The notes under the pieces are model-generated. The model worked only from the letters and a program-made list of their open reading frames with translations. It had not been told where the DNA came from and did not search any database. DNA of 64,000 nt, from NCBI RefSeq assembly GCF_001870205.1, contig NZ_CP017267.1:1-64000 (forward strand). Reading direction: 5' to 3'. The position numbers and the translations under genes are program-made. The stretch comes from Vagococcus teuberi (GTDB taxonomy: Bacteria; Bacillota; Bacilli; Lactobacillales; Vagococcaceae). The first letter of the stretch is position 1. Each line of letters begins with the position of its first letter. Below, piece by piece: positions 1 to 64,000 of this stretch.

Positions 1-107
1 ATTTAAAAGTTATCAACAAGCGTTACTTAACCTGTTAATAACTGTGATGAAATATTATAAAATTAACGTTTGTATTTGTGTATATCTTGTTAATAAATAA
101 ATTAAAA

Positions 108-148
108 AAAAGATATGCACAAAAAAAAACAAGCTGTGCATATCTTTT
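108..148. repeat. Perfect 14-bp inverted repeat containing two DnaA-box-like sites
   Basis: The arms at 108-121 and 135-148 are perfect reverse complements around a 13-nt A-rich loop. Each arm contains ATATGCACA, one mismatch from a DnaA box, in opposite orientations. On the minus strand the second arm is followed by a T-run, so it could also act as a leftward terminator. Which role applies cannot be decided from the sequence. Confidence 0.6.
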
Positions 149-210
149 ATTAAGACTTGATAATAAAGTATCCACAACTAAAAAATTCAGTGGAAAACTT
201 TTTTTTTTAG

Positions 211-219
211 TGCTAGAAT
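211..219 (+). promoter_or_regulatory. Extended -10 of the putative dnaA promoter
   Basis: TGCTAGAAT fits an extended -10 element (TGnTAnAAT). No good -35 is seen, only a T-run upstream. A G-rich ribosome binding site lies at about 239-244, ahead of the dnaA ATG. Confidence 0.45.
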
Positions 220-250
220 ATAAAAGACTATATGAGTTAGGGGGATAACT

Positions 251-1591
251 ATGCCCGATTTTAATTTTATTTGGCAGGAACTTGTTGAAAACTATCGTAA
301 ATCACTAACTTCTCCAAGTTTTAGTGCCTGGATTGATCCTGCAAAACCGATTAATTTGCAAAATAATATATTAACAATCGAACTACCATCAGATTTACAT
401 AAAAATTACTGGGAAAAAAATTTAGCTGCAAAAATTGTAGAAACTGGTTTTGAATTAACAGGTGAAGAAATTACGCCTGTTTTTATTATTCAAGACGATG
501 AGCCTATTGTAACCAAAACACAAAAAGATTCTCCTGTAGAATTACCAAACATTGTCAAAAAAAATAGTAAAAAAGCGTTACTAAACTCTAAATATACCTT
601 TGACACCTTCGTCATAGGAAAAGGAAATCAGATGGCTCATGCGGCTGCATTAGTTGTTTCAGAAGACCCTGGAGCCACATATAATCCACTATTCTTCTAT
701 GGTGGTGTAGGACTAGGGAAAACACATCTAATGCATGCTATTGGACATCAAATGTTGGCAAATAATGTTGACGCTAAAATAAAATATGTTACAAGTGAGT
801 CATTTGCAAATGACTATATTAATTCAATTAAAAACAGTACTTCTGAAGATTTTAGGCAAGAATATCGTAATGTAGATTTACTACTAGTTGATGATATTCA
901 GTTTTTTGCTGATAAAGAGGGGACACAAGAAGAATTTTTCCATACATTCAATACACTTTATAACGAGGGTCATCAAATTGTATTGACTAGTGATCGTTTA
1001 CCAAATGAAATTCCAAAATTACAAGAGCGATTGGTATCAAGATTTGCTTGGGGATTATCAGTAGACATAACACCTCCTGATTTAGAAACGCGTATTGCCA
1101 TTTTGCGTAAAAAAGCAGATGCAGAAGGATTAGAAATTCCAGACGATACATTATCCTATATCGCTGGTCAAATAGATTCAAATATACGCGAATTAGAAGG
1201 TGCCCTAGTACGTGTACAAGCTTTTTCAACAATGAAAGGGCAAGATATTACAACTAGTCTGGCTGCTGATGCATTAAAAAGTTTAAAACCTTTGAAAGAA
1301 AAAAGTGAATTATCTATTTTAGGTATTCAAGAAGAAGTATGTAAGTATTATCATCTGCAATTAAAAGATTTAAAGGGAAAAAAACGTGTCAAAACCATCG
1401 TTGTTCCTAGACAAATCGCTATGTATTTATCTCGTGAATTAACAGATAATTCTTTACCAAAAATTGGTGCAGAATTTGGTGGTAAAGATCATACGACAGT
1501 CATACATGCACATGAAAAAATTCAACAGTTAATTGAAAAAGATATAACTATACAAAAAGAAGTAAATGATATTAAACAAAAACTTCTTTGA
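251..1591 (+). CDS. dnaA: Chromosomal replication initiator protein DnaA
   Basis: DnaA binds DnaA boxes at oriC, forms an ATP-dependent filament and opens the duplex to load the helicase. At 446 residues it has the usual length. Domain I (about 1-85) is followed by a short linker. The AAA+ domain carries Walker [10 protein letters not shown] at residues 151-159 and Walker [10 protein letters not shown] at about 210-218. Domain IV holds the DNA-binding signature around GGKDHTT near residue 410. The ATG follows a G-rich ribosome binding site. The gene is flanked on both sides by DnaA-box clusters and followed by dnaN, the standard Firmicute arrangement. Confidence 0.99.
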
Positions 1592-1751
1592 AAAGCTGTG
1601 GAAAAAAACAAAATTTAATATTAATTTATCCACAGTTTTTCAACAAGCTGAATCCTTTACCAGTTATCCACAAAAAAGGTTTTTCCACAGTATGAACAGC
1701 ACCTACTACTACTACTATTTTATATAATATTAATTAAAAGGAGATCTCTTA
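1592..1751. other. oriC unwinding region: DnaA boxes, DnaA-trios and AT-rich element
   Basis: Perfect TTATCCACA boxes lie at 1626-1634 and 1664-1672, with TTTTCCACA at 1681-1689 and its reverse form at 1597-1605. Just right of the last box is a run of five CTA triplets at 1703-1717, which read as TAG repeats on the other strand. A pure AT tract with TATATAAT and TTAATTAA follows. This order of box, short spacer, DnaA-trio and AT-rich tract matches the basal unwinding system described for B. subtilis oriC, so strand opening probably starts here. Confidence 0.88.
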
Positions 1752-2882
1752 ATGAAAGTTACCCTAAATAGATCAGCATTTTTAGAAGAATTAGCTACAG
1801 TTCAACGAGCTATTTCAGGTAAAACAACTATTCCTATTTTAACGGGAGTAAAATTAACGATTACAGAATCAGGTTTAACTCTTACAGGAAGTAATGCTGA
1901 TATATCTATTGAAACATTTTTAAATGTAAATAATGAAAAAGCGAATATGTTAATTGAATCAACTGGCTCTATTGTAATTCAAGCTCGCTTTTTTAATGAA
2001 ATTATCAAAAAATTACCCGAGCAAACATTAACATTAGAGTTAATAGAAAATAATCAAGTCATTATTACATCAGGTAAAGCTTTATTTAATGTTAATGGAT
2101 TAAATGCAGAGAGTTACCCTCAATTACCTATAGTAGATGATAAAACAAGCTTCAAATTACCTGCTAGGGTATTAAATAAACTAATTAGCGAAACTGTTTT
2201 CGCAGTATCTTCTCAAGAAAGTAAACCAATACTCACAGGGGTACATTTAACATTGAATAACAGCCAATTGCTAGCTGTGGCAACAGATAGTCATCGACTA
2301 AGTCAACGAAAAATTGAATTAGATAATGTAAATCAAGTATTTGATGTCGTTATTCCTGGAAAAAGTTTACTCGAATTATCACGTTCTTTTAAAGATGAAG
2401 AAGAATTAGTTGATATATCTATAATGGATAATCAAATTTTATTTAGAACAGAAACTATGAACTTTTATTCTCGACTATTAGAAGGTAATTATCCAGATAC
2501 AAATCGATTAATACCTACAAGTTTTAATACAGAAATAAACTTTAATGTTTCTAATCTTTTATCAGCAATAGATAGAGCATCTTTATTGTCTCATGAGGGT
2601 CGAAATAATATAGTCAAACTGTCAATTGATTCAGAGAATGTTACTATATATGGAAATTCACCAGAAATTGGAAATGTAGAGGAGAAATTATCTTACTTAG
2701 AAGTTGAAGGAGAACCTATAGTTATATCTTTTAATCCAGATTATATGAAGGCATCATTAAAATCATTTGGTGATATTGATATTACAATTCGTTTTATTTC
2801 ACCTATTCGTCCCTTTACACTACAACCTAAAGATGGAGACATTGAATTTATTCAATTAATTACCCCTGTCCGAACTAATTAA
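1752..2882 (+). CDS. dnaN: DNA polymerase III beta subunit (sliding clamp)
   Basis: The ring-shaped clamp tethers DNA polymerase III and repair factors to DNA. The 376-residue product has the length and fold pattern of DnaN: three repeated clamp domains, with motifs such as ATDSHRLSQR in the second and the C-terminal stretch ending LITPVRTN. An AGGAG ribosome binding site lies just before the ATG. It is separated from dnaA by the unwinding region and closed by its own terminator. Confidence 0.99.
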   Translation: MKVTLNRSAFLEELATVQRAISGKTTIPILTGVKLTITESGLTLTGSNADISIETFLNVNNEKANMLIESTGSIVIQARFFNEIIKKLPEQTLTLELIENNQVIITSGKALFNVNGLNAESYPQLPIVDDKTSFKLPARVLNKLISETVFAVSSQESKPILTGVHLTLNNSQLLAVATDSHRLSQRKIELDNVNQVFDVVIPGKSLLELSRSFKDEEELVDISIMDNQILFRTETMNFYSRLLEGNYPDTNRLIPTSFNTEINFNVSNLLSAIDRASLLSHEGRNNIVKLSIDSENVTIYGNSPEIGNVEEKLSYLEVEGEPIVISFNPDYMKASLKSFGDIDITIRFISPIRPFTLQPKDGDIEFIQLITPVRTN

Positions 2883-2891
2883 ATATGAATT

Positions 2892-2918
2892 CCTCACTTA
2901 TAACGTGAGGTTTTTTTT
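2892..2918 (+). terminator. Rho-independent terminator after dnaN
   Basis: CCTCAC and GTGAGG pair around a short AT loop and are followed by eight Ts. Confidence 0.85.
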
Positions 2919-2971
2919 ATAAAAAGATCAAATTTAACGGAATATAAAGAGATTAAAAGGAAGGTAATAAC

Positions 2972-3448
2972 ATGACTATTTATGATTATATTGCCACATT
3001 GGATAGTGGTGAAACTTACTCTATGGAACGATATAAAGGAAAAGTGATGGTGATTGTTAATACAGCTACTAAATGTGGTTTAGCTTCACAATTTAAGGAG
3101 TTAGAAGAAATTTATCAAACATATAAAAATCAAGATGTTATTGTATTGGGATTCCCATCAGATCAGTTTCATCAAGAATTAAAAGATAGTCAAAAAGCAA
3201 GCCAAACTTGTCGAATGACGTATGGAGTAAGTTTTCCAATGCATGAAATATCCAAAGTTAATGGAGCATATGCCAATCCAATTTTTGATTATTTAGTTGA
3301 AGGAACATTTGGTTTTTTAGGTAATAAAATCAAGTGGAATTTTACAAAATTTTTAGTAGATAAAAATGGAAATGTCGTAAAACGTTTTGCACCTACAGAT
3401 AAGCCAGAAAAAATGATTCCTTATATTAATAGCTTACTTGAAGAATAA
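2972..3448 (+). CDS. Glutathione peroxidase-family thiol peroxidase
   Basis: Reduces hydrogen or lipid peroxides in the cytoplasm. The 158-residue thioredoxin-fold protein keeps the family tetrad: peroxidatic Cys35 in TATKCG, Gln65 in FPSDQF (usually FPCNQF), and Trp122-Asn123 in KWNFTKFLVD. Cys80 in QTCRMTYGVSFP is the expected resolving cysteine, so it probably uses thioredoxin rather than glutathione, as most bacterial cysteine homologues do. The AAGGAGG-like ribosome binding site is well placed. The gene stands alone between two terminators, inserted between dnaN and yaaA. Confidence 0.93.
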   Translation: MTIYDYIATLDSGETYSMERYKGKVMVIVNTATKCGLASQFKELEEIYQTYKNQDVIVLGFPSDQFHQELKDSQKASQTCRMTYGVSFPMHEISKVNGAYANPIFDYLVEGTFGFLGNKIKWNFTKFLVDKNGNVVKRFAPTDKPEKMIPYINSLLEE

Positions 3449-3477
3449 TTTTATCAGTCATTCTTTCAAATTCTAAA

Positions 3478-3513
3478 ACAAAGTATTGATCACTTCGATA
3501 CTTTGTTTTTTTA
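3478..3513 (+). terminator. Terminator after the peroxidase gene
   Basis: ACAAAGTAT pairs with ATACTTTGT and is followed by a T-run. The remaining sequence up to the next promoter (about 3514-3727) is AT-rich and I see no gene or motif in it. Confidence 0.82.
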
Positions 3514-3727
3514 TTAAAGTAAAAATGCGTATGAAAAGCAAATTACTTTCGCATATCTAAATTCTAACACAATCCACTTCATTTAATTTAATAAATAACT
3601 TTTATTCGTTCTGTCGAATTTTATAAAAATATTCATTATTTTACGTTCTAAGAGATTTAGGCTTAAAAATGATAAAAGTATCGATTTATTCTATATATGC
3701 TTAAAAAACGATTTTACCAAAGAAAAT

Positions 3728-3756
3728 TTGTTTTTAGGTTGTAAAAAGGGTATAAT
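3728..3756 (+). promoter_or_regulatory. Promoter for yaaA-recF-gyrB-gyrA
   Basis: TTGTTT and a perfect TATAAT are separated by 17 bases, with initiation expected near 3763 and a leader of about 33 bases before yaaA. It is the only clear promoter ahead of the four closely packed genes that follow. Confidence 0.75.
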
Positions 3757-3795
3757 GTAAGTAACGGTAAATTGAAACAGAGAAGGTGAAAATTT

Positions 3796-4029
3796 GTGAA
3801 AAAGGCATTTAAATTAAAGACAGAATATATGACTCTTGGTCAATTTTTAAAAGAAGTTGATGTGATTTCCAGTGGTGGAATGGCTAAGTGGTTTTTACAA
3901 GAGAATACAGTATTTGTAGATGGAGAACCAGAAAACCGTCGTGGAAGAAAACTATATGCAGATATGATGATAGAAATACCTGATGTAGGTACTTTTTTTA
4001 TGGAAAAAAATACATCGGATGAAGAATAA
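3796..4029 (+). CDS. yaaA: S4-domain RNA-binding protein YaaA
   Basis: A 77-residue protein made almost entirely of an S4-type RNA-binding fold, with FLKEVDVISSGGMAKWFL followed by the VDGEPENRRGRKL segment. It sits between dnaN and recF in most Firmicutes. The start is GTG, chosen because AAGGTG lies seven bases upstream and the translation begins with the conserved KKAFKL. The stop is two bases before recF, so translation is probably coupled. The precise role is unsettled; ribosome binding or assembly is suggested for the family. Confidence 0.93.
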   Translation: MKKAFKLKTEYMTLGQFLKEVDVISSGGMAKWFLQENTVFVDGEPENRRGRKLYADMMIEIPDVGTFFMEKNTSDEE

Positions 4030-4031
4030 TC

Positions 4032-7101
<3,070 letters not shown>

Positions 7102-7118
7102 GTAAGGGAGATACGTTC

Positions 7119-9632
7119 ATGTCTGAAGAAATCAGAGAAAATATTCAAGATGTTAATTTGACACAAGAAATGGAAGAATCCTTTATTGATTATGCCATGA
7201 GTGTTATTGTGTCTCGTGCGTTACCAGACGTAAGAGATGGACTAAAACCTGTTCATCGCCGTATTTTATATGGGATGAACGAAATGGGCGTGACACCTGA
7301 TAAGGCTCATAAAAAATCAGCACGTATCGTTGGGGATGTTATGGGTAAATACCATCCTCATGGTGATAGTGCGATTTATGAATCCATGGTGCGTATGGCT
7401 CAACCATTTAGTTACCGTAATATGTTAGTTGATGGGCATGGTAACTTTGGCTCTGTCGATGGTGACGGGGCTGCCGCGATGCGTTATACGGAAGCTCGTA
7501 TGAGTAAGATTGCGATTGAAATGTTACGCGATATCAATAAAAATACCGTTAATTTCCAAAAAAATTATGATGAAACTGAAAGAGAACCAGAAGTATTACC
7601 TGCACGATTTCCTAACCTTCTAGTTAATGGGACAACTGGTATTGCGGTTGGTATGGCGACGAATATACCACCGCATAACTTATCTGAAGTTATTGATGCG
7701 TTGAAGTTGTTGATGGATAATAAAGAAGTAACAACGAATGAATTAATGGAAGCTCTACCTGGTCCAGATTTCCCAACTGGTGGACTTGTTATGGGGAAAT
7801 CTGGTATTCGTAAAGCTTATGAGACTGGTAGAGGCTCAATTATTGTTCGTGCTAAAGTAGATATTGAAGAAAAATCTAATGGCCGAGAACGCATCATTGT
7901 AACAGAAATTCCATATATGGTGAATAAGGCTAAACTAGTTGAACGTATTGCTGAGTTACATCGTGAAAAACGAATCGAAGGTATTACTGATTTAAGAGAT
8001 GAATCATCACGTGAAGGTATGCGTATTGTCATTGAGATTCGTCGAGATACAAGTGCATCTGTTGTGTTGAATAATTTATACAAATTAACCTCACTACAAA
8101 CAAGTTTTGGTTTTAATATGCTAGCCATTGTTAAAGGTGTACCAAAAGTTTTAGGATTAAAATCAATTCTAGAATATTATCTAGAACATCAAAAAGAAGT
8201 CATTGTTCGTCGTACAGAATTTGATAAACAAAAAGCAGAAGCACGTGCTCATATCTTAGAAGGATTGAGAATTGCGTTAGATCATATTGATGAAATTATT
8301 AAAATTATCCGTGCATCTGATTCTGATGATGTGGCAAAAGCAACTTTGATGGAGCAGTTTGATTTATCGGATAGACAATCACAAGCAATTTTAGATATGC
8401 GTTTACGTCGTTTAACCGGTTTAGAACGTGAAAAAATCGAAGCGGAATACCAAGATTTATTAGTATTAATTGCTGATTTGAAAGACATATTAGCTAATCA
8501 TCATAGAGTACTTGATATTATTTCTGAAGAACTTGATGAAGTTCAACGTAAATATGGTGATGAAAGACGGACTGAATTACTCGTTGGAGAAGTATTAAGT
8601 CTTGAAGATGAAGATTTAATTGAAGAAGAAGATGTGGTTATCACATTAACTCACAATGGCTATATTAAACGATTGCCAAGTACAGAATTCCGTACACAAA
8701 ACCGTGGTGGACGTGGTGTTCAAGGTATGGGTGTACATGATGATGATTTTGTTGAAAATCTCTTATCATGTTCAACTCATGATACGTTATTATTCTTTAC
8801 TGACACGGGTAAAGTATATCGTGCTAAAGGGTATGAAATTCCTGAGTATGGTCGTACTGCGAAGGGAATCCCAGTGATTAACTTATTGGGGATTGATTCA
8901 TCTGAAAAAATCGAAGCAATCATCAATGTTGAAGGAAAAGCTGATTCTAACCAATACCTATTCTTCACAACTAAGCTAGGAACGGTAAAACGTACTTCAG
9001 TTCAAGAATTTGCTAACATCAGGACAAATGGATTGAAATCTATCGGCTTAAAAGATGGGGATTCATTAATCAACGTAGCCTTAACTGATGGTGATGATAC
9101 AATCATTATTGGAACTAATTTAGGCTATTCAGTTACCTTTAAAGAAGAAGCAGTGCGTTCAATGGGACGCAGTGCTGCTGGAGTTCGTGGTATTCGTTTA
9201 AGAGAGAATGATTATGTTATTGGCATGGATATTTTAAAACCAGACATGGAAGTATTAGTTATTACTGAAAATGGTTACGGTAAGAGAACACATGCTAAAG
9301 AGTATCCAATTAAAGGTCGTGGTGGTAAAGGGATCAAGACCGTCAATATTACTGAAAAAAATGGTCATCTTGTCGGCTTAACAACTGTTAGTGGCGAAGA
9401 AGACATCATGTTAGTAACGAACAAAGGTGTTATCATCCGTTTTGAATTGAATTCAGTTTCTCAAACTGGTCGTTCAACCCAAGGTGTCCGCTTGATTCGT
9501 TTAGAAGAAGATGCTTTAGTATCTACTATGGCGACAATTGAAGTTGAAGAAGATGAGGAAATTATTGTTTCAGAAGAAATTGAAATTGAAGTCACAGAAG
9601 AAGTAGAAGAAAAAAATAATTCTGAAGAATAA
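7119..9632 (+). CDS. gyrA: DNA gyrase subunit A
   Basis: Breakage-reunion subunit of gyrase. The 837-residue protein has the winged-helix/tower domain with catalytic Tyr123 in AMRYTEARM, followed by a C-terminal beta-pinwheel that includes the gyrase box QNRGGRG. The quinolone-determining region reads [10 protein letters not shown], with Ser84 and Glu88 as in susceptible enterococci, so no classical resistance change is seen. The C-terminus is a strongly acidic tail rich in E, D and V. It is co-transcribed with gyrB and closed by a strong terminator. Confidence 0.99.
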
Positions 9633-9637
9633 AAGTA

Positions 9638-9676
9638 AAACCATTCAAAATATACTGTATTTTGAATGGTTTTTTT
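9638..9676 (+). terminator. Terminator after gyrA
   Basis: AAACCATTCAAAATA pairs with TATTTTGAATGGTTT and is followed by a T-run. Confidence 0.9.
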
Positions 9677-9706
9677 ACAAAAAAGTTTAAATAAAGGGGT
9701 GTATAA

Positions 9707-10963
9707 ATGACTGAAGTAGGATTTATAGGACTAGTTTTTATAGGAGTGATTTGTTTTATTATATTTGTAAGCATGAAAGAACGCCGAAGATATCGACAAA
9801 TGATTCAAAAGAGATGGGAAAAAGATCCATCTTCGTATTGCTCTGCAAATGAGGAGTACTTGACTGAAGCAACGTATTACCTACTTAGCATGATGAATAG
9901 GAAAGACAATGTTAATTCAGCTACTTGGTATGATTTAGACATGCTCTACTCCTCTTTAAAGTCAGTGGAATTAGACTCACCACATCATTATATTGTAGTG
10001 GAAGAATGGCAAGACTATCTGGGAAAAAATAATGATGTTAGGGAAGAACTGCAATATCAATTGAATCAATTAGGAAAAAAGGTAAACGCAAATGGGATTT
10101 ATTATTATTTTTCTGATGATACCGCCCCCTAAAATTGGTTTAGGAATTTCATTGCATCAATAATTTTCAATGTAGTTTTTTATTTGATTTATAAAGCAAA
10201 ACTAGGGATGGAATTAACAATGTTACCTTATTTTGTCCAAACAATAGGTATATCGGTGAAATTATCTAAGCTGTCTTTCATTGAAGATAAATTCAGGCCA
10301 CTAATTAATCCTTTAGAGTTAGTATTAAAATATGGATTTTTTTCAGAATAAAATCAGGTAGTGAAGTAGAAGTCTTGATAGAATTAATCTCAGCGATGTT
10401 TTTATTACTTTTTGTATCATGTCAATTGGTGGATAAAAAATTTAGACAACATTAAGATAAGTTACAGGGATCATGTTTATTGTAAGGGAAACTAGATGCT
10501 AATTGTGGTGTTTTAAATTTTAGACAGATGAATGAAGACGATTGGTGTAAACCAGATTTTTCTAATGAGACATCCATTGAGGTAAAGTTGTTAATTCATC
10601 CTTTGATTCAACAACCAGTTGCTAATTCGTTTGATTGTCATAAAATAGTCCTTATAACGGTCTTTAACGCTTCTGGAATAATAATTAGGTATTAGTTGTA
10701 TTCTCTCTCAGACGTTAAATATGGCCTTATCAGATGAGTTCAAGTTAAGACCTGGTCTAGTTATGCCATCTATGGGGTCACCGATATTATTTCTGAAGGT
10801 GATGGTTGTTTCATGTCTGAAATAAAGTCATTAAACGAGATGATTGATAGTGTCACTAAGGGGTGTTTTAGCTATTGTTGGGTTTCCTAAAAAAATTACA
10901 CAGAATACCACTCATGATATTAAACAATTTGAAGAAACAGCTCATTGGCAAGAAGTCGATTAA
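9707..10963 (+). pseudogene. Decayed membrane-anchored MutS-family ATPase
   Basis: Only the first 141 codons (9707-10132) are open: one membrane helix (residues about 5-22), a basic patch, then a region resembling the N-terminal part of the membrane-bound MutS-like proteins of lactic acid bacteria. The stop is followed by more matching fragments in changing frames. 10163-10351 encodes a helical middle piece with NVVFYLIYKAKLGMEL. About 10507-10695 encodes WCKPDFSN and HPLIQQPVANS leading to VFNASG, where the Walker A GxNASGKST should be. 10709 onward encodes LSDEFKLRPGLVMPSMG, then after a further shift at 10777 SEGDGCFMSEIKSL, then THDI near 10915-10926. Walker A is broken and about a third of the expected length is missing. 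Family assignment is from recalled motifs. The first ORF could still be expressed as a short membrane peptide. Confidence 0.8.
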
Positions 10964-10986
10964 AATAAAGATATTATAAATTTATA

Positions 10987-11015
10987 TTGCAATGAATCAT
11001 TTAAAAGTGTATAAT
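10987..11015 (+). promoter_or_regulatory. Promoter of the rpsF-ssb-rpsR operon
   Basis: TTGCAA and TATAAT are 17 bases apart, with a TG dinucleotide making an extended -10. Transcription should start near 11022, just before the two leader hairpins. Confidence 0.85.
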
Positions 11016-11025
11016 TTAATACTGT

Positions 11026-11070
11026 GAGTAAATGAAAATTTACTCTCCTTGTTCCTTATAAATAAGGAAC
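11026..11070 (+). promoter_or_regulatory. rpsF leader with two consecutive 8-bp hairpins
   Basis: The first hairpin is GAGTAAAT / ATTTACTC with a GAAA tetraloop (11026-11045). The second is GTTCCTTA / TAAGGAAC with a four-base loop (11051-11070). Both lie between the expected transcription start and the AAGGAGG ribosome binding site at about 11082. S6:S18 autoregulation of rpsF leaders is known in many bacteria, but I do not see its usual CCG bulge, so the role here is inference. Confidence 0.55.
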
Positions 11071-11097
11071 CTTTAGTCCATAAGGAGGTGAAAATCA

Positions 11098-11397
11098 ATG
11101 AGTCAGGTATCAAATTATGAAATCATGTATATAATTCGTCCTAACATTGATGAGGAAGCAAAAAATGCTCTAGTAAATCGTTTCGATTCAATCTTGAAAG
11201 ATAACGGAGCAGAAGTTTTGGAATCTAAACAATGGGAAAAACGTCGTTTAGCTTACGAAATCCAAAATTTCCGTGAAGGTATCTACCATATCGTTAAAGT
11301 TTCTTCTACAGATGCTGCAGCAATCAATGAATTTGATCGTTTAGCAAAAATCAATGATGACATTTTACGTCACATGGTTGTTAAAGAAGAAAACTAA
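11098..11397 (+). CDS. rpsF: 30S ribosomal protein S6
   Basis: S6 binds the central domain of 16S rRNA together with S18. The 99-residue product has the typical start ([10 protein letters not shown]) and the [12 protein letters not shown] and EGIYHIVKV segments. A near-perfect ribosome binding site (AAGGAGGTG) precedes the ATG. It opens the conserved rpsF-ssb-rpsR operon. Confidence 0.99.
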
Positions 11398-11400
11398 TAA

Positions 11401-11416
11401 TGTTTCACGTGAAACA
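11401..11416. other. parS site 1 (chromosome partitioning, Spo0J/ParB)
   Basis: TGTTTCACGTGAAACA is a perfect 16-bp palindrome and an exact match to the Firmicute parS consensus TGTTnCACGTGAAACA. It sits in the rpsF-ssb gap, about 11.4 kb from the window start. ParB/Spo0J should nucleate here for origin segregation. Confidence 0.93.
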
Positions 11417-11440
11417 TTTATAACGAAAGGAGATTAACCA

Positions 11441-11965
11441 ATGATTAACAATGTTGTATTGGTAGGTAGACTTACTCGCGACCCAGATTTGAGATATACG
11501 TCAAATGGTTCTGCCGTAGCCACTTTTAACTTGGCTGTTAATCGTAATTTTACTAATCAAAGTGGAGAACGAGAAGCAGATTTTGTTAACTGTGTGATTT
11601 GGAGAAAACCAGCTGAAACTTTAGCAAACTATGCTAAAAAAGGAACTCTTTTAGGAGTTGTTGGTCGTATTCAAACAAGAAACTACGAGAATCAACAGGG
11701 ACAAAGAGTGTATGTGACTGAAGTGGTTTGTGAGAATTTCCAATTATTAGAATCTAAAAACGCATCAAGTCAAAGACAACAACAATCTGGTGGCTTTGAT
11801 AACAATGCTGGTGGATTTAATGATTTTTCTCAAAATAATCAAAATACACAATCATCATTTGGCCAATCTTCAAGTAATGACATGCCGAACTTCGATCGTG
11901 ATAACAGTAATCCATTTGGAAACTCATCATCGATAGATATTTCGGATGACGATTTACCATTCTAA
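11441..11965 (+). CDS. ssb: Single-stranded DNA-binding protein
   Basis: SSB coats single-stranded DNA and recruits replication and repair partners. The 174-residue protein has an N-terminal OB fold (about 1-110; [30 protein letters not shown]), a low-complexity Q/N/S/G linker, and the conserved acidic tip DDDLPF at the C-terminus. It lies between rpsF and rpsR. A parS palindrome is directly upstream of its AAGGAG ribosome binding site. Confidence 0.98.
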
Positions 11966-11984
11966 TAATAGAGGAGGGCATAAA

Positions 11985-12224
11985 ATGGCAGCTCAACAAA
12001 GAAGAGGCGGACGCCGTCGTCGTAAAGTATGTTACTTTACAGCTAACCATATTGATCATATTGATTATAAAGATGTTGAATTATTATCACGCTTTGTTTC
12101 AGAACGTGGTAAAATTTTACCTCGTCGTGTGACAGGTACATGTGCTAAACATCAACGTAAATTAACGATTGCAATTAAACGTGCAAGAATTATGGGATTA
12201 TTACCATTTGTTAGTGAAGACTAA
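11985..12224 (+). CDS. rpsR: 30S ribosomal protein S18
   Basis: Partner of S6 in the small subunit platform. The 79-residue product is basic, with [38 protein letters not shown] and a conserved end. The start was set at the ATG after GAGGAGGG; an upstream in-frame ATG at 11946 would lie inside ssb and add unrelated residues. Confidence 0.98.
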
Positions 12225-12236
12225 TTAAAATCAATC

Positions 12237-12265
12237 AAAAGACATTCATTAGAATGTCTTTTTTT
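12237..12265 (+). terminator. Terminator after rpsR
   Basis: GACATT and AATGTC pair around a short loop and are followed by seven Ts. The last T overlaps the first base of parS site 2. Confidence 0.82.
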
Positions 12266-12280
12266 GTTTCACGTGAAACA
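12265..12280. other. parS site 2 (chromosome partitioning)
   Basis: A second perfect TGTTTCACGTGAAACA palindrome, 864 bp from the first, in the rpsR-rplI gap and abutting the rpsR terminator. Two identical 16-bp palindromes this close are very unlikely by chance in AT-rich DNA. Confidence 0.93.
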
Positions 12281-12362
12281 ATGAAGAATAGTTTAGAAAT
12301 ACGATGGATTATGGTAAAATGATAAGAGTATATAACTAGAATCATTAGGAGAGTGTATATAG

Positions 12363-12815
12363 ATGAAAGTTATCTTTTTAGAAGATGTTAAAGGAAAAGG
12401 AAAAAAAGGAGAAGTGAAAGATGTTGCTGTAGGGTATGCACAAAACTTCTTGATAAAAAAAGGATTAGCTAAAGAAGCAACTTCTCAAAGTTTAAGTGAA
12501 TTAAAAGGAAAAGAAAAAGCTAAAGCAAAAGAAGATGCTGAGATTTTAGAGGAAGCAAAACAATTAAAAGAAAAATTTGAGTCTGAAGGTTTTGAAGTTA
12601 TTATAAAGTCAAAAGCCGGAGAAGATGGACGCTTATTTGGATCTATTCCTTCAAAACAAGTTGCAGATGGCTTACAAAAGCAACATAAAATTAAGGTAGA
12701 TAAACGTAAAATTGAAATGGAACAACCAATTAAATCTTTAGGATATACAACTGTTCCAGTGAAATTACATAAAGAAGTGGTCGCAAAACTACGTGTTCAT
12801 GTTGTAGTTGAGTAG
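12363..12815 (+). CDS. rplI: 50S ribosomal protein L9
   Basis: L9 binds 23S rRNA at the base of the L1 stalk. The 150-residue product has the N-terminal RNA-binding domain ([21 protein letters not shown]), the long charged connecting helix and the C-terminal domain. A GGAGAG ribosome binding site precedes the ATG. An extended -10 element TGGTAAAAT lies near 12313. dnaB follows after 23 bases, so the two are probably co-transcribed. Confidence 0.98.
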
Positions 12816-12838
12816 CCGGAAATTGAGGGTTGTAATCT

Positions 12839-14206
12839 ATGGAACATATTCAACAAGATAGAGTGCCACCTCAAAGCATCGAGGCAGAACAAGCGGTTTT
12901 GGGTTCTGTCTTTTTAAATGCCGATGCTTTGATTGAGGCAATGGAATATATTGATTCAGCAGATTTTTATCGTCGTTCACATCAATTACTGTTTCAAACG
13001 ATGTTAGATTTAAATAATCGAAATGAAGCAATTGATGTCATCACAATGAAAACAGAACTAGAGCAGAAACAATTAATTGAGGATGTAGGCGGTATTAGTT
13101 ACTTATCTGAATTGACAACGAGTGTTCCAACTGCAGCAAATGTCGGTTACTATGCAAAAATAGTGGAACAAAAATCATTGCTACGTCGATTAATTCAAAC
13201 AGCCACAGATATAGTGGCAAAAGGTTTCGAACAAGATGAAGATGTAGAGTTCATTTTAGATGAGGCAGAGCGCCAGATATTAGAAGTGTCTGAAAAAAGA
13301 AATAGAAGTGGCTTTTTAGCGATATCTGATGTATTAAGCGAATCGATCGCACAGATTGAGCAATTGTCACAACAGGGTGATGATATTACGGGATTGCCTA
13401 CAGGTTATCATGCACTAGATAAAATGACAGCAGGGCTTCAATCGGAAGAATTAATTATTTTAGCAGCTCGTCCAGCGGTAGGTAAGACCGCTTTTGCCTT
13501 GAATATCGCACAAAACGTAGGAACTAAAACGAATGAATCAGTTGCTATTTTTAGTCTTGAAATGAGTGCCGAATCATTAGTGAATCGTATGCTATGTTCA
13601 GAAGGATCTATCGAAGCAAGTCATTTGAAAACAGGCCAATTAACTGATGAAGAGTGGAATAGTTTAATTGTCGCTATGGGTAGTTTGTCACGAGCAAATA
13701 TTTTTATTGATGATACTCCAGGAATCAAAATATCTGAAATTAGAGCGAAATGCCGAAAATTAGCTCAAGAACAAGGTGAATTGGGATTAATTTTAATAGA
13801 TTACTTGCAGCTGATTGAGGGAACAGGACGTGAGAACAGACAACAAGAAGTGTCTGAGATTTCACGTCAGTTAAAGAAACTAGCTAAAGAGTTAAAAGTT
13901 CCTGTTATTGCATTATCACAGTTATCACGTGGTGTCGAACAACGACAAGATAAACGTCCCGTATTAAGTGATATTCGTGAATCTGGTTCTATCGAGCAAG
14001 ATGCAGATATTGTCGCCTTTTTATATCGTGATGATTATTATCAACGTGATGGTGAGGACGGCGATGATGAGCCGGTACAAGAGTCTAATAATATTATCGA
14101 AGTTATTATAGAAAAAAATAGAAGTGGTGCAAGAGGAACAGTAGAATTGATGTTTATCAAAGAATATAATAAGTTTACCTCCATTTCACCACGTGAAGAG
14201 TTTTGA
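12839..14206 (+). CDS. dnaB: Replicative DNA helicase DnaB (DnaC of B. subtilis)
   Basis: Hexameric 5'-3' helicase at the replication fork. The 455-residue protein has the N-terminal primase-interaction domain (PPQSIEAEQAVLGS), the RecA-like domain with Walker A ARPAVGKTAF near residue 210, and the QLSRGVEQR / SDIRESGSIEQDAD motifs with the arginine finger region. No intein is present. GAGGG upstream of the ATG serves as ribosome binding site. It completes the origin-linked replication cluster. Confidence 0.98.
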   Translation: MEHIQQDRVPPQSIEAEQAVLGSVFLNADALIEAMEYIDSADFYRRSHQLLFQTMLDLNNRNEAIDVITMKTELEQKQLIEDVGGISYLSELTTSVPTAANVGYYAKIVEQKSLLRRLIQTATDIVAKGFEQDEDVEFILDEAERQILEVSEKRNRSGFLAISDVLSESIAQIEQLSQQGDDITGLPTGYHALDKMTAGLQSEELIILAARPAVGKTAFALNIAQNVGTKTNESVAIFSLEMSAESLVNRMLCSEGSIEASHLKTGQLTDEEWNSLIVAMGSLSRANIFIDDTPGIKISEIRAKCRKLAQEQGELGLILIDYLQLIEGTGRENRQQEVSEISRQLKKLAKELKVPVIALSQLSRGVEQRQDKRPVLSDIRESGSIEQDADIVAFLYRDDYYQRDGEDGDDEPVQESNNIIEVIIEKNRSGARGTVELMFIKEYNKFTSISPREEF

Positions 14207-14260
14207 TGTTCGTGATTTGTGATTAAAATATGTTTTTTTATTTTAAATGTTCCGATTTAG

Positions 14261-14289
14261 TTGTGTTTGAAGCTTTTTTTTGGTAATAT
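14261..14289 (+). promoter_or_regulatory. purA promoter
   Basis: TTGTGT and TAATAT are 17 bases apart, with TG one base before the -10 (TGGTAATAT), giving an extended -10 promoter about 38 bases before the purA start. Confidence 0.7.
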
Positions 14290-14327
14290 AGTCAAGTAAT
14301 AATAAAAGAGAAGAACGGAGTGTTCGT

Positions 14328-15620
14328 ATGTCATCAGTTGTAGTAGTAGGAACTCAGTGGGGAGACGAAGGTAAAGGAAAAATCACTGACTTTTTAAGTG
14401 AAAATGCAGAAATTATTGCAAGATACCAAGGTGGAGACAATGCAGGCCACACTATTCAATTTGATGGAACAACTTATAAACTCCATTTAATTCCATCTGG
14501 TATTTTTTACCAAGATAAAATAAGCGTGATTGGAAATGGCGTAGTAGTTAATCCAAAATCGTTGATTAAGGAATTAAACTATTTAAAAGAGCACAATATT
14601 CCAACAACTAATTTAAGAATATCAGACAGAGCACATGTGATTTTGCCATACCATATTCTTTTAGATCAACTACAAGAAGATGCTAAAGGTGATCAAAAAA
14701 TAGGAACAACAATTAAAGGGATTGGTCCTGCTTATATGGATAAAGCAGCTCGTGTCGGTATTCGCATAGCTGATTTATTAGATAAAGAAATTTTTGAAGA
14801 ACGTTTGAAAGTGAATTTAGAAGAAAAAAATAAACTATTCACTAAAATATATGAAGTCGATCCAATTTCATTTGAAGAAGTGTTTGAAGAATACTATGAG
14901 TACGGTCAATTAATTAAAGAATACGTAACTGATACATCAGTTATCTTAAATGAAGCCTTAGATACTGGAAAACATGTACTATTTGAAGGTGCTCAAGGAG
15001 TTATGCTAGATATTGATCAGGGGACATACCCATTTGTTACATCATCTAATCCATTAGCTGGTGGCGTAACAATCGGAACAGGTGTCGGCCCTTCAAAAAT
15101 TGATAAGGTCGTTGGTGTTTGTAAAGCTTATACATCTCGTGTTGGTGATGGCCCATTCCCAACAGAATTATTTGATGAAACAGGACACCAAATTAGAGAA
15201 GTAGGTCGCGAGTATGGAACAACAACAGGCCGTCCAAGACGTGTTGGTTGGTTTGATAGTGTTGTGATGAGACATTCTAGACGTGTGTCAGGTATTACGA
15301 ATCTATCATTGAATTCTATTGATGTATTAACAGGATTACCTGTTATCAAAATTTGTGTGGCTTACGAACTAGATGGTAAAGAAATAACTCATTATCCAGC
15401 AAGTTTAAAAGAGTTGTCTAGATGTAAACCAATCTATGAAGAATTACCAGGTTGGGAAGAAGATATTACAGGTTGTAAAACATTAGAAGAACTACCAGAA
15501 AACGCTAGAAACTATGTTAAACGCGTATCAGAATTAGTTGATGTCCGTATTTCGACGTTCTCTGTAGGTCCAGATAGAACACAAACAAATATCTTAGAAA
15601 ACGTTTGGGAACAAATTTAA
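14328..15620 (+). CDS. purA: Adenylosuccinate synthetase
   Basis: Makes adenylosuccinate from IMP, aspartate and GTP, the first AMP-specific step of purine synthesis. The 430-residue protein has the N-terminal P-loop [12 protein letters not shown], the HAGHT-like [20 protein letters not shown], and [22 protein letters not shown]. It is monocistronic, with its own promoter and terminator, and follows dnaB as in many Lactobacillales. Confidence 0.98.
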
Positions 15621-15640
15621 ATACCCAATAAATAGAACAA

Positions 15641-15672
15641 AAATAGAGAGTTATCGAACTCTCTATTTTTTT
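15641..15672 (+). terminator. Terminator after purA
   Basis: AAATAGAGAGTT pairs with AACTCTCTATTT and is followed by Ts. Confidence 0.87.
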
Positions 15673-15715
15673 ATTATATAATAGCATGAGATCAATCACA
15701 GGGAGAAAATAAAAG

Positions 15716-16591
15716 ATGACTTATAAATTTGATTTGTTGGTAGATTCATGTTGTGATTTATCATATGAACTGTTGCAAGAAACAGGTATTCGAAAAATAA
15801 GTATGACAATCCAATTAGATGGTAAAGAGTATCTTGATGATTTTCAAGAAACGCTTGATTATAAATGGTTTATGTCTGAATTAAAAAATGGTGCAACACC
15901 GACGACCTCACAAATTAACATTGGCAATTATTTAGATATTTTTAGAGATTACGCTTCAGGCAATCAACCATTACTCTATGTTTGTTTCTCTTCAGGGCTT
16001 AGTGGTTCATATAATAATGCACTCACAGCTTTAGCTATGTTAGAAGAAGAAAGTGGAAGTAGTGTGCCTATTACTATAGTTGATTCATTAGCAGCTTCTT
16101 TAGGAGAAGGTTTAATCATAGAGAATGTCTTATCACTTAGACGACAAAAAAAAGAATTATCAGAAGTTTTAGATTGGCTTCAGACTAATATACCGCGTGT
16201 TCATTCATGGGTGACGGTTGATGACTTAAAACATTTGGAACGTGGTGGAAGAATTTCGAAAACGAGTGCTATGCTTGGTAGTATGATTAAAGTTAAACCA
16301 ACTATTTGTATGAATGCTGAAGGAAAATTAATTAATACCGGAAAAGTTAGAGGACGAAAACATTCTCTTGATAAGATTGTGGAGTTAACGAAAGACACAA
16401 TAGAAAATGAAACAACACAAGATATTTTGATTGCATATGCTGGGGATGAAGAGTCAGGAGAAGCATTAAAAAAAATATTAGAAGAAAAAATTAATGTGCA
16501 GAGTGTTTCAGTACGCCGAATGGGACCAACTATTGCTAGTCATACAGGGTATGGCGCATTAGCTATTTTTTCATTTGGTAAAGAAAAATAA
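15716..16591 (+). CDS. DegV-family fatty-acid-binding protein
   Basis: A 291-residue DegV/FakB-like protein. Members bind a fatty acid and present it to the kinase FakA for phosphorylation. Seen here: the N-terminal LLVDSCCDLSYELL, the TSQINIGNYLD segment, the FSSGLSGSYNNA loop (the fatty-acid carboxylate contact in the family), and DDLKHLERGGRIS. Which fatty acid it binds cannot be told. It is flanked by terminators, so it is monocistronic. Confidence 0.92.
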   Translation: MTYKFDLLVDSCCDLSYELLQETGIRKISMTIQLDGKEYLDDFQETLDYKWFMSELKNGATPTTSQINIGNYLDIFRDYASGNQPLLYVCFSSGLSGSYNNALTALAMLEEESGSSVPITIVDSLAASLGEGLIIENVLSLRRQKKELSEVLDWLQTNIPRVHSWVTVDDLKHLERGGRISKTSAMLGSMIKVKPTICMNAEGKLINTGKVRGRKHSLDKIVELTKDTIENETTQDILIAYAGDEESGEALKKILEEKINVQSVSVRRMGPTIASHTGYGALAIFSFGKEK

Positions 16592-16596
16592 ATAAG

Positions 16597-16639
16597 AAAA
16601 CAGACATCCATTAATTAACGGTAATAGATGTCTGTTTTG
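16597..16639 (+). terminator. Terminator after the DegV gene
   Basis: AAAACAGACATC pairs with GATGTCTGTTTT around an AT-rich loop. Confidence 0.83.
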
Positions 16640-16709
16640 TTATTATATTATCTATTTATTATGATAAATAGTATAATTATGTCATCATTAAAATTAGGAG
16701 TTGCAATAT

Positions 16710-17159
16710 ATGGAGTTTTTTACATACAATTATTTCGTAAATCAATCTAGTAACAGCCATATTTATCAATATTTATTAGTTATATTGGCTTTGATAATTA
16801 TTTTATTATTGATTCTAAGGCGTTCAAAAAATAAAAGTCGATTAAAATATCGTGATTTGATTATTCTATTATCATTACTCTTAGTCTTTTTAATAGGAAT
16901 CCAGGCAAATGACTATCAAAAAGGCAAGGCAGAAAAAGGAAACTACTCTCAGATGCTTTTCTTTTTAAATGCAGTTAGTAAGAAAAAATTAGTTGATCCT
17001 GAAACAATCAGTGTGAATTATAAATATTTAAAAGATGAGATGGTATTGAAAATAAATAATAAGTATTATCAGGTAAATTTTAACAGTGATTTCACAACAT
17101 TTAAGTTAGAAGAGACCGTGTTAGTTAATGATGAATCAATCAAGGTCACAGGGAAGTGA
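16710..17159 (+). CDS. DUF3290-family membrane protein
   Basis: A 149-residue protein with two membrane helices (about residues 20-38 and 50-66), a lysine-rich cytoplasmic loop and a soluble C-terminal domain of about 80 residues. It resembles DUF3290 proteins, which are usually encoded next to DUF421 proteins, as here. The ATG at 16710 is preferred to an in-frame TTG at 16701, because AGGAG sits nine bases before the ATG and almost touches the TTG. The function is unknown. Confidence 0.8.
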   Translation: MEFFTYNYFVNQSSNSHIYQYLLVILALIIILLLILRRSKNKSRLKYRDLIILLSLLLVFLIGIQANDYQKGKAEKGNYSQMLFFLNAVSKKKLVDPETISVNYKYLKDEMVLKINNKYYQVNFNSDFTTFKLEETVLVNDESIKVTGK

Positions 17160-17166
17160 TGAGAAA

Positions 17167-17796
17167 ATGAAAGAGTATTTAGATATAGGAATTAAGTTAG
17201 CTATTGGGATTATTACATTGATTTTCCAGATGAATTTATTAGGAAAAGCCAACTTGGCACCAACATCACCACTAGATCAATTACAGAACTTTGTTTTAGG
17301 TGGGATTATAGGTGGGATGATATACAATGATCAAATATCAATCTTACAATACTTTCTTGTGTTGGTGATGTGGACATTTTTAGTCACATTGTTTAAATAT
17401 TTAAAAGAGAATGTTGCGATTGTAAAAAAAATGATAGATGGATATCCCACAACATTGATAAAAAACGGCAAAGTATTGGTAGATGAATGCAGTAAAAAAG
17501 GCATTTCTGCTAATGATTTAATGTTTAAATTAAGACAAGCCAATGTCTATGAAACACGTTTAGTTAAACGAGCTATTCAAGAGCAAAATGGGCAACTAAC
17601 GATTATTTTATATGGTGAGGAAAATGTAAAGTATCCACTGATTACCAATGGATATATAAATCAAGATGTACTAGAAATGATAGACCGCGATGATTCTTGG
17701 TTATTTAATGAATTAAATAAACAGGGAGTAGAAATTCAAAATGTTTACCTTGGTGAATGGCTAAACGGTGAATTATTGCTTAGTTTATATGATTAA
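17167..17796 (+). CDS. DUF421-domain membrane protein (YetF-like)
   Basis: A 209-residue protein with three N-terminal membrane helices (within about 1-80) followed by the conserved cytoplasmic domain of the YetF/YcaP family, including TTLIKNGKVL and ISANDLMFKLRQANV. The start is placed at the ATG seven bases after the DUF3290 stop; an upstream in-frame ATG would overlap that gene. The pair is almost certainly co-translated and may form one complex. YetF-type proteins are linked to spore or membrane stress in bacilli; no function can be assigned here. Confidence 0.85.
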   Translation: MKEYLDIGIKLAIGIITLIFQMNLLGKANLAPTSPLDQLQNFVLGGIIGGMIYNDQISILQYFLVLVMWTFLVTLFKYLKENVAIVKKMIDGYPTTLIKNGKVLVDECSKKGISANDLMFKLRQANVYETRLVKRAIQEQNGQLTIILYGEENVKYPLITNGYINQDVLEMIDRDDSWLFNELNKQGVEIQNVYLGEWLNGELLLSLYD

Positions 17797-17832
17797 AAAA
17801 CCGCCATGCCTAAAAGCATAACGGTTTTTTTT
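17795..17832. terminator. Bidirectional terminator between DUF421 and ABC-F genes
   Basis: AAAAAACCG...ATGC and GCAT...CGGTTTTTT pair, with T-runs on both strands, serving the two convergent transcripts. Confidence 0.87.
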
Positions 17833-19453
17833 ATTTAAATATGTTTTTTAATTGCTCTTTTACTGTCTCATTTTCTAAGAATTCATCATAGGTTGTTTCT
17901 GCACGGTCAATTACACCTTGATCTGACACTGCGATGATACGATTTGCAGTTGTTTGGATAAACTGGTGGTCATGTGATGCAAAAAGAATAGAACCACTAA
18001 AGGTGATTAAGCCATCATTTAGAGCTGTAATTGATTCTAAGTCCAAATGGTTGGTTGGATCATCTAACACAAGTACGTTTGATTTAGATAACATTAGTTT
18101 TGAAAGCATACAACGAACTTTTTCTCCCCCAGATAAAACATTAACAGGTTTTAATACGTCTTCGCCTGAGAAAAGCATACGTCCTAAGAAACTACGTAAA
18201 AATGTATTATCATTTTCTTCTTTTGAAGCATATTGGCGTAACCAATCCACGATGGTCATATCATTGTTGAATTCTTCTGTTGTGTCTTTAGGTAGATAAG
18301 CTTGAGATGTTGTAACACCCCAACGAACCGAACCAGTATCTGGTTCCATTTCACCCATAATAATTTTGAAAAGAATAGTTGTTGCGATATCGTCTTTTGC
18401 AATAAAGGCTACCTTATCATCTTTTCTTAGTGTAAATGAGATATTATCTAGAATTTTCTTTCCATCAATTGTTTTTGATACATTTTCAACTTGCAATAAG
18501 TCATTTCCAATTTCACGTTCTGGGTTAAATCCTACAAATGGGTAACGACGTGATGAAGGTTGGATATCATCTAGTTCAATTTTATCTAACATTTTTTTAC
18601 GAGAAGTTGCTTGTTTAGATTTAGAAGCGTTGGCACTAAATCTTGCAATAAAGGCTTGTAATTCTTTGACTTTTTCTTCTTTTTTAGCATTTTGATCTGC
18701 TTGAAGTCTAGCAGCTAACTGACTAGACTCTAACCAGAAATCATAGTTCCCAACGTATAGCTTAATTTTTCCGAAATCTAAATCAGCCATGTGTGTACAT
18801 ACCTTGTTTAGGAAATGACGGTCATGGGAAACCGTAATAACAGTATTGTCAAAGTTGATTAAAAATTCTTCTAACCATGCGATAGACTCTCTGTCTAAAC
18901 CGTTTGTCGGCTCGTCTAATAGTAAAACATCTGGTTGGCCAAATAAAGCTTGAGCAAGCAATACTTTTACTTTTTGTCCAGCTGTTAATTCTGACATTTT
19001 TAGACTATGTAAATCTTCTGGGATATTTAAACCTTGTAGTAAACTTGCCGCTTCTGGTTCAGCTTCCCAACCATTTAATTCCGCAAATTCTCCTTCAAGT
19101 TCAGCTGCTTTAATCCCATCTTCATCAGAAAAATCTTCTTTCATGTAGATGGCATTTTTTTCTTGCATCACTTCATAAAGACGTTTATGTCCCATGATAA
19201 CAGTATCAATCACAGTTTCGTCCTCATAGTCAAAATGATTTTGTTTAAGTGTTGCTAATCGCTCATCAGGTCCTAAAGCAACATATCCTGTTGTTGGTTC
19301 AATTTCATTTGAAAGTATCTTTAAGAAAGTTGACTTTCCAGCACCATTTGCACCAATTAATCCATAACAATTTTCTGGTGTGAATTTTATATTTACATCG
19401 TCGAATAGTTTTCTATCCGGGAATTGTAAACTTACATCTGAAACAGTAATCAA
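17831..19453 (-). CDS. ABC-F family ATPase (YkpA/YbiT type)
   Basis: A cytosolic protein of 540 residues with two ABC domains and no membrane segment. Walker A GANGAGKST is near residue 35, and LTAGQKVKVLLAQALF and LLLDEPTNGLD follow in the first domain. In the second, VLSGGEKVRCMLSKL and LVLDDPTNHLD are seen. The interdomain linker carries the charged helical hairpin (AARLQADQNAKKEEKVKELQ). Length and the EF-P-like acidic insertion (YMKEDFSDEDG) fit the YkpA/YbiT group, which acts on ribosomes. It is not one of the known ribosome-protection resistance subfamilies as far as I can judge. Confidence 0.93.
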   Translation of the reverse strand: MITVSDVSLQFPDRKLFDDVNIKFTPENCYGLIGANGAGKSTFLKILSNEIEPTTGYVALGPDERLATLKQNHFDYEDETVIDTVIMGHKRLYEVMQEKNAIYMKEDFSDEDGIKAAELEGEFAELNGWEAEPEAASLLQGLNIPEDLHSLKMSELTAGQKVKVLLAQALFGQPDVLLLDEPTNGLDRESIAWLEEFLINFDNTVITVSHDRHFLNKVCTHMADLDFGKIKLYVGNYDFWLESSQLAARLQADQNAKKEEKVKELQAFIARFSANASKSKQATSRKKMLDKIELDDIQPSSRRYPFVGFNPEREIGNDLLQVENVSKTIDGKKILDNISFTLRKDDKVAFIAKDDIATTILFKIIMGEMEPDTGSVRWGVTTSQAYLPKDTTEEFNNDMTIVDWLRQYASKEENDNTFLRSFLGRMLFSGEDVLKPVNVLSGGEKVRCMLSKLMLSKSNVLVLDDPTNHLDLESITALNDGLITFSGSILFASHDHQFIQTTANRIIAVSDQGVIDRAETTYDEFLENETVKEQLKNIFK

Positions 19454-19550
19454 AATAAATCCCTCACTTTTTCTTTATTAGTGTTGTTGTAATGTCTATC
19501 GTATCTCCCCGATTATATCGGGTTTAAACAGTTGGTGCAACCATATGAAT

Positions 19551-19585
19551 AAAAAGAACCTTAGTCAAGGAAATGACTAAGGGTT
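19551..19585 (-). terminator. Terminator after dmkB
   Basis: On the minus strand AACCCTTAGTCA pairs with TGACTAAGGTT and is followed by CTTTTT. The stem begins at the dmkB stop codon. Confidence 0.8.
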
Positions 19586-20570
19586 AAAACGTTCTTTGTA
19601 AAATCGATTTTGTAATAGTATAGATTATTTCTTTAGTGTTTTGTTTATTATTAGGAAGAGATTGGATGCCATCTAGAGCACGATTTGTGTAGTGAGATGC
19701 TAGCTCATAGGCTTTTTCTACACCATGGCAATCGCTTACTAAATCATGGATTTGTTTCGCATCTTCTTGTGTCATGGAGTCCTTCTTACTAAGTATCGGC
19801 TCAAAAAAGTCAGGATGTTCTGCAATACTACAAATCAAAGGTAAGCTATAAATCCCTTGCCTAACATCTTCTAATACAGGTTTTCCAAGAGTTTCTTCAC
19901 TTTGAGAATAATCCAAAATATCATCTACAATTTGGAATGCAAGACCGATGTCTTTTCCGATTTCACGACATTTATTCGCAAGATTTTTACTTCCGCCATT
20001 TTCAAAGCATCCAATAAAACAACTTAATGCAAATAACTCAGCTGTTTTTCCGGTGATATTGGCTAAATAGTCATCAACAGTGACATTGATATTATAGCGT
20101 TCATTCATTTGGCCAAGTTCCCCTAGTAGAACCTTTTCCATGCTTGTTGTATTAAGCTCAATACTTTTTAATGAATTTTGGTATTGAATTAATAATTTAA
20201 AACAAACGATGAATAGGTAGTCACCAGAGTAAACCGCGATGTCAGTGCTAAAAGAAGCATTCATCGTTTTAGTTCCACGTCTAGTATCAGCGACATCAAC
20301 AATATCATCATGAATTAACGTAGCAGTATGAAGTGTTTCAATCGCAGCAGCAAGAGCAATGGTCTTTTTCTTATCAACTTTTGTTCCAAATTCGGAGAAT
20401 AAAAGCAGATACGCTGGACGAAGTAGTTTCCCACCAGAGTGGAAAATAGCTAATATAGCATCTTCTACTTCCTTATTAGGTAAAGAAATTGATTCTGAAA
20501 TTAAATTTAATGTTTTTTGTAAGTCTTTTTTTAAGGACGGATATGACGTCCACATATCATGAGGTTCCAT
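19584..20570 (-). CDS. dmkB: Polyprenyl diphosphate synthase (DmkB-like)
   Basis: A trans-isoprenyl diphosphate synthase of 328 residues that makes the prenyl tail for demethylmenaquinone. It shows both aspartate-rich motifs: LIHDDIVDVAD near residue 83 and FQIVDDILDY near 215. The start is the ATG at 20570, spaced seven bases from AAGGAG; the adjacent TTG at 20573 is too close. It lies eight to eleven bases after eetB and is transcribed with it. Next to ndh2, pplA, fmnB and dmkA it most likely supplies the dedicated quinone of extracellular electron transfer rather than the main isoprenoid pool. Confidence 0.9.
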   Translation of the reverse strand: MEPHDMWTSYPSLKKDLQKTLNLISESISLPNKEVEDAILAIFHSGGKLLRPAYLLLFSEFGTKVDKKKTIALAAAIETLHTATLIHDDIVDVADTRRGTKTMNASFSTDIAVYSGDYLFIVCFKLLIQYQNSLKSIELNTTSMEKVLLGELGQMNERYNINVTVDDYLANITGKTAELFALSCFIGCFENGGSKNLANKCREIGKDIGLAFQIVDDILDYSQSEETLGKPVLEDVRQGIYSLPLICSIAEHPDFFEPILSKKDSMTQEDAKQIHDLVSDCHGVEKAYELASHYTNRALDGIQSLPNNKQNTKEIIYTITKSILQRTF

Positions 20571-20581
20571 CAATAGTCTCC

Positions 20582-21121
20582 TTATTTTAGAGTATGTTTA
20601 TCATAGGCCAACTGAAATTCCTGTAGTGTTTTAACATGTAACATTAAATAATTGGCAGCAATTCCTATAGCAATCCCAGCTAAAATACCAATCCATGAAA
20701 GAATGGGTAGGTAGAGCATAACAGTCCATGATTTGGCAATCCAACTGGCGATGAGTAGTTGTCCCACATTGTGTAGGAAGCCACCAAAAGCACTGATACC
20801 GATTGTACTAATACGTTTTGGCCCCAACTGTTTGAGTGTAAGCATCCCAAAATAACTTAGAAAGGCTCCCGCAGCACTATACATTAATGTTGAGACAGTT
20901 CCGCCTAGTAGTGTGGTTAAAAATAAACGTAAAACGACCAAGGTAAAACTATCCTTTATAGGCATAGTAAAAATTGCAATAATGGTAATTAAGTTAGCTA
21001 ATCCAAGTTTTGCTCCAGGAGCAAACGCAAAAGGAAAAGGAATCATATTTTCAAGTAAACCTATAATAACACCTTGAGCAACAAGTAGAGCAATGTAGAT
21101 AATTTTTTTATTTTTTGACAT
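20582..21121 (-). CDS. eetB: Gx transporter-family membrane protein, EetB-like
   Basis: A 179-residue, very hydrophobic protein with about five membrane helices, resembling the S-component-like Gx transporter family often misnamed heptaprenyl diphosphate synthase component I. Landmarks are the N-terminal KIIYIALLVAQGVIIGLLE, FAPGAKLGLANLITI and the glycine-rich LGGTVSTLMYSAAGAF. In Listeria monocytogenes the equivalent gene sits between eetA and dmkB and is needed for electron export. Here eetA is absent: the 112 bases between eetB and ndh2 hold only a terminator and the start region. TAGGAGA precedes the ATG. Confidence 0.86.
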   Translation of the reverse strand: MSKNKKIIYIALLVAQGVIIGLLENMIPFPFAFAPGAKLGLANLITIIAIFTMPIKDSFTLVVLRLFLTTLLGGTVSTLMYSAAGAFLSYFGMLTLKQLGPKRISTIGISAFGGFLHNVGQLLIASWIAKSWTVMLYLPILSWIGILAGIAIGIAANYLMLHVKTLQEFQLAYDKHTLK

Positions 21122-21181
21122 GATTATTCTCCTATCATAGTGAGAATACTATCAATTTATTCATAGTGCAATACTTTGAAT

Positions 21182-21217
21182 AAAAAGAAAGCTCTAGAAA
21201 TAATTCTAGAACTTTCT
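21182..21217 (-). terminator. Terminator after ndh2
   Basis: AGAAAGTTCTAGA pairs with TCTAGAGCTTTCT on the minus strand and is followed by TTTTTATT. It separates ndh2 from eetB-dmkB, which therefore need their own promoter. Confidence 0.83.
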
Positions 21218-21233
21218 GATGAAGTATCTAAGG

Positions 21234-23147
21234 TTACGATTTTTCACCGTATCGAGCTTTGACGTCTCCATACCACCAATTACCTAATTTGCGTTGAATC
21301 CATGGAATAACCCATTTATCTAATCCGAAGGCACGTCCAGAACCATTCATTAAAGCAAAGGCAACAAATAAGAACCAAATGTTAACCCAATAGAACATAC
21401 CTGACAGACAGAACATAACTACTAAAACAATCGTAGTTGCATTAGCTAACCAAGTAAATAACCCAAAGATAATGGCTAGAGCTAGAGCTACTTCAAATAG
21501 TGTCATGAATTTTTGCATAAATAAAGCAACTTCAGTATTTGGCATCATGAATTTCATAATAGATCCAAACCAGTCAGGCATTGATTTAAAGACAAGCATT
21601 GGTTCTTCACCAAAGGCATAACTTAATCCAAACGTTGGATCAGCAGTAGCAGTAGTTGCAGCAGCATCAGCGGCTTGAGAAGCACCTGATGTTGCATCAG
21701 CTGGTTGTAACCATTCAAACGGAAACGCAACAGTGTTGGTGAACCATGAGCCATCACCAAACCACGTACTTGGTTGTAATACTTTACCATTACCAATGAC
21801 TTTTTTCATGGCTTCAACTAACCAAACACATCCGTAGAATACGCGTAATGGAACAGACCATAACACATTACTATTACGTGACGTATGTCCTCTGAAAACA
21901 TTTCGTTCATCTTTAATTCGGAAAAATTCATGCATAATATATTGGAACATATAATAACCTGAGCGAATATCAAAGAAATATCTTAAGTTAATAATGTGTT
22001 TCATCAACATTGCAAAGAATCCACTTAAATGGAATTTATCAAAGACACATGCAACAGCATATTTAGATCCAATGGAAACCATGAATCCATCATATTTACC
22101 TTTGTAAGCTTCTTTTTCAGTTCCATTTATTGTTGCTAAAATATTTTTAGCAGCACAGATACCAGTTTGTTCAGCAGCTTGTACAATTTGCGGTGTTGGT
22201 CGGTTTTCTTTATCAGCTTCTTCAAAGTAAACTAAATCTCCGACAACAAAAATATTTTTTTCTTCGTAACCTTTTGCTTGCATGTACTCATTAGCAACTA
22301 AACGATTTGCACGTGCAGCAGGCATATCGAATTTTTCAGCATCACTATTTGCTTTAACACCAGCAGTCCAAATTAATGTATTAGTTGGGATTTTTTCACC
22401 AGATTTTAAGATGATATAATCTTCGTGTACTTCAACGATAGGCATATCTTTTAATATGCTAACCCCTTTTTTCGTTAGATATTTTTCAGCTTTTCCAGCA
22501 TCATTTCGGTCTAACATGTTTAAGATAGTTGGAGCAGCTTCAACCACCATTAAATTGATATCTTCTGGTTTAATTTTATTGTTTTTAGCTAATCGGTCTT
22601 TCCAGTCGATTAATTCACCAACCATTTCAATACCAGTAAATCCAGAACCGCAAACAACAAAATTCAACATCGCTTTACGTTTTGCTTCATCTGGCTCAAC
22701 AGCCGCAAGTGCAACAGTACGTTCGATGTGCTCTCTAATTTTAATAGCGTCATCCATAGACCATAAAGTAAATCCATGTTCTTTAACACCAGGTGTACCA
22801 AAGTCATTAGGTTCTCCCCCCATACCTAAAACTAGGTAGTCAAAAGAATAAGAACCTTGTTTGGTTTTAACTATTTTCTTCTCTTTATCAATAGTTATGA
22901 CTGTATCTGTTACAACACTGACATTTTTACGTTTGCAGAATAATCGTTGTAAATCATATTGGATTGCTTCTGGCTCCACACGTCCACCTGCAACTTCATG
23001 TAATTCTGTCATCATCGTTTGATAAGAATGACGATCAATTAATGTAATATGAGCATCTGGATTCTTTTTTAATTTTTTTGATAACATCTTTGTAGCAGCT
23101 ATTCCAGAATAACCTGCTCCGACAACTACTATTTCAGTCTTTGCCAT
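21234..23147 (-). CDS. ndh2: Type II NADH dehydrogenase with C-terminal membrane domain (Ndh2 of EET)
   Basis: Transfers electrons from NADH to a membrane quinone. Residues 1 to about 400 are a flavoprotein with FAD motif VVVGAGYSGI (7-16), NAD motif VVCGSGFTGIE (about 164-174) and NIFVVGD near 300. Unlike the usual 400-residue NDH-2, it has about 230 extra residues: an amphipathic region, an Ala/Thr-rich stretch near 470-495 that is probably outside the membrane, and helices ending in NGSGRAFGLDKW that look DoxX-like. This longer form is characteristic of the Listeria EET locus. AGGAGAGTG precedes the ATG. It diverges from pplA across about 300 bases. Confidence 0.92.
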   Translation of the reverse strand: MAKTEIVVVGAGYSGIAATKMLSKKLKKNPDAHITLIDRHSYQTMMTELHEVAGGRVEPEAIQYDLQRLFCKRKNVSVVTDTVITIDKEKKIVKTKQGSYSFDYLVLGMGGEPNDFGTPGVKEHGFTLWSMDDAIKIREHIERTVALAAVEPDEAKRKAMLNFVVCGSGFTGIEMVGELIDWKDRLAKNNKIKPEDINLMVVEAAPTILNMLDRNDAGKAEKYLTKKGVSILKDMPIVEVHEDYIILKSGEKIPTNTLIWTAGVKANSDAEKFDMPAARANRLVANEYMQAKGYEEKNIFVVGDLVYFEEADKENRPTPQIVQAAEQTGICAAKNILATINGTEKEAYKGKYDGFMVSIGSKYAVACVFDKFHLSGFFAMLMKHIINLRYFFDIRSGYYMFQYIMHEFFRIKDERNVFRGHTSRNSNVLWSVPLRVFYGCVWLVEAMKKVIGNGKVLQPSTWFGDGSWFTNTVAFPFEWLQPADATSGASQAADAAATTATADPTFGLSYAFGEEPMLVFKSMPDWFGSIMKFMMPNTEVALFMQKFMTLFEVALALAIIFGLFTWLANATTIVLVVMFCLSGMFYWVNIWFLFVAFALMNGSGRAFGLDKWVIPWIQRKLGNWWYGDVKARYGEKS

Positions 23148-23446
23148 AAAACACTCTCCTTTAATTTTTTATAAAAATTAGTTTGTGAATTGTGCAGAAT
23201 AGTACTATTTATAAGAACGTGAAAAAATTTACACAATTACTTACAATTATACAGTGTTATAAAAGAAAAGTCTAACAAATCTTTGATATTAACAAAAAAA
23301 TAAAAATAGAAAGAATTGAGAGAATGATTAAAAAAATGTGAAAATATGAATAAAGTTATTTAAAGGCATTGCATTTTTAGTCACAATATTATAAGATTAC
23401 AAGTGATTAGAAGTTCACAAAGAATATAAAAAGGCGGGTTATTCAT
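23148..23446. other. Divergent control region between ndh2 and pplA
   Basis: An AT-rich gap from which both arms of the electron transfer locus are transcribed. I see TTGCAT at 23369 and TATTAT/TTATAA around 23387-23394, but the spacing is too short for a confident promoter. No clear Rex or Fnr operator was found (see rejected items). Confidence 0.4.
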
Positions 23447-23992
23447 ATGAAATTCAAAAAATTAGTGTCAGGCGTTGCAATGTTAGCGTTATCTACAATT
23501 TTGTTAGCTGCTTGTGGTGGGGATAAAAAGGATGATACATCAGCTTCATCAAGTACAGCTTCATCAAGTACAGCAGTAGCAGATTCTTCATCAACAGCAG
23601 ATTCATTTGTAATGGGTGAATTAAAAGATGGTGAGTATAAGTTAGAAGAAAAAAATTACAATAATGGTTACCGTGTCGTATTTACAATAGTTGTAAAAGA
23701 TGGAAAAATCACCGAATCTAAATATGATAATGTGAATGAAGAAGGTAAATCAAAAGTTGATGATGCAGACTATAACAAAAAAATGGAAAAAGTTGCTAAA
23801 ACATCACCAGAAAAATATATACCAGAGTTAAATAAAGCATTATTAGAAAAACAAAATCCTTCAGATATTGATACGATTACTGGTGCGACACACTCAACAG
23901 ATAGCTTCAAAGAATACGCAAAACAATTAATTGAAGCAGCTGAAAAAGGTGATACTAAAACAATTGAAATTGACAATCAAGTAGAAAAATAA
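23447..23992 (+). CDS. pplA: Flavinylated lipoprotein PplA (single FMN-binding domain)
   Basis: Extracellular electron carrier anchored by a lipid. The lipobox ends LLAAC with Cys23, followed by a Ser/Ala/Thr-rich linker (about 30-53) and one FMN-binding domain. The flavinylation motif is DTITGAT (142-148), where the last Thr would be covalently linked to FMN by FmnB. Listeria PplA has two such domains and is nearly twice as long; this 181-residue version has one. It is followed by its own terminator and then by fmnB, its modifying enzyme. Confidence 0.92.
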   Translation: MKFKKLVSGVAMLALSTILLAACGGDKKDDTSASSSTASSSTAVADSSSTADSFVMGELKDGEYKLEEKNYNNGYRVVFTIVVKDGKITESKYDNVNEEGKSKVDDADYNKKMEKVAKTSPEKYIPELNKALLEKQNPSDIDTITGATHSTDSFKEYAKQLIEAAEKGDTKTIEIDNQVEK

Positions 23993-24017
23993 TAAACTTA
24001 TATTTGATTAGTAATGA

Positions 24018-24048
24018 GTGGCAAGCTTTTAAGTTTGCCACCTTTTTT
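24018..24048 (+). terminator. Terminator after pplA
   Basis: GTGGCAA and TTGCCAC pair and are followed by six Ts. It probably makes pplA more abundant than the downstream fmnB-dmkA message. Confidence 0.83.
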
Positions 24049-24080
24049 ATTTTAAAAAGTTTATAGCGAGGGAAGTATCC

Positions 24081-25175
24081 ATGAAAAAAAAAATAACCAC
24101 AGCTATGCTATTATTAACTTTCACGAGTTTTTTAATAGCAGGGTGTTCAAGTAAGAAAACAGATTCAAATACAACAACCAAACAAGAAAAACTTGTAAAA
24201 GAGCCTTACTCAGAAAGACAATTTTTGATGGGAACTTATGTACAAGTCAAAATTTACAATGAAGGCAAAGAAGAAGTATTAAAAAAAGCGTTTGATCGTA
24301 TAGGTGTCTTAGATAGAGAAATCACTGTTAATGAAAAAGGGTCTGAAGTGGATGAAATCAATGATCAGGCAGGTATTAAGCCAGTAAAGGTCAGCTCAGA
24401 TGTATATGATTTGATTAAAGCTGCTGTAAATTATACAGAAGACTCTAATGGAGGGTTTGATTTAGCTATTGGACCAATCACGCAATTATGGCATATTGGG
24501 TTTGATGATGCGAGAAAGCCAGAACAAAGTGAAATCGATCAAGAATTGAAAAAAGTTGATTATAAAAAAGTGGTACTAAATGATAAAGATCAAACTGTTT
24601 ATTTAGAAGAAAAAGGGATGAGCCTAGATTTAGGAGCCATTGCTAAAGGATACATTACAGATGAAGTAGTTGATGTGCTAAAAGAAAATGGTGTAACAAG
24701 TGCTATTGTTGATTTAGGAGGAAACGTCTACGTGTTAGGCGACAACCCTAGAAGTGATTCAGGTAAGTGGAAAATCGGAATTCAAGATCCAAATGAAGCT
24801 AGAAATACTGTCGTTGGAACAGTAGAAGAAAAAAATAAATCCCTTGTAACGTCTGGTATCTATGAACGTTATTTAAAAGTTGGCGACAACGTTTTCCATC
24901 ACTTGTTTAACGCTAAAACAGGTTACCCATTTGATAATGAAATTGCAGGTGTGACGATTGTATCAGATACATCGATTGCAGGAGATGCCCTTTCAACAGC
25001 TGTGTTTTCTAAAGGTGTTAAAGAAGGTATGGCTTATGTAGATAGCTTAGATGGTGTCGATGCCATTTTTATTACAAAAGATGATAGTATCTACATAAGT
25101 AAAGGATTACAAGGTAACTTTAAGTTAAATAAAGAATCTCCTTATAAGCTTAAAGATATAAAAGAGTTAAAGTAG
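24081..25175 (+). CDS. fmnB: FAD:protein FMN transferase, lipoprotein (FmnB/ApbE)
   Basis: Cleaves FAD and attaches FMN to Thr/Ser of target proteins outside the membrane. Of 364 residues, the lipobox LIAGC gives Cys22 as lipid anchor. The ApbE fold shows RQFLMGTYVQVKIYN, SLDLGAIAKGYI, AIVDLGGNVYVLG and AGDALSTAVFSKG, the last carrying the metal-binding Asp. Its substrate is most likely PplA just upstream. dmkA follows after 25 bases in the same transcript. Confidence 0.95.
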   Translation: MKKKITTAMLLLTFTSFLIAGCSSKKTDSNTTTKQEKLVKEPYSERQFLMGTYVQVKIYNEGKEEVLKKAFDRIGVLDREITVNEKGSEVDEINDQAGIKPVKVSSDVYDLIKAAVNYTEDSNGGFDLAIGPITQLWHIGFDDARKPEQSEIDQELKKVDYKKVVLNDKDQTVYLEEKGMSLDLGAIAKGYITDEVVDVLKENGVTSAIVDLGGNVYVLGDNPRSDSGKWKIGIQDPNEARNTVVGTVEEKNKSLVTSGIYERYLKVGDNVFHHLFNAKTGYPFDNEIAGVTIVSDTSIAGDALSTAVFSKGVKEGMAYVDSLDGVDAIFITKDDSIYISKGLQGNFKLNKESPYKLKDIKELK

Positions 25176-25200
25176 TGTTAAAAGAAGGAGTTTTTTATTC

Positions 25201-26139
25201 ATGGCAGTGTTTTTTGAATTAGTTGAAATTCGAACAAAACTAGCAAGTGTCTTTCCTTATTTTATAGGTTTGTTATTTTCGTTATACTATTTTGAGCAAA
25301 TAAACTGGTTTAATATGTTTCTATTTTTTATTGGGATGTTTATTTTTGATATGGCCACCACAGCGATTAATAACCTGATGGATTATTTAAAAGCTAAGGA
25401 TGATAGCTATCAACAGTTGACTAATATTATTGGAAGAGCTGGGTTAAAAGTATCAAAAGTTCGAAACATGATTATTGGAATGATTACATTTTCTAGTATC
25501 ATTGGTTTATGGTTAACGTTTCGTACAAGTCTATTATTGTTGCCAATGGGTGGTTTATGTTTTTTGATTGGTATCTTTTATACATTTGGTCCAGTCCCAT
25601 TATCAAGAATGCCATTAGGAGAGTTATTTAGTGGTGTGACGATGGGATTTGGTATTTTCTTTATCACGTTATACTTAAACGTTTATGACACAGGATTTTT
25701 AGCTCTTAAATTTGCTAACGGTCAGTTCATGTTATCAGGCAATATTAAGGAGTTAATCGTCAGTGTATGGGCATCTATTCCTATGATGTTTACCATTGCC
25801 AACATCATGCTAGCCAATAATCTATGTGATTTAGATCAAGATATTTTAAATCATCGTTATACGTTACCTTTCTATATTGGTAGACAAAATGGTGTGTATC
25901 TATTTGATTTATTAATGTATAGTTGTTATTTTGTGATAGTCATTGGCGTTATGGTAGGCATTTATCATTGGAGCATGTTGATTATTTTAGTTACATTTCC
26001 ACTGGTTAAAAAGAATGTCTCTCAATTTAATGAAAAACAAGAAAAGGGAACCACGTTTTCTGTAGCCATTAAAAATTTAGTATTATTTAATGGGGCACAG
26101 ATTACAGGGTTATTATTAGGTATTATATTAACTAAGTAA
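25201..26139 (+). CDS. dmkA: 1,4-dihydroxy-2-naphthoate polyprenyltransferase-like (DmkA)
   Basis: A UbiA/MenA-family membrane enzyme of 312 residues with eight or nine helices that joins a prenyl chain to dihydroxynaphthoate, giving demethylmenaquinone. The first metal-binding motif is NNLMDYLKAKDD near residue 59 and the second is NNLCDLDQDILNHR near 203; both keep their aspartates. The position after fmnB and opposite dmkB argues for a quinone dedicated to electron export, as in Listeria. GAAGGAG precedes the ATG. Whether the cell also has a second MenA cannot be seen here. Confidence 0.9.
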   Translation: MAVFFELVEIRTKLASVFPYFIGLLFSLYYFEQINWFNMFLFFIGMFIFDMATTAINNLMDYLKAKDDSYQQLTNIIGRAGLKVSKVRNMIIGMITFSSIIGLWLTFRTSLLLLPMGGLCFLIGIFYTFGPVPLSRMPLGELFSGVTMGFGIFFITLYLNVYDTGFLALKFANGQFMLSGNIKELIVSVWASIPMMFTIANIMLANNLCDLDQDILNHRYTLPFYIGRQNGVYLFDLLMYSCYFVIVIGVMVGIYHWSMLIILVTFPLVKKNVSQFNEKQEKGTTFSVAIKNLVLFNGAQITGLLLGIILTK

Positions 26140-26144
26140 TATAA

Positions 26145-26198
26145 AAGTATTTTATAATGTCTTTTTAGTGGGTTAGGGCGATTATAAAATGCTTTTTT
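26145..26198 (+). terminator. Terminator after dmkA
   Basis: AAGTATTTTATAAT pairs with ATTATAAAATGCTT (one G-T pair) around a 22-base loop, followed by TTTTTT. From here to the next promoter (26199-26454) the DNA is extremely AT-rich with no gene seen. Confidence 0.72.
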
Positions 26199-26454
26199 AG
26201 TCTGTATAATTAAAAATAGTGTATTAAAATAAGTTTGTTATAGAAAAATATCAAGAAATTAGTTGATAATTTTATAAACTATCAGTAATTTCGAATATTA
26301 TTTAAACTTAGTGTTATTAAGCATAGACTTGCTATTTTTTATATCACAACAAAGTAATAAACAGATAATAAAAAATCGTTAATATAAAAAATGCATTTGT
26401 TTATTATAATACTTTTTTTTAAGATAGAAAAACAACTACAAATAAAACAAAATA

Positions 26455-26482
26455 TTGAACTTTGGTTATAAAGTGATATAAT
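26455..26482 (+). promoter_or_regulatory. Promoter of the LPxTG-like surface protein
   Basis: TTGAAC and TATAAT are separated by 16 bases. Initiation near 26489 would leave a leader of only about 25 bases. Confidence 0.7.
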
Positions 26483-26513
26483 ATATAAGAAAAACCTATG
26501 ATAGATAAATCAC

Positions 26514-26981
26514 ATGAAAAAAGTTAAATTAGCAACAGCAACATTATTAGCAGGGACAGCAATGGCACCGATAATAACAAACACTATCACTATTGATCCA
26601 TGGGAACAAGCAGCTAAGGAAGATGCAGCTAAAAAAGATTGGAATACTGAATCTGCTAAAGAAAGCAAAGATGCAGAAGACGCATATGCAGATGTATGGG
26701 AAAAAGTAGCGAACGAAGTAAATCAAACATCTGAATCAAAAACAGAAGATTCTAAAACTGAATCTTCAAAAGAAGCAGAAAAAACAACTGATTCTAAAAA
26801 AGAAGAAACTAAAACAACAGACTCTAAAAAGGCTGCTGTAAAAGTTGCTACAAAAAAAGAAGAAGTCAAAAAATCTGCAGCTGTTTTACCACAAACAAAT
26901 GATACTGTAAATGCTGGTTTAGTTGCTGGTGGAGTATTATCTATGTTAGGTTCAGCTTTATTATTCTTCAGAAAAAAATAA
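26514..26981 (+). CDS. Small secreted protein with LPxTG-like cell-wall anchor
   Basis: A 155-residue protein with an N-terminal signal peptide (KKVKLATATLLAGTAMAP), a hydrophilic middle built of repeated Lys/Glu/Ser/Thr/Asp (TESSKEAEKTTDSKKEETKT style), and a C-terminal sorting signal: LPQTN, a hydrophobic helix, then RKK. The motif has Asn where sortase A substrates normally have Gly. No Shine-Dalgarno sequence is evident before the ATG. I do not recognise a functional domain; the middle looks like a spacer or stalk. It follows the electron transfer genes but has its own promoter. Confidence 0.75.
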   Translation: MKKVKLATATLLAGTAMAPIITNTITIDPWEQAAKEDAAKKDWNTESAKESKDAEDAYADVWEKVANEVNQTSESKTEDSKTESSKEAEKTTDSKKEETKTTDSKKAAVKVATKKEEVKKSAAVLPQTNDTVNAGLVAGGVLSMLGSALLFFRKK

Positions 26982-27000
26982 GCTAAGATTATACTGTTAA

Positions 27001-27036
27001 GGTAAGTAATAGATTATCTATTATTTACCTTTTTTG
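27001..27036 (+). terminator. Terminator after the LPxTG-like gene
   Basis: GGTAAGTAATAGAT pairs with ATCTATTATTTACC, followed by six Ts. Confidence 0.85.
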
Positions 27037-27105
27037 TTGTTTATTCTATCCTTTTTTGCTCTCTTTTGATATGATGAAGGCGACATATGAATTGAGGTGA
27101 CAAAA

Positions 27106-28107
27106 ATGAAAATGACAATCAAAGAAATAGCAGCTATCTCAGGTGTTTCGACGACAACAGTTTCTCAGATATTAAATAATAAAGGGCAGAGATTTAGCGA
27201 AGAAACACGCAAAAGAGTTTTGAAAGCGGTCGAGGAATACGATTACAATCCTGATTACTTTGCTAAAAATATGGTTCACAGGGAGTCTAAAACAGTTGGA
27301 ATGATTGTTCCAGATGTAACTGACTTATTTTTTTCCAAGGTAATTGAAGGTGTTGAGGCTTACTTTAATAAAAAAGATTATATGATTTTATTATGTAATT
27401 CAAGACATTCAGCAGAAAAAGAGAAAGATTATATCAAACAACTTCAAAATCGATCGGTTGCAGGAATTTTATTAGCAAGTCCAAATTCGCTAAAGTTAGA
27501 GAGTGACTTAAAAGGAAGTCCATATATTTTAATTGATAGGGGGCTTAATACGAGAACAGAAGGAAATCTGTTAGTAAAAGAATATAGTGGCGTTTATCAA
27601 GCTATTCAACATTTGATTGATAATGGACATACTAGAGTTGGTATGCTGACAAATGAATCCGGTTATTATGAAATGACAGAGCGATTCGATGCGTATTATC
27701 AATGTCTAAAAGATAATAATATTGAATATAATCCTGACTTTATTGCAGACGGTCCTGTGACAATAGAGGGTGGATACTTGGCAGCTAAAGCATTACTCGA
27801 AAAACAATTTATCACAGCATTATGTTGTGGAAATGATCAAATGGCGGTGGGAGCTTACAGAGCAGCCTATGAATTAGGTTTATCTATTCCAAAAGATTTA
27901 TCGGTGGTAGGATTTGATGACTTAGAACTCTCGGCTTTTTTAAATCCACCATTAACGACAGTCAAACAACCAGCTTTTGATATTGGTTATACAGCCGCCC
28001 GATATTTGTTGCAAGAAATAGAGCACCCTAATGAAATTATTCCTAATAAAACTTTTGAAACCACGTTTATTGAACGAGGGAGCACAATATCTATTGACAA
28101 AACATGA
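27106..28107 (+). CDS. LacI-family transcriptional regulator of the nucleoside genes
   Basis: A 333-residue repressor-type protein. The N-terminal helix-turn-helix reads TIKEIAAISGVSTTTVSQILN, with the hinge helix RVLKAVEEYDYNPDYFAKNM. The rest is a periplasmic-binding-protein-like effector domain of the RbsR/PurR type, with VGMIVPDVTDLFFSKVIEGVE and the VVGFDDLELSAFLNPPLTTV C-terminal motif. The ATG at 27106 has GAGGTG six bases upstream; a GTG at 27097 would overlap it. It lies directly upstream of pdp and next to two LacI-type palindromes, so it probably controls the nucleoside operon in response to a nucleoside or pentose phosphate. The effector is not deducible. Confidence 0.9.
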   Translation: MKMTIKEIAAISGVSTTTVSQILNNKGQRFSEETRKRVLKAVEEYDYNPDYFAKNMVHRESKTVGMIVPDVTDLFFSKVIEGVEAYFNKKDYMILLCNSRHSAEKEKDYIKQLQNRSVAGILLASPNSLKLESDLKGSPYILIDRGLNTRTEGNLLVKEYSGVYQAIQHLIDNGHTRVGMLTNESGYYEMTERFDAYYQCLKDNNIEYNPDFIADGPVTIEGGYLAAKALLEKQFITALCCGNDQMAVGAYRAAYELGLSIPKDLSVVGFDDLELSAFLNPPLTTVKQPAFDIGYTAARYLLQEIEHPNEIIPNKTFETTFIERGSTISIDKT

Positions 28108-28140
28108 AAACGTGTTAAAATCTAATTGTAAGCGCTATTA
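28094..28140 (+). promoter_or_regulatory. pdp promoter with overlapping cre-like site
   Basis: TTGACA (28094-28099) lies within the last codons of the regulator gene, with TAAAAT at 28116-28121 after a 16-base spacer. Overlapping the expected start is TTGTAAGCGCTATTA (28126-28140), which matches the CcpA cre consensus WTGNAANCGNWNNCW at all but one fixed position. Glucose repression of the operon is therefore likely. Confidence 0.7.
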
Positions 28141-28156
28141 GTTTAATACTACAAAG

Positions 28157-28204
28157 AGTAAAACGATTTACTTAAGTAGATTATTTGTAGTAAATCGTTT
28201 TACT
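28157..28204. promoter_or_regulatory. Twin LacI-type operators in the pdp leader
   Basis: Two near-identical 16-bp palindromes, AGTAAAACGATTTACT (28157-28172) and AGTAAATCGTTTTACT (28189-28204), with a central CG as in LacI-family operators. Centres are 32 bp apart, three helical turns, so two dimers would bind on the same face. They lie downstream of the promoter and just before the pdp ribosome binding site. The two copies can also pair with one another as one long RNA hairpin. Confidence 0.82.
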
Positions 28205-28227
28205 TAATGAGAATTGAGGAACACATA

Positions 28228-29529
28228 ATGAGAATGGTAGATTTGATTAAAAAGAAACGAGACGGCTTAGCTTTATCAAAAGATGAGATTGAATTTATTA
28301 TTAATGGTTATACTACAGGTGATGTAACAGATTATCAAATGAGTGCTCTTTTAATGGCTATATATTTTAATGATATGACAGATGAAGAAATCACTTGGAT
28401 GACCACAGCGATGAGTCAATCGGGAGATATGATTGATTTATCGGCCATTCAAGGAATTAAAGTTGATAAACATTCAACTGGTGGAGTAGGAGATACAACA
28501 ACATTAGTATTAGCTCCTTTAGTGGCATCAGTTGGAGCAAAAGTAGCTAAAATGAGTGGTCGAGGATTAGGTCACACTGGTGGTACAATTGATAAATTAG
28601 AAGCGATACCAGGATTTAAAGTTGAACTAGAAAATGATGAATTTATAAAATTTGTTAATGAAAGTAACGTTGCAGTAACTGGACAATCCGGAGATCTAGC
28701 ACCAGCAGATAAAAAAATCTATGCATTACGTGATGTAACAGCAACGGTTGATTCTATCCCACTTATTGCTAGTTCTATCATGAGTAAAAAGATTGCGTCA
28801 GGTGCAGATGCGATAGTACTTGATGTGACAACAGGTGATGGTGCCTTTATGAAAAATATCGAGGATGCTGAAAGATTAGCTCATACAATGGTTCGAATCG
28901 GTCATTTAGCAAATCGTCAAACGATGGCAATTATTTCTGATATGTCACAACCTTTGGGAAATGCGATTGGGAACGCTAATGAGATAAAAGAAGCAATTGA
29001 TGCATTAAAAGGTGAGGGGCCAGAAGATTTAATGGAAATGGTATACACTCTTGGGAGTCAAATGGTTGTTCTAGCAGAAAGAGCGTCTACTTTAGAAGAG
29101 GCACGACAATTATTAGAAAATAGCATAACAAGTGGCGCAGCTGCGGATAAATTCAAAGAAATGATTCGTAATCAAGGTGGGGATGATTCGGTCGTTGATT
29201 TTCCTGAAAAATTACCACAAGCAAGCTATATTATAGAAGTTCCATCTAAAAAGACTGGTGTTGTTTCTAAAATCGTTGCGGACAAAATCGGTGTTGCAGC
29301 AATGCTTTTAGGTGCTGGTCGAAGAACAAAAGAAGAAGAAATTGATTATGCAGTTGGTTTAATTTTGAATAAAAAAGTTGGGGAATCAGTATTTGAAGGC
29401 GAATCATTAGTGACTATTCAATCGAATCGCGAAAATGTTGATGATGTCTTAAAAGTTATCTATGAGAATATAGAGATTGGTGATTTGGGAGAAGAGCCAG
29501 TTCTCATTCACAAAATAATAACCGAATAA
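28228..29529 (+). CDS. pdp: Pyrimidine-nucleoside phosphorylase
   Basis: Phosphorolyses uridine, thymidine and deoxyuridine to base plus (deoxy)ribose-1-phosphate. The 433-residue protein has the signature [20 protein letters not shown], the phosphate-binding [16 protein letters not shown], and the C-terminal glycine-rich barrel-sandwich domain. The start was set at the ATG eight bases after GAGGA; an ATG at 28207 lies too close to the second operator and lacks a ribosome binding site. First gene of the salvage block. Confidence 0.96.
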
Positions 29530-29882
29530 TGGAAAAAAATGATGAAAAATTGTTCATATTATTCTAATGAATATTGATAATTTCTCTTAAAAATAGTATC
29601 TTTAATTTTAGAAGTAATATAAATGATTAAAGTCTTTTTTACCTAATTTATTATAAAATAACAGTGATTTATAACTTTACTCGTCTATTAAGTAATGTTA
29701 ACAAAGTAAGAGTTTTCAAATGAAAAGTCAGGTTAAGTAATTAAATATAACAGAATTGGTATAGTTATGATAGGTTGGTAAAAGAGATGTTTCTTATCAA
29801 AAAGAGGGGGCGGGCGATATCAAAATAAGCTGATAAAGTCTTTGGGTTGATGTTCGTAGGTAATAAAGATAGGAGATATATT
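29530..29882 (+). other. Long pdp-cdd intergenic region
   Basis: A 353-base gap within an otherwise packed gene set. Most of it is plain AT-rich DNA. Its last part holds an unusual G-rich patch (GAGGGGGCGGGCG, from about 29803) followed by GATATC and TGATAAAGTCTTTGGG, then AGGAGATATA before cdd. I recognise no riboswitch class and see no strong promoter. No gene is apparent. Confidence 0.4.
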
Positions 29883-30278
29883 ATGACAGTAAACAAAAAT
29901 TGGATTGACCATGCAACACATGCGTATCATCAAGCATATGTTCCTTATTCTGAATTTCCTGTAGGCGCTGCTCTTGTGACTAAGTCAGGAAAAGTGTATG
30001 AGGGGTGTAACATAGAAAATGCCTCATTCGGTTTAACGAATTGTGCAGAGAGAACAGCGATTTTCAAAGCAATATCAGAAGGTGAAAAAGAATTTAAACA
30101 TTTAGTAGTTATTGGAAATACTAAAGAACCAATTTCTCCTTGTGGTGCTTGCAGACAGGTTTTAGTCGAATTTTGTGATCCAGATATGCCAATAACATTA
30201 TGTAATTTAAATGGAGACACAAAAGAGACAACTATGAAAGAACTACTTCCATATTCATTTGTAGAAGTAGAAAAATAA
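29883..30278 (+). CDS. cdd: Cytidine deaminase
   Basis: Converts cytidine and deoxycytidine to uridine forms that pdp can cleave. The 131-residue protein has the zinc-site motifs NCAERTAIF (Cys and catalytic Glu) and PCGACRQVL (two Cys), as in the small tetrameric class. The start is the ATG after AGGAGATATATT; upstream in-frame starts would add unrelated residues from the leader. Confidence 0.97.
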   Translation: MTVNKNWIDHATHAYHQAYVPYSEFPVGAALVTKSGKVYEGCNIENASFGLTNCAERTAIFKAISEGEKEFKHLVVIGNTKEPISPCGACRQVLVEFCDPDMPITLCNLNGDTKETTMKELLPYSFVEVEK

Positions 30279-30315
30279 CTATCAACTAAAAATTATAAGC
30301 GGAGGTTTTTCAAAA

Positions 30316-31425
30316 ATGAAAAAATCAACAAAATTTGGTGCAGGATTATTAGTTATGGGATTAGCAGTAACGTTAACAGCTTGTGGGGGAAATAAAGCAG
30401 GTGGTAACGTTGGTGGAAAAACAACTTCAGGTGAAAAACCAGATCAAACAGTTCATACAGCAGCAATTGTAACTGATGTTGGTGGTGTGGATGATAAATC
30501 GTTTAACCAAGGTGCTTGGGAAGGTTTGAAAGAGTGGGGAGAAGCTAACAAACTTGAAAAAGGTGCTAATGGTTATGATTACTTCCAATCAACAGATGCA
30601 TCTCAATACACAACAAATATTGACCAAGCTGTCGCAAGTAAATTTGAAACTATTTTTGGTATTGGTTACTTATTAACAGATGCCATTTCAGCAGCAGCAG
30701 ATCAAAATAAAGACACACAATTTGGTATCGTAGATTCAGTTATTGAAGGAAAAGATAACGTCGTATCTTTAACATTTAAGGATAATGAAGCAGCTTACTT
30801 AGCAGGTATTGCAGCAGCGTATTCTACTAAAACAGATAAAGTTGGATTTGTTGGAGGCGAAGAAGGCGCAGTTATTGACCGTTTTGAAGCAGGGTTTGTT
30901 AAAGGTGTTGAAGATGGAGCAAAAGAATTAGATAAAAAAATTAAAGTAGACGTTCAATATGCAGCATCATTTGGTGACCCTGCTAAAGGTAAAGCTTTAG
31001 CAGCCAATATGTACCAAAACGGTGTGGATATTATTTATCATGCTTCAGGTGGTACTGGTGCAGGAGTCTTCCAAGAAGCTAAAGACTTAAATGAAAAACA
31101 ATCAGCAGACAAACGTGTTTGGGTGATTGGTGTAGATAGAGATCAAGAAGAAGATGGTAACTACAAAGACAAAGATGGTAAAGAAGAAAACTTCACCTTA
31201 ACATCAAGTATTAAAGGTGTAGGAACTGCTGTTAAAGACGTAACTGAAAAAGCTCAAAAAGGTGAATTCCCTGGTGGAGACGTATTAGTTTATGGTCTTA
31301 AAGAAGGCGGAGTTGATTTATCTAAAGGTCATTTAGATCAAAAAGCAATTGATGCAGTAGAAAAAGCTCGTAAAGAAGTTATTGATGGAAAAGTAGAAGT
31401 TCCAGAAAAACCAGCTAAAAAATAA
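30316..31425 (+). CDS. bmpA: Nucleoside-binding lipoprotein of a BMP-type ABC importer
   Basis: Captures nucleosides outside the membrane for the importer encoded downstream. The 369-residue lipoprotein has lipobox TLTAC (Cys23) and a BMP/Med fold with DVGGVDDKSFNQGAWEGL, GFVGGEEGAVIDRFEAGF and HASGGTGAGVFQEA. GGAGG precedes the ATG. By order it corresponds to BmpA of the lactococcal BmpA-NupABC system; substrate range is inferred from that family and from the neighbouring phosphorylases. Confidence 0.93.
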   Translation: MKKSTKFGAGLLVMGLAVTLTACGGNKAGGNVGGKTTSGEKPDQTVHTAAIVTDVGGVDDKSFNQGAWEGLKEWGEANKLEKGANGYDYFQSTDASQYTTNIDQAVASKFETIFGIGYLLTDAISAAADQNKDTQFGIVDSVIEGKDNVVSLTFKDNEAAYLAGIAAAYSTKTDKVGFVGGEEGAVIDRFEAGFVKGVEDGAKELDKKIKVDVQYAASFGDPAKGKALAANMYQNGVDIIYHASGGTGAGVFQEAKDLNEKQSADKRVWVIGVDRDQEEDGNYKDKDGKEENFTLTSSIKGVGTAVKDVTEKAQKGEFPGGDVLVYGLKEGGVDLSKGHLDQKAIDAVEKARKEVIDGKVEVPEKPAKK

Positions 31426-31450
31426 AAATTGTTGAAAAGTCGTTGATAGA

Positions 31451-31569
31451 AAACTTTATGGGAAGCGTTCAAAATAAACTGAATAACTTTTCCATAAAGT
31501 TTTTCTTTTAGGCTTTAAAGGAATGGGAAAAGTAAGTTTTCTCTTTCCTTCAAAGTCTAAACTTTGAAG
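31451..31569 (+). promoter_or_regulatory. Intercistronic attenuator-like hairpins between bmpA and nupA
   Basis: AAACTTTATGG (31451-31461) pairs with CCATAAAGTTT (31492-31502), followed by TTCTTTT, which looks like a leaky terminator. A second hairpin, CTTCAAAG/CTTTGAAG, spans 31548-31569 just before the nupA ribosome binding site. Such a stop would make binding protein more abundant than transporter, a common design. Confidence 0.65.
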
Positions 31570-31597
31570 TGTGATAATGATAAAGAGGTGTGAAATC

Positions 31598-33163
31598 ATG
31601 AGTGAGGAAAACTATGTCATAGAAATGCGGGATATCACAAAACAATTTGGTGATTTCAAAGCAAATGACAACATCAATCTCCAAATTAGAAAAGGCGAAA
31701 TCCATGCGTTATTGGGTGAAAATGGTGCAGGAAAATCAACCTTGATGAATGTATTATCAGGATTACTACAGCCGACTAGTGGACAAATCTATATGGATGG
31801 TCAACCAGTAACGATTGCTAATCCAACTGATGCCAAACGTTTAGGAATCGGGATGGTCCATCAGCATTTTATGTTGGTAGATGCTTTTACAGTAACTGAA
31901 AACATTATTTTAGGTGATGAACCAACAAAATCTGGTGTACTGGATAAGAAGAAATCAGTAGAAGATTTAAAGCGAATATCAGAACAATATGGTATGGAAG
32001 TTAATCCAGATGCCTTAATCAGTGATATTTCAGTTGGAATGCAACAACGTGTTGAGATTCTAAAAACATTGTATCGTGGTGCAAATATTTTGATTTTTGA
32101 TGAGCCGACAGCGGTATTAACACCTCAAGAAATTGATGAGTTGATTATGACCATGAAGGAATTAGTAAAAGAAGGAAAATCAATCATTATTATTACGCAC
32201 AAGTTAGATGAGATTAAAAAAGTAGCGGATAGATGTACGGTAATTCGTCGAGGTAAGAGTATTGAAACAGTGAACGTAAAAGACGTTAGTTCACAACAGT
32301 TAGCGGATTTAATGGTCGGTCGTTCGGTATCATTTAAGACAGAAAAAGAACCATCAAATCCTAAAGAAGTCATTTTATCAGTTAAAGATTTATATGTAAA
32401 AGATAATCGGGGATTGGAAGCAATTAAAGGATTAGATTTAGATGTTCGAGCTGGAGAAGTTGTTGGGATTGCTGGTATTGATGGGAATGGTCAAACAGAA
32501 TTAATTCAAGCTATTACCGGTCTTAAGAAAATTGAGTCAGGTAAAGTGATGTTACGTGATAAGGACATAACGAACTTAAAACCTCGCCAAATCACAGAAT
32601 CAAATGTTGGGCATGTTCCTGAGGATAGACATAAATATGGTCTTGTTTTAGACATGACATTATCTGAAAATATTGCCTTACAAACTTATTATCACGAGCC
32701 ATTTAGTAAGAACGGTGTACTGAATTACAATTATATGGATTCTTATGCGAGAAAATTAATCGAAGAGTATGATGTTCGTACAACAAGTGAACATGCACAA
32801 GCTAAATCACTTTCAGGTGGTAATCAACAAAAAGCGATTATCGCTCGTGAAATGGATAGAGATCCTGAGTTACTAATTGTTTCTCAGCCAACTCGTGGGT
32901 TAGACGTTGGAGCGATTGAGTACATTCATAAACGTTTGATTAATCACCGTGATAAAGGTAATGCTGTTTTAGTAGTCAGTTTTGAATTAGAAGAAATATT
33001 AAATGTGTCGGACCGAATTGCTGTTATCCATGCTGGCCAAATCGTCGGGATTGTTGATCCAAAAGAAACAACAGAAAACGAGTTAGGGTTATTAATGGCT
33101 GGATACACATTGGAAGAAGCACGACGACAATTAGGGACAGAGGCAGGTGTAACTAATGAGTAA
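31598..33163 (+). CDS. nupA: Nucleoside ABC importer, duplicated ATPase subunit
   Basis: A 521-residue cytoplasmic ATPase with two ABC modules. The first has GENGAGKSTLMNVLSG, the signature ISVGMQQRVEI and ILIFDEPTAVLTPQE; the second has GIDGNGQTELIQ (a degenerate Walker A without GKS/T), LSGGNQQKAIIARE and LIVSQPTRGLD. This asymmetry is typical of RbsA/YufO-type carbohydrate and nucleoside ATPases. The ATG follows AAAGAGGTG; the earlier in-frame start lacks a ribosome binding site. Its end overlaps nupB by eight bases. Confidence 0.95.
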   Translation: MSEENYVIEMRDITKQFGDFKANDNINLQIRKGEIHALLGENGAGKSTLMNVLSGLLQPTSGQIYMDGQPVTIANPTDAKRLGIGMVHQHFMLVDAFTVTENIILGDEPTKSGVLDKKKSVEDLKRISEQYGMEVNPDALISDISVGMQQRVEILKTLYRGANILIFDEPTAVLTPQEIDELIMTMKELVKEGKSIIIITHKLDEIKKVADRCTVIRRGKSIETVNVKDVSSQQLADLMVGRSVSFKTEKEPSNPKEVILSVKDLYVKDNRGLEAIKGLDLDVRAGEVVGIAGIDGNGQTELIQAITGLKKIESGKVMLRDKDITNLKPRQITESNVGHVPEDRHKYGLVLDMTLSENIALQTYYHEPFSKNGVLNYNYMDSYARKLIEEYDVRTTSEHAQAKSLSGGNQQKAIIAREMDRDPELLIVSQPTRGLDVGAIEYIHKRLINHRDKGNAVLVVSFELEEILNVSDRIAVIHAGQIVGIVDPKETTENELGLLMAGYTLEEARRQLGTEAGVTNE

Positions 33164-34259
33164 TTTTAAATTTAGTAAGATGAATGGAATCTTGGTTCCT
33201 ATTTTATCGGTTATTATGGGATTTGTATTAGGTGCTATTATTATGTTGCTATTTGGTTATAACCCAGTTCAAGGGTATCAAGCCATGTTGACAACAGCAT
33301 TTCAATCACCAAAAAGTATTGGTGAAATTTTTGTAACAGCTGGGCCTTTAATTTTTACGGCTTTAGGATTTTCTGTGGCAAGTGCTGCTGGATTCTTTAA
33401 TATCGGGCTTTCAGGTCAGGCGTTGGCTGGTTGGGTAGCAAGTATCTGGGTTGGACTTTCAATGGGAGACTCGCCAAGATTAATTGCCTTAACTGCAGCT
33501 ATTTTAGCAGGGGTGATTGCTGGAGCTTTAACAGCGGCGATACCTGGTTTATTAAGAGCTTATTTTGGAACAAGTGAAGTCATTGTTACAATCATGATGA
33601 ACTATATTTTACTTTATACAAGTACACATATCGTTAATAATGTTATTCCAGAGAAATTTATTTCAACTAAAGGAACTACTAAATTGATTGGGGCAAATGT
33701 GTCTCTTAGAACAGAGTTTTTAACCTCAATTAGTAATGGATCTCGTTTGAATTTAGGTATTATCTTTGCTTTTATTTTCTTAATCTTGATTTGGTTTTTA
33801 ATGAAGAAAACCACATTAGGTTATGAAATTACAGCTGTTGGTTTAAATCCATTTGCATCAGAATATGCAGGGATGAGTAGTAAACGTATTATTGTGTTAT
33901 CAATGGTCATCTCAGGAGCATTAGCTGGTATGGGTGGCGTTGTGTATGGATTAGGAACATTTGGTAACTTCTTTGTTCAAGGTAACTCATTAAGTATTGG
34001 ATTTGATGGTATGGCAGTCTCACTACTTGGTGGAGGAACATCCATCGGTATTTTACTATCATCCTTATTGTTCAGTATCCTAAAATTAGGTGGACAAGGT
34101 ATGCCAATATTAGCTGGTGTACCAACTGAATTGGTTGATGTTGTTATTGCTTCTATCATCTTCTTTGTTGGTATTAGCTACTTAATCAAATTGATTTTAA
34201 CAAAACTTGAAACAAAAAAGGAACCAAAAGCTAGCAAAGTTGAAGGAGGTAAAGCGTGA
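33156..34259 (+). CDS. nupB: Nucleoside ABC importer, permease subunit 1
   Basis: A 367-residue BPD_transp_2-family permease with about nine membrane helices and the typical FFNIGLSGQALAGW segment near residue 80, which forms part of the substrate path. The EAA-like coupling region lies around GLNPFASEYAGMSSKR. It overlaps both neighbours by a few bases, implying translational coupling and an assembled heterodimer with the next subunit. The C-terminus is a short lysine-rich tail. Confidence 0.94.
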   Translation: MSNFKFSKMNGILVPILSVIMGFVLGAIIMLLFGYNPVQGYQAMLTTAFQSPKSIGEIFVTAGPLIFTALGFSVASAAGFFNIGLSGQALAGWVASIWVGLSMGDSPRLIALTAAILAGVIAGALTAAIPGLLRAYFGTSEVIVTIMMNYILLYTSTHIVNNVIPEKFISTKGTTKLIGANVSLRTEFLTSISNGSRLNLGIIFAFIFLILIWFLMKKTTLGYEITAVGLNPFASEYAGMSSKRIIVLSMVISGALAGMGGVVYGLGTFGNFFVQGNSLSIGFDGMAVSLLGGGTSIGILLSSLLFSILKLGGQGMPILAGVPTELVDVVIASIIFFVGISYLIKLILTKLETKKEPKASKVEGGKA

Positions 34260-35221
34260 TGGCAGCAGATACTATGTCAACAGTTGCGTCTATTATTACG
34301 CAAACACTTGTTTATTCAACACCTCTTGTTTTTACAGCATTAGGCGGAACATTTTCAGAACGTGGTGGGATTGTTAACGTTGGGTTAGAAGGTATCATGG
34401 TTATGGGTGCATTCAGCTCAGTTGTGTTTAACATTACATATGCTGGAGTATTTGGCGTTTGGACACCATGGATTGCTTTATTAGTTGGTGGAATTGTCGG
34501 AATGATTTTCTCATTACTTCATGCTGTAGCAACAATTAACTTGCGTGCTGATCATATTATTAGTGGTACTGTTATCAACTTGATGGCACCAGCTTTAAGT
34601 ATTTTCTTAGTTAAAGTGTTATATGGTAAAGGTCAAACAGACCAAGTGCCACAAACATTTGGTTATTGGGAAGTTCCTGGGTTAAGTAAGATTCCAGTGA
34701 TGGGGCCATTATTATTTGAAAAAACATCAGCACCAGCCTTCTTAGCTATTTTAGTGTCAGTCCTTGCGTGGTTTGTCATTTATAAAACACGCTTTGGCTT
34801 GAGATTACGCTCAGTAGGTGAAAATCCTCAAGCAGCTGATACTTTAGGGATTAATGTTTATGGTATGAAATATTCAGGTGTATTAATTTCTGGCTTTTTA
34901 GGCGGTATTGGTGGAGCAGTATTTGCTCAAACAATCGCTGGACGTTTTGCTGTAACAACTATATCCGGTCAAGGTTTCATCTCAATGGCTGCGATGATCT
35001 TTGGTAAATGGAACCCACTTGGTGCAATGGGAGCAGCTCTATTCTTTGGATTTGCTCAAAACTTGAGTATTGTAGGAGACAGCATTCCATTTATTTCAAG
35101 TATTCCAAAAGTGTACCTACAAAGTGCTCCATACGCGTTAACGATTATTGTGTTAGTATTGTTCCTAGGTAAAGCACAAGGACCTAAAGCAGGCGGTAAA
35201 ACATATATTAAATCTAAATAG
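34256..35221 (+). CDS. nupC: Nucleoside ABC importer, permease subunit 2
   Basis: A 321-residue permease related to the preceding one, with the ERGGIVNVGLEGIMVMGAF segment and the coupling region GENPQAADTLGINVYGMK. About nine to ten membrane helices are apparent. The start overlaps the previous stop in an ATGA arrangement, with GGAGG upstream. It closes the importer gene set and is followed by a weak hairpin before deoB. Confidence 0.94.
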   Translation: MMAADTMSTVASIITQTLVYSTPLVFTALGGTFSERGGIVNVGLEGIMVMGAFSSVVFNITYAGVFGVWTPWIALLVGGIVGMIFSLLHAVATINLRADHIISGTVINLMAPALSIFLVKVLYGKGQTDQVPQTFGYWEVPGLSKIPVMGPLLFEKTSAPAFLAILVSVLAWFVIYKTRFGLRLRSVGENPQAADTLGINVYGMKYSGVLISGFLGGIGGAVFAQTIAGRFAVTTISGQGFISMAAMIFGKWNPLGAMGAALFFGFAQNLSIVGDSIPFISSIPKVYLQSAPYALTIIVLVLFLGKAQGPKAGGKTYIKSK

Positions 35222-35230
35222 TAATTAACT

Positions 35231-35266
35231 CCTTCCTCTAGCTCCTCTAAACAGAGGGAGGTTTTA
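35231..35266 (+). terminator. Weak terminator-like hairpin between nupC and deoB
   Basis: CCTTCCTCT and AGAGGGAGG pair, but the following tract (TTTTAAAAT) is short, so read-through into deoB is likely. Confidence 0.5.
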
Positions 35267-35299
35267 AAATATAAAAATGACTTGGAAGAAGGAATTGTA

Positions 35300-36469
35300 A
35301 TGTTTAAAAGAATTCATTTAGTAGTACTAGATTCTGTTGGAATTGGTGAAGCTCCTGACGCTGAAAAATTTGGCGATGTTGGAAGTCACACACTAGGTCA
35401 TATAGCTGAGCATGGATTACATGTTCCTAATATGGAAGAATTAGGTCTTGGAACAATTGAACCTTTAAAAGGTGTCAAAGCAATTGAAGATCATAAAGGC
35501 TATGCGACTAAACTAGAAGAAGTATCTGTTGGTAAAGACACAATGACTGGTCATTGGGAAATTGCTGGATTAAACATTCAAACACCTTTTAGAGTATTCC
35601 CTGAAGGTTTCCCTCAAGATTTGTTAGATAAAATCACTGAATTTTCTGGTCGTGGCATTATTATGGGTGCTAATAAACCATATAGTGGCACACAAGTTAT
35701 TGAAGATTTTGGTGAAGAACAAATGAAAACAGGGGACTTAATTATCTACACATCAGCTGACCCTGTGTTACAAATTGCTGCTCATGAAGATGTGATTCCA
35801 TTAGAAGAATTATACAAAATTTGTGAGTACACTCGTGAAATCACGAAAGATGATCCTTACATGATTGGTCGTATTATCGCGAGACCTTACTTAGGTGAAC
35901 CTGGTAACTTTAAACGTACAGCTAACCGTCATGACTATGCCCTTGATCCATTTGGTCGTACGGTTTTAAATGAACTAAAAGATGCTGGAAAAGATGTTAT
36001 CGCAGTTGGTAAAATCAACGATATCTTTAACGGTCAAGGAATGACAGAAGCAATCCGTACGGCTTCAAATATGGATGGCGTGGATAAATTATTAGATGTG
36101 ATGAAACAAGATTTTGAAGGAGTAAGTTTTACTAACTTGGTTGACTTTGATGCGTTATTTGGACATAGAAGGGATACACCAGGTTATGCCAAAGCATTAG
36201 AAGAATTTGATGCCCGCTTACCTGAAATTTATGCTAATATGCAAGAAGATGATTTATTACTTATCACAGCAGACCACGGAAATGATCCAACCTTCCCGGG
36301 AACAGATCATACTCGTGAGTATGTGCCATTACTTGCTTATAGTAAAAAAATGCAAGGACATGGTCAATTACCACAAGGTTATTACTCAGATATTTCTGCG
36401 ACAATTGCGGATAATTTTGATGTTAAACCAACAGAAAACGGAAAAAGCTTTTTAGAATTATTGAAATAA
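35300..36469 (+). CDS. deoB: Phosphopentomutase
   Basis: Interconverts (deoxy)ribose-1-phosphate and -5-phosphate, linking nucleoside cleavage to the pentose pool. The 389-residue alkaline-phosphatase-superfamily protein has the metal-binding [17 protein letters not shown], the phospho-accepting Thr in [21 protein letters not shown], and ITADHGNDP with [11 protein letters not shown]. The ATG at 35300 follows GAAGAAGGA; an in-frame TTG further up lacks a ribosome binding site. Confidence 0.97.
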
Positions 36470-36482
36470 GGGAGACTATAAC

Positions 36483-37298
36483 ATGTCATTAAGTGAAAAA
36501 TTAGCAGCAACATCACAACATATTAAAGAAAAAGGGGTAGGAGCCGTTGATTTTGGTCTTATCTTAGGATCAGGTTTAGGAGAACTAGCTGACGAGATTA
36601 CAGATCGCGTGGTTATTCCTTATGAAGACATTCCACATTTTCCTGTATCAACAGTTGTAGGTCATGCAGGACAACTTGTTTACGGAACATTATCTGGTAA
36701 AAAAGTTTTAGCAATGCAAGGACGCTTTCATTATTATGAAGGTCATTCAATGCAGACTGTCACATTTCCAGTGAGAGTGATGAAAGCTTTAGGAGCAGAT
36801 TCATTAATCGTAACAAATGCAGCTGGTGGCGTAAATACAAGTTTTTCACCTGGCGATTTGATGTTAATTACCGATCAAATTAACTTTACCGGTGACAATC
36901 CTTTAATGGGATTAAACGAAGAAGACTTAGGTCCGCGTTTCCCTGATATGTCAGAAGCTTATAACAAAGCATATGGTGAAGTAACGAAAAAAGTAGCACA
37001 AGAACTATCTATTCATTTACAAAAAGGTGTTTATATGGGATTCTCTGGTCCAACTTATGAAACACCAGCAGAAGTACGTATGGCACGTGTGATGGGTGCG
37101 GATGCTGTTGGTATGTCAACTGTCCCTGAAGTGATTGTAGCTAACCATATGTCAATGAAAGTATTAGGTATCACATGCGTGACAAACTTAGCAGCAGGTA
37201 TGCAAGCTAATTTAAATCATGAAGAAGTGGTCGAGACAACAGAACGAGTGAAAGCAGATTTCAAAGAACTAGTTAAACGTACACTAGAAAAACTTTAA
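36483..37298 (+). CDS. punA: Purine-nucleoside phosphorylase I (trimeric type)
   Basis: Cleaves guanosine/inosine and their deoxy forms with phosphate. The 271-residue protein has the phosphate loop ILGSGLGELADEI, MQGRFHYYEGHS, VTNAAGGVN and the GMSTVPEV loop near the base site. It is 13 bases from deoB, with GGGAG as ribosome binding site. Together with deoD it gives both structural classes of purine phosphorylase side by side. Confidence 0.96.
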   Translation: MSLSEKLAATSQHIKEKGVGAVDFGLILGSGLGELADEITDRVVIPYEDIPHFPVSTVVGHAGQLVYGTLSGKKVLAMQGRFHYYEGHSMQTVTFPVRVMKALGADSLIVTNAAGGVNTSFSPGDLMLITDQINFTGDNPLMGLNEEDLGPRFPDMSEAYNKAYGEVTKKVAQELSIHLQKGVYMGFSGPTYETPAEVRMARVMGADAVGMSTVPEVIVANHMSMKVLGITCVTNLAAGMQANLNHEEVVETTERVKADFKELVKRTLEKL

Positions 37299-37316
37299 TT
37301 TAAAGGAGACTGAAGA

Positions 37317-38027
37317 ATGAGCGTACATATTGGAGCAAAAAAGGGAGAAATTGCAGATAAAATTTTACTTCCAGGAGACCCACTAAGAGCGAAATATATC
37401 GCCGAAACATTTTTAGAAGATCCTAAGTGTTATAACGAAGTTCGAGGCATGCTAGGCTATACAGGTACTTACAAAGGCCATAAAATATCGGTTCAAGGAA
37501 CAGGTATGGGAATGCCTTCAGCAGCCATCTATGCGAATGAATTAATTCGCGAGTATGACGTGAAAAAATTAATGCGAGTTGGAACATGTGGTGCGATTCG
37601 TAAAGATGTACACGTGAGAGATTTAGTGTTAGCTCAAGCGGCTGCAACTAATTCAGCGATTATTCGTAAAGATTTTCCGAATTTTGATTTCCCGCAAATT
37701 GCTGATTTTAATTTATTAACGACAGCATATGATATTGCCAAAGAAAAAGGCTTTAATATTCATGTTGGAAATGTATTATCAAATGATACGTTTTACTCAG
37801 ATGATAATTCAGACGTCTTTAAATTAGGTGAATATGGTGTGTTAGGTGTTGAGATGGAAGCAGCAGTACTTTACTATTTAGCAGCTAAATACAATGTCCA
37901 AGCTCTTGCTTTGATGACAGTGAGTGATCATATGATTACTGGTGAAGAAACAACATCAGAAGAACGTCAAACGACATTTAATGACATGATGATTGTTGGA
38001 CTTGAAACATTAATTAAAGAAGACTAA
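37317..38027 (+). CDS. deoD: Purine-nucleoside phosphorylase DeoD (hexameric type)
   Basis: A 236-residue NP-I family enzyme that cleaves purine nucleosides, including adenosine. Landmarks are [14 protein letters not shown], the phosphate-binding [26 protein letters not shown], and VEMEAAVLY with the ribose-binding Glu. The SDHMITGE segment near the C-terminus carries the catalytic Asp. GGAGA precedes the ATG. Last gene of the salvage block. Confidence 0.97.
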
Positions 38028-38036
38028 TAAAAAAAC

Positions 38037-38066
38037 GAGTAAGACAATTTGTCTTGCTCATTTTTA
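38037..38066. terminator. Terminator after deoD, shared with the convergent gene
   Basis: GAGTAAGACAA pairs with TTGTCTTGCTC with one G-T pair, T-run to the right and A-run to the left, serving both strands. Confidence 0.78.
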
Positions 38067-38825
38067 TTGAAAATAATAAATTACTAAACTAGCTAAGGCA
38101 AAAAGATTGAGGATAAACTCTTTCTTTTTGGCTTTTTTTGTTTTCATAAATAGGAACAGTGATAGAAGAGTCACAACAATAAATGATACTAATTTCCATG
38201 TTTCTAGTTGATGAGACGTGTAGTGTTGTATCACCAAGTAATAAATACCTATCAAGGAAAGGACACCTAAAATCAAAAAGACTGGTTGTCTTGACAGGTA
38301 TGAATACATTCCTTGTGTGAAAATCGTTAAAAATATAACAATTAGGAAAGAAAAAATAAACGGTTTGATCAGTTCAAAATCATAATCAAATGGATAACTG
38401 ATAGTTAATAGTTGATTGAACACGATACCTTTAAAAAAAGCATTGGTAAAAGAATAGAATAACGAGTCAACATAATAAAACTGTTTGGAAAAAATCATCA
38501 TTTGGAATAATTCATAAGCTAAGAGAATAATCCCGAATTGGATAGCTGTTTGTCGAATAATCAAGTAAATCAACACAGCGCTGATGATAAGTTTTAATCC
38601 ATAGATGGCAATAGGCATGGAACGTCCTTTTTTATAAGTGTTTTTCCCAACGAGTTGAAAAAAATCGCTCAGTAATAAATAAAGAATCATATAATTTAAA
38701 ATTAAGGCACCATGGCTACTGTTTTTTAAAAATAAAACGCCTGGTATTAATGAAATAACTGTTTGTAAAATTGCAATTAAAAAGGTTAGTGGAATATTTT
38801 TCCACAAAGTTAGTTTCGTTTGCAA
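38064..38825 (-). CDS. Unknown multi-pass membrane protein
   Basis: A 253-residue protein with about eight hydrophobic helices and short basic loops (KNTYKKGRS, KTKKAKKKEF). I recognise no motif or family. Charged residues inside helices are few, so there is no hint of transport chemistry. It is transcribed away from metK and convergent with deoD. The start fits with GGAGACATA upstream on the minus strand. Confidence 0.75.
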   Translation of the reverse strand: MQTKLTLWKNIPLTFLIAILQTVISLIPGVLFLKNSSHGALILNYMILYLLLSDFFQLVGKNTYKKGRSMPIAIYGLKLIISAVLIYLIIRQTAIQFGIILLAYELFQMMIFSKQFYYVDSLFYSFTNAFFKGIVFNQLLTISYPFDYDFELIKPFIFSFLIVIFLTIFTQGMYSYLSRQPVFLILGVLSLIGIYYLVIQHYTSHQLETWKLVSFIVVTLLSLFLFMKTKKAKKKEFILNLFALASLVIYYFQ

Positions 38826-38926
38826 AGTATGTCTCCTTAGTATGTTAGTGATAATAATACTTTATGGCAATAACATAAAAAGGTCAAGATTATCAGTTGA
38901 ATTATGTAGGTAAAAAGTGAAAAATC

Positions 38927-38935
38927 TGATATACT
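38927..38935 (+). promoter_or_regulatory. Extended -10 of the metK promoter
   Basis: TGATATACT matches TGnTATAnT. No good -35 is seen. The expected start near 38942 coincides with the first base of the riboswitch. Confidence 0.6.
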
Positions 38936-38941
38936 GACTTA

Positions 38942-39014
38942 TGTTGCAAGATTCCCGATAGGATTTACATCTCGTGTAAAGATGCCTTGTAACCGACTAT
39001 ATTTAGGGGGAATG
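38942..39014 (+). promoter_or_regulatory. SMK box (SAM-III) riboswitch of metK
   Basis: The leader contains TTCCCGATAGGA, a hairpin TTTACATCTCGTGTAAA, GATGCCTTGTAACCG, and then the ribosome binding site AGGGGG (39005-39010). This is the arrangement of the SMK box of enterococcal and streptococcal metK leaders: with SAM bound, the GGGGG is paired with the upstream CCC element and translation stops. The class is confined to Lactobacillales, which supports the taxonomic reading. Assigned from recalled consensus, not from a covariance search. Confidence 0.93.
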
Positions 39015-39018
39015 AAAG

Positions 39019-40206
39019 ATGAAAGAAAGAAAATTATTCACGTCAGAGTCTGTATCGGAAGGACATCCTGACAAAGTAGCAGATCAAATTAGCGACGCAA
39101 TACTAGATGCGATACTAGAAAAAGACCCAATGGCACGAGTAGCGTGTGAGACAAGTGTCACAACTGGTTTAGTGCTAGTGTTTGGTGAAATCACAACAAG
39201 AGCTTATGTTGATATCCAAAAAGTTGTTAGAGAAACCATTAAAAACATTGGTTACACACGGGCAAAATATGGATTTGATGGTGATACATGTGCTGTCATG
39301 GTTGCGATTGATGAGCAATCACCAGATATTGCACAAGGAGTTGATGCGTCACTTGAAACACGTGAAACCTCAACTAGTGAAGAAGATTTAGGTGCCGGAG
39401 ACCAAGGATTAATGTTTGGCTTTGCGATTGATGAAACACCAGAATTAATGCCATTACCAATTGCTTTAAGTCATCGAATCACTCGAAAATTGTCTGAACT
39501 TAGAAAAAATGACACGTTGCCTTATTTACGTCCTGATGCAAAATCTCAAGTGACTGTTGAATACGATGAGAATGATAAACCTTTAAGAGTGGATACAATT
39601 GTTGTTAGTACACAACATGATGAAGACACAACATTGGAACAAATTCAAAAAGATGTTACCGATTTAGTCATAAAAGAAGTGATTCCAAGTGAATTACTTG
39701 ATGATAAAACAAAATACTATATTAACCCAACTGGTCGCTTTGTTATAGGTGGACCTCAGGGAGATTCTGGTTTAACAGGTCGAAAAATTATTGTTGATAC
39801 CTATGGAGGATACGCTCGCCACGGTGGTGGGGCATTCTCAGGAAAAGATGCGACAAAAGTTGACCGCTCAGCAAGTTATGCTGCCAGATATATTGCAAAA
39901 AATATCGTCTCAGCAGGACTAGCGACAAAATGTGAAGTTCAACTTGCTTATGCCATTGGGGTAGCTCAACCTGTTTCGATTTCGATTGAAACATTTGGAA
40001 CAAGCGACTACAAAGAATCAGAACTGATTGCTGCTGTGAGATCCTTGTTTAATCTATCACCAACTGGTATTATAAACATGTTGGACCTAAGACGTCCTAT
40101 CTACAAAAAAACAGCTGCATACGGTCATTTTGGTCGTGATGATGAAGACTTTACTTGGGAAAAAACAGATAAAGTGGACGACTTGAAACAATTTTTAGCA
40201 AAATAA
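39019..40206 (+). CDS. metK: S-adenosylmethionine synthetase
   Basis: Makes SAM from methionine and ATP. The 395-residue protein has [24 protein letters not shown], the [12 protein letters not shown] hexapeptide region, and the P-loop-like [16 protein letters not shown]. The start at 39019 sits eight bases after the ribosome binding site; an ATG at 39012 is in another frame. SAM feedback through the SMK box upstream gives closed-loop control. Confidence 0.98.
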
Positions 40207-40214
40207 AAAATAAC

Positions 40215-40262
40215 AATAATCCTTATTTGGCAAGTACTTTGGCTGATAAGGATTATTATTTT
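40215..40262 (+). terminator. Terminator after metK
   Basis: AATAATCCTTAT pairs with ATAAGGATTATT, followed by ATTTT. The ribosome binding site of the next gene begins directly after it. Confidence 0.8.
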
Positions 40263-40274
40263 GAGGAGGAAACC

Positions 40275-41735
40275 ATGCAACAAAAAAGAGAAACAAATGT
40301 TAAAATTATCACTGCTTGCGTATTTATCGCTACTTTTATGACAGCGGTGGAAGGGACCATTGTATCAACCGCTATGCCAACGATTGTTGGGTCATTAAAG
40401 GGCATTAGTATTATGAACTGGGTATTTTCAATTTATTTATTAACAAATGCCATGATGACACCCATTTACGGTAAATTAGCAGATAAGATTGGTCGAAAAC
40501 CGATTTATTTGATTGGGGTATTTATTTTTATTATTGGGTCGGCATTATCAGGCATGAGTCAAAATATGATTCAATTAATTATTTTCCGTGCGATTCAAGG
40601 GATTGGGGCAGGTTCTATTGTTCCAGTATCTTTAACAATTATTGCGGATATTTATCCAGTCGATAAACGTGCCGGTGTTTTAGGTTTAAATAGTGCCGCT
40701 TGGGGAATTGCCAGTATTGTTGGTCCACTTGCCGGAGGATTTATCGTTGATGCGTTTAGTTGGCATTGGATTTTCTTAATCAATGTACCAATTGGTATTA
40801 TTTTAATGATTTTAGTATGGATTTACCTGATTGAAGACAAGCGTGAAGTTGAGAAAAGTCCGATTGATTATATGGGTAGTTTCTATATGATGACCATGTT
40901 GCTATCATTGTTATATGGGGTTCAAAAAATTAATGATGGCTTTAACTTAATTACAATTATTGCTTTTGCAATCTTTATTTTAAGTTTGGTATTATTTATC
41001 AGAACAGAAAAAAAAGCACAAGATCCAGTTATTTCTCTTGATCTTTTCAAAAATCGCACCTTTATATTGGTTAACTTAATTGCGGCATTAATTAGTGGCT
41101 TCTTAATGGGTGTTGAAGTGTACATTCCGATGTGGATGCAAGGAGTTGTGGGGAAATCTGCTGCTTTAGGGGGAATTGTATTAGCTCCTATGTCAGTTAT
41201 TTGGATGTTTGGTTCATTTGCTGGGGGACGAGCGATGAAAAAATGGCATCATCGTTTAGCCATTGTAATTAGTATGTTGCCAATATTGGTTGGGGCAGTC
41301 TTTTTGAGTTTATCAAGCCAAGGAACATCTTACGGATTGTTCTTAATATTCTCAGGTATCATGGGGATAGGATTTGGTATGAGCATGACGTTACTTACCG
41401 TATTAGCTCAAACGTCTGTATCTGAAAAATTTACAGGAGTAGCAACATCATTTTTTACATTATCACGAACAATTGGTCAAACCATTATGATTTCAATTTT
41501 TGGTTTAGCATTAAATAAAACAATGGATAATCAACTTTCATCTAATGTGGTACCTGGTGCTACAAAAGACATGATGAACGAGTTGATTAATCCAAATACC
41601 GCGTCAGGATTACCAACAGAGTTGATTGATGGCTTGAGGGATATTTTATATAATAGTATTCATAATGTGTTTTTAATCGGTTTGTTATTAGTTGTTGTCT
41701 CTTACGTACTTAACTATTTCCAAGAAAAAGAATAA
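40275..41735 (+). CDS. MFS drug/multi-substrate exporter, DHA2 family (EmrB/QacA-like)
   Basis: A 486-residue proton-coupled exporter with 14 predicted membrane helices. Motif A is GKLADKIGRKPIYL and the antiporter motif C is GPLAGGFIVD. TAMPTIVGSLKG near the start is typical of the family. The start was set at the ATG after GAGGAGG; the longer frame to 40227 runs through the metK terminator. The substrate cannot be told; no regulator gene is adjacent. Confidence 0.92.
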   Translation: MQQKRETNVKIITACVFIATFMTAVEGTIVSTAMPTIVGSLKGISIMNWVFSIYLLTNAMMTPIYGKLADKIGRKPIYLIGVFIFIIGSALSGMSQNMIQLIIFRAIQGIGAGSIVPVSLTIIADIYPVDKRAGVLGLNSAAWGIASIVGPLAGGFIVDAFSWHWIFLINVPIGIILMILVWIYLIEDKREVEKSPIDYMGSFYMMTMLLSLLYGVQKINDGFNLITIIAFAIFILSLVLFIRTEKKAQDPVISLDLFKNRTFILVNLIAALISGFLMGVEVYIPMWMQGVVGKSAALGGIVLAPMSVIWMFGSFAGGRAMKKWHHRLAIVISMLPILVGAVFLSLSSQGTSYGLFLIFSGIMGIGFGMSMTLLTVLAQTSVSEKFTGVATSFFTLSRTIGQTIMISIFGLALNKTMDNQLSSNVVPGATKDMMNELINPNTASGLPTELIDGLRDILYNSIHNVFLIGLLLVVVSYVLNYFQEKE

Positions 41736-41740
41736 AAATG

Positions 41741-41781
41741 AGGCCCTATCTCTCTAGATAATGAGTGATAGGGCCTTTTTA
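41741..41781. terminator. Bidirectional terminator between MFS and hypothetical genes
   Basis: AGGCCCTATC pairs with GATAGGGCCT, with a T-run to the right and A-run to the left. Confidence 0.88.
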
Positions 41782-42150
41782 TCACATTGATTCAACAGCT
41801 TCTAGTGCTTTAGTGACATTAAGATAAGCACCTTCAGTTAATTTTTTACGTTTTTCAGCAGAAATATTGGTACTAATTTCATGTAAATTATGACCTAGAT
41901 TAACGACATTATGCTCAATCGTTTCAGCATAGTTTAACTCTTCAGCAGAAAACTGTTCTGGATGCTTTTTGAAGTCTTCTTTTAATTGTTTTACTAGAGA
42001 TTTAGCATTCTGGTAAATACCTTCATATTGGTCAGATTTTAATGACTCCATGATAGAACTATCTTTCTCTAAGATAACAAGCAAGTCTTCTTTTAATTTT
42101 TTAAGATGAAGGATCATCCCTTTGAGTTTTTCAGCATTTGATATTGTCAT
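41782..42150 (-). CDS. Unknown all-helical protein
   Basis: A 122-residue soluble protein rich in Lys, Glu and Leu, predicted entirely helical with heptad-like stretches (LKGMILHLKKLKEDLLVILEK). No cysteine, signal or metal motif is seen. AAGGAG lies eight bases before the ATG at 42150; a GTG at 42159 is too close to it. The gene stands alone, convergent with the MFS gene. No function assigned. Confidence 0.78.
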   Translation of the reverse strand: MTISNAEKLKGMILHLKKLKEDLLVILEKDSSIMESLKSDQYEGIYQNAKSLVKQLKEDFKKHPEQFSAEELNYAETIEHNVVNLGHNLHEISTNISAEKRKKLTEGAYLNVTKALEAVESM

Positions 42151-42352
42151 GTTTCTCACTCCTTTAGTGTTTTTTGAATCTGTTTGTTTATATGGCTTAT
42201 TATAGTGTTCAAATAAAAAGTTTTGGTAAACAAAAGTCGAATAAATTCAAAATACTTCAAAGAATAAATAGTTTTTTTATAAATTATTGTTTAATGAAGT
42301 AACACAACCTCATGTTGGTATAACAAAGTTTTACGTTTTTTTACTGCGTTTC

Positions 42353-42435
42353 ACTAATGATTATTTAGGTTACATAAATTACAAAAGTATCATTAGTTAC
42401 AGATTGTTCACTTATTCACATAATAGCTTTATGAT
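42353..42435 (+). promoter_or_regulatory. AEC carrier promoter with upstream 9-bp inverted repeat
   Basis: TTCACT (42407-42412) and TATGAT (42430-42435) are 17 bases apart. Just upstream, ACTAATGAT (42353-42361) and ATCATTAGT (42389-42397) are perfect inverted arms with centres 36 bp apart. This is the place expected for an activator such as the CitB-type regulator encoded nearby. The rest of the 356-base gap (from 42151) is AT-rich with no gene seen. Confidence 0.5.
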
Positions 42436-42505
42436 GTGTATGTAAAGCAAAGGAGCATGCAACCTTTTGTGATATAACACACAATGATTAATGGAGGATT
42501 TACAT

Positions 42506-43561
42506 ATGAATATCGGAGAAGTCATTAAAACAACCATGACTGATATGAATATTATCAGTGCGATAACATCAACAGTATTTATTATTTTATTAGGGTTCTT
42601 TTGTCGCAAGAAAGGAATTTTCTCTGCAGAAGTAGGAAAAATTTTATCAAAAGTTGTATTAAGTGTGGCATTACCTGCATTGGCCTTTAATGCATTTATG
42701 CAAGATATCAAAAGTGAAACATTAAAACAAGGAATGAATGTTTTAATTTGGGGTATTGTCATTTATATTATTTTAATTTTTGTTTCTAAGCCATTATTTA
42801 TGAAATACAAAGGTGACAAACAAGATACTCTACGCGTTTTAACTATTTTTGGATCAACTACATTTTTTGGCACTCCAATCGTTAGTGCAATTTACGGACC
42901 AATTGGTGTGATGTTTTCTTCAATTTTTAACATTGGTTACCGAATTTTCTTATACTCATACGGCTACATCAAAATGAGTGGATTAAAAATGGAACTTAAA
43001 AATATTAAAACAATGTTTTTAAACCCAATTGTCATTGCAACGTTTGCAGGGTTATTCATCTGGGTATTCCAAGGATATTTACCACAAGTTAGTGTGACAA
43101 ATGCTGAAGGTGTGGTTAATCAAGTGGCATTCTTACGTATCGATCAAACAGCTGTTTGGTTATTTAAACCAATGACTTATTTAGCAGGACTAGCTTCACC
43201 ACTTGCTTGGTTATCAATTGGGGCTACTTTAGGTGAAGTGAGCTTTAAAGATGCAGCATCAGACAAAACATCTTGGTATTACAGTGTGATGAAAGTCATT
43301 TTTGTGCCAGTTATAAACATTGTATTATTAGCGATTTTAACTATGACTCACATTTTACCAGTAAGTTACGAAGCATTAGCAACAATCGTCATCATGATGG
43401 CTACACCAACAGCTACAGTAGCGGCTGCTTATGCAATTAGTTTTGATAAAAAACCACTTCTAGCTTCAAATGCATCTCTTATTTCAACAGTATTAGCTGT
43501 TGTCATGACACCAATATGGATTGTAGTGCTAGAAATGATTAGTAAAATGGGTATTTTTTAA
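42506..43561 (+). CDS. AEC-family organic acid carrier (malate/lactate permease type)
   Basis: A 351-residue auxin-efflux-carrier-family membrane protein with about ten helices: LLGFFCRKKGIFSAEVGKILSKVVLSVALPALAFNAF at the N-terminal bundle and MATPTATVAAAYAISF in the C-terminal half. Lactobacillales members (MaeP, MleP) move malate or lactate. The start is the ATG after GGAGG. It is 34 bases from the hydroxyacid dehydrogenase gene, which suggests uptake or exchange of that enzyme's substrate. Confidence 0.88.
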   Translation: MNIGEVIKTTMTDMNIISAITSTVFIILLGFFCRKKGIFSAEVGKILSKVVLSVALPALAFNAFMQDIKSETLKQGMNVLIWGIVIYIILIFVSKPLFMKYKGDKQDTLRVLTIFGSTTFFGTPIVSAIYGPIGVMFSSIFNIGYRIFLYSYGYIKMSGLKMELKNIKTMFLNPIVIATFAGLFIWVFQGYLPQVSVTNAEGVVNQVAFLRIDQTAVWLFKPMTYLAGLASPLAWLSIGATLGEVSFKDAASDKTSWYYSVMKVIFVPVINIVLLAILTMTHILPVSYEALATIVIMMATPTATVAAAYAISFDKKPLLASNASLISTVLAVVMTPIWIVVLEMISKMGIF

Positions 43562-43595
43562 CATTAAACATGATTAAGAAAGAAGAGAGATAGAG

Positions 43596-44597
43596 ATGAC
43601 ATTCAAAATAGCTTGTTACGGTGTACGACCAAATGAAGTAGCATACTTTAATGATTTAAACAAATATAACTATGACTTAACATTGATTGAAGAATTATTA
43701 ACACATGACAATATTGAAACAGCATATAACCATGATGCAGTCTTATTACGAGGAAATTGTGTAGCAGATCGAGAAAATATCGAGAAAATGTCAGAACATG
43801 GTGTAAAATTTGTCTTTACACGTACAGTTGGATTTAATCATATTGATTTAGCAGCAGCAAAGGATTATCACATGGAAGTGGCAAGAGTGCCATCATACTC
43901 TCCTAATGCTATAGCGGAATTGTCGTTGACATTAGCTATGATGTTGTTAAGACATACTGCTTATATGACAATGAAAACAAGTAACAAAAACTTTATTGTA
44001 GATAATACGATGTTTAGTAAAGAAATTAGAAACTGTAAAGTGGGAATTATTGGGACTGGTAAAATTGGTCTAACAGAAGCAAAATTATTTGCTGGATTAG
44101 GTGCGACAGTATTAGGATATGATATTTATGAAAATGATGCAGCAAAAGAGATTTTAACCTATACAGATTTAAATGATTTATTAGCAGAATCAGATATTGT
44201 TAGCATTCATGTGCCATATATTCCAGGCGAAAATGATCAGATGATTAATGCTGAATTTATTAGTAAAATGAAAAAAGGTGCTATCTTAATTAATACAGCT
44301 CGTGGAGAATTACAAGATAACCAAGCCATTTTAGAAGCGTTAAAGACAAATCATTTAGAAGGATTTGGAACAGATGTATTTGCTAATGAGAAAGATTTAT
44401 TCTTTAAACAATTTGGTGAGGATCAACCTTTACCTGACCCAACAGTGGAAGAGTTAATTTCTCTCTACCCTAGAGTATTGGTTACTCCTCATGTAGGGTC
44501 AAATACAGACGAAGCGTTAATTAATATGATTGAAACAAGTTTTGAGAATTTCCATTCAGTGTTAGAATCAGGTAAAACAGTTAACAGCGTTCTATAA
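43596..44597 (+). CDS. D-2-hydroxyacid dehydrogenase (D-lactate dehydrogenase-like)
   Basis: NAD-dependent reduction of a 2-oxoacid. The 333-residue protein has Rossmann motif VGIIGTGKIGLTEAKLF near residue 150, catalytic Arg in INTARGELQD near 235 and catalytic His in VTPHVGSNTDEAL near 298. VPSYSPNAIAELSLTLAMML is typical of the D-lactate/VanH/hydroxyisocaproate group. No vanA/vanX neighbours exist, so a glycopeptide role is not supported. Pyruvate, oxaloacetate or a branched-chain oxoacid are possible substrates. It is co-transcribed with the AEC carrier. Confidence 0.9.
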   Translation: MTFKIACYGVRPNEVAYFNDLNKYNYDLTLIEELLTHDNIETAYNHDAVLLRGNCVADRENIEKMSEHGVKFVFTRTVGFNHIDLAAAKDYHMEVARVPSYSPNAIAELSLTLAMMLLRHTAYMTMKTSNKNFIVDNTMFSKEIRNCKVGIIGTGKIGLTEAKLFAGLGATVLGYDIYENDAAKEILTYTDLNDLLAESDIVSIHVPYIPGENDQMINAEFISKMKKGAILINTARGELQDNQAILEALKTNHLEGFGTDVFANEKDLFFKQFGEDQPLPDPTVEELISLYPRVLVTPHVGSNTDEALINMIETSFENFHSVLESGKTVNSVL

Positions 44598-44632
44598 AAA
44601 AAACACCTCCAATGCCCTTTGGAGGTGTTTTT
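44596..44632. terminator. Bidirectional terminator between dehydrogenase and response regulator
   Basis: AAAACACCTCC pairs with GGAGGTGTTTT, flanked by A and T runs for the two convergent transcripts. Confidence 0.9.
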
Positions 44633-45313
44633 CTATGTTTTTTTATAGCGTGTGATTGGCCGTCCAATTTCTTGATAAACAATATCTTCTGTGAGGTATT
44701 TTGATTCGACTAGAAATGTTAAATATTTTTTAGTTGAAATACGTGAAATCCCCACTTTTTTTGCTAATTCTTCTGTTGAAAATGGATGTGACTCATCTTC
44801 AATTTTCTTAAGCACTTTCTCCATGGTTAATTTTGCCAGTCCTTTTGGTAAAGAAGCAGATATGGAAAGTGAAGGTTGTTTAGGCGTATGTTCGTTAAAT
44901 AAAGCATCAATGCTTTCTTGATTAGCATGATCTATTTGACTAATTAATTTTTTTTGGTTTATCACTTTTTGTATTGCTAAAGTAAACCGCTCAACAGTAA
45001 ACGGCTTAACTAAATAATCTACAACCCCAAGAGTTAATGCTTTTTGAATGGTTTCCATATCGTTTGCAGCGGTGATGAAAATAACTGGTACTTGATTATT
45101 TTTTTTGCGTAATTCAGTTAAAAAGTCTATGCCTGTTTGAGTTGGTAGGTAGTTGTCTAGTAATATTAAATCTACTGAATAGTTTGTTAAAAAAGGCATA
45201 GCATCAATAGTTGAACGACAATTTCCGATGATATGAGCAGAGGGAATATTTGTTAAAAAATCTGCATTTAATTTAGCAACCATCGGATCATCTTCAATAA
45301 TTAGAACGTTCAT
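44633..45313 (-). CDS. Response regulator, CitB/DcuR family
   Basis: A 226-residue regulator with an N-terminal receiver (acid pair Asp8/Asp9, phospho-acceptor Asp53 in LLDNYLP, Lys103 in LVKPF) and a C-terminal winged HTH-like region (HPFSTEELAKKVGISRISTKKYL). Family members sense the state of dicarboxylate or citrate kinases and activate transport and catabolic genes. Its start lies inside the 3' end of the kinase gene, a 20-base overlap. The convergent AEC-dehydrogenase pair is the likely target. Confidence 0.93.
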   Translation of the reverse strand: MNVLIIEDDPMVAKLNADFLTNIPSAHIIGNCRSTIDAMPFLTNYSVDLILLDNYLPTQTGIDFLTELRKKNNQVPVIFITAANDMETIQKALTLGVVDYLVKPFTVERFTLAIQKVINQKKLISQIDHANQESIDALFNEHTPKQPSLSISASLPKGLAKLTMEKVLKKIEDESHPFSTEELAKKVGISRISTKKYLTFLVESKYLTEDIVYQEIGRPITRYKKT

Positions 45314-46943
45314 TTTTTTCTCCTTTTCGGCTTAAAGGTAGCTCAATATAGACCGTTGCTCCTGTATTGTCATTATTATTAGTTATATCAATTAAACCAC
45401 CATGTTCATTGACGATGCGGTAAATGGCATGTAACCCGTAGCCTCTGCCAGCTCCTTTAGTAGAAAACCCTTTTTGAAAGAGCTTATCTATGTCATTACT
45501 TTGGATACCATATCCACTATCAATCACTTCTATAATCAAAATATGCCCTTCTACTTCATAAGATAGACTAAGAGTTATTTGTTTAGTGTGCTGATTTTTT
45601 GTTGCATCAATGGCATTATCTAGTAGATTTCCTAGTATTTGAATGATCTGATGCACATAGTTATCCATTTCTAAGTCTGGTAAAAATGATGTTGGATTCA
45701 GTGTTAATGAAACAGTTTGTTCTTTTGCTTCATTTATTTTTCCAAGAATAAAACCAGCAATAGCAGGCGATTTTATGATGTCTGTAACGTACCCAACTTC
45801 TTTTTCATAATCATGACTGATTTGTTGAATATATTCTTGGACTAAGTCATACTTTTCTTGTTCAATAAGCCCCATAATGACATGTGTTTTATTCATAAAT
45901 TCATGTGTTTGAGCGCGTAAGGCATCAATGTACTGTTGTGTGCCGCTTAATGTATGAATGAGTTGACTCATCTCAGATTGATCTCTAAATGTGACAACAG
46001 CCCCACTAAAAACATTGCGAATCATAACTGGTGAAGTTGTGGCAATGAAAGTAGTAGTATTGAGCAATAACTCTTGATCAGTTTGTTTTTCTTTTGATGT
46101 GAAGCATTTTTTAAAAAAAACAGTATATAATTGAGTATCAATTTTGTTGTTTTCAGCTAGTTGAAATGATGAATCTAGTGAAGTTAATAAATTAACAGCA
46201 GCTTGATTAATCAGAGTGATGTCTTTCTCTTTATTGATAGCAATAATGCCTTCATTGATTTCATCGTTAATGAGTTGTTTTTCTTGAATTAAACGAGAAA
46301 TATCACCAGGTTCCAAATCTAATAGAATATGTTTAATGGCTTTACTACTAATTAAAGCACCGATAATACCTATAACTAATCCAATTAATAAAATTAAGGC
46401 TACTTTGATTTGTATATTACTAATATCGCTTTGTAATGTGTCTAAGGTAATACCCGCACAAATTACTCCTATGATACGGTGATTATCATCTTTTACTGGA
46501 ACAAAAAAGCGAATGCCATCTCCTAGAATTCCTTTTTTTTGAGAAAAATGAGCATCACCGTTAAGCGCTCTTCTAGCATCATCTAAATCAGAAAAAGGTT
46601 GTCCAATGGCATTGGGGTCTGGATGAGACAATCGTATAAGTTCTTTATCTAGTACGACAATAAAGTCCATGTTACTGAGCTTTGCAATTTCTAAAGAAAG
46701 CTCTTGAATATTTTTAGAAGTTGCATCGTTGATTAGAGTATTCTTTACTTGCTCATCTGTAGCAAAAACTTTAGCTATAGTAGACATTTTATCTTTAGCA
46801 TATCTGTATTCATTTTGAACAACATAGTGTTCAAGGTATATGGATGATAATATGAGTGAAATAAGCGTTGTCAGAAGCACAATAAATATAATAATTGATT
46901 TTAATGAAAAACGGCTCATCAATCGGCTAAATTTTTGTTGCAT
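45294..46943 (-). CDS. Sensor histidine kinase, CitA/DcuS/MaeK family
   Basis: A 549-residue membrane kinase: first helix about 16-38, an extracytoplasmic sensor domain (about 40-175) with the CitA-type segment LSHPDPNAIGQPFSDLDDA, second helix about 178-200, a cytoplasmic PAS domain, phosphorylated His347 in THEFMNKTHVIMG, and the ATPase domain (N-box near 438-445, then DSGYGI and KGAGRGYGL). Kinases of this build respond to carboxylates such as citrate, malate or fumarate. The exact ligand is not readable here. Confidence 0.93.
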   Translation of the reverse strand: MQQKFSRLMSRFSLKSIIIFIVLLTTLISLILSSIYLEHYVVQNEYRYAKDKMSTIAKVFATDEQVKNTLINDATSKNIQELSLEIAKLSNMDFIVVLDKELIRLSHPDPNAIGQPFSDLDDARRALNGDAHFSQKKGILGDGIRFFVPVKDDNHRIIGVICAGITLDTLQSDISNIQIKVALILLIGLVIGIIGALISSKAIKHILLDLEPGDISRLIQEKQLINDEINEGIIAINKEKDITLINQAAVNLLTSLDSSFQLAENNKIDTQLYTVFFKKCFTSKEKQTDQELLLNTTTFIATTSPVMIRNVFSGAVVTFRDQSEMSQLIHTLSGTQQYIDALRAQTHEFMNKTHVIMGLIEQEKYDLVQEYIQQISHDYEKEVGYVTDIIKSPAIAGFILGKINEAKEQTVSLTLNPTSFLPDLEMDNYVHQIIQILGNLLDNAIDATKNQHTKQITLSLSYEVEGHILIIEVIDSGYGIQSNDIDKLFQKGFSTKGAGRGYGLHAIYRIVNEHGGLIDITNNNDNTGATVYIELPLSRKGEKNERSNY

Positions 46944-46975
46944 TTTTACGAACTCCTTGACTGATAATAATTTTG

Positions 46976-47004
46976 ATTATAGCCTACAAAAGATATATAT
47001 GTAA
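46976..47004 (-). promoter_or_regulatory. Promoter of the two-component system
   Basis: On the minus strand TTACAT and TATAAT are 17 bases apart, about 35 bases before the kinase start. Confidence 0.68.
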
Positions 47005-47093
47005 TAGTTATTTGGTTAATTAGTCAAAACAACTGATTTAAATAACGAATAATGAACAAGCTGTATAAAAAATAAATAGAAAAAGAGAGCCTA

Positions 47094-47663
47094 TTATTTG
47101 GCTTCCTTTTTCTCAATACATAAGACTGATGGGGGATTATTTTTTTGGTTAATGAATTGATAGGTTAAAACGGAGTAGGAATCTTGTGACAGGGTTTCAG
47201 CAAATGAAAGAACCTCTTCTTTTTCACTCATACCTTCATCATGCCCTGAATAAAGTACTAAAATCAATCTGCCATCTTCTGCTAAGATAGTTAGTAGCGA
47301 AGTAATCGCAGATAGTGTTGTTTTACTCTTTGTGGTAATTTGTTTATCTCCTCGAGGTAAGTAACCTAAATTAAAAATAGCAGCCTTAATCATTGTGTTA
47401 TCTGGTAAATAAGTTAGGGCATTTTGATGTCCATCTTTAATAAGAGATGTATTTTGAATGTTTTGCTTTTCTAATTTCTTTCGTGTCGATTCTAAGGCTT
47501 TTTCTTGTATGTCAAACGCATAAACATGTCCCTCATTCTCAACTAATTGGCTTAAAAAAACTGTATCATGTCCATTTCCCATAGTTGCATCAATGACCAC
47601 ATCACCAGGTTGAACACAGTCACTTAATAGCTGGTGACTAAAATGAAGAGCTGTTTTAAGCAT
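47094..47663 (-). CDS. ytqB: Class I SAM-dependent methyltransferase, YtqB family
   Basis: A 189-residue methyltransferase if it starts at the ATG at 47663, where MLKTALHFSHQLL begins. An in-frame start at 47687 would give eight more residues and overlap the preceding gene by 32 bases. SAM motif I is VVIDATMGNGHDTVFL, followed by YAFDIQEKALE and IFNLGYLPRGDK. B. subtilis YtqB/MnmM acts on the wobble uridine modification of tRNA; the coupling with a YtqA-like radical SAM protein is conserved. I cannot confirm the substrate from sequence. Confidence 0.88.
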   Translation of the reverse strand: MLKTALHFSHQLLSDCVQPGDVVIDATMGNGHDTVFLSQLVENEGHVYAFDIQEKALESTRKKLEKQNIQNTSLIKDGHQNALTYLPDNTMIKAAIFNLGYLPRGDKQITTKSKTTLSAITSLLTILAEDGRLILVLYSGHDEGMSEKEEVLSFAETLSQDSYSVLTYQFINQKNNPPSVLCIEKKEAK

Positions 47664-48618
47664 ATCCCTGAGCCCCTTTTCTAACATTATAAATACCTTG
47701 ATAGGTTTGTCGTTTTTCTAACTCTTGATCAATCCCATTGAGTACTTCCCATTTTTGTAAGCTCCACATGGGACCAATAATCGATTCCCTTGGTGCATCT
47801 CCAGTCAAACGATGGATAATAATTTCTGGTGGGATAATTTCAAGTTGATCACACGTTAGTTTTGTGTATGCTTCTTGTGTCATTAGTTGTAATCGACCTT
47901 CAAAGTAATCTTTTTCCATTTTGGTGTTTGACATTAAGTGAAGAAGATGAAGCTTAATTCCTTGAATATCAGAATCTAATACAGTTCGTTTAACATTTTC
48001 TATCATCATGTCATAGGTCTCACCCGGTAACCCATTAATTAAGTGAGTGCAGACATTTATATTGTGTTTTCTCAGTTTTTCAACAGCATCCAAATAAGTT
48101 TGATAGTCATGTGCTCTATTGATACAGTCGCTTGTTTCTTCATAAGTTGTTTGTAAACCAAGTTCTACCCAAAGATATAATCGTTGATTTAACTCAGCCA
48201 AATAGTCAACAACGTCATCAGGCAAACAATCCGGACGCGTACCAATTGACAACCCCACAACACCTTCTTCATTGATTACTTGTTCAAAACGATGTTTTAA
48301 TACGTCAAGAGGAGCGTGAGTATTAGTAAAATTTTGAAAGTATACGATATATTGTGTCGTACTTGGCCATTTTTTATGCATTTGGTTGACTTCTTTACGG
48401 AATTGTACAGGTAATGGATCACTTGGTGCGATAATCATGTCACCAGAACCTGAGACACTACAAAATGTGCATCCACCACGTGCTACTGTTCCATCTCGGT
48501 TAGGGCAATCAAATCCTCCGTCGATTGGCACTTTAAAAACTTTTTCTGAAAAAACTTCCCTAAGTGCGGCATTCCAAGTATAGTATCGTTTCGAATCTCC
48601 TTTTTTGTAAGTAAACAC
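47656..48618 (-). CDS. ytqA: TIGR01212-family radical SAM protein (YtqA-like)
   Basis: A 320-residue radical SAM protein. It has Cys residues in GGFDCPNRDGTVARGGCTFCSVSG; the cluster motif is the wider CxxxxxxxxxCxxC spacing typical of Elp3-like members. GLSIGTRPDCLPDDVV and WVELGLQTTYE follow. YtqA is paired with YtqB in bacilli and has been linked to tRNA modification. It begins just two bases after the PAP2 phosphatase gene and overlaps the methyltransferase frame, so the three form one operon. Confidence 0.9.
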   Translation of the reverse strand: MFTYKKGDSKRYYTWNAALREVFSEKVFKVPIDGGFDCPNRDGTVARGGCTFCSVSGSGDMIIAPSDPLPVQFRKEVNQMHKKWPSTTQYIVYFQNFTNTHAPLDVLKHRFEQVINEEGVVGLSIGTRPDCLPDDVVDYLAELNQRLYLWVELGLQTTYEETSDCINRAHDYQTYLDAVEKLRKHNINVCTHLINGLPGETYDMMIENVKRTVLDSDIQGIKLHLLHLMSNTKMEKDYFEGRLQLMTQEAYTKLTCDQLEIIPPEIIIHRLTGDAPRESIIGPMWSLQKWEVLNGIDQELEKRQTYQGIYNVRKGAQGYA

Positions 48619-48620
48619 GT

Positions 48621-49277
48621 CTATCTAGTCCCTTCAAATCGTTGAATAAAATCATATTTTTTAAAGTATGGATAGCTAAACAGTAACCAACATGCCCCTA
48701 ATAGGTAGCCACCTAAAATATCTGTTGGGTAGTGAACGCCAAGATAAATTCGACTAGTGCCAATCAATAAGATAATTATCCCTAATGAAATTTGGACGAC
48801 AAGTCTCATCGCTTTATTATCGATATATTTATAGGCTAAAAAGATGAGTGTTCCGTAAAAAAGCATACTCCCCATAGCATGCCCACTTGGAAAACTTGAA
48901 TGTTTCGCCACAACGAGGTGCTCCACAGATGGACGTGGACGATTGAATAGATATTTTAAGCTAAGATTCCCAATACCTGATAGAATAACAGTATTAATTG
49001 CTAGCCAATAAGCAGCTATCTTATCTTTTAATTTAAAAAATAAGACGCTAAAACTTACGAAGAATAATAAGGCAATCGTAACGGTATTACCGAATTTAGT
49101 AAAATATTTGAAAAAAATATTTTTTTCAGGTGTGAGTGTTCCTCTAATAAGTTGTTGAATGGGCTGATCAATTGCTTTTAGTATCGCCTCGTTAGATACG
49201 ACGAAGTAAGCAATTACTGCAAAAAGTAACAAACAAATACTTGCAGCATAAGACCAATATAATTTCGATGTTTTCAT
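48621..49277 (-). CDS. PAP2-family membrane phosphatase
   Basis: A 218-residue protein with about six membrane helices and the three-part phosphatase signature: KYLFNRPRPS (motif 1), SSFPSGHAMGS (motif 2, with catalytic His) and SRIYLGVHYPTDILGG (motif 3). Substrates in the family are phosphatidic acid, phosphatidylglycerophosphate or undecaprenyl diphosphate. A role in recycling undecaprenyl diphosphate is possible but unproven. TAGGAGG lies before the ATG on the minus strand. The downstream neighbours are the YtqA/YtqB-like genes. Confidence 0.92.
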   Translation of the reverse strand: MKTSKLYWSYAASICLLLFAVIAYFVVSNEAILKAIDQPIQQLIRGTLTPEKNIFFKYFTKFGNTVTIALLFFVSFSVLFFKLKDKIAAYWLAINTVILSGIGNLSLKYLFNRPRPSVEHLVVAKHSSFPSGHAMGSMLFYGTLIFLAYKYIDNKAMRLVVQISLGIIILLIGTSRIYLGVHYPTDILGGYLLGACWLLFSYPYFKKYDFIQRFEGTR

Positions 49278-49300
49278 AAATATAACCTCCTAAAATCAAA

Positions 49301-49333
49301 AAAAGACTTTATTAACTTATTAACAAAGCCTGT
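49301..49333 (-). terminator. Terminator after the DUF4097 gene
   Basis: On the minus strand GGCTTTGTTAA pairs imperfectly with TTAATAAAGTC and is followed by seven Ts. Confidence 0.65.
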
Positions 49334-49348
49334 TTATTATAACATGAT

Positions 49349-50404
49349 TTAATCATAATCATAATGTGTGTCATCGCTATCAAGTTCTTCCACTTCAATT
49401 TCACCGTTCTTACTGGTTGCTTTAATGCTTATTTTACCTTTATTTGTTTTGTATTTTCTATTAGAAGATAAATTTTTATTAAAAATTGAAATATCTCCCA
49501 GAGTGGTTTCAAAATCAAGTTTATTATCTGAAATGGAAGATTCATCTGTTTCAATATCTATGTTCCCATTTATAGTCGTCAATTCTGTATCAAAGTCTAT
49601 ATGATTATCATGGAAGAGGACATCTCCGTGTTTTGATGCAACAACTGATTTTCCTGTTGTGTGATTAATCGAGATGTCTCCATCCACTGTTGTTATTTTT
49701 AAGTCACCTTTTGTATTAGCTGTGAAAACATCTCCCATATCTGTTGTTAGCGTCATCAGTTTAGCCGTTGTATTTAATACATTGATGTCATATAGTTTCG
49801 TATTGACAGATAATTCTTCTGAGATTTTAGAATCATCTAAAGAAAAATCTGTGTCTTGTCTAGGTTGTGATACTTGATTAGCACGAATGCCACTAAGTGA
49901 TGCACTACCATTTTCCATATTTAATTTGATATTATCCATTGAAAAATCATGCATTGATAGATTGACATTTTTTCCATTAATTGTAACCGTTTCGTAATGT
50001 GTTGGAATACGTAAGTAAACTGTATCATCAGTGTAGTTATTTATATTGAAAATAGCAAAGGGATACGGATTTTCTTTATTCGTTGTTGGATTATTAATGG
50101 TTAAAGAAGACGTATTTTTTTCTTCTTTAAATGTCCAATCAGCTTGTTTGTTATTATCTAATCTGAAGTCGACACCTTGTTTATCCATATAAATGTACTG
50201 ATTATCTGAACGGGTAAGCGTCACACTAGTTGGTGTATTAAAATGAATATCGAGAGTTTTATTTTTATTAGATTTTATTTTTTTATGAATAGTATTTTTT
50301 TCACGTTCGTTTACTAGTTTTTTTTGCGTAATAAAAGTTCCTATTCCACCAACAATCATAAAAATAATAGCGATAACTATAGCGAAGAAAGTTCTTTTTT
50401 TCAT
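49349..50404 (-). CDS. DUF4097-family membrane-anchored beta-strand protein
   Basis: A 351-residue protein with an N-terminal membrane anchor (TFFAIVIAIIFMIVGGIGTFI), then an extracytoplasmic right-handed beta-type repeat region of short DIxIxTxxGDI motifs (KGDLKITTVDGDISI, NGNIDIETDESSI) and a very acidic end (EELDSDDTHYDYD). Such proteins are encoded with DUF1700 proteins and in some Firmicutes belong to envelope-stress circuits (LiaX-like modules). The start overlaps the previous stop by four bases. Confidence 0.85.
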   Translation of the reverse strand: MKKRTFFAIVIAIIFMIVGGIGTFITQKKLVNEREKNTIHKKIKSNKNKTLDIHFNTPTSVTLTRSDNQYIYMDKQGVDFRLDNNKQADWTFKEEKNTSSLTINNPTTNKENPYPFAIFNINNYTDDTVYLRIPTHYETVTINGKNVNLSMHDFSMDNIKLNMENGSASLSGIRANQVSQPRQDTDFSLDDSKISEELSVNTKLYDINVLNTTAKLMTLTTDMGDVFTANTKGDLKITTVDGDISINHTTGKSVVASKHGDVLFHDNHIDFDTELTTINGNIDIETDESSISDNKLDFETTLGDISIFNKNLSSNRKYKTNKGKISIKATSKNGEIEVEELDSDDTHYDYD

Positions 50405-51027
50405 TTAGTAGAACCTCCTTTTAAAACAGACCAACACCATTGATGATAAATCATAAATAATTTGAAAGCCCCTTTAGTAATAGGTCTTATGATAATGAAT
50501 CCTAGTAAACCAATACCAAGTAGTATTAAACTAACAAAGAATTGGAACCAGGCATATGTTGAAATGGCCGTTCCTAATATAAAAAGGCTAAATAAGGGAC
50601 TAGCAAGAAATATACCGATAACCAACCATCCACTCATTAGGATAATAGCAATAAGTAAGATGACCCATATCATAAAAATAATATTTAGTAGTGTTATTCC
50701 TAACATTTCGAATAGTCGATTCATTCTTGAATTGTGAGGGATATATTTATTGTACGCTTCATCCTGATAAGTAGTGTCATGAGTTATTTCAATCCAGTCA
50801 TCTTCGTAATCAGACTGAGTGTCAAAAGTTAATCCGAGTTTTTCCAAAATATTTTGGGCAATGTTTTTGGGGGAAGGAAGAGCTTGAGTAATCTCATATT
50901 CAGATAAGCCTAGGGCAGATTTTTCATCAAAAATCTGAATATAAGCATCAAGAATAGCTTGTCGTTCTTCTTTAGATAATTGGTTTAAATAAAGTTTTAA
51001 TTCAATTAAAAAATGTTCTTTATTCAT
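50401..51027 (-). CDS. DUF1700/HAAS-domain membrane protein
   Basis: A 208-residue protein. Residues 1-70 form the helical HAAS domain (LKLYLNQLSKEERQAILDAYIQIFDEK, ITQALPSPKNIAQNIL) known from proteins regulated by PadR-type repressors. Two or three membrane segments follow. It is coupled to the DUF4097 gene by an ATGA-type overlap. No padR gene is found upstream, although that is the common arrangement. The molecular role is unknown. Confidence 0.87.
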   Translation of the reverse strand: MNKEHFLIELKLYLNQLSKEERQAILDAYIQIFDEKSALGLSEYEITQALPSPKNIAQNILEKLGLTFDTQSDYEDDWIEITHDTTYQDEAYNKYIPHNSRMNRLFEMLGITLLNIIFMIWVILLIAIILMSGWLVIGIFLASPLFSLFILGTAISTYAWFQFFVSLILLGIGLLGFIIIRPITKGAFKLFMIYHQWCWSVLKGGSTK

Positions 51028-51356
51028 TTCATTCTCCTGTCTGTTAAGAATATTAAATTCAATATATCTTCTAATAAATTGTACAACAAGGAAAAGAGAG
51101 ATAAATCCTCCTAAAGTATGAGTTTTATCAAGTAATTAATGCCTTAATATGTCAATCAAAAAAAAAAACAACAGATATGCTTGCTATTCATTTTTATAGA
51201 TGATTTAATGATAGTAATAAGACTTTTTTATAAGTATATGAACAAAAATGAACTGAATAATTTGAATTAATATCAAAAATAGGTCATAGCATTAATTGTG
51301 TTTTTGCAATTGGGTTATTTTTTTAGACTTTATCATTTAGGAGAAGAGAGATAAAT
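51028..51356. other. Intergenic region between DUF1700 and the autolysin gene
   Basis: 329 bases of very AT-rich DNA between divergent genes, including a run of ten As at about 51161. It must hold both promoters, but no clear -35/-10 pair stands out. AGGAGA at about 51340-51345 is the ribosome binding site for the start at 51357. No small gene is seen. Confidence 0.4.
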
Positions 51357-54071
51357 ATGAAAAAAAATAAATTACTACTAAATCAATCAATGACTCGTCA
51401 TGCTTCTTTGTTTGGCACTGTCTTGTTGTCGTCTACAGTGCTTTTACCTGGTGTTACCGTGTGTGGCTTCTGATAGTATCCGTGATGAAATACAAAATGC
51501 ATCTAATGAAACAACTCAGGATAAAAAAGCAGCAAATAGTTGGACGTTGTTGTCTATTAGTGGAGAAAATGAATGGATAGAAAATAACCAGCCATTGGAC
51601 TTAACTGTAAACTTAGAAGCTCATCAAGTCGAAAATCTAGACACTGTGATAAATTTATCGGCGAATACAGTGATTAAATCTGACGTAGCAGATTTATCAA
51701 TAAAGGATGAGACGGGTAGAGTAATCGGAACGTATACTATTAATAGTGAGTTAAATCAATTATTATTAACATTTACAGAAAAACAATTTACAAAGGCGAT
51801 TATCCAAGTTCCTATAAACTTTAAAAAAACTGAATTAAGGGAACAAACAGTGGCGTTCTCCGTTGGGGAAAGCGTCATATCTAAAACAATTAAAACGATT
51901 GCCAATCCTCAAGAAGAAAATGCGACATCTGATTTATTAGAAGATTCTGTTGAACATCAGGACAATCAAGATAATACAGTATCTGAATCAAGGCAGGTAG
52001 AAGAAACTGAGCGAGTGCAAGAGTCATCAGCAAATGAAGAAAAAGTTATTGATGATCAAACAAGTGATTCAGTGTCTGTTATGGCATCAAGTGGTTTATT
52101 AGAAGATTCTGAAGAAACTACTAATTCTGAAGTAGAAACAAGTACAAATGAACCTGTCAAATCTGAAGATTCTACAACAGACACTTCAAAAGAAGAACCA
52201 AAAGAAGAACCAAAAGAAGAACCAAAAGAAGAACCAAAAGAAGAACCAAAAGAAGAACCAAAAGAAGAACCAAAAGAAGAACCAAAAGAAGAACCAAAAG
52301 AAGAACTAAAAGAAGAACCAAAAGAAGAACCAAAAAAGAACCAAAACCAGCTACTATCGTAGTTCCAACACCAAAAGTAAGGTCATTTAAAGCGGCAACG
52401 CCTCAAGCGACTTTTATTGAAAGTATTGCTTCTCATGCGCAAAGTGTTGCAGCTGAAAATGACCTCTATGCATCCGTGATGATTGCTCAAGCTATTCTTG
52501 AAAGTGGTTATGGATCAAGTACATTGTCATTACCACCCAATCACAATCTATTTGGAATTAAAGGAACCTATAATGGGCAGTCTGTAACGATGCAAACACA
52601 AGAATTCTATAATGGTCAATACGTCACTATAAATGATGCTTTTAGAAAGTATCCATCATACCGTGAGTCTTTGCAGGATAATGCTCATGTATTAAAAACG
52701 ACATCATTTGCTCCGGGAGTTTATTTTTATTCAGGTGCGTGGAAGTCAAATACAAGTTCTTATATGGATGCGACTAAATGGTTAACAGGTAAATATGCGA
52801 CAGATCCGACTTACAATATCAAATTAAACAATTTGATTATGACTTATAATCTGACGCAATATGATGATGCTAGTTATACAGGCCCTGTGACAACACCTAC
52901 CGGGACAGGAAGTGGCAATAATGGTGGTAGTCAAAGTAATACATCTACAATGGGAAATTCTTCTACTTATACGGTGAAAAGTGGTGATACATTATATCGT
53001 ATTGCACAAAATTATGGTATGAGCGTACAAGAATTGAAACAACTGAATGGGTTAAGAACTGATATGATTTATGTTGGACAACAATTAAAAGTCAAAGGGA
53101 ATAGTGGAACACCTACAGTTGACTCTATCGTGGATACTACTAGTTCAAATGAAAGTACTTCAAATAATAATAAACCCAATAATTCAACTAGTTCAAACAA
53201 TTCTTCAGCAACTTACACAGTGAAGAGTGGCGACACATTGTACCGAATTGCATTAAATAATGGTATGACTGTCCAAGAATTAAAACAATTAAATGGTTTA
53301 ACGAGTGATTTAATCCATGTAGGACAACAACTAAAAATTGCTGGTAATGCATCGAGTGGTAGTGCTTCATCAACCAATTTGTCAGGAAATACGGTGGGAA
53401 ATACTACAAGTCATAAAGTTAAGCGCGGTGACACACTGTATGGTATTGGTTTGACATATGGCATTAGTGTTCAAGAGTTAAAACAATTGAATAACTTAAG
53501 CAGTGATACCATTTATATTGGTCAATCTTTAAAAGTTAGCACAAAACAGAGCACGTCAACAATAGTTAATACTGAAAATAGTGCTCAAACGACGCATATT
53601 GTCAAACGTGGTGATACGTTGTATGGTATTGGTCTTAGATATAATGTTTCACCTAATGATATTAAACAATGGAATGGTTTAAATAGTGAGTTGATTTATG
53701 TAGGTCAATCATTAAAAATTAATCAGTCAAGTAAAACAAATACGACAACACCGGTTAAAACAACAGTAGGAAAATATACTGTTAAATCTGGTGACACACT
53801 TTATCGTATTGCATTAGATAATAAAACAACTGTTCAAGAATTAAAGAGAGTTAATAATTTAAGTAGTGACTTTATCCATGTAGGTCAACAGTTGACATTA
53901 CCGGGTACTAGTACTGACGCAGTATCTAAAAATACACGTCACACAGTCAAAGCAGGGGAATCTTTGTGGGCAATTTCTAAAAAATACAACACAAGTGTGA
54001 GTCAACTGAAGAAGTGGAATAACTTATCAACGAACATTATTTATGCCAATCAAGTCTTACGAGTAAGCTAG
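51357..54071 (+). CDS. atlA: AtlA-like N-acetylglucosaminidase with six LysM repeats, frame interrupted twice
   Basis: Peptidoglycan hydrolase for daughter-cell separation. The signal peptide starts at ATG 51357 (AGGAGA upstream) but stops at 51469. The mature part reads on in the +1 frame from about 51460 (…VASDSIRDE) to a TAG at 52360. The catalytic part continues in the original frame. It starts before the internal ATG at 52476, with [14 protein letters not shown] and [17 protein letters not shown]. Order: Glu/Thr-rich region, KEEP repeats (52189-52343), GH73 glucosaminidase with [10 protein letters not shown], then six LysM domains beginning near 52970, 53210, 53410, 53594, 53777 and 53938. 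The domain order matches Enterococcus faecalis AtlA. The shifts cancel out, leaving a 904-codon frame. It is either a pseudogene, an assembly error, or a recoded gene. Confidence 0.85.
52189..52343 (+). repeat. 12-bp tandem repeat encoding KEEP, 12 full units plus one 11-bp unit
   Basis: AAAGAAGAACCA repeats from 52189 to 52332, with one C-to-T variant unit (52297-52308, giving KEEL). The 13th unit, 52333-52343, lacks one G and has 11 bases. Because units are multiples of three, copy number changes length without changing frame, except in the last unit, where the missing base causes the -1 shift. Confidence 0.95.
52332..52362 (+). promoter_or_regulatory. Candidate -1 frameshift site (A AAA AAG) with downstream hairpin
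   Basis: In the frame used upstream, the codons CCA AAA AAG create the heptamer A AAA AAG at 52332-52338, the strongest known bacterial -1 slippery sequence, as in dnaX. A -1 slip there gives GAA CCA AAA CCA GCT and enters the catalytic frame. Without a slip, translation ends at TAG 52360-52362. A small hairpin, CTAC-TATC-GTAG, spans 52351-52362. There is no AGGAG-like stimulator upstream. Confidence 0.45.
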
Positions 54072-54100
54072 TTGTCAAAGTAACATTCATTTGATATGAT
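54072..54100 (+). promoter_or_regulatory. leuS promoter
   Basis: TTGTCA and TATGAT are 17 bases apart, beginning at the base after the autolysin stop codon. Initiation is expected near 54107, leaving a leader of about 265 bases. Confidence 0.7.
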
Positions 54101-54106
54101 TAGCTT

Positions 54107-54351
54107 AATAATATCAAAACAAGTAGTTAAGAAGTAGTAAAATAGAAAGTTTTTAAGAGAGTATGTGGTTGGTGGAAACATACAAATGGACTATTTGAAC
54201 TTGTCTTAAGAAAAAGTTACTTGTCGGAAAGTCTATTTTCGTTAACATGGATTAGAGGTGTTCTAGTATATCTAGGCACAAATTTAGGTGGTACCACGTC
54301 AGTCAACGTCCTATGAAGACACAACAGTGTTTTTGTAGGACGTTTTTTTAC
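54107..54351 (+). promoter_or_regulatory. T-box leader controlling leuS
   Basis: The conserved T-box AGGTGGTACCACG is at 54286-54298. Its TGGT would pair with the ACCA end of uncharged tRNA-Leu. The competing terminator follows: AACGTCCTA (54305-54313) pairs with TAGGACGTT (54336-54344), then a T-run. Stem I probably begins around GTATGTGG...CATAC (about 54161-54183). I could not fix the specifier codon with confidence. Low charged leucyl-tRNA should allow leuS transcription. Confidence 0.93.
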
Positions 54352-54373
54352 ATAAAATTTTAGGAGGAAGACC

Positions 54374-56788
54374 ATGGCTTATAATCATTTACAAATTGAA
54401 AAAAAATGGCGCGACTATTGGAAAAAAGATCACACGTTTAAAACAGGTGAAGAAACAGATAAACCAAATTTTTATGCACTAGATATGTTTCCTTACCCAT
54501 CTGGGCAGGGGTTACATGTAGGGCATCCCAAAGGGTATACATCAACAGATGTATTATCTCGTATGAAGCGAGCGCAAGGATTTAACGTGCTGCATCCAAT
54601 GGGGTGGGATGCGTTTGGGTTACCTGCTGAACAATATGCACTAGACACAGGAAATGACCCAGCTGAATTTACTGAAAAAAATATTCAAACTTTTAAACGT
54701 CAATTTGATGCATTAGGCTTTAGTTTTGATTGGGACCGTGAAATTAATACCACTGACCCTTCATACTACAAATGGACGCAATGGATTTTTACTAAAATGT
54801 TTGAAAAAGGGCTAGCCTATGAAGCGGAAGTACCGGTTAACTGGTGCCCAGCTTTAGGAACCGTATTGGCTAATGAAGAAGTCATTGATGGCAAATCAGA
54901 ACGTGGGGATCATCCAGTATACCGAGTTCCAATGAAACAATGGATGTTACGTATTACTGCTTATGCGGATCGTTTAATTGATGATTTAGAGTTAATTGAT
55001 TGGCCAGAGAGTATTAAAGAGATGCAACGTAATTGGATTGGTCGTTCTGAAGGAGCGAATGTTAATTTTGACATTAAAGGAACAGACAAACAATTCACAG
55101 TATTTACAACGCGTCCTGATACATTATTTGGTGCAACTTATGCTGTTATGGCACCTGAGCTTCCACTGGTTCAAGAAATTGTGACACCAGAACAAAAAGA
55201 TGCAGTGGATGCTTATATCAAAGAAGCCGAAAAGAAAACAGATTTAGATCGTACTGAGTTATCAAAAGAAAAAACAGGTGTCTTTACTGGAGCTTATGCA
55301 GTAAACCCAGTGAATGGTAAAGAAATCCCTATTTGGATTGCGGATTATGTGCTATCAACTTATGGAACAGGTGCGATCATGGCTGTTCCAGCTCATGACG
55401 AACGTGATTATGAATTTGCGAAAACATTTGATTTAGAAATTGTTCCTGTTGTAGCTGGTGGAGATGTGTCAAGTGAAGCCTACACAGGAGATGGCGACCA
55501 TATTAATTCAGACTTCTTAGATGGTATGAATAAAGAAGATGGTATTGAAACAATGATTAAGTGGTTGGAAAAAGAAGGCATCGGTAAACAAAAAACAAGT
55601 TATCGTTTGCGTGACTGGTTATTCTCTCGCCAACGTTATTGGGGTGAACCTATTCCAATTATTCATTGGGAAGATGGTACGATGACAGCTGTTCCTGAAG
55701 AGGAGTTGCCATTAGTATTGCCAAAATCAAATGATATTAAACCTAGTGGAACAGGTGAATCGCCATTAGCTAATATGACGGAGTGGATTAATGTTGTAGA
55801 TGAAAAAACTGGCATGAAAGGTCGTCGTGAAACGAATACTATGCCACAATGGGCAGGAAGCTCATGGTACTACTTGCGTTTTATTGACCCACATAATGAC
55901 GAACAACTAGCAGATCCAGAAAAACTAAAAGAATGGATGCCTGTTGACGTTTATTTAGGTGGAGCAGAACATGCGGTACTTCATTTACTATATGCTCGTT
56001 TCTGGCATAAATTCTTATATGATATTGGAGTAGTGGAAACAAAAGAACCATTCCAAAAATTATATAATCAAGGCATGATTTTAGGTGAAAACAATGAAAA
56101 AATGTCGAAATCAAAAGGAAATGTGGTTAACCCTGATGATATCGTAGAGCAATATGGTGCAGATACCTTGCGTTTATACGAAATGTTTATGGGACCACTT
56201 GATGGCTCAATTGCATGGAGCGAAAAAGGGTTAGAAGGAAGCCGTAAATTCTTAGACCGTGTATGGCGTTTGTTTATCGACGAAAACTTTGTCTTACGCG
56301 ATCGTATCACGAAACACAATGACGAAGCATTGACAAAAGTGTATCATCAAACAGTGAAAAAAGTGACAGAAGATTACACGAACCTACATTTTAATACAGC
56401 GATTTCTCAATTAATGACATTTGTAAATGAAGCTTATAAAGCAGAAGCATTACCTGTTGAGTATATGAATGGTTTCTTACAATTATTAGCGCCTGTTGCC
56501 CCATTCCTCTCAGAAGAATTATGGGAAAGAATGGGAAATGAAGGATCTATCAGTTATGTCGCTTGGCCAACTTATGATGAATCAGCCTTAGTTGAAGACA
56601 CAATTGAAGTAATTTTCCAAGTAAATGGAAAAGTTCGTGGGAAAGAAGTAGTTGCTCGTGATCTATCCAAAGAGGAGTTAGAAACGATCGCTATGGAAAA
56701 TAATGCGGTGAAAGGGCAACTTGATGGAAAAACGATTCGTAAAGTGATTGTTGTACCAAATAAATTAGTTAATATTGTGGCTAATTAA
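54374..56788 (+). CDS. leuS: Leucyl-tRNA synthetase
   Basis: Charges tRNA-Leu and edits mischarged products. The 804-residue class I enzyme has the HIGH-type motif [14 protein letters not shown] near residue 42, the inserted CP1 editing domain ([14 protein letters not shown] near 250; [19 protein letters not shown] near 330), and [10 protein letters not shown] near 578. The anticodon-binding and C-terminal domains are complete. AGGAGGA precedes the ATG. Expression is under T-box control. The flippase gene follows after about 95 bases. Confidence 0.99.
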
Positions 56789-56821
56789 AGTTAAGAATAC
56801 GTTTAAATCCATTAAAAGTGT

Positions 56822-56850
56822 TTGCATAAACGTACAATTGTCGATACAAT
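56822..56850 (+). promoter_or_regulatory. Candidate promoter for the flippase gene
   Basis: TTGCAT (56822-56827) and TACAAT (56845-56850) are 17 bases apart. A perfect TATAAT at 56859-56864 has TTGTCG only 15 bases upstream, so either may serve. Confidence 0.5.
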
Positions 56851-56884
56851 TAGAGCAGTATAATGAAGAAAGTTGGTTAGAATC

Positions 56885-58531
56885 ATGCCAAATCAAAACA
56901 CTTCTTTTGAGGAGACCGAAAAAGAGTTGAATGCAAAGGAAAAAATGGTTCGTGGCTCTTTATGGATGACAATAGGAAATGTTTTTTCTAGACTACTAGG
57001 TGCAGCGTATGTCATTCCCTGGTATGCATGGATGGGCACGGATGCTAATATAGCAAACGCCTTATTTAATAAAGGGTATAACATTTACGCCTTGTTTTTA
57101 ATGATCGCAACAGCTGGTATTCCAGGTGCGATTGCAAAACAAATTTCACACTATAATTCGTTAAATGAGTATGGTATTAGCCGACGTTTATTTAGACGGA
57201 CGATGGTAATAATGGGTGTGTTTGGCATTGCCTGTTCGGGAGTCATGTATTTGTTTGCACCAATTTTGGCGGATGGAAACGCTGATTTAATTCCAGTGAT
57301 GCGAGCTCTAAGTGCAGCTATCTTGATTTTTCCAATGATGAGCGTCATTCGTGGGTATTTTCAAGGGAATCAAAATATGATGCCTTCTGCGGTATCACAA
57401 ATTATTGAACAGATTGCCCGAGTATTTTATATGTTACTTATGACGTTTATTATTATGAAAGTGACAACAGGTGATTATGTTGATGCTGTTGTCCAATCAA
57501 CCTTTGCTGCGTTTATTGGAATGCTTGGTGCATTTGCTGCATTAATTTGGTTTTATAGTAAACAAAAATCACGTATGAATTACTTGGTTGATAATAGTAA
57601 TAATGAGGTAGAAATCTCTGAAAATCATTTGATTAAAGAGATGATTAAACAAGCGATTCCGTTTATTATCGTTGGTTCTGCCATTACCTTGTTTAAGTTG
57701 GTTGACCAATACACATTTGAAAGAATGATGGCAAGTTTTACAAATTATTCACCGAAACAATTGCAAGCTTTGTTTAGTATTTTTAGTGCAAACCCTGATA
57801 AATTGGTTATGATTACGGTATCTTTAGCTACAGGCATGGCTATGACAAGTTTGCCTCTTGTGACAGAAGCTTATACTAAAAATGAAAAACCTGAATTAGC
57901 TAAATTAATTAGTGATAACATTCAGTTGCTACTTTTCATCATGGTACCAGCGACATTGGGAATGATTGTTTTAGCAAGACCTATGTACGCTTTATTCTAT
58001 ACACCAGAAACACTAGGTGTGAGTGTGCTGATTGAAGCTAGTTTAGTTGGTCTTGTAATGGGGTACTTTATTCTGATTTCAACAACATTACAAGGATTGT
58101 ATCAAAACCGAGAAGCTATCTCGCTATTAGGAGTGGGACTAATAATAAAATTAGTTCTACAATATCCAATGATTCGTATGTTTGAAACATATGGACCACT
58201 CATTGCGACAGCTATTGGTTTAGGTGTAGCTGCAATGTTAATGACGCGTTCGATTTACCGAATTACCAAGTTTGATTTAGCAATGACAGCCAAAAGAATT
58301 TTACTAATCGTGATTTTAGGGGCGATTATGTCACTTGTTACTTGGCTTGTCAGAAGTGGGCTATACACGATATTAAGTCCTGATAGAAAATTTCAAGCCT
58401 TTATTATCATTATGATATGTGTGGTATTTGGTATTATCAGTTATGGCTGGTTAGTACTACGTGTGAGATTAGCAGATCAATTACTTGGCCCGAAAGCACG
58501 AAAATATCGTCGGAAATTTAGAATAAAATAA
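56885..58531 (+). CDS. Lipid/polysaccharide flippase of the MOP superfamily (YtgP/MurJ-like)
   Basis: A 548-residue protein with about 14 membrane helices. It has MVRGSLWMTIGNVFSRLLGAAYVIPWYAWMG at the N-terminus and GYFQGNQNMMPSAVSQIIEQIARV in the third-to-fifth helix region, as in YtgP/SpoVB-like flippases, some of which replace MurJ in lipid II export. The start is uncertain: ATG 56885 is chosen, while a TTG at 56873 would add four residues but has no spaced ribosome binding site. It could be lipid II- or teichoic-acid-related; the sequence does not decide. Confidence 0.88.
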   Translation: MPNQNTSFEETEKELNAKEKMVRGSLWMTIGNVFSRLLGAAYVIPWYAWMGTDANIANALFNKGYNIYALFLMIATAGIPGAIAKQISHYNSLNEYGISRRLFRRTMVIMGVFGIACSGVMYLFAPILADGNADLIPVMRALSAAILIFPMMSVIRGYFQGNQNMMPSAVSQIIEQIARVFYMLLMTFIIMKVTTGDYVDAVVQSTFAAFIGMLGAFAALIWFYSKQKSRMNYLVDNSNNEVEISENHLIKEMIKQAIPFIIVGSAITLFKLVDQYTFERMMASFTNYSPKQLQALFSIFSANPDKLVMITVSLATGMAMTSLPLVTEAYTKNEKPELAKLISDNIQLLLFIMVPATLGMIVLARPMYALFYTPETLGVSVLIEASLVGLVMGYFILISTTLQGLYQNREAISLLGVGLIIKLVLQYPMIRMFETYGPLIATAIGLGVAAMLMTRSIYRITKFDLAMTAKRILLIVILGAIMSLVTWLVRSGLYTILSPDRKFQAFIIIMICVVFGIISYGWLVLRVRLADQLLGPKARKYRRKFRIK

Positions 58532-58534
58532 ACA

Positions 58535-58566
58535 GGAAGAACATCTATTTAGGTGTTCTTTCTTGC
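58535..58566 (+). terminator. Weak hairpin after the flippase gene
   Basis: GAAGAACATCT and AGGTGTTCTTT can pair, but the T-run is interrupted (TTTCTTG). Partial read-through into the next gene is likely. Confidence 0.5.
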
Positions 58567-58583
58567 ATTAGGAGAAAAAACAG

Positions 58584-59306
58584 ATGCGTTTAGATAAGTT
58601 TTTAAGTCATACAGGATTTGGTAGTCGTAAAGAAGTAAAAGAGTTACTGAAGAAAAAGCGAGTGACGGTCAATCAAACGATGGTAAGAGATGCTAAATTT
58701 TCAGTTAATGAAAATGAGGATGAGATCTGTGTTGATGGACAACCTGTTTTATACGAAAAATATGTTTATTACATGTTGAATAAACCAAAAGGAGTTATTT
58801 CCGCGACAGAGGACGCATCCTCCCGAACAGTGATTGATTTAGTCAAATCAGATGATTATAAAAAGGGATTATTTCCAGTGGGACGACTAGATAAAGATAC
58901 GACTGGTTTACTGTTGTTAACTAATGATGGCCCCTTGGCTCATGATTTATTATCTCCCAAAAAGAAAGTCCCAAAGTTATATCAAGCATTAGTTCAAGGA
59001 GAGATGACGAAAGCAGATATTGAAACTTTTTCTAGTGGAAGTATTCAGTTAGATGGTGAAAAGTGTTTACCAGCGATATTAACGATTTTATCTATTGATA
59101 TGGAAAAAAAGCAAACCATTATTCATCTAGAAATTATGGAAGGCAAGTATCATCAGGTGAAAAGAATGGTTGAAGCTGTTGGGAAAAAAGTCATAGAACT
59201 TGAAAGACTTGAAATGGCTAATCTGACACTAGATACAGAGTTATCTCGAGGAAAATATCGCCCATTAACTGAAGATGAGTTGAAATTGTTAAAAAATAAC
59301 GAATAA
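58584..59306 (+). CDS. RsuA-family 16S rRNA pseudouridine synthase
   Basis: Isomerises a uridine in 16S rRNA (position 516 in E. coli RsuA). The 240-residue protein has an N-terminal S4 RNA-binding domain (MRLDKFLSHTGFGSRKEVKELLKKK), the catalytic GRLDKDTTGLLLLTNDG with the active-site Asp near residue 105, and the HQVKRMVEAVGKKV C-terminal motif. GGAGAA precedes the ATG. RsuA-type enzymes differ in target; 16S is the best guess from similarity to the small YtzG/RsuA group. Confidence 0.9.
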   Translation: MRLDKFLSHTGFGSRKEVKELLKKKRVTVNQTMVRDAKFSVNENEDEICVDGQPVLYEKYVYYMLNKPKGVISATEDASSRTVIDLVKSDDYKKGLFPVGRLDKDTTGLLLLTNDGPLAHDLLSPKKKVPKLYQALVQGEMTKADIETFSSGSIQLDGEKCLPAILTILSIDMEKKQTIIHLEIMEGKYHQVKRMVEAVGKKVIELERLEMANLTLDTELSRGKYRPLTEDELKLLKNNE

Positions 59307-59366
59307 ACCCGTTTAAATCCTAAATTATATTATCTAAAACATCGAAAAAATGATATGATAAAGTAA

Positions 59367-60800
<1,434 letters not shown>

Positions 60801-60801
60801 G

Positions 60802-60848
60802 AAACAAAATCCCATCAGTTCAATTATGAACTGATGGGATTTTGTTTT
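60802..60848. terminator. Strong bidirectional terminator between pepV and GDPD genes
   Basis: AAACAAAATCCCATCAGTTC pairs with GAACTGATGGGATTTTGTTT, nearly perfect over 20 base pairs, with runs for both strands. Confidence 0.92.
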
Positions 60849-61641
60849 AATGAAAGAAAGAAGCATGTTTTTTTTCGAGTTCAATAGCTTTTGCTGTATA
60901 GTTTGTAAAATAAGAATCAGCTCCAAGATTAATAGCTTTGTTAATGTCTGCCATACTATTTAGCGTCCAAAAGTTAGCTTGTTTATTAGCTTCGTGAATT
61001 ATCTTAACGATGTCTTTTGTCATAAATTTGGTGTTTAAAGATATAATATCTACATAGTCAGCCTTACATGCATTCTGTGCTTCAATATCATCTTTTGCTA
61101 AAAGTAAAGTGGTTATTTTAGGAAAGGTTTGTTTAATTTTATTTAGACTAGTTAGTGTTCTAGCTTGAATAATCACAAAATCTTCCATGTTATTTTGTCT
61201 GATGATGTTGTTAAATAAATCGATTTGTTTATCGTTTTCTTTTAGTTCAATAACATAATGAGTTGTTTTTTTGTAACGGTCAAATACATCTTGTAAGCGT
61301 AGAATGTGATTATTATCGCTTGTTCTAAGTTGATTAATTTCTTCATCAGTCATATCAGAATACAGGCGATCGACACCTGTGAGACGTTTAGCGTTATCAT
61401 CGTGAGAAACATAGAGAGTTCCATCCTTTGATGTGACTAAATCTTGTTCGATGTTATGTGAACCATATAGTAAAGCTAAATCATAGGCGGGAAAGCTATG
61501 CTCGGGTTCCTCACCACTTGCTCCGCGGTGTGAGTATATTTTATTGATAATTTTTTGGTTTGAATGTTTTTGTATCAAAATTACTCCTAATACACAAAGA
61601 CTTGCTAAAAGCACAGTTATAATATATTTTTTCTTTTTCAT
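60847..61641 (-). CDS. Glycerophosphodiester phosphodiesterase, secreted or membrane-anchored
   Basis: Hydrolyses glycerophosphodiesters to glycerol-3-phosphate and an alcohol. The 264-residue protein has a basic start plus a hydrophobic signal/anchor (KKKKYIITVLLASLCVLGVILI), then catalytic IYSHRGASGEEPEHS, NIEQDLVTSKDGTLYVSHD and YVIELKEN. The last metal-site motifs are visible though divergent. Location outside the membrane suggests action on released phospholipid head groups or lipoteichoic acid-type polymers; substrate not known. Confidence 0.92.
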   Translation of the reverse strand: MKKKKYIITVLLASLCVLGVILIQKHSNQKIINKIYSHRGASGEEPEHSFPAYDLALLYGSHNIEQDLVTSKDGTLYVSHDDNAKRLTGVDRLYSDMTDEEINQLRTSDNNHILRLQDVFDRYKKTTHYVIELKENDKQIDLFNNIIRQNNMEDFVIIQARTLTSLNKIKQTFPKITTLLLAKDDIEAQNACKADYVDIISLNTKFMTKDIVKIIHEANKQANFWTLNSMADINKAINLGADSYFTNYTAKAIELEKKHASFFH

Positions 61642-61680
61642 GAGACACTCCCTTGTATTGGTTATAACATAAAAAAAAGA

Positions 61681-61722
61681 AAAAAACTATAGATTCTTAA
61701 TAAAGAGAATCTATAGTTTTTT
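61681..61722. terminator. Bidirectional terminator after the ABC transporter gene
   Basis: AAAAACTATAGATTCTT pairs imperfectly with AGAATCTATAGTTTTT, with A and T runs on either side. It lies between the GDPD start and the transporter stop; its main use is for the leftward transporter transcript. Confidence 0.88.
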
Positions 61723-61735
61723 GATTACTTACTAT

Positions 61736-64000
61736 TTAATCAGCTCTTAATGCAATCGCAGCATCTTTTTTCGCAGCAATACGAGCTGGGATGTGACCAC
61801 CAATCATTGTTAAAACTGTTGAAATGATGACTAAAATAATCGCATGTTTTGGATTAAGTTGAGCCACATTTTTTAAATCAGTTAGTTTATATAATAGGTT
61901 ATTAATAGGGAACGTTGATGCATAAGCAATAAGGACTCCTAGTGAACCAGATGCAATACCTAAAATACATGTTTCTGCATCAAACACACGTGTGATATCT
62001 TTCTTTCTAGCACCTAATGCTTTTAGAACACCAATTTCTTTTGTTCTTTCAAGAACAGATGTGTAGGTAATAATACCAATCATAATCATACTAGTAACAA
62101 GAGAAATACCAGCAAACGCAATCAAGACATAGGTGATAGCGTCCATTAGGCCACCAGTCAGTTGAGTCATCGTGCCAGCTAGGTCAGTATATAAAACACG
62201 ATCTGCTTTGTCTTTGCCTTTATTGTATTTATCTAAGTAAGTTAAAATATCTTGTTTATCACTAAAGTTATTAGGATAAATTAGGATACTGGAAGGAGTA
62301 GTGGTACCACCAAGATAAGCCAGTAAGTTTTCTTTAGCTTGATCATCAAGTGTTTCATTAGTCATGATATTTTTGTTACTGTCACGTTGAGCTTTGACAA
62401 TATCAGATTGCTCATTTTCTTCCACAATTTTTGCAGTTAAGTCATTACTATAGGCAAAACCGGGTGATAATAAATTCATGCTAGATGATGGTTTGATACG
62501 TAAAATCCCACTTACTCTGATAGTTGTGTTGTTGTTACTGTCATACATTTTTTCATAGTCAGTGTTAGGAATATAATTTCCTGTTGGGATTTTTTGGTAA
62601 AAATCATTATTTGAAATTAATTTAAATTCTTTTCCAACAATATTGTCAAAAGGAATTGGGTCATCTTCTTTTACATCTAAACCAATATTTTTTAAGGCAT
62701 TAATATTGGTTGAATTTTGTTTATCAACAATTAAAACGACATCTGTTGCAGATCTTGGGTAGTCTCCGGCAATCACATTGTAGTTTTCTTGTAAGAAATC
62801 TTTAGAGTCTTTGTTTAACTTTGTTGGAAATGATGAGATACCAATGCCAGTCATAGAAGACATGGTGGCTTCTATTGAGTTATTACTATTCGGTGCAGTA
62901 TTAGAGAAGCTAATTGGTTTAATATCACCATCAACATCTCCTAACATATTCATCGCCACTGTCCTAGAGTAGCCAATACTGTTAGTTAAGTTTGGATTAA
63001 TATCTTTGATATAATCAACATATTCTTGATTAATTTTATTGATATGTTGTGATTTATCTTGTTCACTAAGTTTTGGTGTCACTTCTTTTTTCTTTGAATA
63101 TTTTGCTTGGTCACTTCCTAAAGCATTTCGTTGATTCATTGATTGGTCAGTTGTCACTTGTGAAATCGTGATTGGAAATTTAGATAATGTCTCGGTTTGT
63201 GTTTTATCAATTTGGATTTGAAAGCCATTTGATAATGATAAGACAATTCCTATACTAATAATCCCAATACTAGAAGCAAATGCTGTCAGAAGGGTTCGTC
63301 CCTTTTTAGTTCGTAAATTATTAAATGATAGTTTTAATGCAGTGAAAAAGCTCATTTTTGTTCGTTTTAATTTAAACTCATTTTCATGGCTCTCTTCTGT
63401 GTGAGGCTTTGAATCATTTTTTATTTTCCCATCAGAAAATTCGATAATGCGATCAGCGTAGTCATAAGCAAGTTCTGGATTATGTGTGACCATGATGACT
63501 AATTTTTCTTTAGAAAGTTCTTTGATAAGCTTCATGATTTGTAAACTAGTCTCTGTATCTAATGCTCCTGTTGGCTCATCACATAGTAAAATATCTGGAT
63601 CGTTTGCAAGAGCTCGAGCAATCGCAACACGTTGCATTTGTCCACCTGATAATTGATTGGGTTTTTTATGCATATGATCAGCAAGCCCTACTCTTTCTAA
63701 GGCAGCTGTAGCATGTTTTCTTTTTTCCTCTTTTGATACACCACTAAGAGTCATCCCCAACTCGACGTTTTCGATAATTCCTAAATGACTGATTAAATTA
63801 TAACTTTGGAAGACAAACCCTATTGAATTATTTCGGTAAGCATCCCAATCGCTATCTTTAAAATCTTTTGTAGATTTCCCATCAATAATCATATCTCCAG
63901 AATCATAATTATCTAAACCACCAATTACATTAAGTAAGGTTGTCTTACCAGAACCACTTGCTCCTAAGATAGCGACAAATTCTTGTCGTCTAAATGATAC
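61736..64000 (-). CDS. ABC transporter with fused ATPase and FtsX-type permease (partial, 5' end beyond window)
   Basis: The open frame extends to the window edge, so the start codon is not included; at least 754 residues are visible. The N-terminal ATPase domain has Walker A GASGSGKTT, LSGGQMQRVAIARAL and LLCDEPTGALD, then MVTHNPELAYDYADRI. A first membrane helix follows a linker, then an extracytoplasmic region of about 350 residues, then three helices in an FtsX domain (VLERTKEIGVLKALGARKKDI). This is the MacB-like type in one chain. Lactic acid bacterial members are linked to peptide export or resistance; no substrate can be assigned. A two-component system may lie outside the window. Confidence 0.9.
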   Translation of the reverse strand, partial: VSFRRQEFVAILGASGSGKTTLLNVIGGLDNYDSGDMIIDGKSTKDFKDSDWDAYRNNSIGFVFQSYNLISHLGIIENVELGMTLSGVSKEEKRKHATAALERVGLADHMHKKPNQLSGGQMQRVAIARALANDPDILLCDEPTGALDTETSLQIMKLIKELSKEKLVIMVTHNPELAYDYADRIIEFSDGKIKNDSKPHTEESHENEFKLKRTKMSFFTALKLSFNNLRTKKGRTLLTAFASSIGIISIGIVLSLSNGFQIQIDKTQTETLSKFPITISQVTTDQSMNQRNALGSDQAKYSKKKEVTPKLSEQDKSQHINKINQEYVDYIKDINPNLTNSIGYSRTVAMNMLGDVDGDIKPISFSNTAPNSNNSIEATMSSMTGIGISSFPTKLNKDSKDFLQENYNVIAGDYPRSATDVVLIVDKQNSTNINALKNIGLDVKEDDPIPFDNIVGKEFKLISNNDFYQKIPTGNYIPNTDYEKMYDSNNNTTIRVSGILRIKPSSSMNLLSPGFAYSNDLTAKIVEENEQSDIVKAQRDSNKNIMTNETLDDQAKENLLAYLGGTTTPSSILIYPNNFSDKQDILTYLDKYNKGKDKADRVLYTDLAGTMTQLTGGLMDAITYVLIAFAGISLVTSMIMIGIITYTSVLERTKEIGVLKALGARKKDITRVFDAETCILGIASGSLGVLIAYASTFPINNLLYKLTDLKNVAQLNPKHAIILVIISTVLTMIGGHIPARIAAKKDAAIALRAD

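Follow-up and report, generated by a model that had tools for sequence, protein, structure and literature searches.

The slippery heptamer A AAA AAG drives programmed –1 frameshifting in bacterial dnaX, and prfB carries a stop codon just past its +1 shift site. The closest described counterpart of the protein discussed here, AtlA of Enterococcus faecalis, is a protein of 737 residues (PMC5542707) that combines a signal region, a disordered-type N-terminal region, a GH73 domain and six LysM modules (architecture after PMC10113225 and PMC5542707). Its catalytic domain is represented by PDB entry 7QFU, with catalytic glutamates named E212 and E246 (PMC9108991), and inactivation of atlA in E. faecalis leads to long chains (PMC10113225). 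Here we describe a Vagococcus gene that has the parts of AtlA but is broken at two sites, one of which carries the dnaX heptamer.

Layout of the gene and its predicted product

Within the window, by which we mean the whole 64,000-nucleotide stretch analysed, the gene occupies 51357-54071 on the forward strand and falls into three frame segments. It opens in frame 0 with a start and an extended signal-peptide region (51357..51476), whose MKKNK start is common to three relatives (G009, the nearest, together with G008 and G012), and which runs for 38 codons from ATG 51357 into a double stop (TGA at 51471, TAG at 51474). A middle ORF of 320 aa in the +1 frame (51400..52362) encodes an N-terminal domain, whose weak match to Big_8 falls short of the cut-off, followed by KEEP repeats of acidic character, and reaches its first stop at 52360 (TAG). 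The GH73 glucosaminidase domain (52428..52856) and six LysM modules with the stop codon (52968..54071, the start being counted from the first LysM in protein P0003) are again in frame 0. As the preliminary description had stated, the signal-peptide and catalytic parts thus share one frame, which ends at 54071, and the roughly 880 bases between them are open in the +1 frame only, frame 0 having 36 stops within 51471-52170. That description assigned these frames correctly but closed the gene at 52480, well before its actual end. It also called the two frameshifts cancelling, which is true of their arithmetic and of nothing else: because ribosomes meet TGA TAG (51471-51476) right after the first shift, real translation ends there, and in the window the signal peptide and N-terminal domain are not in one frame with GH73.

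The catalytic domain matches Pfam PF01832 with 107.8 bits (cut-off 30.2), and its best PDB match is 7QFU (E 7.1e-70). Both AtlA catalytic glutamates are aligned and present in that comparison, at codons 52500-52502 and 52602-52604, which were matched to E212 and E246 by counting along the alignment by hand. Six C-terminal LysM stretches were found in P0003 by domain search. The gene product is AtlA-like, a septum-cleaving N-acetylglucosaminidase by predicted activity, and it shares with AtlA the order of signal region, disordered-type N-terminal region, GH73 and six LysM modules. It differs in that its N-terminal region consists of the KEEP repeat array and a longer domain, and in being broken at two sites. 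Three further GH73 loci in the genome, all open (210, 559 and 477 aa), mean that some redundancy is possible.

The gene lies near the start of the first of two contigs (2,169,060 and 15,225 bases, 2,184,285 in all). Directly after it, and before leuS, stands a T-box leader (RF00230; 54121-54316), the end of which is overlapped by a terminator-like stem (54305-54344). A SAM-III (SMK box) riboswitch is located at 38939-39021.

Two frame breaks and their absence from relatives

Each of the other 13 genomes in the genus carries the gene as a single open frame of 832-1020 aa, larger than AtlA, as judged by N-terminal and GH73 matches that give an equal open-frame length in each genome. The comparison of orthologues that the preliminary description had proposed therefore finds 13/13 Vagococcus genomes unbroken, and among the genomes compared the breaks are confined to this one. 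The nearest relative, G009, is 97% identical in the DNA of leuS; for GH73 the identity is 99% and for the middle domain 92%, and its single ORF of 917 aa aligns to the window in two frames, with 89% identity in each, a match that is beyond chance. A family search (E <= 1e-50) gave a match in 24 of the 29 genomes searched, ten of them outside the genus and with best-match frames of 651-954 aa, figures that refer to frame lengths only. A search with P0003 among named genomes returned 19 loci, one of them in Vagococcus (V. bubulae).

Both break sites proposed earlier were recovered by DNA alignment, in which the window and G009 diverge in length around 51463 and again around 52336, each time by a number of bases not divisible by three. 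The 5' break (51459..51466) adjoins the signal-peptide cleavage region. It contains neither a homopolymer nor a recognised slippery signal, in keeping with the doubt already expressed about this site. The 3' break falls, as predicted, in the last unit of a 12-base tandem array coding for KEEP (52187..52346), which bridges the overlap of the two frames and whose copy number is not the same from species to species, with 13.4 copies in the window against 16.4 in G009. At this point, the middle frame reads CCA AAA AAG, so that A AAA AAG (52332..52338) stands in the exact phase that had been claimed for it. A 6-bp stem-loop (52349..52364) is predicted 10 bases past the heptamer. Further on, at the junction of linker and GH73, a 20-base inverted repeat (52380-52399 / 52446-52465; 85% complementary) pairs more strongly than in G009.

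A scan of genes shared with G009, covering 140,322 + 127,513 aligned bases out of ~2.18 Mb, found only these two one-base frame breaks in this genome in 267,835 aligned bases, both of them within a single 2.7-kb gene that makes up ~1% of the aligned length. G009 is inverted across the second scanned region, and the scan is blind to gene ends (a 45-base margin), to genes of < 100 aa and to DNA outside the aligned blocks; loci L098-L107 yielded nothing. Eight candidates were judged to be something other than a one-base break of this genome within a shared gene and set aside: start-region extensions (73326, 162257, 29862 and 253504), block or gene ends and opposite-strand ORFs (26715, 280196 and 364675) and a pair of whole ORFs whose alignment is gapped (148780). 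Four larger breaks were seen elsewhere in this genome, in genes that are whole in G009, and no one-base read error explains them. They comprise an OTC-family gene, so assigned by family search, with several lesions (L089:19580), a sigma-54-activator/PRD gene with its start broken by a short tandem duplication (L089:2929-2987), an RNA pseudouridine synthase gene ended early by a short duplication (L084:15843), and the remnant of an MmgE/PrpD-family gene (L091:13629). Genes are therefore being lost in this genome. The reverse comparison revealed one-base breaks in A runs of G009, in a peptidase U32 gene (L077:17371) and a phosphorylase superfamily gene (L112:14642), both whole in the window's genome, which are possibly errors of the G009 assembly.

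The heptamer and the case for recoding

The preliminary description had held that the 3' break might be tolerated by recoding. For some full-length autolysin to be made in this way, ribosomes would have to shift by +1 at the first site and slip by –1 at A AAA AAG, an outcome we regard as extremely improbable; the same very low credence attaches to an elaboration in which double recoding would keep autolysin scarce, with trace full-length enzyme, slow septum cleavage and a chain-forming dairy organism. The exact phase of the heptamer speaks for recoding at first sight. Yet that phase is forced, since one event broke the frame and created the heptamer, and, because the same change made the frame break, it constitutes no independent evidence. 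Nor is an in-phase A AAA AAG beyond chance, its frequency being about what codon usage predicts: of 107 conserved ORFs in the first 172 kb, 11 contain one, against a mean of 9.6 (sd 2.8) in 200 codon shuffles, where the 107 count the two fragments of this gene separately and the 11 include this site. Heptamers of the form A AAA AAR also stand in phase inside unbroken frames of the relatives, read as far as the loci reach, and neither break site is kept in any of the 13, the heptamer at that position being found in this genome only.

Given stimulators, A AAA AAG ranks with the most efficient frameshift motifs of E. coli (PMC4066793), and the fold of 52320-52480 is stronger than that of shuffled sequences (z -3.27, 0/200; for 52339-52420, z -1.85). 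However, the stem-loop near the heptamer is also predicted in the unbroken gene of G009, and the fold of another unbroken relative, G008, is equally strong across 150 bases (-37.6 vs -37.9). Since the stretch 52300-52345 contains no GG, the site lacks an upstream Shine-Dalgarno-like (SD-like) stimulator of the kinds set out in PMC4066793. According to the same paper, shift-prone motifs without stimulators act 2.1- to 10-fold over a background of 0.055% in E. coli, and hence at about 0.5% at most.

Reaching the heptamer is a further obstacle. The stop codon right after the 5' shift recalls the arrangement in prfB, but a +1 event at a place without a known signal would have to come before any –1 slip, and ribosomes starting at 51357 never arrive at the heptamer because the 5' break leads them into TGA TAG. 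Internal restarts do not supply another route. The only frame-0 starts before 52524 are 52476 and 52479, which lie inside GH73 and would give a product with no signal peptide, while starts in the middle frame (51400, 51412, 51451 and 51463) show no clear SD on inspection by eye. Conservation, stimulators, the base rate of the heptamer and the upstream stop all speak against recoding at the 3' site, and the suggestion that it makes the break tolerable is not supported.

Probable inactivation, possible consensus error and comparison with known systems

The reading that we consider probable is that an AtlA-like gene was recently inactivated in this lineage, where we infer both breaks at the level of the DNA and the resulting phenotype. 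A one-base change beside the signal-peptide cleavage region would have ended translation after 38 codons, and a second, independent frame change would have arisen in the final repeat of the 12-base array. No secreted enzyme would be made, and the analogy with E. faecalis suggests that cells form longer chains, unless the genome's other GH73 enzymes compensate. The gene does carry what defines a pseudogene, a lesion that prevents the product, TGA TAG after 38 codons, and that is absent from relatives; two one-base breaks in one gene of this size are as expected once a gene is dead. Against inactivation stand the array, which is hard for read correction, and the state of the coding sequence. In the pair formed by the window and G009, dN/dS is 0.382 for the middle segment, 0.041 for GH73 and 0.252 for LysM, as against 0.22, 0.083 and 0.181 in an unbroken control pair (G008-G012), and none of these differ by Fisher test (p 0.38, 1.0 and 0.38, respectively), so that relaxed selection is not visible in any segment. 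The middle value exceeds the highest seen over 100 gene pairs (0.344; median 0.0775), but this segment is fast between unbroken relatives as well (0.21-0.36 where computable). As the domains have not decayed, the break, if real, is young.

The undecayed domains would equally be expected if both breaks were errors in the consensus of an assembly made from PacBio reads alone, with the gene whole in the organism, a reading to which we give a substantial minority of the weight. The probable source, V. teuberi DSM 21459T, was sequenced on PacBio RS II at 475x with CLC read correction and assembly, giving a reported chromosome of 2,169,064 bases and a 15-kb plasmid, and neither another sequencing platform nor short-read polishing is mentioned (PMC5270701). 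That all 13 relatives are unbroken, that one break lies inside a tandem array of 160 bases, and that G009 too has two one-base breaks, both in A runs, point the same way. On the other side, the absence of any further one-base break in the aligned bases implies a low error rate and rejects a generally error-ridden assembly, no homopolymer is present at the 5' site, the coverage is stated to be high, and it would take a coincidence to place two errors in one gene, unless this locus is a hard one. Inactivation is favoured over consensus error, as the more probable of the two by a clear measure, because there are no other one-base breaks, because both fall in one gene and because larger gene breaks exist elsewhere. 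The two could also be mixed, the 5' change being a real event and the 3' change an error, or the reverse.

Contingency loci usually have tracts of a certain length, and the variation in array copies between species might suggest a polymorphic or phase-variable switch whose breaks flip on and off within the population. This we think decidedly improbable: two sites would need to change together, every relative is in the unbroken state, a tract of the usual length is lacking at the 5' site, and changes in the number of 12-base units preserve the frame, which excludes phase variation by array length.

If inactivation is correct and the breaks are in the DNA, a type strain from fermented milk would very recently have lost its main predicted septum-cleaving autolysin, and long chains with reduced autolysis are predicted; should they instead be errors, one locus of the public genome record has to be corrected. 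Either way, the locus has no bearing on recoding, and what it presents is nothing out of the ordinary, either an AtlA-like gene that was disrupted recently or a consensus error confined to this locus, with recoding unsupported. The likeness to dnaX-type –1 frameshifting extends to the same heptamer and phase, whereas an upstream SD, a conserved site and a conserved two-product design are absent here, no stimulator specific to this site stands out, and an upstream stop keeps ribosomes from arriving. Among the literature matches listed, none reports by title a natural autolysin frameshift in enterococci. A parallel exists with the singleton frame-disrupted genes of GeneTack, which likewise have a homology-validated frame change that is not common to relatives and are read as sequencing errors or indel mutations (PMC3711429); the present gene departs from them in that it combines two breaks, opposite in sign, and carries a slippery heptamer at one of these.
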